The notes: generated by a model not told the origin, from the sequence alone. DNA of 33,217 nucleotides from Gemmatimonadota bacterium (GCA_028874995.1 JAPPGM010000101.1:1-33217); one strand, 5' to 3'; shown: positions 1 through 33,217, counted from the stretch's first letter. Translations and numbers: made by a program.

Positions 1-276
1 GAAGGCCGTGCACATCCCGGTGATCAGGAAGGCCCACCACACCCAGTTCTGCGCCACCCCGCCGGTCCGCACCAGGTCGGCGACCAGGTTGGGCGTGTCC
101 GTCGAAAAGGTCGTCGCCACCATTGACGTGCCCAGCAGCCACCACGGGAGCTGTCGGCCCGAAAGGAAGAACTCGTCGGTGCCCTTGCCCGCGCGCCGCG
201 CGAAGTAGAGGCCGATCGACAGGGCGGTGAGCCCGTACAGCGCGATGACGAACCAGTCGAGGGTTACGAGTTGCAT
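1..276 (-). CDS. Sodium:solute symporter family transporter, N-terminal part (runs off window edge)
   Basis: The 92 visible residues read MQLVTLDWFVIALYGL at the start, a first membrane helix at about residues 5-25, then the stretch FFLSGRQLPWWLLG and a second hydrophobic region ending in ATTFSTDTPN. The 'F-F-L-x-G-R-x-x-P-W-W' block and the 'T-x-F-S-x-x-T-P' block are typical of the SSF family, whose members couple Na+ entry to uptake of sugars, amino acids, sialic acids or vitamins at the inner membrane. Substrate cannot be told from this part. The start ATG lies only 7 bases after the stop of the upstream NTP-transferase gene, so the two are probably one operon and the transported solute may be linked to that enzyme's product. 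The gene continues past base 1. Confidence 0.85.
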   Translation of the reverse strand, partial: MQLVTLDWFVIALYGLTALSIGLYFARRAGKGTDEFFLSGRQLPWWLLGTSMVATTFSTDTPNLVADLVRTGGVAQNWVWWAFLITGMCTAF

Positions 277-283
277 GGGGTCT

Positions 284-1354
284 TCAGTCGCGGCTGGTGG
301 AGGGCGGGGAGTCCCAGAGGCTCCGGGGGTAGACCTTCGAGTCTACAAGGGTCCGCAGCGTTTCGGCCACTCCGGCGTGATCGCCGGGGAAGGTGACGCC
401 CAGCCACGTCTCGTCGGTGGGCAGAACCCGGCAGTGGACGAGCCCGCGCGCGATGAGCTCATTCATGGCTTCGGACAGATAGTACTCGGAATCTGTCCCG
501 GGGTCGGTGTCCAGGAACTCGGAAAAGAGGGTTCGGAGGTGCGAAAGGATGCCTGTGACAGATTCGGGGACAGATTCTGAGGGGAATCTGTCACGGAGGG
601 TGTGGGCCGCGATCTCCGGGAATCCCCAGAGGTTGGTGCAGACGGGAGTGTCCAGGGGGACGTCAAGGGGCGTTCCGGCGAGGTCCTGGCCGCGGACCCG
701 GTTTCCGGCGCGGCGCATGCCGAGGCCTTCGGTGAGCTTCTGGAGGGTGCCCGTTTGGTCGACTTGGCAGAGGCCGCGGGAGACGCCGCCGCTCTCGGAG
801 AGGGTGACTTTGAGGGGGTAGCCGACGGTGAGGGCGGGGGTGGGGGCTGATGGCTGATGTGGTGGACCGGGCGGTGAATTGCCTGTGGGGGATTTGCGGG
901 TCGCCGGCGTTGGGTGGCTTGGCGCGTCTCTCATCGCCTGGGCCAGCAACTCGTACGCCCCGCAGCCGTAGAAGTCGTCGGCGTTGCAGAGGGCGAAGGG
1001 GCCGTCGACTTGTTCGGCGGCTGTGAGGACCGCGTGGCCGGTGCCCCAGGGGCGGGTGCGGCCGGGGGGCGGGATGTCGACGAGGCCGGGGTGTGAGAGG
1101 GACTGATACGCGTACCGGAGGTCGAGTCCGGCGGTGGCGGCGGGGTGGAGGTGCGTGTCGAAGTCGGCCTGCAGGTCCTCCTGGATGACGAGCAGGAAGC
1201 GTGAGAAACCGGCCAGCGCGCCGTCGTAGAGGGCGTAGTCGAGGAGGGCCTCGCCGCCGGGGCCGATGGGGGTGAGTTGCTTGAGGCGGCCGAAGCGCGT
1301 GGAGCGGCCGGCCGCGAGGATGACGAGGGTGAGGGGTGGGGTGGCGGGGGGCAT
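284..1354 (-). CDS. NTP-transferase (sugar-nucleotidyltransferase-like) protein
   Basis: A 356-residue predicted nucleotidyltransferase of the GT-A-like NTP_transferase fold. The nucleotide-binding loop LAAGRSTRFG is at residues 13-22 with Lys25 following; WGTGHA at 103-108 and the metal-binding-type NADD at 124-127 follow in the expected order. Such enzymes transfer a nucleotidyl group from an NTP to a sugar phosphate or similar phosphate ester in the cytoplasm; the exact substrate is not evident. Residues 143-176 are a proline/serine/threonine-rich insert that looks like a disordered loop. Residues 254-267 are encoded by a palindromic repeat (separate entry), so part of this region may be an inserted repeat that kept the frame. 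It is the first gene of a likely two-gene minus-strand operon with the symporter. Start chosen as the ATG directly before the hydrophobic first strand. Confidence 0.75.
   Translation of the reverse strand: MPPATPPLTLVILAAGRSTRFGRLKQLTPIGPGGEALLDYALYDGALAGFSRFLLVIQEDLQADFDTHLHPAATAGLDLRYAYQSLSHPGLVDIPPPGRTRPWGTGHAVLTAAEQVDGPFALCNADDFYGCGAYELLAQAMRDAPSHPTPATRKSPTGNSPPGPPHQPSAPTPALTVGYPLKVTLSESGGVSRGLCQVDQTGTLQKLTEGLGMRRAGNRVRGQDLAGTPLDVPLDTPVCTNLWGFPEIAAHTLRDRFPSESVPESVTGILSHLRTLFSEFLDTDPGTDSEYYLSEAMNELIARGLVHCRVLPTDETWLGVTFPGDHAGVAETLRTLVDSKVYPRSLWDSPPSTSRD
474..594. repeat. Palindromic GACAGATTC repeat cluster inside a coding gene
   Basis: GTGACAGATTC at 555-565 is matched by its exact reverse complement GAATCTGTCAC at 584-594. 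Between them lies a third copy, GACAGATTC at 569-577. An inverted copy, GAATCTGTC, is at 489-497, and a partial copy, GACAGAT, starts at 474. The cluster lies within the NTP-transferase gene without breaking its frame. The arrangement resembles REP-like mobile palindromes, but family membership cannot be shown from one locus. Confidence 0.6.
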
Positions 1355-1663
1355 GGGGGAGTTCGTTCAAGTTCACGGAACCGCGGACCATCGGAAGTCT
1401 ACATGGCGGGAGACACGAGAGCCACGGTGGCCACCAAGTCCAGTCCTCAATCGTGGTTGGACGGCGCGGAGTGCTTCCGAGCCTCGATGATCAAAAAGAG
1501 CCATGTCCGGTGACCTTCCTTCCAGCCCAAGGGAAGTCGGTCTATCTTTCGGCGGACGAGTGGCCCACGTGAGCCCAAGCCACCACGTACCCGACAGCTT
1601 CCAACGCTCCTGCCCCGGTCGGACGGTGGGCACCACAGGGAATCCGCCCGCGAAGCGACCGCA

Positions 1664-1690
1664 CCCGGCTGCCGATGGCGGCCGGGTTTT
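1664..1690 (+). terminator. Terminator-like hairpin with T-run
   Basis: CCCGGCTGCC (1664-1673), a three-base loop, then GGCGGCCGGG (1677-1686) form a 10-bp stem with one G-T wobble, followed directly by TTTT and a T-rich stretch. It reads as a plus-strand intrinsic terminator just before the accessory gene pair. No plus-strand gene ends upstream in the window, so it may insulate the pair from outside transcription or mark an old insertion boundary. Confidence 0.5.
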
Positions 1691-1696
1691 CGTTAC

Positions 1697-1707
1697 TCAG
1701 TCCAACG
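1697..1707 (+). repeat. 11-bp direct repeat, left copy
   Basis: TCAGTCCAACG occurs here and again at 5577-5587. The two copies bracket the accessory gene pair and the HigA remnant but not the neighbouring resident genes, as a target duplication or recombination footprint would. Confidence 0.4.
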
Positions 1708-1725
1708 TCCCACCGCAGGACCCAG

Positions 1726-2442
1726 ATGACCCCGCCAAGGCGTGGAGCCGAAGAAGATCACGAATCCAATGTCCATCCTGACCCGAAGCGATCCGTGGCC
1801 CTGTCTCGGGAGCAGCAGCGGCTCCATAGCGCCCTGTGCGAACGTGATGAGCAACTGGGCGCGATGTATCTCGGTGGACTTCAGGTCCTCCGCGACCCCG
1901 CGAATCCAGATCGCGTGGCGCAGTCGGCTCACAGCATGAGAGAGCTCATGGAGAAGATCGGAGAAACCGAGCTGCCGACCGCTGAAGGAAGGAGTACGCG
2001 GAACATGAAGGATGAGGTCTTCAAACTGAGAGGTGCTTTCGCGAAAGCGAAGCGCAATTCGGCAGGATACTCCGAGTCCGGCGGATGGACGGGACCTTTC
2101 GATGGGCATCTGTACCGCTTCCTCAAGAAGCTGAACGACTTCTTCGATTGGGTGGATTCGGATCGTCCATCTCGCAGGTCACAGTTCCAGCGGACCTTGG
2201 TTCACTTGGATCCCTCCGGCCGTGTCTTGGCCAAACCGCTTCGCGACAGACGCTATCGGGCTTGGAGGGAAATTCGCGACTTCTTTCAGCACACCTCACA
2301 CCACCGTGCTTACCCCGGCTTCGACGAATTCCGCAGGAGGATCGGTGAGCTCGAGGTCTTCCTGGCCAGCATGCTGGTCCCCAGAACCTTCGACGACCTG
2401 GACGCAATCGACGCTCTCTTAAGGGAGTCCGGCGATGCCTAA
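1726..2442 (+). CDS. Small HEPN-like protein, first gene of a two-gene accessory cassette
   Basis: A 238-residue mostly helical, charged protein with no signal peptide or membrane segment. I do not recognise a named family. Near the C-terminus the helix reads WREIRDFFQHTSHH, containing R-D-x3-H (Arg184 to His189 from this start). This matches the R-[NDH]-x3-H (Rx4-6H) active-site pattern of HEPN ribonucleases and is followed by another long helix, as in HEPN folds. The motif is seen; RNase activity is inference. The start is the ATG preceded by GCAGGA five bases upstream; an in-frame ATG at 1675 has no ribosome-binding site and lies in the terminator-like hairpin. The stop overlaps the next gene by 8 bases, so the two are translationally coupled. 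By eye the base composition is less GC-rich than the flanking propeller genes. It could instead be a regulatory partner without catalytic activity. Confidence 0.75.
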   Translation: MTPPRRGAEEDHESNVHPDPKRSVALSREQQRLHSALCERDEQLGAMYLGGLQVLRDPANPDRVAQSAHSMRELMEKIGETELPTAEGRSTRNMKDEVFKLRGAFAKAKRNSAGYSESGGWTGPFDGHLYRFLKKLNDFFDWVDSDRPSRRSQFQRTLVHLDPSGRVLAKPLRDRRYRAWREIRDFFQHTSHHRAYPGFDEFRRRIGELEVFLASMLVPRTFDDLDAIDALLRESGDA

Positions 2443-5305
2443 CCCTGCCACCGTCGCGAAAGCCTTGGAGCTGATAGAGCAAGGTGCCGAAAACCACTCG
2501 TATTTCTTCTCCAAGCTCAAGTCCCCTGAGTGGATCGAACCCTTGGTTGAGGCGGGCTTCTTCAAGGACCCTCCTCCGCCAAGGAAACATGGCGACTATG
2601 TCAGCTACCCCACGTGGCCTGAGTCGAAGTACCTGAAAAGGATGGCCCCTGTCGCACCGACCCGGGTGGCTGACGTGGTCGGTCAGCTTCCCGACACGGA
2701 CAACATCTCTGTCCACGAAGACCTGGCGCGTGCGGCGATCAGTCTCGAGGCCAAATCGATGGCCCGATGGGCTACTAGGGAGGCCCGGTGGATCTCGCGG
2801 CAGCAGCACATTCAGTTTCCACTTGGTGAGGCCTTGGGAGCTGTGATCGAACGCTTGGCCAAGCTGGGAAAGACCGGCGCCGCCTTGGAACTGGCGCGTT
2901 CGTTGCTGGCGATCCGCTGCGTCGTCGACTCCGATCGCCCCGGATTCGTCCGCGAACCTCCTCAGCCCTACGGCAGCGGACTCGAGGGGTCCAACGGTGA
3001 GCCAGCGGACGAGGAGCACCGGGAGATTTCCGAGCTGGCAGCTTCCGTCGTGGCACAGCTTTCCAGCCGCATCGTCGGCCAACTGAGTTCGTACGAATAC
3101 CGGGAGTTTGTGGACCGACATGTGCCCGCACTGCTCACGCATGGCGGGATCAAGACCTTCGAGATGCTTTGCGATCTGCTCGAAGAGGCGGTCGAGTCCG
3201 ACAGACTGGGCAGGTACTCCGAGTCGATCTGGCGTCCGGCGATTGAACCACACGGCCAGAACCAAGGGACCGACGTGTCTGATTCTCTGATAGATGCCAT
3301 CAGGGACGCATCAGTCGAACTCGTCGACAATGGGGTCACGCTCGCGACTGTGATCGAATCCTTGGCTCGGCGGCGATCACCGATTTTCGGGCGGATGATA
3401 CTGCACTTGGCTTCGGAAAGACACGAGCAAAATCCTGAGTTGGCTGCGGAACTGGCAGCGTGTGAGGATCACTTCCGGGATGAGCGGTTGCTGCACGAAT
3501 ACAGCAGGCTTCTCGGTGCCGTCTTTCCAGCAATGGATGATGTCAGCAAGAACCGAGTGATGAAGTGGATCAGTGAAGGTCCGGCGTTCCATGACTCGTT
3601 CGCGGGCGATGTCGAGGAGCGGCGCAAGTGGACGATCTATTGGCAGCGTCGACGGCTTGCCTGGATTCATCGCGATCTGGATGAGGAATGGAAGAAACGC
3701 TATACCGCGATAATAGCCGAACTCGGAGAACCAGAGCATCCTGATTTCACCTCGTACACGACAAGCTGGATGGGTCCGACGAGCCCAGTCAGCGGGGAAG
3801 AGCTGGGGTCTCTTTCGCCCGAAGAGATCGCCCAATATGTGAAATCGTGGCAGCCATCCGGGGATCCGATGGCGCCGGACGAGGAAGGTCTGGCAGGAAT
3901 ACTGGAGGCGCTGGTCGCCGAGGCGCCTTCCGGTTTTCTGGAAGCGCGCAAGGCCTTCTTGGAAGTACCGACCCGCTACGTCAGTGCTGTGTTGCAGGGC
4001 CTGTCCCAAGCTGTGCGCGATGACGTTTCCATTGACTGGGCTGCCACCATCGACCTGATGTCCTGGATCGCAGCCCGCCAGAGCAATCACTCTGAGTGGA
4101 GATCGGTGCGCCAGGACTGTATCAGATTGTTGGAGACGGGTCTGCGAGACGACTTGATCGACACTCGACTGCGGAAAGCCGTTTGGACCATCATCGACGT
4201 AGCAGCAGACGACTCGGACCCCACACCCGAGGTGGATTCACAGTTTGCGGGTGACCTGTCGACCCAGTCCATCAGCACCGTCCGAGGGAACGCTCTACAC
4301 GCCGTAGTCACCTATTCGCTATGGGTCTATCGCTCTGTGATGGAGACTCGCGGGGCCAGACCCGGCGTTCTTGGCATGGATAGAGTCCCCGAGGTTCGGG
4401 CAAGGCTCGAAAGGCATCTCGATCCAGAGATTGACCCGTCGCCAGCAATCCGGTCGGTCTACGGACAGTGGTTCCCGCACCTGGTCTTGCTGGACGAGGC
4501 TTGGGCCCGGCGGCACGTAGAAAGGATCTTTCCAGACGACCAGCCGGAGCTTCGAGATGCCGCATGGGAAACGTATCTCCGCTTTTGCCGAGTATACAAC
4601 CTGCCCTTTGAGATGCTCCGTGGCCAATATCTGCAGGCCGTGGATCGCCTTGACGAGATGGGAGAGCGCGACTCGACCACAAGGGAAAACATAGGAGGGT
4701 TTCTCGGGGAGCACCTCGTCACCATGGCCGGTCGTGGCTTGGTTGCCTGGTCGGACGATGACGGCCTGCTCAGGCGGTTTTTTGAGAACACCGAGCCGGA
4801 GGGTGCCCGGCGGCCGATATGGGTGATCGGCAGGTATCTCTCCGACGAGGAAAACGAGATACCTGATGAGGCGGTGCACCGCTTCCAGCGGTTGGCGGAT
4901 GAACTACTCGGGCTATTGGAAGAAGCTGGTCGCGAGCGGATGGGGCACCTGAGTCGGCTGGGGTGGTGGTTCGCATCCGGTCGCTTCGATCCGGAGTGGA
5001 CATTGGAACGGCTGACGCGACTGCTCAAACTTGCCGGGGCGGCAAAGCCGAGTTTCGCGGTGATGGATTCCTTGGCCGAAATGTCCACGAATCATCCGGC
5101 CAAGACCTTCGAGGTGTTAAGCCTCTTGGTGAAGACGAGCACCGATGGGCCGGGTCGCAGTGTACTGGTCGGCCGTAGTGAGCCTGCGCGAGTCATTCTC
5201 GGGGCTGCGCTGGCGCACCCTCCGACGGGGGATGACGCAAGGTTGTTCATCCACCAACTTGGTGCGGTCGGACACGAGGGCTTCCGGGATCTCCTGGAGG
5301 GTTGA
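2435..5305 (+). CDS. Large alpha-solenoid-like protein, second gene of the accessory cassette
   Basis: A 956-residue cytoplasmic-looking protein, almost entirely amphipathic helices rich in Leu, Ala, Glu and Arg, compatible with a HEAT/ARM-like alpha-solenoid. No Walker motif, nuclease motif, signal peptide or membrane helix was seen. The N-terminal module has a distinctive block: WIEPLVEAGFF at about 33-43, a PPPP run, then YPTWPESKYLKRMA at about 58-71; this looks like a conserved docking or recognition module. The ATG lies inside the end of the HEPN-like gene (8-base overlap), so expression is coupled and the products probably act together. A working guess is a sensor or scaffold controlling the HEPN-like partner in a defence or toxin-type system; nothing in the sequence proves this. 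The reading frame is intact and downstream lies a decayed antitoxin gene. Confidence 0.8.
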   Translation: MPNPATVAKALELIEQGAENHSYFFSKLKSPEWIEPLVEAGFFKDPPPPRKHGDYVSYPTWPESKYLKRMAPVAPTRVADVVGQLPDTDNISVHEDLARAAISLEAKSMARWATREARWISRQQHIQFPLGEALGAVIERLAKLGKTGAALELARSLLAIRCVVDSDRPGFVREPPQPYGSGLEGSNGEPADEEHREISELAASVVAQLSSRIVGQLSSYEYREFVDRHVPALLTHGGIKTFEMLCDLLEEAVESDRLGRYSESIWRPAIEPHGQNQGTDVSDSLIDAIRDASVELVDNGVTLATVIESLARRRSPIFGRMILHLASERHEQNPELAAELAACEDHFRDERLLHEYSRLLGAVFPAMDDVSKNRVMKWISEGPAFHDSFAGDVEERRKWTIYWQRRRLAWIHRDLDEEWKKRYTAIIAELGEPEHPDFTSYTTSWMGPTSPVSGEELGSLSPEEIAQYVKSWQPSGDPMAPDEEGLAGILEALVAEAPSGFLEARKAFLEVPTRYVSAVLQGLSQAVRDDVSIDWAATIDLMSWIAARQSNHSEWRSVRQDCIRLLETGLRDDLIDTRLRKAVWTIIDVAADDSDPTPEVDSQFAGDLSTQSISTVRGNALHAVVTYSLWVYRSVMETRGARPGVLGMDRVPEVRARLERHLDPEIDPSPAIRSVYGQWFPHLVLLDEAWARRHVERIFPDDQPELRDAAWETYLRFCRVYNLPFEMLRGQYLQAVDRLDEMGERDSTTRENIGGFLGEHLVTMAGRGLVAWSDDDGLLRRFFENTEPEGARRPIWVIGRYLSDEENEIPDEAVHRFQRLADELLGLLEEAGRERMGHLSRLGWWFASGRFDPEWTLERLTRLLKLAGAAKPSFAVMDSLAEMSTNHPAKTFEVLSLLVKTSTDGPGRSVLVGRSEPARVILGAALAHPPTGDDARLFIHQLGAVGHEGFRDLLEG

Positions 5306-5344
5306 TCGAAGGAAGCAATCTGTTTGCCCGACGGCGAAAGCTCG

Positions 5345-5524
5345 CTACCCTGCGCCGATTGGCTCCCGGGGCGTCACCTGCTCGGAGATCTCCCGCCCCG
5401 CCTCGATCTCTGCACGGCGAAGCTCCCACGTCTTCCGGAGGTTCAACCATAGTTGCGGCGTCGTCCCGAAATAGCGGGCCAGACGCAATGCCGTACCGGC
5501 CTTATGCGTTTCTTCACGTTCATG
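5345..5524 (-). pseudogene. higA: HigA-type antitoxin remnant (C-terminal part)
   Basis: The frame translates as 59 residues containing AGTALRLARYFGTTPQLWL and a charged helix ending in TPREPIGAG. 'A-L-R-L-A-R-Y-F-G-T-[ST]-P-x-[FL]-W-[ML]-N-L' is the signature of the C-terminal half of HigA/VapI-type Xre-family antitoxins. The frame is closed by a TGA directly upstream at 5525-5527 and has no start codon; the DNA-binding half and any HigB toxin gene are missing. It lies between the accessory cassette and the first propeller, marking this as a site where mobile or defence genes have come and gone. Confidence 0.8.
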
Positions 5525-5576
5525 TCATATGCCCGTTGGTGACAATCTGCGATCCTCAAGGTCATGCGGCCCGTCG

Positions 5577-5587
5577 TCAGTCCAACG
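5577..5587 (+). repeat. 11-bp direct repeat, right copy
   Basis: Second copy of TCAGTCCAACG (first at 1697-1707), just before the 3' end of the first propeller gene. See the left copy. Confidence 0.4.
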
Positions 5588-5613
5588 GAAGCAAATGCGC
5601 CATTAGGCGTTGA

Positions 5614-6792
5614 TCAACCCCCCTCCCTATCCAACCCCCACAGCTGCACATACTCCACCCCCAGCTCATCCTCCCCCAACCCCAGCACATAGTCCTCCCC
5701 GATCTCGAAGACCTCAAGCCCTTCCGGCGTCTCGACCAGCCCCTGAACCCGCCCTTCCGGATCGAATACCGTCCACACCTCGGCCCCCTCGCCGGATACC
5801 CGGTATTCCCGCACCCAGAGATACCCGGACCGATCCGCGCGGATCTCCGCGAAGGCCGGGTAGGCGTCCACCGGGGGAACCCCCCAGGGTGCCCGCTCGT
5901 CGTACTCGGCCTGGGTTGGGGCTCGCGGGTCCCAGTCGCGCCGGACGATTCTGACCAGCGATCCGTCAGCGGCAAAGGCCTTGATCTCGTAGCTGTTCTG
6001 TACTCCGACCGCGACGAGGTCCCCCCACACGGCTCCCGCGGTGCCGCGCTGGAAGGGGTGCTGCATGTCTCCTCCCCACAATTCGCTGAAATACGCCTCG
6101 CCGTAGGGAAGCATCCCAAGTGAGGCGGACAGCGTCCCGTCCACGTCCAGAACCGACCATTCCGTTTCCAGGCGAACGAGGTCCCTGGTCTCAAAGACGG
6201 CCGATCGGTTGAATATCTGGCTGCCCCGCGAGACCATCCTCCCGTCCGGCAGCACGTCGAGAATACCGCCCCGGGTGGCCTCGAAGGCCACGTTGCGGCC
6301 GTGGTTGCCGTTCATGTCGAAGATCGGCAGTCTGGGGCTGTAGGGTGCATCGGCAGCGGCGACCGAGTCCCCCGGCCAGTGTGCGACGGCCGTCGGACCG
6401 TGGGCGGTGAATTCACCGGGTCCCTCGCCCCGGCGTCCCCAGGTTCCGGAATGGGAGCCATCGGGACCGAAGACCTTCAACTCGTTGGTGCCCATGTTGG
6501 CGACTACGATCCGGCCGTCCCCAAGCCGGATGGCATCCGTCACCCGAAACAATTCGTCGGCGCCGCCGCTTTCGACGGAGCCGATCGAGAGGGACGGTTG
6601 CGCGCCGATCTCCCACGGGAGCCGCGAGTCGGGGGCGGGTTGGCTGTTCTCGACAATCACAATGCCGGCGCTGTCCCGCATCGCCGCGTGGAGTCCGGGG
6701 CCGGCGGTGCCGCCCGGGCCCTCGCACCCTACGGCCAACGGTGCCAGCGCGAGAACTGCGGTCCAGCCCGGGGTGGTCCTTGAGTCACTCAT
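5614..6792 (-). CDS. 6-bladed beta-propeller lipoprotein (propeller 1)
   Basis: A 392-residue exported protein. The N-terminus has a hydrophobic stretch ending in LAVGC, so Cys23 is a likely lipidation site. The mature part repeats NHL/6-bladed-propeller-type blades: DGRIVVAN followed by LKVFGPDG and then the family hallmark GEGPGEF (about 122-128). The C-terminus closes with DELGVEYVQLWGLDR. Function is unknown; such proteins are taken to be surface or periplasmic binding modules. It is the last of three minus-strand paralogues, 41 bases after propeller 2, so probably one operon. An AAGG stretch four bases before the ATG supports the start. The 3' end shares 35 identical bases with propeller 3, a sign of recent duplication or gene conversion. 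Confidence 0.85.
   Translation of the reverse strand: MSDSRTTPGWTAVLALAPLAVGCEGPGGTAGPGLHAAMRDSAGIVIVENSQPAPDSRLPWEIGAQPSLSIGSVESGGADELFRVTDAIRLGDGRIVVANMGTNELKVFGPDGSHSGTWGRRGEGPGEFTAHGPTAVAHWPGDSVAAADAPYSPRLPIFDMNGNHGRNVAFEATRGGILDVLPDGRMVSRGSQIFNRSAVFETRDLVRLETEWSVLDVDGTLSASLGMLPYGEAYFSELWGGDMQHPFQRGTAGAVWGDLVAVGVQNSYEIKAFAADGSLVRIVRRDWDPRAPTQAEYDERAPWGVPPVDAYPAFAEIRADRSGYLWVREYRVSGEGAEVWTVFDPEGRVQGLVETPEGLEVFEIGEDYVLGLGEDELGVEYVQLWGLDREGG
5630..5664 (-). repeat. 35-base segment identical to 8193-8227
   Basis: The 3' coding end of propeller 1 and that of propeller 3 are identical over 35 bases, encoding the closing blade around GVEYVQLWGLD. The rest of the two genes is more diverged, so this is a patch of recent exchange or strong conservation. 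Confidence 0.6.
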
Positions 6793-6833
6793 TCAGCCTT
6801 GGTCCTTAATCAGGAATATACATGGCCCCGCGA

Positions 6834-8056
6834 TCACCCAGCCTCCCGCGACAGCGCCCACAACTGCACGTATTCCACGCCGAGATCATCCGTCACCAAC
6901 CCCAGCACGTAATCCTCGCCGATCTCCAAGACATCCAGCCCGGGCGGAGTCTCGACCAGCCCCTGGATCCGCCCCTCCGGATCGAACACCGTCCAAACCG
7001 CGGGCCCCTCGCCGAACATCCGGTACTCACGCACCCAGAGATACCCGGCCCGGTCGCCGACGATCTCCTCGAAGACCGGGTAGGATTCCACCAGCGGCAT
7101 GTCCCTCACCATGTTCAGCATTCGGGTCCGAACCTCGGCCGGGCGGCCGGCAACCCGCCGGGCAAAGAGCTCGTCCAGCTCGGCCTGCGCGGGTTTGCGC
7201 GGGTCGCCCTCACGGCGGACGATTCGGACCAGCGACCCATCAGCGGCGAATGCCTTGATCTCGTAGCTGTCCTGCACCCCGATCGCCAGGAGGCTTCCCC
7301 AGAGGGTCCCCACGGTGCTTCGACCAAAGGGGTGAGGCTGCTCGACCATGTCCCCATCCGGCGTGGAGACCGCCCAGTCCTCGAATGCGGGAAACTCGCC
7401 GAATGAACCATCCCGGGTACCGTCCACATCCAGGACTGCCCATTCGAGGTCGGAGCGAATGAGGTCCGGGGATCCCGTTGCCCTTCGGTTGACCAGGAGA
7501 CTGCCGCGCGCGAACATCTTGCCGTCGGGGAGCAGGTCGATGACGCCGAGCAGTGTGGGGTCGAGGGCTATTTCGCGGCCATGATTCCCGTTCATGTCGA
7601 ACAGCGACATCCGATGTCCTCCCGGGTCCAGAGCGGCGATCGAGTCGCCGGGCCAGAGCGCGATGACGCTCGGACCCCTGCTGAACTCACCCGGCCCTTC
7701 ACCCTGCCGCCCCCAGGTACCCGAGTGGGATCCGTCCGCGTTGAAGACCTTGATCTCGCTGCTGCCCGCGTTGGCGATCATAATGCGCCCGTCCGCGAGC
7801 AGGGTGGCGTCGCGGACACGGAACAGCTCGTCCGCCTCGCCACTGTCGACGGACCCGATCGAAAGAGCTGGGTGTTCGCTGAACCACGGAAGCCGCGAAT
7901 CCGGCGCGACCGGATCATTCGTGACGATGGTGACGCCGGCGCTGTCCGCGACCACCACGCCGAGCCCGTATGATTGGCTTCGTCGGAGCTTTGGCATGCG
8001 GTGGGGAGAGCCAGCAAAGTGAAGATCTCCCAGGGTCGTGGGGATCGCTTGATCAT
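6834..8056 (-). CDS. 6-bladed beta-propeller lipoprotein (propeller 2), probably frameshifted near the N-terminus
   Basis: The propeller body (from about 7965 down to 6834) closely resembles propeller 1: DGRIMIAN, then GEGPGEF, AFAADGSLVRIVRR and a closing DDLGVEYVQLW. Its own frame has no signal peptide: the nearest in-frame ATG (7997) starts MPKLRRSQ, and longer starts give Arg/Ser-rich sequence. In a second frame, starting at ATG 8056, there is a good lipoprotein signal, MIKRSPRPWEIFTLLALPTAC, followed by QSSDEANH. Joining the frames at about 7960-7985 gives signal, Cys, linker and then ADSAGVTIV, matching the paralogue's RDSAGIVIV. Either the gene has a one-base indel or the assembly has an error. 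Coordinates given span both frames, so the length is not a multiple of three. It lies in the operon propeller 3 - 2 - 1. Confidence 0.75.
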
Positions 8057-8176
8057 TGGACCGGCTCTCTGTCGCGAGACGGGGGGGCATCGCGGTGGAT
8101 TGGACACTGCGCGAAGAGGTTGGTTCGGTCCGGCTCGGCGTGTCAAGCTCCCAGGAGTGCCGGCGCCTGGCGATTG

Positions 8177-9391
8177 CTACCCCGCGCCCCGGTCCAACCC
8201 CCACAGCTGCACATACTCCACCCCCAGTTCATCTCTGGCCCTGCCGAGGATGTAGTCCTCGCCGATCTCGAAGACGCCGAGGCCGGACGGCATTTCCACC
8301 AGTCCCTGCACGCGTCCCTCCTGGTCGAAGACGGTCCAGATTGAACTCCGGCGCTCCCGCACCCACAGATGGCCGAGCCGGTCCGACAGGATCCGCGAAA
8401 AGGCGCGGTAGGAGTCCACGAGAGGCATGTGCCTTACCTCTCTCAGGGCATTGGCGCGCCGGTCGTCCGGCAGGTCGGCGTAGCGCCGCTCCCAGTAGGA
8501 GTCCTGTTCGGCCCGGGTTGGGCTCCCCGGGTCACCGTCGCGGCGGACGATCCTGACCAGCCTTCCGTCCGTGGCGAAGGCCTTGATCTCGTAGACGGCC
8601 TGGTCGCCGATCGCGACGAGGTCCCCCCACACGGCTCCAACGGTGTTGCGGCCGAAGGGGTGCACCTGGCTGCTCTCGATCTGTCCGCCCCGCGCAAAGA
8701 CCGCCCACCATTCGGTCCCGGGGTATTCGCCAAAGGAAGCGTCCAGCTTGCCGTCCGGGCCCAGGACTTTCCACTCGACGTCCGGACGCACGAGTCCCGT
8801 GGATCCCGTCATTCCCCCGTGCATTCCCGCAATGCCGCCGGTGACGATTCGTCCGTCCGCCAGCAGGTCGACAACGTTGGAAATACCGGCTTCGAGATGC
8901 ACGTCGCGGCCGTGGTTGCCGTCCTTGTCGAAGATCGACAATCGACCTGCCCAGCGGTTCGGCGCGGCGATGGAGTCACCGGGCCAGCGTGCGACGACGG
9001 TAGGAGCGTCGCTGGCGAATTCGCCCGGTCCCTCGCCGCGGCCTCCCCACGTCCCCGCGTGCGATCCGTCGGGGTAGAAGACCCTGAGTTCGCTGCTGCC
9101 GGCGTTGGCGATCACGATCCTGCCGTCCGGCAGCCGGGTTGCGTCCATGACCCAGTGGAACTGGTCGGGGCCTCCGCCGGCGACGCTTCCGATGGAGAGG
9201 GAGGGCTCGGCGCTGATCCGCCACGGCAGGCGCGAGTCCGGTGGGGGACGCCGGTTCTCGATGATTGGGATGCCGGTGGTGTCCTGGATCGCCGAAGGCG
9301 GACCGTCGAGGAGGGTGGCGCTGGCGTGGTTGCTCGCGAGGTTGAAGAGGGCGAGGGCGAGGAGGGTGAGGGCGAGCCGGATCGACTTCAT
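8177..9391 (-). CDS. Secreted 6-bladed beta-propeller protein (propeller 3)
   Basis: A 404-residue protein with a classical Sec signal, MKSIRLALTLLALAL through NHASA, without a lipobox cysteine, unlike its two downstream paralogues. The body has the same order of blades: IPIIENRRP, DSRLPW, DGRIVIANAGSSELRVF, GEGPGEF, EIKAFATDGRLVRIVRR and DELGVEYVQLWGLDR. The start ATG at 9391 was chosen because it begins the signal peptide; the upstream in-frame extension is Arg/Ser-rich and has no signal. It is the first gene of the three-propeller minus-strand run, with a 120-base gap to propeller 2. Ligand and role are unknown. Confidence 0.85.
   Translation of the reverse strand: MKSIRLALTLLALALFNLASNHASATLLDGPPSAIQDTTGIPIIENRRPPPDSRLPWRISAEPSLSIGSVAGGGPDQFHWVMDATRLPDGRIVIANAGSSELRVFYPDGSHAGTWGGRGEGPGEFASDAPTVVARWPGDSIAAPNRWAGRLSIFDKDGNHGRDVHLEAGISNVVDLLADGRIVTGGIAGMHGGMTGSTGLVRPDVEWKVLGPDGKLDASFGEYPGTEWWAVFARGGQIESSQVHPFGRNTVGAVWGDLVAIGDQAVYEIKAFATDGRLVRIVRRDGDPGSPTRAEQDSYWERRYADLPDDRRANALREVRHMPLVDSYRAFSRILSDRLGHLWVRERRSSIWTVFDQEGRVQGLVEMPSGLGVFEIGEDYILGRARDELGVEYVQLWGLDRGAG
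8193..8227 (-). repeat. 35-base segment identical to 5630-5664
   Basis: Partner of the identical segment at the 3' end of propeller 1; see that entry. Confidence 0.6.
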
Positions 9392-9498
9392 GACCTGGGC
9401 CTCTGGAGGTAACGGGGAACGGCGTATCTGAATCTGAGACAACCATCGCACGCGCGGGGGTTGCGCCAGCGCCCGGTTGGGCCTGCTCCGGTGCCGAC

Positions 9499-9557
9499 TT
9501 GACGATCGCCTTGGCGAGTCATAATGTGAGTCACAACGCATCGTCCTAGTGAGTCAT
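9499..9557 (+). promoter_or_regulatory. Promoter and repeated operator of the truncated antitoxin gene
   Basis: TTGACG (9499-9504) and CATAAT (9520-9525), 15 bases apart, form a plausible plus-strand promoter. GAGTCAT/GAGTCAC is repeated at 9516-9522, 9528-9534 and 9551-9557; two copies extend to the palindrome TGAGTCA. Starts are 12 and 23 bases apart, roughly one and two helical turns, as expected for cooperative binding by a ribbon-helix-helix autorepressor. Confidence 0.45.
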
Positions 9558-9571
9558 CCAGGAGACCGAAC

Positions 9572-9670
9572 CTGAAACAGCTCACCATTCGCGGCTTGGG
9601 CGACGACCTGACCCGGGCGACTCGGCGGCTTGCCAACCACGACGGAACATCGCTCAACCGCGCGGCCCTA
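9572..9670 (+). pseudogene. Ribbon-helix-helix antitoxin remnant, truncated
   Basis: Thirty-three residues starting LKQLTIRGLGDDL and ending in SLNRAAL match the opening of many VapB/Arc-type antitoxins (commonly MKQLTIRG...ISLNRAAL). The usual ATG is replaced by CTG, preceded by AGGAG at a normal distance. Right after NRAAL the frame runs into the 3' end of the convergent choice-of-anchor-B gene, and the rest of the antitoxin and any toxin are missing. It is a remnant of a toxin-antitoxin locus whose operator (9499-9557) is still recognisable. Confidence 0.7.
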
Positions 9671-11092
9671 CCGACCGGTCAGCCTCACGAAGAACACGTC
9701 CCCCGGAGGCCGACTCCGGTCCAATGGATGTGAATGGTTCGTGAAGGCGATGATGCCGCTGGCGAAGAACGGATAGTTGCTCCACGAGCCGTGGAATTCG
9801 GGCTCGTTCGAGTCGTCCGGCGTAGGGTCGAAAAAGGCCACCTCCACCGGATTCTCCCGGTCCGCGATGCTCACCACGCGCAGGCCGGCGGCATAGTTGG
9901 ACTGGTACATCAGATCGCCGACGATGTAGAGGTTGTGGTCGACGGCCGGGGTGGTGCCCATGAATTCCCGCACGAGCACGGGGTCATCCAGATCCTTCAC
10001 GTCCCACACGAGGGTGCGCGTGGCCTCGAGGAGTCCAATGCTCTCGTCGTACTCGTCGCCCATGTAGAGGTACTCCTGGCTCTCATCGAGCCAGGCCTGG
10101 TGGGCGTATTCGACGAATGGGTAGGCGGCCCGGGACAGCGCGACGGGCGCGTGCTTGTCCGACACGTCCGCAATGCTCAACACCTCGTAGTTCGAAAGGA
10201 AGCAGATCTCCCTGCCCCTATGCTCGGCGTCGGGACCGCGGTACACCACGCACGTGGCGTCGTGGGTCCTCCCGTGAAGGCCCTCCGATTCGTCCGCAAA
10301 GCAGCCGGCGAAGGTCGGGGCGGCGGGGATCCGGATGTCGACCATGTGCACCCCCCCGCCGCAGGTTTCCTCGCCGCCGTTGGCGCTCACCACGTAGGCG
10401 AAGCCCGTCTCCTCGTTGATGGCGATGTTGTGGGCGCTCTGAATCCGGTCGTAGACCGTGAGCGGCTCGATTTGCGAGGGTGTTTCGGTGATCTCCCGGA
10501 GTCGCGCCAGGTCGACGACCTGCATCCCGTGGTGTTTGGCTCCGTCGGCCACGATGAAGGCGTGGTCGCTGTAGACCTTGATGTCGCGCCAGAGACTCCG
10601 CTGTGCTCCCTGGGTGAAGGGGAGAAACGCTGCATGCACCGGATGCTCGGGATCCCCGAGGTTCACGAAAGCGGTTCCATGAGAGAGGCCCACGAGCGCC
10701 CACTCCGTGCCCGTCAGGGGATCGGTCCAGCCCCACATGTCATTCAGATTCCCTTTGTCCATATCCTCTTCGGACAGACCGAGTTGCTCGGCCGACAGAC
10801 GGGACACGAGTTCCATTCCCATGCAGGGGTAGAAGCCGTCGCACAGCTCCGGTTCCGGCGGATCGACCGGCGGATCAACCGCGTCGCACGCGGCAATACC
10901 CAACGCGCACACCCACAGAATATGCCGCAGGGACGGCGGATACGCGCCGCTTGCCGGTTCGATGTGCGTTCTCGGGCTCTCTTCACCTGTGGTGGTGGCA
11001 GGTGAGCGTCGGAAATCGAAGCATGGACGGACGGGGATGTCCTCGCAAGAGCGAGGGCCGGATGATGGGCAGTGTAAGAGGGTGAGTGACAT
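9668..11092 (-). CDS. Choice-of-anchor-B family lipoprotein (LVIVD-type repeats)
   Basis: The body matches the choice-of-anchor-B family: DMWGWTDPLTGTEWALVG, then VGLSHGTAFVNLGDPEHPV, WRDIKVYSDHAFIVAD, QSAHNIAINEETGFAYVV and HDATCVVYRGPD, a beta-propeller-like array found in secreted proteins of Bacteroidota, Gemmatimonadota and others. A hydrophobic run ending in LGIAAC (Cys at about 10888) looks like a lipobox, and Pro/Asp-rich sequence follows as a tether. The start is uncertain: the ATG used here (11092) and another at 11164 both put an unusually long 68-92 residue stretch before that cysteine, and neither has a ribosome-binding site. A GTG at 10986 in another frame begins MKRARERTSNRQ, so a frameshift in the signal region is possible. 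Role unknown. Confidence 0.8.
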   Translation of the reverse strand: MSLTLLHCPSSGPRSCEDIPVRPCFDFRRSPATTTGEESPRTHIEPASGAYPPSLRHILWVCALGIAACDAVDPPVDPPEPELCDGFYPCMGMELVSRLSAEQLGLSEEDMDKGNLNDMWGWTDPLTGTEWALVGLSHGTAFVNLGDPEHPVHAAFLPFTQGAQRSLWRDIKVYSDHAFIVADGAKHHGMQVVDLARLREITETPSQIEPLTVYDRIQSAHNIAINEETGFAYVVSANGGEETCGGGVHMVDIRIPAAPTFAGCFADESEGLHGRTHDATCVVYRGPDAEHRGREICFLSNYEVLSIADVSDKHAPVALSRAAYPFVEYAHQAWLDESQEYLYMGDEYDESIGLLEATRTLVWDVKDLDDPVLVREFMGTTPAVDHNLYIVGDLMYQSNYAAGLRVVSIADRENPVEVAFFDPTPDDSNEPEFHGSWSNYPFFASGIIAFTNHSHPLDRSRPPGDVFFVRLTGR

Positions 11093-11310
11093 GGGATTGT
11101 GGGCAGCGCAGCTGCAATCTGGACGCCAGGTTGAGCGCGAAAGGCCTGGAGGGCACATGGCCAAATGAAAGACTATACGTCGTCCAAATCGAAAATCCAG
11201 TGCCCTTCAGTCACCATTCTGCGCACTGCGGAGATCCCTCCAACAGCCGCCTGACCGGCACGGCATGCAGGTATGGCGAATTGAAAGCTGTTTGAGCAAT
11301 CGGTAGCGGA

Positions 11311-12204
11311 TCAGAAGCGGTACCTCATGTTCAGCGTCACGCCGTAGGCTCCGGTGTCCGGCGTCTCGACGACATAGACGATTCGGGACCCGCGGCCGAC
11401 GGTCGAGTCGTGGCTCCGGAGCTGGTCCCACTCGCGTTCGCCGCTCTTGAACGCCTTGAACGCCGTACGGCGGACCTTCAGGCCCACCGTCAGGTGGTCG
11501 CCGACTCCGCAATCCAGGCCCGCGATCCCCTGAACTCCGAGCACCCCGTCCTCGAGCACGGCGGCGCCGAGCGTGGTGGTTCCCGCGAGCTTCGCCCTGA
11601 GCAGCGGGTCCTCGAACGTCGCGATTCGGGACGGGTCGCCGTTGCGTTTCCACAGGCTGAAGTAGTCCAGGAACATGTAGCCGCCGCCCACTCCGGCTCC
11701 TATGTACGGCACGATCCGCGATCCGCGCAGGAAGTCGTACAGGACGTTGGCGAACAGGTTGTGCGCCCTGACGTCGCCGACTCCCCCGATGGCAATCTCG
11801 AGTTCCTGGTCGGCCTTGCCCAGCGTGACGATGTCGCCGATGACGGTCAGGCTGTAGTCGTGGTAGGCCGCGGATCGGAAGTGATATTCCGCCTCGACCC
11901 GTAACGGTCCCCGTCGATAGCCGACCGCGAGTCCTGCCATGACACCCAGCGTTCCTCGGGACTCGTTCGACCACGCCGTCGGGGGCGGCGGCGTGTCGCA
12001 TTCCGTGCCGGTCTCCAGGCCCGCCGGGTTGATCAGCTTGTCACACCGGGTTCCCCAGTCGTTGTCCGTGCTGTTGAGAAGCATGTGCGGGGCCAAGCCG
12101 CTCCCCAGCGCCGTCTCGGCGTACAGGCCGTCCTGTGCCGATCCCGGACCAGTGGCCAATAAAGCGGCTGCAATCCCCGCAATCCATGATGTGCTTTGCC
12201 TCAT
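11311..12204 (-). CDS. Outer-membrane beta-barrel protein
   Basis: A 297-residue protein with a Sec signal (MRQSTSWIAGIAAALLATG, cleavage after GSAQ). Alternating hydrophobic/polar strands include GLYAETALGSGL, AGLAVGYRRGPLRVEAEYHF, VPYIGAGVGGGYMFLDYF and LTVGLKVRRTAF, and it ends in VTLNMRYRF. The terminal aromatic Phe and alternating final strand are the recognition signal for BAM-mediated insertion into the outer membrane. It resembles porin-family/OmpA-like 8-10-strand barrels; no plug or OmpA peptidoglycan domain is present. One Cys pair in the N-terminal loop (RCDK, ECDT) may form a disulphide. GAGGA eight bases before the ATG supports the start. It stands alone, with gaps of more than 140 bases on both sides. 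Confidence 0.8.
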   Translation of the reverse strand: MRQSTSWIAGIAAALLATGPGSAQDGLYAETALGSGLAPHMLLNSTDNDWGTRCDKLINPAGLETGTECDTPPPPTAWSNESRGTLGVMAGLAVGYRRGPLRVEAEYHFRSAAYHDYSLTVIGDIVTLGKADQELEIAIGGVGDVRAHNLFANVLYDFLRGSRIVPYIGAGVGGGYMFLDYFSLWKRNGDPSRIATFEDPLLRAKLAGTTTLGAAVLEDGVLGVQGIAGLDCGVGDHLTVGLKVRRTAFKAFKSGEREWDQLRSHDSTVGRGSRIVYVVETPDTGAYGVTLNMRYRF

Positions 12205-12300
12205 TTGGTCTTCCTCTCGCGGCTTTGGGTCAAAGACGGCGGTCGCGGCCAGCGGCTCACCGCCACCCTGACATTCTAACGCCGCTCAGGTCGTCCAGGA

Positions 12301-12339
12301 GCGCCCCCGCGAACCGGACCGGTCCAGTTCCGGGGGCGC
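12301..12339 (-). terminator. Strong hairpin downstream of the FxLYD-like lipoprotein gene
   Basis: GCGCCCCCG (12301-12309) pairs with CGGGGGCGC (12331-12339); GAAC and GTTC extend the stem inward after a one-base bulge. It starts 16 bases after the stop of the minus-strand lipoprotein gene, where a terminator is expected. No T-run follows, so termination by this hairpin alone is uncertain. Confidence 0.5.
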
Positions 12340-12354
12340 CCTTCAGGGCCGAGC

Positions 12355-12741
12355 CTAGCTTGACGACGACCCGACCTCGACGTGGACGCTGTACCAGGTG
12401 AAGTTCTGGCCGGAAGCGTCCAACGTGACCGGCCGGCTCTCCTGCGGCCCGAGGTCGGCCCGCGGTGTGGGACCGAGCTCGGTTCCGTTGGACAGGTGGA
12501 TCTCCACGCGCACGTTCGTGACGGTCACGTCGCTCTTGTTGGTCACGGTGCCGTCGAACCGCTCGGTCGACGAGTTGTAGCTGATCACCAGTTCAACCCC
12601 GCTGCGGGTCTCTGTCGCAGTCTCCGTGGGAGCCCAGCGCCTACCTGACTCGCCTGGTTCCGTGAGGCTGTCGGCGCAGGCGGCGAGGACCGCCAGGAGA
12701 GCCAGGTTCGCGGCGCGGATGGCAATGATATGTCTCCTCAT
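12355..12741 (-). CDS. Small lipoprotein with FxLYD-like domain
   Basis: A 128-residue protein. The signal MRRHIIAIRAANLALLAVLAAC has a lipobox with Cys22. The mature part, residues about 45-125, reads as one beta-sandwich: VELVISYNSST, FDGTVTNKSDVTVTNVRVEI, LGPQESRPVTL, then WYSVHVEVG. 'G-x-V-x-N-x-[SG]-x-x-x-x-x-x-V-x-V' is typical of FxLYD-type domains in small secreted proteins, which are thought to mediate binding. AAGGGG six bases before ATG supports the start. It lies 66 bases downstream of the M56 peptidase in the same direction and may be co-transcribed with the BlaI/M56 pair, making it a possible target or accessory. Confidence 0.7.
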   Translation of the reverse strand: MRRHIIAIRAANLALLAVLAACADSLTEPGESGRRWAPTETATETRSGVELVISYNSSTERFDGTVTNKSDVTVTNVRVEIHLSNGTELGPTPRADLGPQESRPVTLDASGQNFTWYSVHVEVGSSSS

Positions 12742-12807
12742 GGGTTTCCCCTTTTCTCTTGGTGGATTGGGTTGCCGCTAGCCGGCACCCCTTGTGAGGA
12801 CCCTCCC

Positions 12808-13977
12808 CTACATGCCGTCGCGGTCCGGGCTCGGGAGGGTCGTGTTGGTTCCGCGGATCTCACCCTCGCGGACAGGCGGCGCGCTTTGTGTCGGCCACGC
12901 ATGACCACGCTCCCTTCGCTCGCGGAACTCGTGCTCTCGCGCCCGTTCGTGTTCCGGGGGCCACGCGCCCTCGATGGCGTTACGTCGTGCGTGCGACACG
13001 TCTGCTCCGGGAGCCACGACCGGAGCGAGCAATGGGGCCAGCGCCAACAAGCCCAACGCGCTCACGCGCCGACGGGGGCGCGACGGCCCCTGGAGCGACC
13101 GATGCTCGTCGAGGAGTCGCCGAACACGCCGTTCCAGCTGCGAGCGGCGTCTACCGATGCACGGAACCGGGCTGCGCCGGTCGCGCCGGACGACCCACCG
13201 GGCCACTTCCGTCAGGCAGCTCGCCATTGCGAAGCGGTCACCGGACTGGCTGGCCGCCCAGGCGTCGCACAGTTCTTCGGCGGCGAGTCGAAGCTCGCGC
13301 ACCGCGAGCCGGAAGAGCGGTTGGAAGAAGAAGGCCGCCTGCACGACCTGCAGAATGGCCAACCGGACCGTGTCGCGCCGCAGATGGTGCGCGACTTCGT
13401 GGCCGAGAAGCGCGCCGAGCTCTTCGTCGTCCAGCTCGCGGAGTGCGCGCACGGGCACGCAGATCTCGCGGCTGTTCCCCACGCCCAGCGCGACCGGCGA
13501 GCCCAGGTCGTGGCTCACGGTCAGGCGCGGCGGCCGGGCCAGAGCCGCCTTCCCGGCAAGTGCGGCCAGTGCACGGGAGGCTCGCGGATCCGTCACCGCC
13601 TCGCGATCACGAAGGCGCCGCCGCAGCTTCTCCAGTCGAAGGAGGTAGAGGGCCAGCAGGCCACCGGCCATGACGGACCACAGGATGCCGGCAGCGGGCG
13701 GCCAGCTCGCGTTGGCCGCGTCCTCCTCGCGGTGGGTTTCTTCGCCGGACCCGTGCTCCCCCCCGGCTACGACCGAGGGGATGGGAAGGCGCCAGACCGC
13801 CGAATCCCGCGGGACGACGGAGTGGATTGTCGGAGTGACGAGGCTGGCGGCCAGCGCCGTGTACCAGATCGTTTCCCGCAGACGCGCATGGGTCCTGGGG
13901 AAGGCCCGCAGGCCGAGCCACGCGCCGCCGCACCACAGGGTGCTGTGGACCAGGAACGTGAAGAGCCACACCGTCAT
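12808..13977 (-). CDS. BlaR1-like M56-family membrane metallopeptidase
   Basis: A 389-residue integral membrane protein. Membrane helices lie at about 3-23, 36-54, 96-113 and 328-345. The zinc-peptidase motif HEVAH is at 193-197 with the further Glu in AAEEL (about 234). In BlaR1/MecR1 this M56 domain is activated by an outside signal and triggers destruction of the BlaI repressor. Here the C-terminal penicillin-binding sensor domain is absent; only some 60 residues of charged sequence follow the last helix, so the signal is not a covalently bound beta-lactam. The ATG overlaps the stop of blaI by 4 bases (ATGA), so the pair is translationally coupled. It could be an envelope-stress or metal-responsive version of the switch. 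Confidence 0.85.
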   Translation of the reverse strand: MTVWLFTFLVHSTLWCGGAWLGLRAFPRTHARLRETIWYTALAASLVTPTIHSVVPRDSAVWRLPIPSVVAGGEHGSGEETHREEDAANASWPPAAGILWSVMAGGLLALYLLRLEKLRRRLRDREAVTDPRASRALAALAGKAALARPPRLTVSHDLGSPVALGVGNSREICVPVRALRELDDEELGALLGHEVAHHLRRDTVRLAILQVVQAAFFFQPLFRLAVRELRLAAEELCDAWAASQSGDRFAMASCLTEVARWVVRRDRRSPVPCIGRRRSQLERRVRRLLDEHRSLQGPSRPRRRVSALGLLALAPLLAPVVAPGADVSHARRNAIEGAWPPEHERAREHEFRERRERGHAWPTQSAPPVREGEIRGTNTTLPSPDRDGM

Positions 13978-14360
13978 TTCCCTCTCTCCTTCCGCTTCCT
14001 TGCCACGACTTCCCTGAGACGGTCCAGGTCGTCCGCGTTGATCTCGCCCGACTGGACCAGGTGGTTGACCAGAGCCGCGCTGTCGCCGGAGAACAGGCGC
14101 TGCACGAGGTCGCCCACCATTCCCTTGCGCACGTCGGCCTCCGCGATCGCCGGCCTGTAGATGAACTGCCGTCCGTTGGTTCGATGCTCCACGCACCCGT
14201 ACTCCTCCAGCTTCCGCAGCATCGTCTTGATCGTCGTGACGGCGAGGCCCCGCTCTTCAAGGAGCGCCTGGTGAACCTCGATCGCCGGAGCCTCGCCGCG
14301 CTCCCACAGCACGCGCATGATCGCGAACTGCAGGTCTCCAAGTTGTCGCTTCCGCTTCAT
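13974..14360 (-). CDS. blaI: BlaI/MecI/CopY-family transcriptional repressor
   Basis: A 128-residue winged-helix protein starting MKRKRQLGDLQFAIMRVLW, followed by EVHQALLEERGLAVTTIKTM, the recognition-helix region. 'G-x-L-x-x-x-I-M-x-x-L-W' and 'T-T-[IV]-x-T-M-L-x-x-L' mark the BlaI/MecI family. The C-terminal half (GMVGDLVQRLFSGDSAALV) is the usual dimerisation region, including the Leu/Phe-rich segment cut by BlaR1. GGAG eight bases before the ATG supports the start. It overlaps the M56 gene by 4 bases and is preceded by a double operator at 14391-14418, so it very likely represses its own operon. Target genes beyond the operon are unknown; no beta-lactamase gene is adjacent. Confidence 0.9.
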   Translation of the reverse strand: MKRKRQLGDLQFAIMRVLWERGEAPAIEVHQALLEERGLAVTTIKTMLRKLEEYGCVEHRTNGRQFIYRPAIAEADVRKGMVGDLVQRLFSGDSAALVNHLVQSGEINADDLDRLREVVARKRKERGK

Positions 14361-14390
14361 CGATGCTCTCCGTGGATCGGGACCGGACGA

Positions 14391-14418
14391 TTACTCGGGT
14401 AGTTACTACACGGGTAGT
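14391..14418 (-). promoter_or_regulatory. Double BlaI-type operator upstream of blaI
   Basis: Two 12-base direct repeats, TACTCGGGTAGT (14392-14403) and TACACGGGTAGT (14407-14418), start 15 bases apart. The second lies in a perfect inverted repeat, ACTAC-N4-GTAGT (14405-14418), like the TAC...GTA dyads bound by BlaI/MecI repressors. Placed 31-58 bases before the blaI start, it fits autoregulation. Confidence 0.7.
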
Positions 14419-14484
14419 CACCAGGAGTTCCACCGGCCGCGTTCGGCCTCGACCTGGCTCCAGGGGAGCTCCCCACTACGAACA

Positions 14485-14518
14485 CCGGCCCCTGGCGACG
14501 TCCACCGCCAGGGGCCGG
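14485..14518 (-). terminator. 13-bp perfect hairpin downstream of lipoprotein gene
   Basis: CCGGCCCCTGGCG (14485-14497) and CGCCAGGGGCCGG (14506-14518) form a 13-bp perfect stem with an 8-base loop, 25 bases beyond the stop of the minus-strand lipoprotein gene and upstream of the blaI operator. There is no T-run, but its place between two transcription units suggests a terminator or RNA-end stabiliser. Confidence 0.6.
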
Positions 14519-14543
14519 CGAGCCTCGGAGAGGCTGCGTGTTC

Positions 14544-15041
14544 TCAGTCGGACCTGTGGACGGCGACGGAGAGGTCGAGCGTTGCGATCGCCTCACAGCC
14601 GTCGGGATCCCTGTGGATGTACCTGCCCGTAAGATCAAGGGACAAGGCCGAGGGGGAGTAGGTCCCGCCGAACTCGGTGATCCCACCGCAATCGGGGTTC
14701 TCGAGGAACAGGGTTACATGGGGCTGGAGCTCATGTGTCACCACACCGGTGTACGCGAAGGAAACGGCCTCGGGGCCCTCACCGAACTCCCCATCGAGGA
14801 TCATGGCCCCGGCGATCCCATCTTCGGTCCGTTCGATGGTGAGTACGGCCTCACCGGCGTCGCTAACGCCGTTTCCAGGACCCTGGAACGTTCCCTCGTA
14901 GGTACCGGCGATGTCTCCGAGGTCCCAGGCCGGGGCTGTGTTGGTGGGGGGGTTGACGGGGAGGTCGTCGCAGGCGACGAAGGTGAGCAGGGACCCGATG
15001 AAGACGAGGGCCCGATAGCAGGTGACGGTGCGGTTTCTCAT
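14544..15041 (-). CDS. Small lipoprotein of unknown function
   Basis: A 165-residue protein with signal MRNRTVTCYRALVFIGSLLTFVAC; Cys24 is the likely lipidation site, followed by a Pro/Asn/Thr-rich tether. From about residue 43 it reads as a beta-rich domain: IAGTYEGTFQG, GEAVLTIERTEDGIAGAMIL, VSFAYTGVVTHELQPHVTLF, ITEFGGTYSPSALSLDLTG and ATLDLSVAV. This strand pattern resembles lipocalin/streptavidin-like small barrels in which GTYxG opens the barrel, but no family is claimed. AAAGGA nine bases before the ATG serves as ribosome-binding site and lies in a leader hairpin (15042-15103) that could control translation. Two cysteines (NPDCGG, DGCEA) may form a disulphide. Confidence 0.75.
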   Translation of the reverse strand: MRNRTVTCYRALVFIGSLLTFVACDDLPVNPPTNTAPAWDLGDIAGTYEGTFQGPGNGVSDAGEAVLTIERTEDGIAGAMILDGEFGEGPEAVSFAYTGVVTHELQPHVTLFLENPDCGGITEFGGTYSPSALSLDLTGRYIHRDPDGCEAIATLDLSVAVHRSD

Positions 15042-15103
15042 GGTACTGCGTCCTTTCTGAGAAGGTCGTTTTTCCTCCGGCGCCGGAAGGAGACGCCAGT
15101 ACC
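15042..15103 (-). promoter_or_regulatory. Structured leader that can hide the ribosome-binding site
   Basis: Directly before the ATG at 15041, GGTACTG (15042-15048, plus strand) pairs with CAGTACC (15097-15103), and CGTC (15049-15052) with GACG (15092-15095) across a one-base bulge: an 11-bp stem. A second palindrome, TCCGGCGCCGGA (15076-15087), stacks inside it. In the minus-strand transcript the stem ends at the base before AUG and takes in part of the AAAGGA ribosome-binding site. Confidence 0.5.
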
Positions 15104-15452
15104 CTTTAAGACCCGATTCGGACGGCGGCGGTTCACGGGGAAAACCCGGAAAATTGCGGGGGTAAACCCTTGGACGGCGTGGGGGGAAAATCCCCTCATG
15201 TCAACTGAGGTTGACTTAATGTAAAGTGGAGTGTACATCGATCGCGGGAAGAGCCACCGGCCACCGAACGGAGCCCGTGCCCTTCAGTCCAGCAGCCGTC
15301 TGGGCGGGCCACCCCCATGGAGGGGATCGTGGGGGGAATCTCCAGCGGCTACCGCGTCGATCTGCATCTCGGGGAGGGGGTCCATCCAGACCTTGTTCGC
15401 CGTCGTCAATCCGTAGTGCGACGAGGTGATGGACTGGGGTAAGCAGAACTGG
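15104..15452. other. Intergenic region with inverted repeat and TGTACA motif
   Basis: No gene is recognised here. GTCAAC (15200-15205) and GTTGAC (15210-15215) form a small perfect dyad, and TGTACA occurs at 15233-15238; these could serve the minus-strand lipoprotein promoter. A minus-strand open frame through about 15284-15420 (KVWMDPLPEMQIDAV and so on) looks protein-like in part but has no ribosome-binding site or recognisable family. Confidence 0.35.
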
Positions 15453-16655
15453 TCACCGGTCCAATCGGTCCATCCGGACCGTCTGTACGCCGAGGGAATC
15501 CGAGTGCACTCCAAGGACGAACTGCTCGCTGATCCAGGTGATCCGGAAGTTGCCAGGAGTCGCCAGATAGCCGATGAGCCTGCCCTCGTCGTCGAAGATG
15601 TCCCACTCTCGCGGGCCGGACTCCTCGAGCAAGTCGCTTCGATACCGCTCCACCCACAGGTTGCCTGCTTCGTCGGACAGGATTCTGCCGTGGACCGGGT
15701 GAGTGCTCGCGAACTCGGTGGCCCGGATTCGATCCACGGCAGGGCCCGACATTCCCTGGAGGCTCTTCTCGACCACGGCCCGCGATTCGTCGATCTCGGC
15801 TTGTGTCACCGCCCTCGGGACTCGGTCCACGCGCACGATTCTGCGCACGGATCCCGATAGGTCATGGCCGACCAACTCGAATCGGCTCGAATGGCCATAC
15901 CAGGCCAGGTTGCCATCCGCCGCGAACTCCGCCCGCCCGCTGAAGGCCAGCGCATGGCCGTTGCGGCCCAGCTGCTGGCCCGCGAACTCGCCGAGGGTCC
16001 CCAGAACCTCCCCGTCACGGCCAACCGCGTACAGGAAGTACGTGGACCGTTCGCGCATGTCCCGGGAGGGAGACCGAGTCAGGGCGTTGATGAGCAGGGT
16101 GCCGTCGTCGAGCCAGCCGGTCAACTGCGGGGCGGACGCCCCCGGAAGCCGGGGAATGAGAAAGGACCGAATGAACGTTCCGGAGGATGTGAAGTAGGAA
16201 GCCTTCCCCCAAGAATCGAATGCCACAATCGTATCGCCGGGCAATTCCGCAATCGTCCAGAGGTTCGTGAACTCTCCAGGTCCTTCACCGCGTCGTCCGA
16301 ACGTGCGCAGATGCCCTCCGCCATCGTCGAAAACGCGGATTTCGCCGGCCATGCCTTCCGCTACGGCGATGTCCCCGCTCGACAACCGTATGACTTGCAT
16401 GATGTGTCCGAAGAGGTCCGGTCCGTTATTCCCGCCCACGCTTCGCCCGATCTGGAGGGCGGGGGGAAGCTCAAGCCGCCATTCGTCGCCCGAGGCTTCG
16501 AGGGGGCTCTCGGCGATCAGGACGCCGGCGCTGTCGCGAACGGCGGTCGAGGAAGGGTTGTCGGGCGAGACGCACGAGGCGAGGAGGAGTGCGGCTGCAG
16601 TGAGGTGGAAGGAAGGACGCGTCATTGTGGGCCTCTTGAGAGCGTGGGGCTTCAT
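15453..16655 (-). CDS. 6-bladed beta-propeller lipoprotein (propeller 4)
   Basis: A 400-residue lipoprotein. The start ATG at 16655 has a strong GAAGGAG site seven bases upstream and gives MKPHALKRPTMTRPSFHL followed by LLLASC (lipidated Cys28); an internal ATG at 16625 is weaker. The body shows propeller-family marks: VRDSAGVLIAESP, IAVAEGMAGEIRVF, the hallmark GEGPGEF, a blade ending VRRIVRVDRVP, GNLWVERYRSD and a closing SLGVQTVRMDRLDR. It is more diverged from propellers 1-3 than they are from each other. Family members are thought to sit in the periplasm or on the surface, but no ligand is known. Confidence 0.85.
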   Translation of the reverse strand: MKPHALKRPTMTRPSFHLTAAALLLASCVSPDNPSSTAVRDSAGVLIAESPLEASGDEWRLELPPALQIGRSVGGNNGPDLFGHIMQVIRLSSGDIAVAEGMAGEIRVFDDGGGHLRTFGRRGEGPGEFTNLWTIAELPGDTIVAFDSWGKASYFTSSGTFIRSFLIPRLPGASAPQLTGWLDDGTLLINALTRSPSRDMRERSTYFLYAVGRDGEVLGTLGEFAGQQLGRNGHALAFSGRAEFAADGNLAWYGHSSRFELVGHDLSGSVRRIVRVDRVPRAVTQAEIDESRAVVEKSLQGMSGPAVDRIRATEFASTHPVHGRILSDEAGNLWVERYRSDLLEESGPREWDIFDDEGRLIGYLATPGNFRITWISEQFVLGVHSDSLGVQTVRMDRLDR

Positions 16656-16817
16656 GACTGCTCTCCTTCGGCGGTGCGCCAGCGTTACGCGACGTGCGGT
16701 CGCAATGGACTGACACACTCAACGGCGCGGAGGTTGTCAGGTTCGCACGACGCAAGCCGTCATCGAACCTCGGCGGGTACTCGCACCGGATGCCCCCTGC
16801 ACTCCTCCCAACGTCGT

Positions 16818-16898
16818 CGGCAGTCGCTTCACGACTACCGTGTTCCAGCCCGTCTTCATTTCACGAAGGATCGAGACCTCTGCGAAGAATTCCAGCTT
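16818..16898 (-). pseudogene. Beta-propeller remnant overlapping the 3' end of propeller 5
   Basis: In a frame different from propeller 5, minus-strand 16898-16818 reads KLEFFAEVSILREMKTGW then NTVVVKRLP. The first part matches the sixth-blade region of propellers 6 and 7 ([32 protein letters not shown]) and the second matches their extreme C-termini (TVVVGRL; TIVVKRLPG), so the sequence between has been deleted. It is a decayed, internally deleted relative of propellers 6/7. Confidence 0.65.
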
Positions 16899-18006
16899 GG
16901 CGACTTGCTCGCTGCCGCCACTCATACACCCTGACCTCGGGCACCGGCGCAGCGACCGCACCGTACGCGTAGCCTCCGCCGAAGGTGCTGATTCGTGGCA
17001 ATTCTCCGTATTCCGATGTGGCGAGGATCGCTCCACTGGCAGCGTCGATCAGAAAGGAGCCCACCACGGGGCCATCTCCGACTCCCTGCTCCCATTCCTG
17101 CTCTTCGTACTGTACCAACAGGTGACTGTCTGGGACGATCGAAAGGGTGACCACGCTCCCGAAGGTGCTCTTCCCCTCCGGCAAACTCCACTTCACCCCG
17201 GTCGCTGTTCGCTCAATGACGGCGCCTTCCACTCCGGGCAGCTCGGTGGTCCAGAGGAGAGTGCCGTCGCCGCTGTAGCCGTGCACCCGGGGGACGGCGG
17301 TTGAGGCCGCGTAGACCCTCCGGTTCGCCGAATCGCAGGCGAGCAGCCCCATGTCGGTCAGGTTCAGCATGGCCGCGTCGCCTTGGAGAAACGGCACACC
17401 GAAGGAGGACTTGACGTTGCCCGCGCGATCGAAGCGGTGGATCGTACGGCCGCCCAGGGTGTGCTCATGCTTCAGGATGAGGTAGTCGCCGTCGAACAGG
17501 CAGAACTCCCAGCCCCCGGACGTCGGCAGCCGAGTCTGGTCCATGTGCCGGAGCGTGGCCGGCCCCATTTGGTAGCGCGTCACACGGTGGTTCCAGGCAT
17601 CGAGTACATGCACCTCCGATCCGCTGACCTCCACCGCCTTCGGGCCGATAAGCTCGCCGGGACCCTCCCCTCTCCCCCCGCCCCACGTGAGAAACCGACC
17701 TTCCTTCGTGACTGCGGAGAGCTTGTGTGCCAACTCGTCGACCAGGAACACGATGCCGCGCTCGATGTCAACTGCCAGGCCGGACAGGCGGCCGAACATC
17801 AACGTGGAGTCCCCGTCCAGAACGCCGAACCGCCCCACGGGGACGAAGTCGGGAAACTCCGCGACGGCCTGGCTGGTGTCCTGTAGCGCCGAGCCCACTG
17901 CCCCCGGGGCCAGCACGCCGGGTAGCATCATTGCGAGGCAGCGCCATGCGGCGTTCACTTGCCCAGGACCCCGCATGGGTGGTCCCAGTGTTGGCCATTC
18001 GGTCAT
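16861..18006 (-). CDS. Secreted 6-bladed beta-propeller protein (propeller 5)
   Basis: A 381-residue protein. The start ATG at 18006 has AAAGGA seven bases upstream; the N-terminus MTEWPTLGPPMRGPGQVN leads into a hydrophobic stretch AWRCLAMMLPGVLAPGAVG that can act as a signal. The body has FGRLSGLAVDIERGIVFLVD, the hallmark in a variant form GEGPGEL, SEVHVLDAWNHRVTRY and further blades. It ends VPEVRVYEWRQ and then 16 residues that overlap, out of frame, a remnant of another propeller; the last residues may therefore be foreign read-through. It is divergent to propeller 6, and the 395-base gap holds matching promoters for both. Ligand unknown. Confidence 0.8.
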   Translation of the reverse strand: MTEWPTLGPPMRGPGQVNAAWRCLAMMLPGVLAPGAVGSALQDTSQAVAEFPDFVPVGRFGVLDGDSTLMFGRLSGLAVDIERGIVFLVDELAHKLSAVTKEGRFLTWGGGRGEGPGELIGPKAVEVSGSEVHVLDAWNHRVTRYQMGPATLRHMDQTRLPTSGGWEFCLFDGDYLILKHEHTLGGRTIHRFDRAGNVKSSFGVPFLQGDAAMLNLTDMGLLACDSANRRVYAASTAVPRVHGYSGDGTLLWTTELPGVEGAVIERTATGVKWSLPEGKSTFGSVVTLSIVPDSHLLVQYEEQEWEQGVGDGPVVGSFLIDAASGAILATSEYGELPRISTFGGGYAYGAVAAPVPEVRVYEWRQRASRQAGILRRGLDPS

Positions 18007-18064
18007 TCCGGTGTCCTTTCGGAGGACGTCTTCGTAGCGGTGGTGGCGATCCACCGCTGCCCTA

Positions 18065-18093
18065 ACAACAGGTCCCGGTCTCAAAACGTGCAA
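18065..18093 (-). promoter_or_regulatory. Promoter of propeller 5: TTGCAC-N17-TGTTGT
   Basis: On the minus strand TTGCAC (18093-18088) and TGTTGT (18070-18065) are separated by 17 bases. The upstream box extends to TTGCACGT, as in the promoters of propellers 6 and 7. It lies about 60 bases before the ATG at 18006. Confidence 0.55.
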
Positions 18094-18196
18094 GTTGGCC
18101 GGTCCCGGTCCTGGACATGACGTCTCCGCCGACCCTGCTCGGCCTCTTGAGCGACCACGGCGCCTCGGTCGGATCTGGCCGCAAGTGCCGGGAGGG

Positions 18197-18225
18197 TTGC
18201 ACGTTTCGGCGGCTCGTCCTGTTAA
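18197..18225 (+). promoter_or_regulatory. Promoter of propeller 6: TTGCAC-N17-TGTTAA
   Basis: TTGCAC (18197-18202) and TGTTAA (18220-18225) are 17 bases apart, with the extended box TTGCACGT. Transcription would start near 18232, leaving a leader of about 170 bases with two mini-ORFs. Confidence 0.55.
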
Positions 18226-18247
18226 AGTGGTAGAGGAGGCTGACAGT

Positions 18248-18298
18248 ATGCGCCCCGCCCAACACCCCACCTGGCCTGTTGAGCCTATTCGAAGATAG
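18248..18298 (+). CDS. Leader mini-ORF 1 (16 codons)
   Basis: An ATG eight bases after GAGGAGG opens a 16-codon frame, [16 protein letters not shown], ending in TAG. The strong ribosome-binding site in the leader of propeller 6 is the only evidence; it may be an upstream control ORF or chance. Confidence 0.3.
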
Positions 18299-18313
18299 CC
18301 TTGGGAGGAAGGA

Positions 18314-18364
18314 ATGGATGTTGAGCGCCGGTTTGACGAGCCCCAACGAAATCGGATCCGCTGA
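18314..18364 (+). CDS. Leader mini-ORF 2 (16 codons)
   Basis: GGAGG five bases before an ATG opens [16 protein letters not shown], ending in TGA, 37 bases before the start of propeller 6. Same caution as mini-ORF 1; the sequence has no recognisable family. Confidence 0.3.
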
Positions 18365-18401
18365 CGGGCCTTCCGATTGCCAGACCCCTGATGGAGGAAC
18401 C

Positions 18402-19688
18402 ATGAATAGCCCGAGGATGACCACGGTGTGCTCGGCCTGGGCGGTCACGATTCTGTCTTTCCTGTCCGTGGGCCTGTCGTCCGCGCAGGAACGGATCGAT
18501 CTACCCGCCGAAGACCGCCGCCTTGAGGCCACCTTCGAGGAACTGTACCGGATCGGATCCCTGAGTGGCCAGGATTGGGAACAGTTCGGCGATGTCTCGA
18601 CGGTGGCCTTCGACGGGGCGGGCCGGCTGTACGTGCTCGACGGTCAGGTCGAGCGGATCTTCCTGGTGGATGGCGGCGGAACGCTGGTCCGGCAAGTCGG
18701 ACGGGAAGGCGACGGACCCGGCGAGTTTCGCGACATCACCGGCATGGTGGCGATGGAGGACGGGCGCTTGGTGGTTCGCGACCTGACGCACCGCGCCTAC
18801 CATGTGTTCGATCCGAACGGGGACTTCGAGCGGATGGTGCGAATGGGCGGCAATCCCTCGTTGACAATCGCCGGGCTCCTCATGGCTCAGCGCGGTGCAA
18901 ATGCGGTGATCACGACGCCCCACGGTAGCCGAGCGTTCGCTACGACGATGAATACGCCGGACGGCCGAATCCCCCGGAGGGACCCCGCGACATCACGGCC
19001 GATCGAACTTGTGAGCCTGGCAGGCGAGGAGATCGTCACAGATACCATGGTCGACGCCTGGCTTCCTCCCGGTCGGGAGGGGGTGGGCCCGAACATCTTT
19101 GGCCTGCCCAGACCGCTGACGTTCGACCCCAGGCTGCACTGGGGCGTTCTCCCGGACGGGTCGGTCGCGTTCGCGGACTCCACGACCTACGCGATCAAGA
19201 TTGCCGCGGCGGGTACGGGGATCTCCAGCGTTCTCACACGCCCATTCACTCCGGAACCGATGACAGGTCCGCGGATCAGGGAAGAGAAGAACCGTCGGCT
19301 GAGAGAGCTGGAGGCCATCCCCGATGAAGAACTGAGCCGCACCGGTTCGGTCATCAACGGCGAGCCCGTTCGCAGGGATCCGGGGGTGGAACGGGAGCGG
19401 CGGCGCGAGAACATCGAGAACCTGGAGTTCTTCTACGAGGTGCCGGTCATTCGGGGACTGTTCGTGGGGTGGGACGGGACCATCTGGGTGCGGCGGCGTG
19501 GCGAGGAGCCGGCCAGCAACAACGGGCCCGTCGACCTGTTGATGCCGGACGGCAGGTACCTGGGCACCTTGCCGGCGGACGGGGCCGAAATCCCCGACGC
19601 CTTCGGCCCCGACGGGCTGGCTGCCTTCATCGAGACCGACGAGCTTGGGGTGAAGACCGTGGTGGTCGGGCGGCTGTCGGTGGGATGA
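18402..19688 (+). CDS. Secreted 6-bladed beta-propeller protein (propeller 6)
   Basis: A 428-residue protein. The ATG at 18402 follows GGAGG at four bases and begins a Sec signal, [20 protein letters not shown], cleaved near LSSA-Q. The body begins [16 protein letters not shown], then the NHL-like blade [28 protein letters not shown], and the hallmark as GDGPGEF. Later blocks are [48 protein letters not shown] and the closing [13 protein letters not shown]. It is a close paralogue of propeller 7 and shares its promoter type. A long charged helical insert, around residues 285-340, sits between the fifth and sixth blades. Function is unknown, probably periplasmic or surface binding. Confidence 0.85.
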
Positions 19689-19701
19689 TCCTCACCGATC
19701 T

Positions 19702-19947
19702 TCACGCCGGTGTCTTCCCTTCCCCCACGGCCCGCAGAATGAGCCCCGGTGGCATAGCGACGGACCCGAGCCAGGTGCCGTCCGGTGTGTAGACATCGAA
19801 GGGGGACATTTCGGAACCATAGACGGCGAACGGCTCCACCCAGAGGTTTCCGGCTACGTCCAGAAGGATCGAATCGAGGACAACCATGAGTCTCTTCCGT
19901 GTGTCTGATGACGGGTATCGCCTGGCCGCAGGTTGCCGGGGCACCAC
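19702..19947 (-). pseudogene. Beta-propeller C-terminal remnant
   Basis: An 81-codon minus-strand frame reads SILLDVAGNLWVEPFAVYG, then PFDVYTPDGTWLGSVAMPPG, then ILRAVGEGKTPA and a stop. The first two blocks match the last blades of this family (GNLWVERY; VFDPEGRVQGLVETP in the intact copies). No signal peptide, no earlier blades and no closing 'DELGVxxVxL' strand are present, so this is a fragment truncated on both sides. It is convergent with propeller 6, with 13 bases between the stops. Confidence 0.7.
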
Positions 19948-20195
19948 TTCCCAACCCGTCTACTGAGTAAACAAGCTGAAATGCCAAAACATCCAATCTC
20001 CTGGCCCGGATTGGCGCTGCGCGCCCCGCCACAGGATGGAAGCAAAGCGGGTTACCGAGTTCATCGCTGGAAAGGGCGGGCGGAGCTGTGGTAGGCCCCG
20101 GGTCCGATCCGGGTGCGGTGCGATTGCACGTACCTGGGCGGGAAACTGTTCACTAAGTTGAGGGCAATTGGAGCCACGACGGAACGGGAAACAAC
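19948..20195. other. Upstream region of propeller 7
   Basis: No gene seen. The only structured elements are the promoter at 20124-20152 and a small GTGC-GATT-GCAC dyad overlapping its upstream box. Confidence 0.4.
20124..20152 (+). promoter_or_regulatory. Promoter of propeller 7: TTGCAC-N17-TGTTCA
   Basis: TTGCAC (20124-20129) and TGTTCA (20147-20152) with a 17-base spacer, again extended to TTGCACGT. The start of transcription would be near 20159, giving a leader of about 37 bases. Confidence 0.55.
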
Positions 20196-21518
20196 ATGAT
20201 CACCCACGCCACAAAAGCGACTTGTCGAGGCCGAATCACTCGCACCGTGCCGTTTCCGGCATCTCTGCTCACTGTTTCGGCTACCACCTTCGCCATGACT
20301 CTCGTCCTGATCGCCGCGGCGGTCCCTGCCGCCGCCCAGGACCGGCCGCTGACCGCGGACTTCCCCGAGGTGTACCGAGCTGGCGGCCTGAGCGCTCCCG
20401 ACTGGGCGCAGTTTGCCGGCAGGGGTCCGGTCGCCTTTGACGCTTCGGGGAATCTCTATATCCTGGACTCCGGGAACTACAGGGTTGTGGTGATCGATCC
20501 ACAGGGCCGGTTCGTCAAGACCATCGGTCGCGCGGGCGAGGGACCCGGGGAGTTCGGGTTCACCTTCCGCCTGGTGGTGTGGCGCGACGGTCGCCTGGCC
20601 GTCAACGACTTGCAGAACAACGCCGTTCACCTATTCGGCCCCGGCGGCGAGTTCGATCATTCCATGAAGTTGCCCGCCCACATTTCACTCACATCCATAA
20701 GACCGGATCCGAACGGCACGGCCCTTTACGCGCGCGGATCATCGAGTAGCACGTCGCCGATCCGCCAGGCCCTGGCCGAAATCACTGGAGAATCACCCGC
20801 GGAGGAGGGAATTGACGAGTTCAGCATCGGCCGAATCGACCTGACCGCCGAGGCGTTCGCCGTCGATCTCGTATTGCGGGCATGGCACGTAGCCCGCGAA
20901 GATCGCGCCGAAGAGGTATCCGCGAACGACCTCCTGAGTGATCCCTCCAGGATCATGTCAACCGCGCTGAGCAGCTCCCAGGACAGAATGTTCTTCGAGC
21001 CGACCCTGCGCTGGGACGTTCTGCCGGACGGCCTGATCGCCTACGCGGACTCCTCGGCCTATGCCATCAAGCTCGTCACACCCGGCGGGCCGGTCGTTGA
21101 AGTGATCCGGCGGCCCGTCGAGCCCGAAGCCGTCACCCGTCGCCTCCGGTCGGCCGCGATCGAACGGGAGATCGGCAGGCTTTCGCGAACATTCGAGACA
21201 ATCGAAGGGGGAATGCCCGACGACGTGCGCGAACGAATCGAAGAGCGTGAGTTCTACCCCGAAGTTTCGGTCATTCGGGAGATACGGTCGACGTGGGAGG
21301 GAGGCTTGTGGGTCCGGCGGCCCGGCGAGGAGCCGTGGGACGCGGCAGGCCCCATCGATGTCTTCGGCCCGGACCGGCAGTACGTCGGCTCCTTCACGGC
21401 CGGCGCCACCACGATGCCCAGGGCCTTCGGTCCGGATGGCATGGTCGCGTACTGGGAAATCGACGAGCTGGATGTGCCGACGATTGTCGTGAAGCGGTTG
21501 CCGGGTGAAGTGAGGTAG
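20196..21518 (+). CDS. Secreted 6-bladed beta-propeller protein (propeller 7)
   Basis: A 440-residue protein. The first ATG gives a long basic N-region and then a hydrophobic stretch MTLVLIAAAVPAAAQ ending in a good signal-peptidase site; an internal ATG at residue 34 would give a very short signal. The body parallels propeller 6: FPEVYRAGGLSAPDWAQF, VAFDASGNLYILDSGNYRVV, the hallmark GEGPGEF, LRWDVLPDGLIAYADSSAYA, EFYPEVSVIREIRSTW, LWVRRPGEEPW and the closing DELDVPTIVVKRL. Like propeller 6 it carries an Arg/Glu-rich helical insert before the EFYPEVS block. It lies 75 bases upstream of the TPR-thioredoxin lipoprotein in the same direction. Ligand unknown. Confidence 0.85.
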   Translation: MITHATKATCRGRITRTVPFPASLLTVSATTFAMTLVLIAAAVPAAAQDRPLTADFPEVYRAGGLSAPDWAQFAGRGPVAFDASGNLYILDSGNYRVVVIDPQGRFVKTIGRAGEGPGEFGFTFRLVVWRDGRLAVNDLQNNAVHLFGPGGEFDHSMKLPAHISLTSIRPDPNGTALYARGSSSSTSPIRQALAEITGESPAEEGIDEFSIGRIDLTAEAFAVDLVLRAWHVAREDRAEEVSANDLLSDPSRIMSTALSSSQDRMFFEPTLRWDVLPDGLIAYADSSAYAIKLVTPGGPVVEVIRRPVEPEAVTRRLRSAAIEREIGRLSRTFETIEGGMPDDVRERIEEREFYPEVSVIREIRSTWEGGLWVRRPGEEPWDAAGPIDVFGPDRQYVGSFTAGATTMPRAFGPDGMVAYWEIDELDVPTIVVKRLPGEVR

Positions 21519-21555
21519 CCGGACAGCTCCGTACCTCGGTGTATGTCAACTACAC

Positions 21556-21570
21556 TTTCCAATATGGAAA
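21556..21570 (+). promoter_or_regulatory. Inverted repeat upstream of the TPR-thioredoxin gene
   Basis: TTTCCA (21556-21561), three bases, TGGAAA (21565-21570): a perfect 15-base dyad 24 bases before the ATG. It could be an operator or an mRNA hairpin just before the GGAGG ribosome-binding site (21582-21586). Confidence 0.4.
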
Positions 21571-21593
21571 CTGCGCATTACGGAGGATAGCCG

Positions 21594-23660
21594 ATGAGAC
21601 AGCCCCGACTCTACGTCCTCCCGGCGCTTGTCCTTATGTCCGCGTGCGACAATACCCGCTCTCATGCCGAACTGATGGGAGATGCCGCCGCCGACCTCGA
21701 AGCCGCCCGCCTCGACCTGGCCATGTCCCGCTTCGATTCGGCCCGGACCCTGGCGCCCGATGCTGCCGAGGCACATCGACAATACGCCGAGTTGGCCAGC
21801 TATCTGGGCCTGAACGGCGCGGCGGTCCGGGCGTGGGAGCGCGCGCTCGAAATGGAGCCCGAAACGGCCGAGGCGTGGGACGGCTACCTGTTCGATCTGC
21901 TCCGGGCCGGGACCTACGAGGCCGACCGAAGATACGGGGAGAAGCTGGTGCAAGTCCTGCCCGATGCAATGCGCTACGCGGCCGGTCATCCGGGCGTATA
22001 CACCAATGCACTGGAAGCGGCACAGGATCTGGGAGAGACCGAATCCTACCGAGCCCTCCTTCGGGAACATCTGGAATCGCACCCGGATGACCAAGTGCTC
22101 CTTCATCACCTCGGCGAAGCTGACGTCGCCCTTGCGGTTGGTGCGAGGATGAGAAGGGAGTGGGTTCTCCGGAAGGATGGTTCTCGAGCCCTGGAAATGA
22201 CCTGGTCCGACGGGCAGCAGATCGTGAAGGACTCGCTCGAGGCCGTGCTCGACGAGTTGGCGTCGCGGCACGGTGGCGATTCCGAAGTTGCGGCCCCGAC
22301 CCTCTACCGGCTGGCGGCGGGTTACGCCCTGGTCGACAGGGAACGGAAGAAGGATCGCTGGTTGCCGCGCCTGTTGGCGGCCCCCGACCGCGGCGCTTTG
22401 GCCGAGGAGCTATACCACCGGGACATGGGAATCGAGCTTCGAGCTCTCCTGAGCGGTCCGTCAGCGGATGCGATGGACGAGCTGTCCGGCCTGATTCACG
22501 CGGGCTTGACCACGACGAACCTGAGACTGCGCGGCGAGTGGATGCGGACGCGCTACACGGTCGCGAAGACATGGGCCGATCGGTCCACGGCCGACAAGGC
22601 GCCTGCCGCGGACGAGGCCGCCGACGAAGCTGGCGGACCCCGAGGACCTCCGCTCGCGGACGAATTCGCGGAGCCACTGTTTGATGCGGTGATGGACCTG
22701 CAGCGGTGGGTTCCGGAGCTCGATCTCCTTCTCTCCTCGCTTCGCGCGTTGCTTCACTATGGCGTAGAACCCCGGGCAGTAGGCGAGAAAGCGCGGGACC
22801 ATGAGGCGGCCCTTCTCGCGGATCACCCCGGCTACCTGCGTCCCGGAAGCCGGGGGGACGCCCGGGAAGAGGAGCGGGAGTGGTTGATCAACACTGCGCG
22901 GCTCCTGCAGGCGCTGGCTCTTACGCAACTCGGCAACGCCGAAGAGGCGGGCGGGTTGCTGGTACAACTCGCGACACAATCGCCGGGGAGTGAAACGCTC
23001 GGCGAGTACGGGCTACACCTGCTGCGCACGGACCAGCCGGCCGACGCGCTCGATATGCTGGTGGAGGCGGTCGCACATGGCGGTTCGACGTACCGCGGGC
23101 CGGCCGAAGCGGCGGCCGCGGCTGCCGGACTGTCCCCGGATGTTGTGGGCGCCCGACTTGATCTGCGACGGCCGATCGTTGCGGCAGAACAGGCGCGGCG
23201 GGCCATCGGCGAACGTCTGGAACGCGATGCCCCGGATCTCGCGCTCGCCGATCAGAACGGTGTCGAGTGGCGGCTCGGCGACCTGACCGGGAAGGTCGTG
23301 GTCCTCAAGTTCTGGGCCACGTGGTGCGTTCCCTGCCTGGCGGAGTTTCCGCACTTCGTCAAACTCCTCGAGAAGTACGGGGGCGATGACGAGGTTGTCT
23401 TTCTCACCGTGGCCACCGAGGGATCCACACGAGCGGGCGTGAATGACATTCTCACGAGGAACGGCTACACCTTTCCGGTGCTCTTCGACGACGGAGGGCA
23501 CGCAGTCGACTTCGGTATCAGTGCCTTCCCGACGACCTTCTACCTGGATCCGGACGGCGTGATTCAGTACAAACGAGAGGGATTTGGCGAAGACGGGTAC
23601 GAGCGGCAGACCTCCATGCTCATCGACGCGCTGAGGAGGGTCGGGGGCGGACCCGAATGA
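21594..23660 (+). CDS. TPR-rich lipoprotein with C-terminal TlpA-type thioredoxin domain
   Basis: A 688-residue lipoprotein: signal MRQPRLYVLPALVLMSAC with lipidated Cys18. Residues about 28-160 are tetratricopeptide-like helices (LDLAMSRFDSARTLAPDAAE; AVRAWERALEMEPETAEAWD), followed by a long helical middle part. Residues about 540-685 are a thioredoxin fold: FWATWCVPCLAEFPHF with the redox pair Cys578 and Cys581, and the cis-proline block AFPTTFYLDPDG (Pro646). TlpA/ResA-like domains reduce disulphides in exported proteins; the TPR part may bind the client. GGAGG seven bases before the ATG supports the start. It follows propeller 7, and a propeller relic lies at its 3' side, so the gene is part of a propeller-thioredoxin neighbourhood. 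Confidence 0.9.
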   Translation: MRQPRLYVLPALVLMSACDNTRSHAELMGDAAADLEAARLDLAMSRFDSARTLAPDAAEAHRQYAELASYLGLNGAAVRAWERALEMEPETAEAWDGYLFDLLRAGTYEADRRYGEKLVQVLPDAMRYAAGHPGVYTNALEAAQDLGETESYRALLREHLESHPDDQVLLHHLGEADVALAVGARMRREWVLRKDGSRALEMTWSDGQQIVKDSLEAVLDELASRHGGDSEVAAPTLYRLAAGYALVDRERKKDRWLPRLLAAPDRGALAEELYHRDMGIELRALLSGPSADAMDELSGLIHAGLTTTNLRLRGEWMRTRYTVAKTWADRSTADKAPAADEAADEAGGPRGPPLADEFAEPLFDAVMDLQRWVPELDLLLSSLRALLHYGVEPRAVGEKARDHEAALLADHPGYLRPGSRGDAREEEREWLINTARLLQALALTQLGNAEEAGGLLVQLATQSPGSETLGEYGLHLLRTDQPADALDMLVEAVAHGGSTYRGPAEAAAAAAGLSPDVVGARLDLRRPIVAAEQARRAIGERLERDAPDLALADQNGVEWRLGDLTGKVVVLKFWATWCVPCLAEFPHFVKLLEKYGGDDEVVFLTVATEGSTRAGVNDILTRNGYTFPVLFDDGGHAVDFGISAFPTTFYLDPDGVIQYKREGFGEDGYERQTSMLIDALRRVGGGPE

Positions 23661-23696
23661 AGAAGGAGATCGTCGGGCAGTCGTCGCCTTCGGGGT

Positions 23697-23787
23697 CCAT
23701 GGCATCGGCCACGGCCAGCTTTTCCGCGTGACCCGGCACGAGCTGGACGTGCAGTACGTCGAGGTCAGCGATCCGGAGCTTCCGTAG
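23697..23787 (+). pseudogene. Beta-propeller C-terminal remnant after the thioredoxin gene
   Basis: The plus strand reads GHGQLFRVTRHELDVQYVEV and then SDPELP and TAG (23785-23787). This matches the closing strand of the propeller family (GEDYVLGLGEDELGVEYVQL in propeller 1). It has no start or earlier blades and overlaps the 3' end of the convergent MutS-like gene by 23 bases. It is a relic of a propeller gene once placed directly after the thioredoxin gene. Confidence 0.6.
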
Positions 23788-25720
23788 CGCCGCCCCCATC
23801 CCCCAACCCCGCCAGCTCCAGCAACTTGAGCGCATTCGTCGAGGTGGCGATCCCGTCCCGCAGCCGATAGTCGAAGGTGAGTCCCTCGGTTCCCTCCCCC
23901 ACCGACTCGGTGAAGTGGACCGCCACCGCCCGTTCGACGAGGTCCCCGGCGTCGGCCAGGGTGAGATCGTGGGTGGTCACGGCGCCGATCGCACCGGTGG
24001 CGAGGAGGTGCCGCAGCACGGTTCGGGCCGCGATCCTGCGTTCGGCGCTGTTGGTGCCCTGCAGGATCTCGTCGAGAAGGTAGAGGGTGTGAGGGGTGGA
24101 GGCGGCCCGGTCGCGGGTGCCGTCCTGAGGTGAGTCCGTGGGCGATGCAATGGCTGGACGGGACGGGCCGCCCTCGTCGCGAGCCGCATCCACGACCAGC
24201 TTGAGACGGTGCAGGCCGGCCATGAAGTAGGACACCCCGTCCGCCAGCGAGTCCTCCACGTAGATGCTCGTCACGATTCGCAGCGGCGGCATCCGCAAGG
24301 AGCGGGCGCTGACCGGGCCGCCCGCCTGGGCAAGCACCGCGTTGACGCCGACCGCTTTCAGCAGCGTCGACTTCCCGGACATGTTCGAGCCGGTGACCAG
24401 GAGGAACGAACCGGCGGGGCCGACCTCGACGTCGTTGGGCACGCAGGCGGCGGGTTCCAGGAGGGGATGACCGAGCGCCTCGCCGCTCAGTGTGTGCGCG
24501 GCCCGGTCGATCGCCGGGAAGGCCCAGTCGGGGTGATCGGCGGCGAGGGCTGCCAACGCACCCAGGGCTTCCGCCTCACCGGCCGATTCGAGCCAGTCAC
24601 GCACCCGGCCGCCGGACCGCGCCTTCCAGCGCTCGAGCGCGGCCAGTACGTGCACATCCGAGAAGAGGACGATGGCCAGGGGGAGGTGGAGCAGGGGGGA
24701 GCGTCTGGCATCGGACAGGTCGAGGAGACTGCGCAGGGCGGCGATCTCGGCGGGGGCGGTGCGGTTCCCGGCCGGGCCTGCTCCCAATCGCCGTAGGGTT
24801 TTCGCCGCGTAAGCCGACTGCAGAGGGGCGTCGATCAGGACGGCGAGAAGCGGGGCGAAACGCCTCACCCCGGACTCACCGTCATCTGCTTCGTCGAAGC
24901 ATCGATGGAGCCCCTTGCGGAGTCTGGTGTACAGCAGTGTCGATACGACGAGTGGCCACACCATTGCGGGCACCGGCACCAGACCGAGGAAATAGAGGAC
25001 GATGGCGGTCAGGTTGGCGGCTGGCAGCAGGACGCCCGCGGCGCGGACCCACCACCGGCCTGCCAGCCACGCCCCACCTTCGGCCCACGCCAGGAATCCA
25101 TCGATTCCATCCCCTTCCCCACCCCCCATCATCCGCGCCTCGGCCACCAGGCGGTCACGGAAGTCGTAGGCACCGGCCATCTCCCGCACCGCGTCCTGGC
25201 GCATTGCGATCGTCTCCGGGTCGGCGTGTTCGAGCAGCCACCGCTCCAGCGTCGTCCTCCCGGGGGCCGTGCCGCACACGCCCGCCAGATGCAGGAGCGA
25301 CGCGTGGCCGTAGAGGTCGAGGTCGCCGGCGTAGTCGTGATCCTTCGCGGACGAGGCAATGGGCGGATCGGGCAGTTCGGACCAGCGACGGCGGATGCGC
25401 GCGATGCCCTCCCGGTTGAAATCGGCCATCAGTTGGGCACGGAAGAGGCGCCGTTGCGCGATGTGGTGCCGGGTGACCAGGAACGCGAAGGTCACCGCCG
25501 CCGCAGCAATGAGTCCCCAGGCGGCCGCGCCCCGCCCAGCGGCGAAGAGGATCCAGACGCCGGCGATGGTGGCCGCAAAGAGGGCGAGCCGAAGGCGGCC
25601 GTACAGTCGCACGGTACCGAGCCGGGCGGCCGCCTCCCGGTCGAAGCGGTCGGCGCGGTCACGATACACGGCGATCGGGGCCGCGATTGGCGGCGAGCCG
25701 CGACGGTCTCCAGATTCCAT
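23765..25720 (-). CDS. Membrane-anchored MutS-like ATPase
   Basis: A 651-residue protein with the C-terminal MutS ATPase: Walker A GSNMSGKST at 444-452, the SxxxxxDSLADGVSYFMAG block, Walker B LYLLDE at 546-551, the NSAERR segment and the TTHD switch at 582-585. The N-terminal mismatch-binding domain of MutS is missing. Instead there are hydrophobic pairs at about 45-85 and at about 235-275, so the protein is probably anchored in the inner membrane by up to four helices. Proteins of this build are known in Bacteroidota and Gemmatimonadota but their role is not established; mismatch repair is unlikely. The ATG at 25720 begins a hydrophilic cytoplasmic N-terminus; upstream in-frame codons overlap the divergent serine hydrolase. 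Low-complexity Ser/Pro residues at about 517-543 interrupt the ATPase domain. Confidence 0.85.
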   Translation of the reverse strand: MESGDRRGSPPIAAPIAVYRDRADRFDREAAARLGTVRLYGRLRLALFAATIAGVWILFAAGRGAAAWGLIAAAAVTFAFLVTRHHIAQRRLFRAQLMADFNREGIARIRRRWSELPDPPIASSAKDHDYAGDLDLYGHASLLHLAGVCGTAPGRTTLERWLLEHADPETIAMRQDAVREMAGAYDFRDRLVAEARMMGGGEGDGIDGFLAWAEGGAWLAGRWWVRAAGVLLPAANLTAIVLYFLGLVPVPAMVWPLVVSTLLYTRLRKGLHRCFDEADDGESGVRRFAPLLAVLIDAPLQSAYAAKTLRRLGAGPAGNRTAPAEIAALRSLLDLSDARRSPLLHLPLAIVLFSDVHVLAALERWKARSGGRVRDWLESAGEAEALGALAALAADHPDWAFPAIDRAAHTLSGEALGHPLLEPAACVPNDVEVGPAGSFLLVTGSNMSGKSTLLKAVGVNAVLAQAGGPVSARSLRMPPLRIVTSIYVEDSLADGVSYFMAGLHRLKLVVDAARDEGGPSRPAIASPTDSPQDGTRDRAASTPHTLYLLDEILQGTNSAERRIAARTVLRHLLATGAIGAVTTHDLTLADAGDLVERAVAVHFTESVGEGTEGLTFDYRLRDGIATSTNALKLLELAGLGDGGGATEAPDR

Positions 25721-25801
25721 GCCATGAAAGTAAGGCAACCGATTTTCCGAGCCTCCCTGGCTGCTCGTGAACCAGGCCCCGCGCATCACCGCTCGCGGTA
25801 C

Positions 25802-27298
25802 GTGCACGGACTCCACCCGGAACCTCACCGTCTTCAGTGCTCTCGGAGAACCGTCCACGGTCTGCTGGCACTGCTCGCAGCGCTTGTCGTGGGGTGCGCG
25901 CCAGCCGACCAATCCGGTGGCCTCCCCCCACCCGTCGACGCAGTCTTCGCCGACTACTCCGCCACGGATGGCCCCGGCTGCTCGGTCGGCGTCATCCAGG
26001 ACGGGCGGCTCGCCGCTTCAGGGGGCTATGGAATGGCAAATCTGGACCACGGGATCCCCAACAGCCCTTCCACCGTCTTCCGCTCGGGCTCCGTCTCCAA
26101 ACAGTTCACGGCGGGCGCCATCGCCCTGCTGGCGCTCCGCGGCGACCTCGATCTCGACGCCCCCGTCCGCCGCTACCTCCCCGACTTTCCCGACTACCCC
26201 AACCCCCCCACCGTCCGCCATCTGGTCCACCACACCTCGGGGGTGCGCGACTACATCGGGCTCATGCGGCTGGCCGGCAACCGTGACGAGGACTTCTTCA
26301 CCGACCCCGAGGTCCTCGCCATCATCAACCGCCAGCGCGAACTCAACTTCCAGCCGGGCGCCGAATACCTCTACAGCAACGCCGGCTACTTCCTCCTCGG
26401 CCAGATCGTAGCCGCGGTCTCCGGCCGGTCGCTCCGCGAATTCGGCGAGACCCACTTCTTCGCCCCGCTCGGGATGACCCACACCCACTTCCACGACGAC
26501 CACAACGAAGTCGTCGCGCGCAGGGCCACCGGCTATTCGCCCACCGACGACGGCTTCCGCATCAACGTCACCACCCTGGACATGGTGGGCGACGGCGGCG
26601 TCTTCACCACGGTCGAGGACTGGGTCGCGTGGGACCGCAATCTGGAGACCGGCGCGGTGGGCGGCGCCGAATGGGTCGCGCTGATGCACCAGCGCGGGGT
26701 TCTCAACTCGGGTGACACGATCCCCTACGCCTTCGGGATCTCCCACGGCGAGCACCGGGGACTGGCGACCGTCGGTCACGGAGGCGCCTGGGTCGGCTAC
26801 CGGGCCGGCGTGACGCGGTATCCCGAAACCGGCTACGCCTTCATCGCCCTCTGTAACGGCTCCCACATCGACCCGATGGGGCTTATCGCGGGCATGGCGG
26901 AGGTGTACCTGGGGGACCGGATGGCGCCGACGGAGGAGGCTCGCGAATCCGGCGAGGAGACCACGGCGGCCGCGGGCACCCGTGAGGACGAGGAGGCCGG
27001 GCCCGGCGAGACCATCGCCGGACGCGACAGGTACGCCGGGTCGTTCTACAGCCCGGAACTGGACGCGACCTATCACATCCGGGACTCGGACGCCGCGGGG
27101 CTCTCGGTGCGCGTGGGAAAGTGGGATCCGCTGACCCTGTCCGAGGTGCGGGACGGCGTGCTCCGCAGTGGCGGGTTGGTGCTCCGTTTTTCGGATCCGG
27201 CAGAGGGCCGCTTCTCCATGATGATGCTGGACGCAGGGCGGGTGAAGAATCTGCGCTTCACTCGGGTGGAGAGCGGCGATCGGGCCGGCCGGATGTAA
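25802..27298 (+). CDS. Serine hydrolase of the beta-lactamase/DD-peptidase fold, lipoprotein
   Basis: A protein of about 498 residues in the class C beta-lactamase / Pfam Beta-lactamase superfamily. The catalytic motifs are in order: SVSK (Ser97, Lys100), YSN (191-193) and the GHGGAWVGY block for the KTG/HxG position. It therefore probably cleaves or transfers an acyl group: a peptidoglycan peptide, an ester or a D-amino-acid peptide; resistance cannot be deduced. The N-terminus has LLALLAALVVGC, a lipobox with Cys32 from the GTG start. The GTG at 25802 was chosen because it gives a signal of normal length; the ATG at 25724 would add 26 residues and abuts the divergent MutS-like start. After the hydrolase domain a Glu/Ala-rich linker (about 375-400) leads to a C-terminal beta domain (about 405-495) typical of the family. 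Confidence 0.8.
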   Translation: MHGLHPEPHRLQCSRRTVHGLLALLAALVVGCAPADQSGGLPPPVDAVFADYSATDGPGCSVGVIQDGRLAASGGYGMANLDHGIPNSPSTVFRSGSVSKQFTAGAIALLALRGDLDLDAPVRRYLPDFPDYPNPPTVRHLVHHTSGVRDYIGLMRLAGNRDEDFFTDPEVLAIINRQRELNFQPGAEYLYSNAGYFLLGQIVAAVSGRSLREFGETHFFAPLGMTHTHFHDDHNEVVARRATGYSPTDDGFRINVTTLDMVGDGGVFTTVEDWVAWDRNLETGAVGGAEWVALMHQRGVLNSGDTIPYAFGISHGEHRGLATVGHGGAWVGYRAGVTRYPETGYAFIALCNGSHIDPMGLIAGMAEVYLGDRMAPTEEARESGEETTAAAGTREDEEAGPGETIAGRDRYAGSFYSPELDATYHIRDSDAAGLSVRVGKWDPLTLSEVRDGVLRSGGLVLRFSDPAEGRFSMMMLDAGRVKNLRFTRVESGDRAGRM

Positions 27299-27341
27299 TG
27301 CAGACATTACTTTTTGTAATCTGTGATTCACTCTTTGTACA
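27294..27341 (+). promoter_or_regulatory. Palindromic operator and promoter of the P450 operon
   Basis: GTAATG-CAGA-CATTAC (27295-27310) is a perfect dyad, and ATTAC-TTTTT-GTAAT (27306-27320) is a second one sharing its right half. TGTACA follows at 27336-27341. A promoter TTGTAA (27314-27319) - N18 - TACATT (27338-27343) overlaps the second dyad, so a bound regulator would block it. The start of transcription would be near 27350, giving a very short leader before the GTG at 27357. A near-identical palindrome lies before the M28 gene. Confidence 0.5.
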
Positions 27342-27356
27342 TTCGGTGAACCTGCC

Positions 27357-28598
27357 GTGAGACCCCGGCCGGCCGCGCCTCCCACCCTCACCGAAGATCT
27401 GTTCGCTCCCGAGGTCGTCGCCGACCCGTACAGCTATTTCGGCGCCCTGCGCGAGATTGAGCCCGTGCACTGGAACGAGCGCTTCGCCCTCTGGCTGGTG
27501 ACCGGCTACGACGAACTCGTATGGATCCTGCGCCATCACGAACTCTTCTCGTCCGCTGTGATCAGGAACGGCGCCGGACCACCGTACCCACCCGTCGACC
27601 CTCAAGACCTGCCGCTCTTCGACGAGATCCGCGACTTCCGCGCAGACCAGCTCGTCGAGCAGGACCGCCCAGAGCACCTTCGCCAGCGCAGCGTCGTGCA
27701 CGGGTACTTCACCCCGAAGGCCATGGAGAAGTGGCGCCCGTTCGTGCGGGCCGCGGTGGCCGAACTGCTCGACGACATTCGTCCGCGCGGCGCGATGGAC
27801 GTGTTGACCGACCTGGCCGCGCCGCTGCCCGTGCGCATCATCGCCGAGATGATGGGGGTGCCGTACGAGGACCGGGACCACCTGCGCGCCCTCGCCGACG
27901 GGATCCTCTACATCAACCGGGGCGAGCCGTATCGCCTGCGCCCGCTGGCGGCCGCCGTGAGGGGGATCGTCGACTATGCGGCGCCGCTGGTCGAGGAGCG
28001 GATCGACCGTCCGGGCCCGGACTTCATCTCCGTGCTGGCGGAAGGCGAGTTGCGGGATGTATTTACGAGACACCAGGTGCTTGTGAACACGGGACTGCTG
28101 CTCTTCGCCGGCCACGAGACGACGATGAACCTGATCTGCAACGGGCTGCTGGCACTGATCCGCCACCCGGACCAGTGGGAGCGGTTGCGGGCAGACCCCG
28201 CCGGGATGGCGCGGTTGGCGACCGAGGAATGCCTGCGCTACGACCCGCCGGTCAAGTCCACGCAACGGATCGCCGCCGAGGATGTCGAGATCGCGGGCCG
28301 GAGAATCGAAAAAGGGGACCGTCTGCGCTGGATCATGGCAGCCGCCAACCGCGACCCGCGCGTCTTCTCCGACCCCGGCAGCTTCGACATCGGACGCCAG
28401 CCCAACCCTCACGTCTCGTTCGGGTCCGGCATCCACTACTGCCTGGGGGCCACACTGGCCCGTATCGAGGGGCAGGAGGTCTTCCGGGGTCTGGCGGAAC
28501 GGTTTTCTCGTCTCGAACTCGCCGCCGACCGGATCGAGTACCAGCCCAGTCTCCAGTTCCGGTCGGTCAAGTCGCTGCCGGTCCGGTGGTGGGTGTGA
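27357..28598 (+). CDS. Cytochrome P450
   Basis: A 413-residue soluble bacterial P450. The I-helix oxygen-activation motif AGHETT is at 251-256, the K-helix ExxR is ECLR at 291-294, and the haem loop FGSGIHYCLG is at 355-364 with the axial Cys362. P450s insert one oxygen atom into a substrate using electrons from a redox partner; here a small ferredoxin is encoded 10 bases downstream. The substrate is not evident. The start is GTG; no good ribosome-binding site precedes it, and the predicted promoter lies so close that translation may be near-leaderless. It heads an operon with the ferredoxin and a PanB-like gene. Confidence 0.95.
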   Translation: MRPRPAAPPTLTEDLFAPEVVADPYSYFGALREIEPVHWNERFALWLVTGYDELVWILRHHELFSSAVIRNGAGPPYPPVDPQDLPLFDEIRDFRADQLVEQDRPEHLRQRSVVHGYFTPKAMEKWRPFVRAAVAELLDDIRPRGAMDVLTDLAAPLPVRIIAEMMGVPYEDRDHLRALADGILYINRGEPYRLRPLAAAVRGIVDYAAPLVEERIDRPGPDFISVLAEGELRDVFTRHQVLVNTGLLLFAGHETTMNLICNGLLALIRHPDQWERLRADPAGMARLATEECLRYDPPVKSTQRIAAEDVEIAGRRIEKGDRLRWIMAAANRDPRVFSDPGSFDIGRQPNPHVSFGSGIHYCLGATLARIEGQEVFRGLAERFSRLELAADRIEYQPSLQFRSVKSLPVRWWV

Positions 28599-28608
28599 GG
28601 GGGCCGGC

Positions 28609-28842
28609 ATGAAGCGTCCGCCCCCACCGGTGCATATCGAGGTCGACCACGACCGGTGCGTTGGCAACGGCATGTGCCTGACGTTCGCGCCGGGGGTCTT
28701 CGCGCACAACGCGCGCCGCCAGTCCGAGGTGGTCGATCCCGAGGGGGATGCGCTGGAGGATATACTTGTAGCGGCTGAAAACTGCCCGACCGCGGCGATC
28801 AGCGTGATCGACGCCGCAACGGGAGAATCCTACGAGGTGTGA
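28609..28842 (+). CDS. P450-associated [3Fe-4S]-type ferredoxin
   Basis: A 77-residue ferredoxin. The cluster ligands are Cys17 and Cys23 (DRCVGNGMC) and Cys59 (ENCP). The usual second position of C-x2-[C/H/N]-x2-C is Asn20, so only three cysteines are available and a [3Fe-4S] cluster, or a [4Fe-4S] with a non-Cys ligand, is expected. Such ferredoxins sit next to P450 genes in actinobacteria and others and pass electrons to the haem. It starts 10 bases after the P450 stop and its stop overlaps the PanB-like start by 4 bases, so the three genes are one operon. No ferredoxin reductase gene is in the window. Confidence 0.9.
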   Translation: MKRPPPPVHIEVDHDRCVGNGMCLTFAPGVFAHNARRQSEVVDPEGDALEDILVAAENCPTAAISVIDAATGESYEV

Positions 28843-29663
28843 AGATGGACGAAGCCGGAGGGAGCAGGGTCACGATCCTCGATTTCGCCCGCCGCAGGGA
28901 AGCGGGCGAGCCGATCGTCATGATCACGGCCTACGACGCCCTCTTCGCGTCGCTGGTGGACTCCGCCGGCGTCGACTCGATCCTGGTCGGGGACTCTCTC
29001 GCGACGGTGCTTGCCGGAGAGGAGACGACCCTCGGCGCCACGCTCGAGCAGATGATCTACCATGGGCGCATGGTGCAGCGGGGTACGGAACGGGCGCTGG
29101 TGGTGGTCGACATGCCCTTCCTGAGCTACCAGGTGTCGCCGGCTCAGGCGGTGCGAAACGGGGGACGCATCCTGAAGGAGTCGGGCGTGGGTGCGGTCAA
29201 GGTGGAAGGCGGGGCTCCGATGGCTCCCGCCGTCGAAGCGCTGGTCACGGCGGGGATCCCGGTCATGGGTCATGTGGGCTTCACGCCGCAGTCGGTGCAT
29301 CAACTCGGCGGCGTGCGTGTGCAGGGCCGAAGCGAAGGCGCGTTCCAGAAGCTGATCCGCGATGTGAAGGCGCTCGAGAACGCGGGGGCGTTCGCGATCG
29401 TGCTCGCGATGGTGCCCGCAGTCATCGCGAAGCGGCTGACCGAGGCGGCCTCGGTTCCCACGATCGGGATCGGCGCGGGTCCCCGCTGCGATGGCCAGAT
29501 CCTCGTCCTGCACGACATGCTCGGCCTGAGCGAGGGCGAGAGTCCGCACTACTTGAAGCGCTACGCCGAGATGGGCGCCGAGGTGCGCTCAGCGGTGGCC
29601 AGCTACGCGGAGGAGGTGCGCAAGGGCGGGTTTCCGGGACCGGAGCACGTACACAGGATGTAG
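28839..29663 (+). CDS. panB: PanB-like (ketopantoate hydroxymethyltransferase family) protein with altered active site
   Basis: A 274-residue TIM-barrel protein that aligns along its whole length with PanB: ITAYDALFASL, LVGDSL (Asp52), VVDMPF (Asp91), VKVEGG (Lys121, Glu123), GHVGFTPQS, VQGR, TIGIGAG and DGQILVLHDMLG. The metal and substrate residues equivalent to E. coli Asp45, Asp84, Lys112 and Glu114 are kept. The catalytic glutamate in the block LEC/MVPxE (E. coli Glu181) is Ala190 here, in VLAMVPAVIAKR, and the second Glu of the block is Val195. PanB normally adds a hydroxymethyl group from methylene-THF to ketoisovalerate for pantothenate; this copy may be a damaged PanB or act on another substrate. 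GTG start overlaps the ferredoxin stop by 4 bases; an ATG at 28845 is an alternative. No panC or panD is near. Confidence 0.85.
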   Translation: MKMDEAGGSRVTILDFARRREAGEPIVMITAYDALFASLVDSAGVDSILVGDSLATVLAGEETTLGATLEQMIYHGRMVQRGTERALVVVDMPFLSYQVSPAQAVRNGGRILKESGVGAVKVEGGAPMAPAVEALVTAGIPVMGHVGFTPQSVHQLGGVRVQGRSEGAFQKLIRDVKALENAGAFAIVLAMVPAVIAKRLTEAASVPTIGIGAGPRCDGQILVLHDMLGLSEGESPHYLKRYAEMGAEVRSAVASYAEEVRKGGFPGPEHVHRM

Positions 29664-29747
29664 GCTCGTCTGCCGTTCGGCGAAGCAGGCCCACGGCGCG
29701 CGCGACCCAATGGCGGCCCAACGGCATTGCGGGTGATCTCACCGGCG

Positions 29748-29776
29748 GGCGGCGCCATGGCCGGTTGGGCGCCGCC
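29748..29776. terminator. Hairpin between convergent genes
   Basis: GGCGGCGCC (29748-29756) and GGCGCCGCC (29768-29776) form a perfect 9-bp stem with an 11-base loop midway between the convergent PanB-like and dehydrogenase genes. It probably serves both directions; there is no T-run. Confidence 0.5.
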
Positions 29777-29803
29777 AACTGCATGCCGCGCCCGCGAGAC
29801 GAC

Positions 29804-30889
29804 CTACCGCGCCGCCGCGATCCTCTCCTCCGCCATCCAGTCCGCCGCGGCCGCGGTGCTGATCCCCAACTCCTCGGCGAGCGCGAACACCTGCAGCGTC
29901 TGGTCGTAGATCTGCGTCACCTTGGAGTAGATCGTGAAGTCCTCGGTGGGTCGGCCGAAGACCTCCTCCTGGCAGCGGATGAGGCCGCCCGAGTTGACCA
30001 GGTAGTCGGGTGCGTACACAATCCCACGCTGCATCAGTTCGTCCCCGTGGCGGGGCTCCGCCAGAATGTTGTTGGCGCCGCCGGCCACCGCCTTGCAGCG
30101 AAGACGCGCGATGGTGTTGTCGTTGATCACGCCGCCGATGGAGTTGGGGGAGAACACGTCGCACTCCACGTCGTAGATGGCGTCCGCGTCCACGACCTCG
30201 GCGTCGAGCTCACTCGCCGCCTTCTTCGCCAGCGGCCGGTAGATCTCGGAGACCGTCAACCGCGCGCCCGCCTCGTGGCAGAACTTGGCCAGCGCGTACC
30301 CAACGTTGCCCAATCCCTGGACGACGATGTGCCGCCCGCCGATCGAGTCGCTCCCGTTCGTCGCCTTGAGCACCGCCCGGATCCCGCAGCTCACCCCGTA
30401 TGCGGTGGTCCGCGACGGGTCGCCCGCGCCCCCGGCGGACTCGTTCACGCACGCCACGTGCCTGGTCGCGCCCCGGATGACCGCCATGTCATGCGAATTC
30501 GTGCCGATGTCCTGTCCCGCTATGTACTCGCCCGCCATCGTGTCGACAAATCTGCCCATCGCCCTGAGCAGCGCGGGGTTCTTCCCCGTCCTCGCATCCC
30601 CGATGATGACCGACTTGCCCCCGCCCAGATCGACGCCGCTGATCGCGGCCTTGTAGGTCATGCCCCGGGACAGGCGCAGCACGTCCTCCAGCGCTTCCTC
30701 CTCGGTGGCGTAGGGCAGCATGCGGACGCCGCCCAGCGCCGGTCCCAGTGTCGTGTCGTGTATCGCGATGATCGCTCGGAGTCCCGAGTCGTTGTCGTTG
30801 CAGAAAACCACCTTCTCGTAGTCGTGTTCGCCAAGCTGCTGGAACACCTGCATGGGTTCGCCCGGCTCCTTTCCTCGAATCTGGTTCAT
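29804..30889 (-). CDS. Leu/Val/Phe-type amino-acid dehydrogenase
   Basis: A 361-residue enzyme of the Glu/Leu/Phe/Val dehydrogenase family. The substrate domain has LGPALGGVRMLPY, MTYKAAISGVDLGGGKSVII with Lys80 and the catalytic Lys92, then GEYIAGQDIGTNSHDM. The NAD domain has QGLGNVGYALAKF (GxGxxG at 192-197). Length and these blocks fit leucine dehydrogenase: NAD-dependent reversible oxidative deamination of branched-chain amino acids to the 2-oxo acids in the cytoplasm. One product class, 2-oxoisovalerate, is also PanB's substrate, an interesting but unproven link with the neighbouring PanB-like gene. The first ATG is used; an internal ATG at residue 13 would begin MQVFQQLGEHDYE, closer to typical family N-termini. 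It is divergent to the M28 peptidase, 355 bases away. Confidence 0.9.
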   Translation of the reverse strand: MNQIRGKEPGEPMQVFQQLGEHDYEKVVFCNDNDSGLRAIIAIHDTTLGPALGGVRMLPYATEEEALEDVLRLSRGMTYKAAISGVDLGGGKSVIIGDARTGKNPALLRAMGRFVDTMAGEYIAGQDIGTNSHDMAVIRGATRHVACVNESAGGAGDPSRTTAYGVSCGIRAVLKATNGSDSIGGRHIVVQGLGNVGYALAKFCHEAGARLTVSEIYRPLAKKAASELDAEVVDADAIYDVECDVFSPNSIGGVINDNTIARLRCKAVAGGANNILAEPRHGDELMQRGIVYAPDYLVNSGGLIRCQEEVFGRPTEDFTIYSKVTQIYDQTLQVFALAEELGISTAAAADWMAEERIAAAR

Positions 30890-31030
30890 GGGTACCGGCC
30901 GCTCTCGCGCCTCGCGCGACGAGGCGGTGCGGCCGAGAAGCGCCGCCGCTTAAGCTAACAGCCCGCGGACAGAATCCCCCCGGCATTCGAGAGGCGATGC
31001 ATCCAGGTTTTCGCCACACCTGGATCGCGA

Positions 31031-31070
31031 TGTAATGAAAACATTACATTATGTCATGTACAGTATACAT
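31031..31070. promoter_or_regulatory. Palindromic operators upstream of the M28 peptidase
   Basis: TGTAATG-AAAA-CATTACA (31031-31048) is a perfect 18-base palindrome. ATGTACA-G-TATACAT (31056-31070) is a second dyad with one mismatch. The first is nearly identical to the palindrome before the P450 operon. It lies 140 bases before the dehydrogenase start (minus) and about 180 bases before the peptidase ATG (plus), so it could serve either gene. The rest of this intergenic region, 30890-31244, shows nothing else. Confidence 0.5.
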
Positions 31071-31244
31071 TTTCCCTTGATCCAGGGTCTGACGGCGCCC
31101 GGTAAACCGGCCGGCACCGGGACAGCGATGCATCCCGGGTGCTCGCGCGGATTCGCCACGGACCGCGTACTTTACCGATCCCGTATCAACATTGCCCGCC
31201 GGGACGGCCGGAGTCGCCACCCGGACCAGAACTCGGAGGAAACC

Positions 31245-32525
31245 ATGTTCAGCCGTCGCCGTACCGCAGCCGCCGGGATTCCCTTCGTCGCGGTGCTGGC
31301 CGCGGCAGTCTCCCTGTCCCCGCTTGCAGCCCAGGAGGAGGAAGCGGACCCCGTCGCCGACCTCGTCGCCCGTCTCACCCTCGACGATTACAAGGGCACG
31401 CTGAAGGGTCTGACCCAGTTCGGTGACCGCCGCCAGGGGACGCAGCGCAACCGCGACGCGGTCGACTGGATCGAGGCCTGGCTGCAGGACGCGGGCTGCA
31501 CGAACACCGAGCGCGTCCACTATGTATATGCGCCACGACGGTTCGCCGATCCGCCGCGCCGCGCACCCGGGCAGGCCGCCGCCCGCCGCGCCCGTCCCCG
31601 CCAGCAGGACGAGGACCTGACCACAGCGACCGGAGGCCTCGTGGGACGCCGGGGACGCGGCGCCGGCGGCAGCACCATCTTCGGCTACCGGGGCCGCACC
31701 GGCGTCAACCGCGGCCTCATGGAGCAGCCCGACGAGCGCATCCGCGAGCTCAACCGCGAGGAGCCGGTCGACGGCGACCGCTCGCAGGTCTACTGCACCA
31801 AGATAGGGACCACTCACCCCGACGAGATGTACATCCTGGGTGCGCACATGGACGGCCACGGCGTGAACGAGGCGGTGGACGACGACGGGTCCGGCACCGC
31901 GCTGGTCATGGAGCTGGCCCGCATCTTCAGCTCGCCCGACGTGGAGACCGAGCGCTCGATCCGCTTCATCCTGTGGAACAACGAGGAGACGGGGCTGAAC
32001 GGCGCGCGGGCGTACGTAGAGCAACGCCAGGAGCTACAGGGCGTCGAGGATCCGCCGGGCTCCGGCCAGTATCCCGAGCCGCGCTGGCTGGGGATGATCC
32101 AGCACGACATGATGCTCTGGGATCACGGGGCGCCGGGTCCCGACGGCCGGGTCAGCCGCGACCAGCGTCCCGAGGCCGACGTCAACATCGAATTCCAGTG
32201 GAACTCCGAGATGGTGCGGGAGTCGATGAACCTGGCGTTCCACTTCAAGTTCGCAAACGCGCGCTACGCCACCGACTACCCGGCCACGGTCGGCCCGCAC
32301 ATGACCAACACCGATTCCACGCCCTTCATGAACATCGTCGCGGCGATCAGCCTGCGGGAGAACGAACGGGGGGCGCAGGTGGGCGCCGGGTGGAACCCGA
32401 ACTGGCACCAGCCCACGGACGTGTGGACGACGTACACGGATGACGACTTCCGGCTCGGCTTGAACGCGGCGCAGACGACGCTGGCCGCGATCGCGCAGCT
32501 GGCGGGGACGACCGTGTCGCGGTAG
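31245..32525 (+). CDS. Secreted M28-family zinc peptidase
   Basis: A 426-residue exported peptidase. The ATG has GGAGGA four bases upstream and begins a Sec signal (MFSRRRTAAAGIPFVAVLAA, cleavage near PLAAQ). Zinc ligands of the M28 fold are in order: HMD (His201, Asp203), VDDDGSG (about Asp213), NEE (Glu247 catalytic, Glu248), HDMM (Asp288) and NWHQP (His388). M28 enzymes are aminopeptidases or carboxypeptidases releasing single amino acids; here it would work in the periplasm or outside. Residues about 97-155 are an Arg/Gly/Pro-rich insert between the N-terminal strand region and the catalytic core, probably disordered. It is divergent to an amino-acid dehydrogenase, which fits a peptide/amino-acid catabolism locus. 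Confidence 0.9.
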   Translation: MFSRRRTAAAGIPFVAVLAAAVSLSPLAAQEEEADPVADLVARLTLDDYKGTLKGLTQFGDRRQGTQRNRDAVDWIEAWLQDAGCTNTERVHYVYAPRRFADPPRRAPGQAAARRARPRQQDEDLTTATGGLVGRRGRGAGGSTIFGYRGRTGVNRGLMEQPDERIRELNREEPVDGDRSQVYCTKIGTTHPDEMYILGAHMDGHGVNEAVDDDGSGTALVMELARIFSSPDVETERSIRFILWNNEETGLNGARAYVEQRQELQGVEDPPGSGQYPEPRWLGMIQHDMMLWDHGAPGPDGRVSRDQRPEADVNIEFQWNSEMVRESMNLAFHFKFANARYATDYPATVGPHMTNTDSTPFMNIVAAISLRENERGAQVGAGWNPNWHQPTDVWTTYTDDDFRLGLNAAQTTLAAIAQLAGTTVSR

Positions 32526-32579
32526 GAGGCGGGTCGGCCCTGCTTCGGCCCGCCGGGTGCTGCCTGCGGGCCGGTCTGG

Positions 32580-33217
32580 TCAGCCGCCGAGGCGGGCGAT
32601 CTCCGCTTCCGCCGCGATATACCCGAATCCGGCCCACCCCGATCCCTCCAGAATCCGCCGGAACATCTCCTCGCCCTGCTCCTCGCGCCCGTTGTAGAAG
32701 TGCCAATTCGCGACTCCGTAGGCGATCGCCACGCCCGCCGGGTCCTCGCTCTCCGGGTCCCACAGCTCGTCGGCTTCGATCTCACCCTTGTACATCAGCA
32801 GGAGGCGGTGGTAGCTGGTGTTCTCGATCACGTCCAGATCTGCCGTGACCGGCCCCAGCACCGCCGCGGCCTCATCGTCGCGGCCCAGTCGGCGGAGCGC
32901 CATGTACCACCAGTGCGAAATCGCGACGAGCTGGTCGGGATTGGTGGTGATTGCGAAGTAGTCTTCGTATGAGCGTAGCGCGGCCTCGAAGTCGCCCTTC
33001 AGGTAGTGGGCGAGCGCGAGGTGGTAGTGGATGTTCGACTGCAGGGTGCTGGTGGGGATGCCGCGCTCGTTCGGCTGGCCGTCCGGTTCGATCTCGTCGG
33101 GTTGCCCTTCGACGAGCTGGGCGGCGTGTGAGAGGTCCTCGATGGCCCGGTCGAAGTTGCGGACGCTGATCCAACGTCCGATTTCGTTTTCGGATCTGTT
33201 GCGATCATTGAGCTTAC
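32580..33217 (-). CDS. Tetratricopeptide-repeat protein, C-terminal part (runs off window edge)
   Basis: The frame is open to the window edge and gives at least 211 residues. Helical pairs of the TPR type are visible: NFDRAIEDLSHAAQLVEG, SNIHYHLALAHYLKGDFEAA with LRSYEDYFAITTNPD, HWWYMALRRLGRDDEAAAV and GVANWHFYNGREEQGEEMF. TPRs mediate protein-protein contact; no enzymatic domain is visible in this part and no signal peptide can be judged because the N-terminus is outside the window. It is convergent with the M28 peptidase; the 54 bases between the stops contain a short GGCGGG...CCCGCC dyad. Confidence 0.75.
   Translation of the reverse strand, partial: KLNDRNRSENEIGRWISVRNFDRAIEDLSHAAQLVEGQPDEIEPDGQPNERGIPTSTLQSNIHYHLALAHYLKGDFEAALRSYEDYFAITTNPDQLVAISHWWYMALRRLGRDDEAAAVLGPVTADLDVIENTSYHRLLLMYKGEIEADELWDPESEDPAGVAIAYGVANWHFYNGREEQGEEMFRRILEGSGWAGFGYIAAEAEIARLGG

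Follow-up and report, generated by a model that had tools for sequence, protein, structure and literature searches.

A gene pair of unusual composition

A 33,217-nucleotide stretch of DNA from a Gemmatimonadota bacterium (here, the window) carries two overlapping genes, one short and one long, at positions 1726 to 5305. What system do these genes encode? A first-pass annotation made from the sequence had proposed an undescribed defense or toxin-type system in which a small HEPN RNase is paired with a giant helical-repeat protein and followed by a decayed antitoxin. The features of the locus are as follows:

284..1354, minus strand: MobA-like nucleotidyltransferase gene, one flanking anchor (Pfam NTP_transf_3, E 4.6e-8; orthologues in 22 of 23 genomes of the genus)
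1372..5365, plus strand: cassette absent from sister genomes (blastn alignments of two empty-site genomes end at 1371 and resume at 5366)
1663..1687, plus strand: terminator-like hairpin in the leader (1 found, 0.3 expected)
1726..2442, plus strand: small gene, 238 aa, a HEPN-like (pP_pnuc_1-like) putative effector (open reading frame, weak PF18165 match, purifying selection)
2435..2442, plus strand: gene overlap of 8 bp, likely giving translational coupling
2435..5305, plus strand: large gene, 956 aa, a DSR1-type sensor solenoid without SIR2 (PADLOC Dsr1, NF041818, and a HEAT-like model)
5345..5494, minus strand: C-terminal remnant of a HigA-like antitoxin, a resident gene outside the system
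5614..6792, minus strand: beta-propeller gene, the other anchor (DUF5128 match; adjoins the nucleotidyltransferase gene in empty-site genomes)

Both open reading frames were confirmed where the annotation had placed them. The frame of the small gene is open from 1675 (255 aa); the homologue in locus L055 starts at MTPPRRGAEEDH, which supports a start at 1726 and a product of 238 aa. The hairpin sequence in the leader is also kept in L055 and in three other loci (L033, L034, and L037). The 8-bp overlap is common, recurring in L003, L034, L035, L036, L055, L060, L118, and L125 as well as in a SIR2-encoding pair from Vibrio. Most loci have this length of overlap; others range from 4 to 17 bp, and a few whose starts are uncertain read longer. 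The pair is also lower in GC content, as first reported, at 0.59 to 0.61 compared to 0.64 to 0.69 on either side.

Both genes are under purifying selection, with dN/dS of about 0.2 to 0.35 (small gene compared to L055, dN 0.063 and dS 0.298; large gene compared to a second copy in the same genome, dN 0.209 and dS 0.975). That copy is on a different contig and has diverged to 62% (small) and 68% (large) identity with the window copy. Given purifying selection, the second copy, and recurrence in several phyla, the pair is real, beyond what chance would produce. When compared to each other, the small and large proteins have no mutual homology.

The pair is a cassette at one chromosomal site

Two sister genomes, G098 and G197, have 76 to 78 bp in place of the roughly 4.0-kb block, and G098 shares 93 to 95% DNA identity with the window flanks. 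G139 and G064 also have this site occupied, and G309 has a decayed copy there. The pair is a cassette that has been gained or lost as a unit at this one site, and its recent acquisition is supported. No transposase or target duplication was identified within the window. The housekeeping-type neighbors of the annotation are the MobA-like nucleotidyltransferase gene on one side and beta-propeller genes on the other, the latter encoding proteins that span 5614 to 9541 on the minus strand.

The decayed antitoxin that follows the pair is real, a HigA-like fragment at about 5345 to 5494, but it does not belong to the pair. G098, G197, and G017 have an intact HigA-like antitoxin gene at the same site. 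Because the antitoxin is intact at empty sites, it is a resident gene that was damaged in the window, and we rejected it as a third component of the system.

The annotation had asked whether homologues in other genomes sit in defense islands. The window copy does not; it lies beside ordinary genes. Several fused or split relatives adjoin restriction-modification or other defense genes. The neighbors of relatives include a GajA/OLD-like ATPase (L116), type I restriction-modification genes plus a PtuA-like ATPase (L121), a kinase resembling PD-T4-6 (L126), and a methyltransferase (L129). PADLOC matches in these neighborhoods involve 358 models, compared to 44 in matched control regions, a census that is suggestive only, because one restriction gene matches dozens of redundant models. 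Separately, a copy on a Streptomyces plasmid adjoins TnsA/TniB-type transposition genes.

The large protein is related to the sensor of DSR1

Judged by its sequence, the large protein is a homologue of the anti-phage protein DSR1 outside the SIR2 domain. Residues 213 to 738 match positions 500 to 1021 of the PADLOC Dsr1 model (1,227 positions in total, E 1.5e-54), which overturns the earlier statement that neither protein matches a system that can be named. Against the NCBIfam Dsr1 equivalog NF041818, the large protein scores 55.8 bits and falls far short of the family cut-off of 1400 bits. The part of DSR1 that it lacks is the N-terminal SIR2 domain. Searches with Pfam, PADLOC, and NCBIfam profiles detected no SIR2 domain in either window protein, and Pfam detected no catalytic domain in the large one.

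The helical-repeat character assigned to the large protein agrees with its predicted structure, an all-alpha HEAT-like solenoid (pLDDT 81.4) with CAND1, karyopherins, and the PP2A scaffold as best structural matches. Sequence searches, including profile searches, found no solved relatives of either the large or the small protein. A short N-terminal block had been singled out as distinctive:

2615..2635, plus strand: WPESKYL block, residues 61 to 67 of the large protein, conserved in the scaffold-family alignment

The block is real, but it is a signature common to the whole scaffold family, and the FFxKL...W...WPxxxYL block is also present in the scaffold of the Vibrio pair.

This Vibrio pair, encoded on plasmid pOCN014 of Vibrio coralliilyticus, consists of a SIR2 protein and a scaffold (WP_040122581.1 and WP_040122582.1) whose genes overlap by 8 bp. 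The 306-aa SIR2 protein corresponds to positions 5 to 301 of the Dsr1 model and the 942-aa scaffold to positions 311 to 1213; the scaffold in turn aligns with the window scaffold family over 836 columns (E 8.9e-21). The split pair therefore links the homology to DSR1 along the whole length of the sensor. We found no published description of the Vibrio pair in the literature searched.

These data bear on whether the pair could be a housekeeping pair without a role in defense. Its position between ordinary genes would suit such a role, but the pair is present in few relatives, absent from the same site in sister genomes, and decayed in one relative, and the large protein is homologous to DSR1. 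We regard a housekeeping role as very improbable.

The small gene and the scaffold form one system

The scaffold is present in 19 of 395 genomes of the window's phylum. Directly upstream of every intact short scaffold examined (16 of 16, about 925 to 972 aa, from several phyla) lies the small gene; in one of these, G139, the small gene has an out-of-frame start. A reciprocal search of the 395 phylum genomes with the small family found nine loci, all beside a scaffold, and one marginal match (E 5e-4). The predicted co-occurrence of the two genes was thus found in both directions, and their adjacency in independent genomes makes them one obligately adjacent system. Several loci come from metagenome bins, in which host names may be wrong (for example, the 3.8-kb "Chloroflexi" contig L055); our conclusions rest on no single locus. 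No relatives were found in phage records and viral contigs, and a search of plasmids found no relatives of the small protein.

About 16 further scaffolds carry the same small domain in fused form. In these longer scaffolds (about 1100 to 1250 aa), the N-terminal extension is the small-protein domain: hhalign of the small family against the fused N termini gives a probability of 96.8 (E 3e-10), with the R-E and His residues aligned. The fused protein of L121 has the short-type domain itself, and that of L120 has two such domains in tandem. In a scaffold tree, which is a quick tree with long branches, the scaffolds bearing HEPN-like domains group together (SH-aLRT 93), and at least eight changes between split and fused forms are needed.

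The small protein has HEPN-like features and a different conserved signature

The nearest Pfam family of the small protein is pP_pnuc_1 (PF18165), named "predicted pPIWI-associating nuclease." The match (E 4.9e-4, 20.2 bits) is below the curated cut-off of 26.3, and no scanned relative of the pair reaches the gathering cut-off; in relatives, the match covers one half of the profile, the first in some and the second in others. Both the RELW helix and the later His of the small protein recur in a true member of pP_pnuc_1 encoded in the same genus. A match of the small protein to DUF5825 was not reproduced in relatives and was discarded.

The model of the small protein is an all-alpha helical bundle (pLDDT 75.9). 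In structural comparisons, HEPN structures match at Z scores of 5.8 to 7.1, which unrelated four-helix bundles equal (VIA Z: 2q00, 7.1; HEPN 2hsb and HepT 6m6u, 6.6; Csm6 8pe3, 5.9; HepT 7bxo also matched, Z 5.9 to 6.6), and Foldseek returned no match below E 0.001. Given that unrelated bundles score the same and that Foldseek returned nothing under this threshold, the structural comparison is compatible with a HEPN fold without favoring it. We consider a HEPN-like fold plausible for the modeled protein.

Conservation was assessed in 33 family members, made up of split proteins, fused proteins, and one pP_pnuc_1 protein:

1939..1944, plus strand: codons of R72-E73, in the third predicted helix (residues 63 to 79); R in 33 of 33, E or D in 33 of 33
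2263..2265, plus strand: codon of W180, conserved in 30 of 33
2299..2304, plus strand: codons of H192-H193, just after the predicted helix of residues 170 to 191, with a candidate catalytic His; the column is H in 29 of 33 and K in 4 of 33

The conserved signature of the small-protein family is R72-E73 together with the His at position 192. Of the features of HEPN proteins, a conserved acidic residue in an early helix (E73) is present. Another is a conserved, solvent-exposed His that closes a later helix; the candidate here is H in 29 of 33 members and stands at a helix end in the model. A third, an Rx4-6H motif with which helix 3 ends, is absent as a conserved feature, as the R184...H189 of the window copy is unconserved. 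The annotation had taken this R-D-x3-H (R184-D185-x3-H189) as the HEPN RNase motif. We rejected it as the active site because it is W...D even in L055, whose protein is 89% identical, and varies freely in other relatives.

At the level of sequence, the conserved acidic residue and His fit HEPN families with alternative residues, here with an Arg beside the acidic residue. Parep1/8, HEPN families that retain the H but not the motif R, have been described as RNase candidates that may use alternative residues (PMC3710099). We put RNase activity as the effector chemistry at about an even chance. A smaller, still considerable probability goes to DSR1-type defense in which the small protein is a DNA nuclease, acts on another substrate, or is a non-catalytic RNA-binding toxin. 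The name of the nearest Pfam family points that way, as do the unconserved Rx4-6H, the replacement of the His by Lys in 4 of 33 members, and the non-catalytic HEPN toxins on record (PMC3710099); the invariant R-E and mostly conserved His suggest a catalytic site instead, and the Parep1/8 precedent argues for RNase activity.

Effectors are exchanged on one scaffold family

Other effectors occur on the same scaffold family. SIR2 is fused to it in L122, L123, L133, L134, and Rhodococcus L076 and split from it in Vibrio L075. TIR is fused in L132 (TIR_2, E 5.7e-11), DUF4062 occurs with an NTPase in L127 (E 1.5e-22), and haloarchaeal plasmids have AAA/STAND-like NTPases on the scaffold (L063, L064, L077, and L078). 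The small HEPN-like protein holds the position that SIR2 has in DSR1. A branch of the tree (starred) joins the TIR form with a SIR2 form, so replacement of the effector on a standing sensor is the simplest reading. Our searches of open-licence journal papers turned up neither a HEPN-armed nor a TIR-armed scaffold of the DSR1 type.

Two other assignments of roles can be weighed against this pattern. The large protein might neutralize a small toxin, as in a toxin-antitoxin pair that serves cassette maintenance rather than phage sensing, which would suit two coupled genes, a toxin-like small protein, and a site that formerly had a HigA-like antitoxin. This is unlikely: antitoxins are not usually HEAT-like solenoids of 956 aa with homology to a phage sensor, and in many lineages the scaffold module is joined to the effector in one protein; it also occurs with SIR2 or TIR. 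We think it equally doubtful that the large protein is itself the effector, with the small one serving as an adaptor or regulator. In keeping with that arrangement, no catalytic family matches the small protein with confidence, but Pfam detects no catalytic domain in the large protein either, and the small protein is in the position of the SIR2 and TIR effectors on homologous scaffolds.

With the small protein as effector and the large protein as sensor, we lean toward a broader view, in which the C-terminal solenoid of DSR1 is a general, exchangeable phage-sensing module, fused to or split from at least four effector types (SIR2, TIR, HEPN-like, and STAND/DUF4062 NTPase) in bacteria and haloarchaea. 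The window pair would then be a split representative of a large branch, as yet undescribed, that is armed with HEPN-like effectors and includes two-gene and fused forms. So far, the way in which DSR1 is triggered and controlled has been seen as that of a sirtuin. If one sensor serves SIR2, TIR, and HEPN-like effectors alike, then sensing can be separated from killing. If true, many unannotated helical proteins of about 950 aa and about 1150 aa in these genomes are predictable defense sensors. Split pairs open the control step to direct tests, given that the two proteins can be produced separately, combined, and exchanged.

Proposed system and mechanism

Overall, the sequence comparisons suggest that the pair is probably a two-gene, DSR1-type anti-phage system that has a separate HEPN-like effector where DSR1 has its SIR2 NADase, and the defense reading as a whole is likewise probable. 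The design first proposed, a small effector beside a large sensor, survives in the small all-alpha protein next to a solenoid, the consistent pairing, and the kinship with DSR1, but not in its R-D-x3-H active site.

In DSR2, sensing falls to the C-terminal domain, which binds the tail tube protein of the phage and governs the SIR2 domain (PMC10973363). By analogy, we infer the same division of labor between sensor and effector in the window pair. Both genes would be translated together via the 8-bp overlap, and the solenoid would bind the small protein in a complex that holds it inactive. Upon infection, a phage structural protein (for example, the tail tube, as in DSR2) may bind the solenoid, and the HEPN-like domains would then be released or paired. 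A composite site of R72, E73, and H192 could cut RNA, and growth of the infected cell would halt. Abortive infection is our best reading of how the effector acts.

Comparison with known systems

The window pair resembles DSR1 (NF041818, PADLOC Dsr1) in having a helical-repeat solenoid that is homologous along the length of the sensor and an effector N-terminal to it. It differs in that SIR2 is absent, a HEPN-like effector is encoded by a separate, overlapping gene, and the score of 55.8 bits is below the 1400-bit family cut-off. The split Vibrio DSR1 is similar in architecture, with a small effector gene that overlaps an approximately 940-aa scaffold of the same family by 8 bp, but its effector is SIR2, whereas that of the window is HEPN-like. 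DSR2 likewise has an N-terminal effector under a helical C-terminal sensor, and its effector, too, is SIR2.

The small protein shares with pP_pnuc_1 (PF18165) and PADLOC Aga_Nuclease an R-E in one helix and a later His; however, matches of the window family are all below the curated cut-off, and its partner is a DSR1-type scaffold, not an Argonaute. With the HEPN superfamily (HepT, AF0298, Csm6, and others), it shares an all-alpha bundle, an acidic residue in an early helix, and a His ending a later helix, but the window family lacks a conserved Rx4-6H, and its structural match is no better than to unrelated bundles. We place the pair beside DSR1 because of its sensor. We do not call it a DSR1, as it lacks the SIR2 domain and scores under the family cut-off. 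Nor do we file the small protein as a HEPN protein, since our test of the defining motif showed no conservation, although the protein may well work like one.

Surroundings of the gene pair

A terminator-like hairpin lies at positions 1663-1687 on the plus strand of the window, 39 nt upstream of the start codon of the small gene, which encodes the HEPN-like putative effector. The sequence of this hairpin is retained at four other loci (L055, L033, L034, and L037). It may act as an attenuator, or it may mark the end of a short upstream transcript. Downstream of the pair, the window contains the following features:

5345-5494, minus strand: HigA-like antitoxin remnant, with intact copies at the same site in the related genomes G098, G197, and G017
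5614-9541, minus strand: three homologous DUF5128-like beta-propeller genes in a row

In G017, an IS3-like transposase pair adjoins the HigA-like antitoxin (L186, 2624-3747). The DUF5128-like genes also occur repeated in related genomes.

N-terminal modules of related scaffolds

Among the relatives, the DSR1-type scaffold follows several different N-terminal regions:

L120, 1555-5301, minus strand: two tandem HEPN-like domains, with two R-E...H sets, fused to the scaffold
L132, 6090-9404, minus strand: TIR domain fused to the scaffold; its sister is a SIR2-fused form
L135, 8801-12121, plus strand: N-terminal region of about 218 aa, in which no Pfam family was matched, with the scaffold
L062, 7461-10733, plus strand: Streptomyces plasmid copy of the fused form, adjoining TnsA/TniB/Mu-type transposition genes

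Four proteins encoded on haloarchaeal plasmids, roughly 1400-1510 aa long (L063, L064, L077, and L078), likewise consist of an N-terminal region and then the scaffold, and this region has AAA/STAND-like NTPase matches in L063, L064, and L078. Given its neighbors, the Streptomyces plasmid copy is possibly transposon cargo. The tandem domains of L120 are compatible with a dimeric effector. Because sister scaffolds bear clearly different HEPN-like subtypes (L121 versus L129 and L131), there is a hint of effector exchange within the HEPN-like branch itself.
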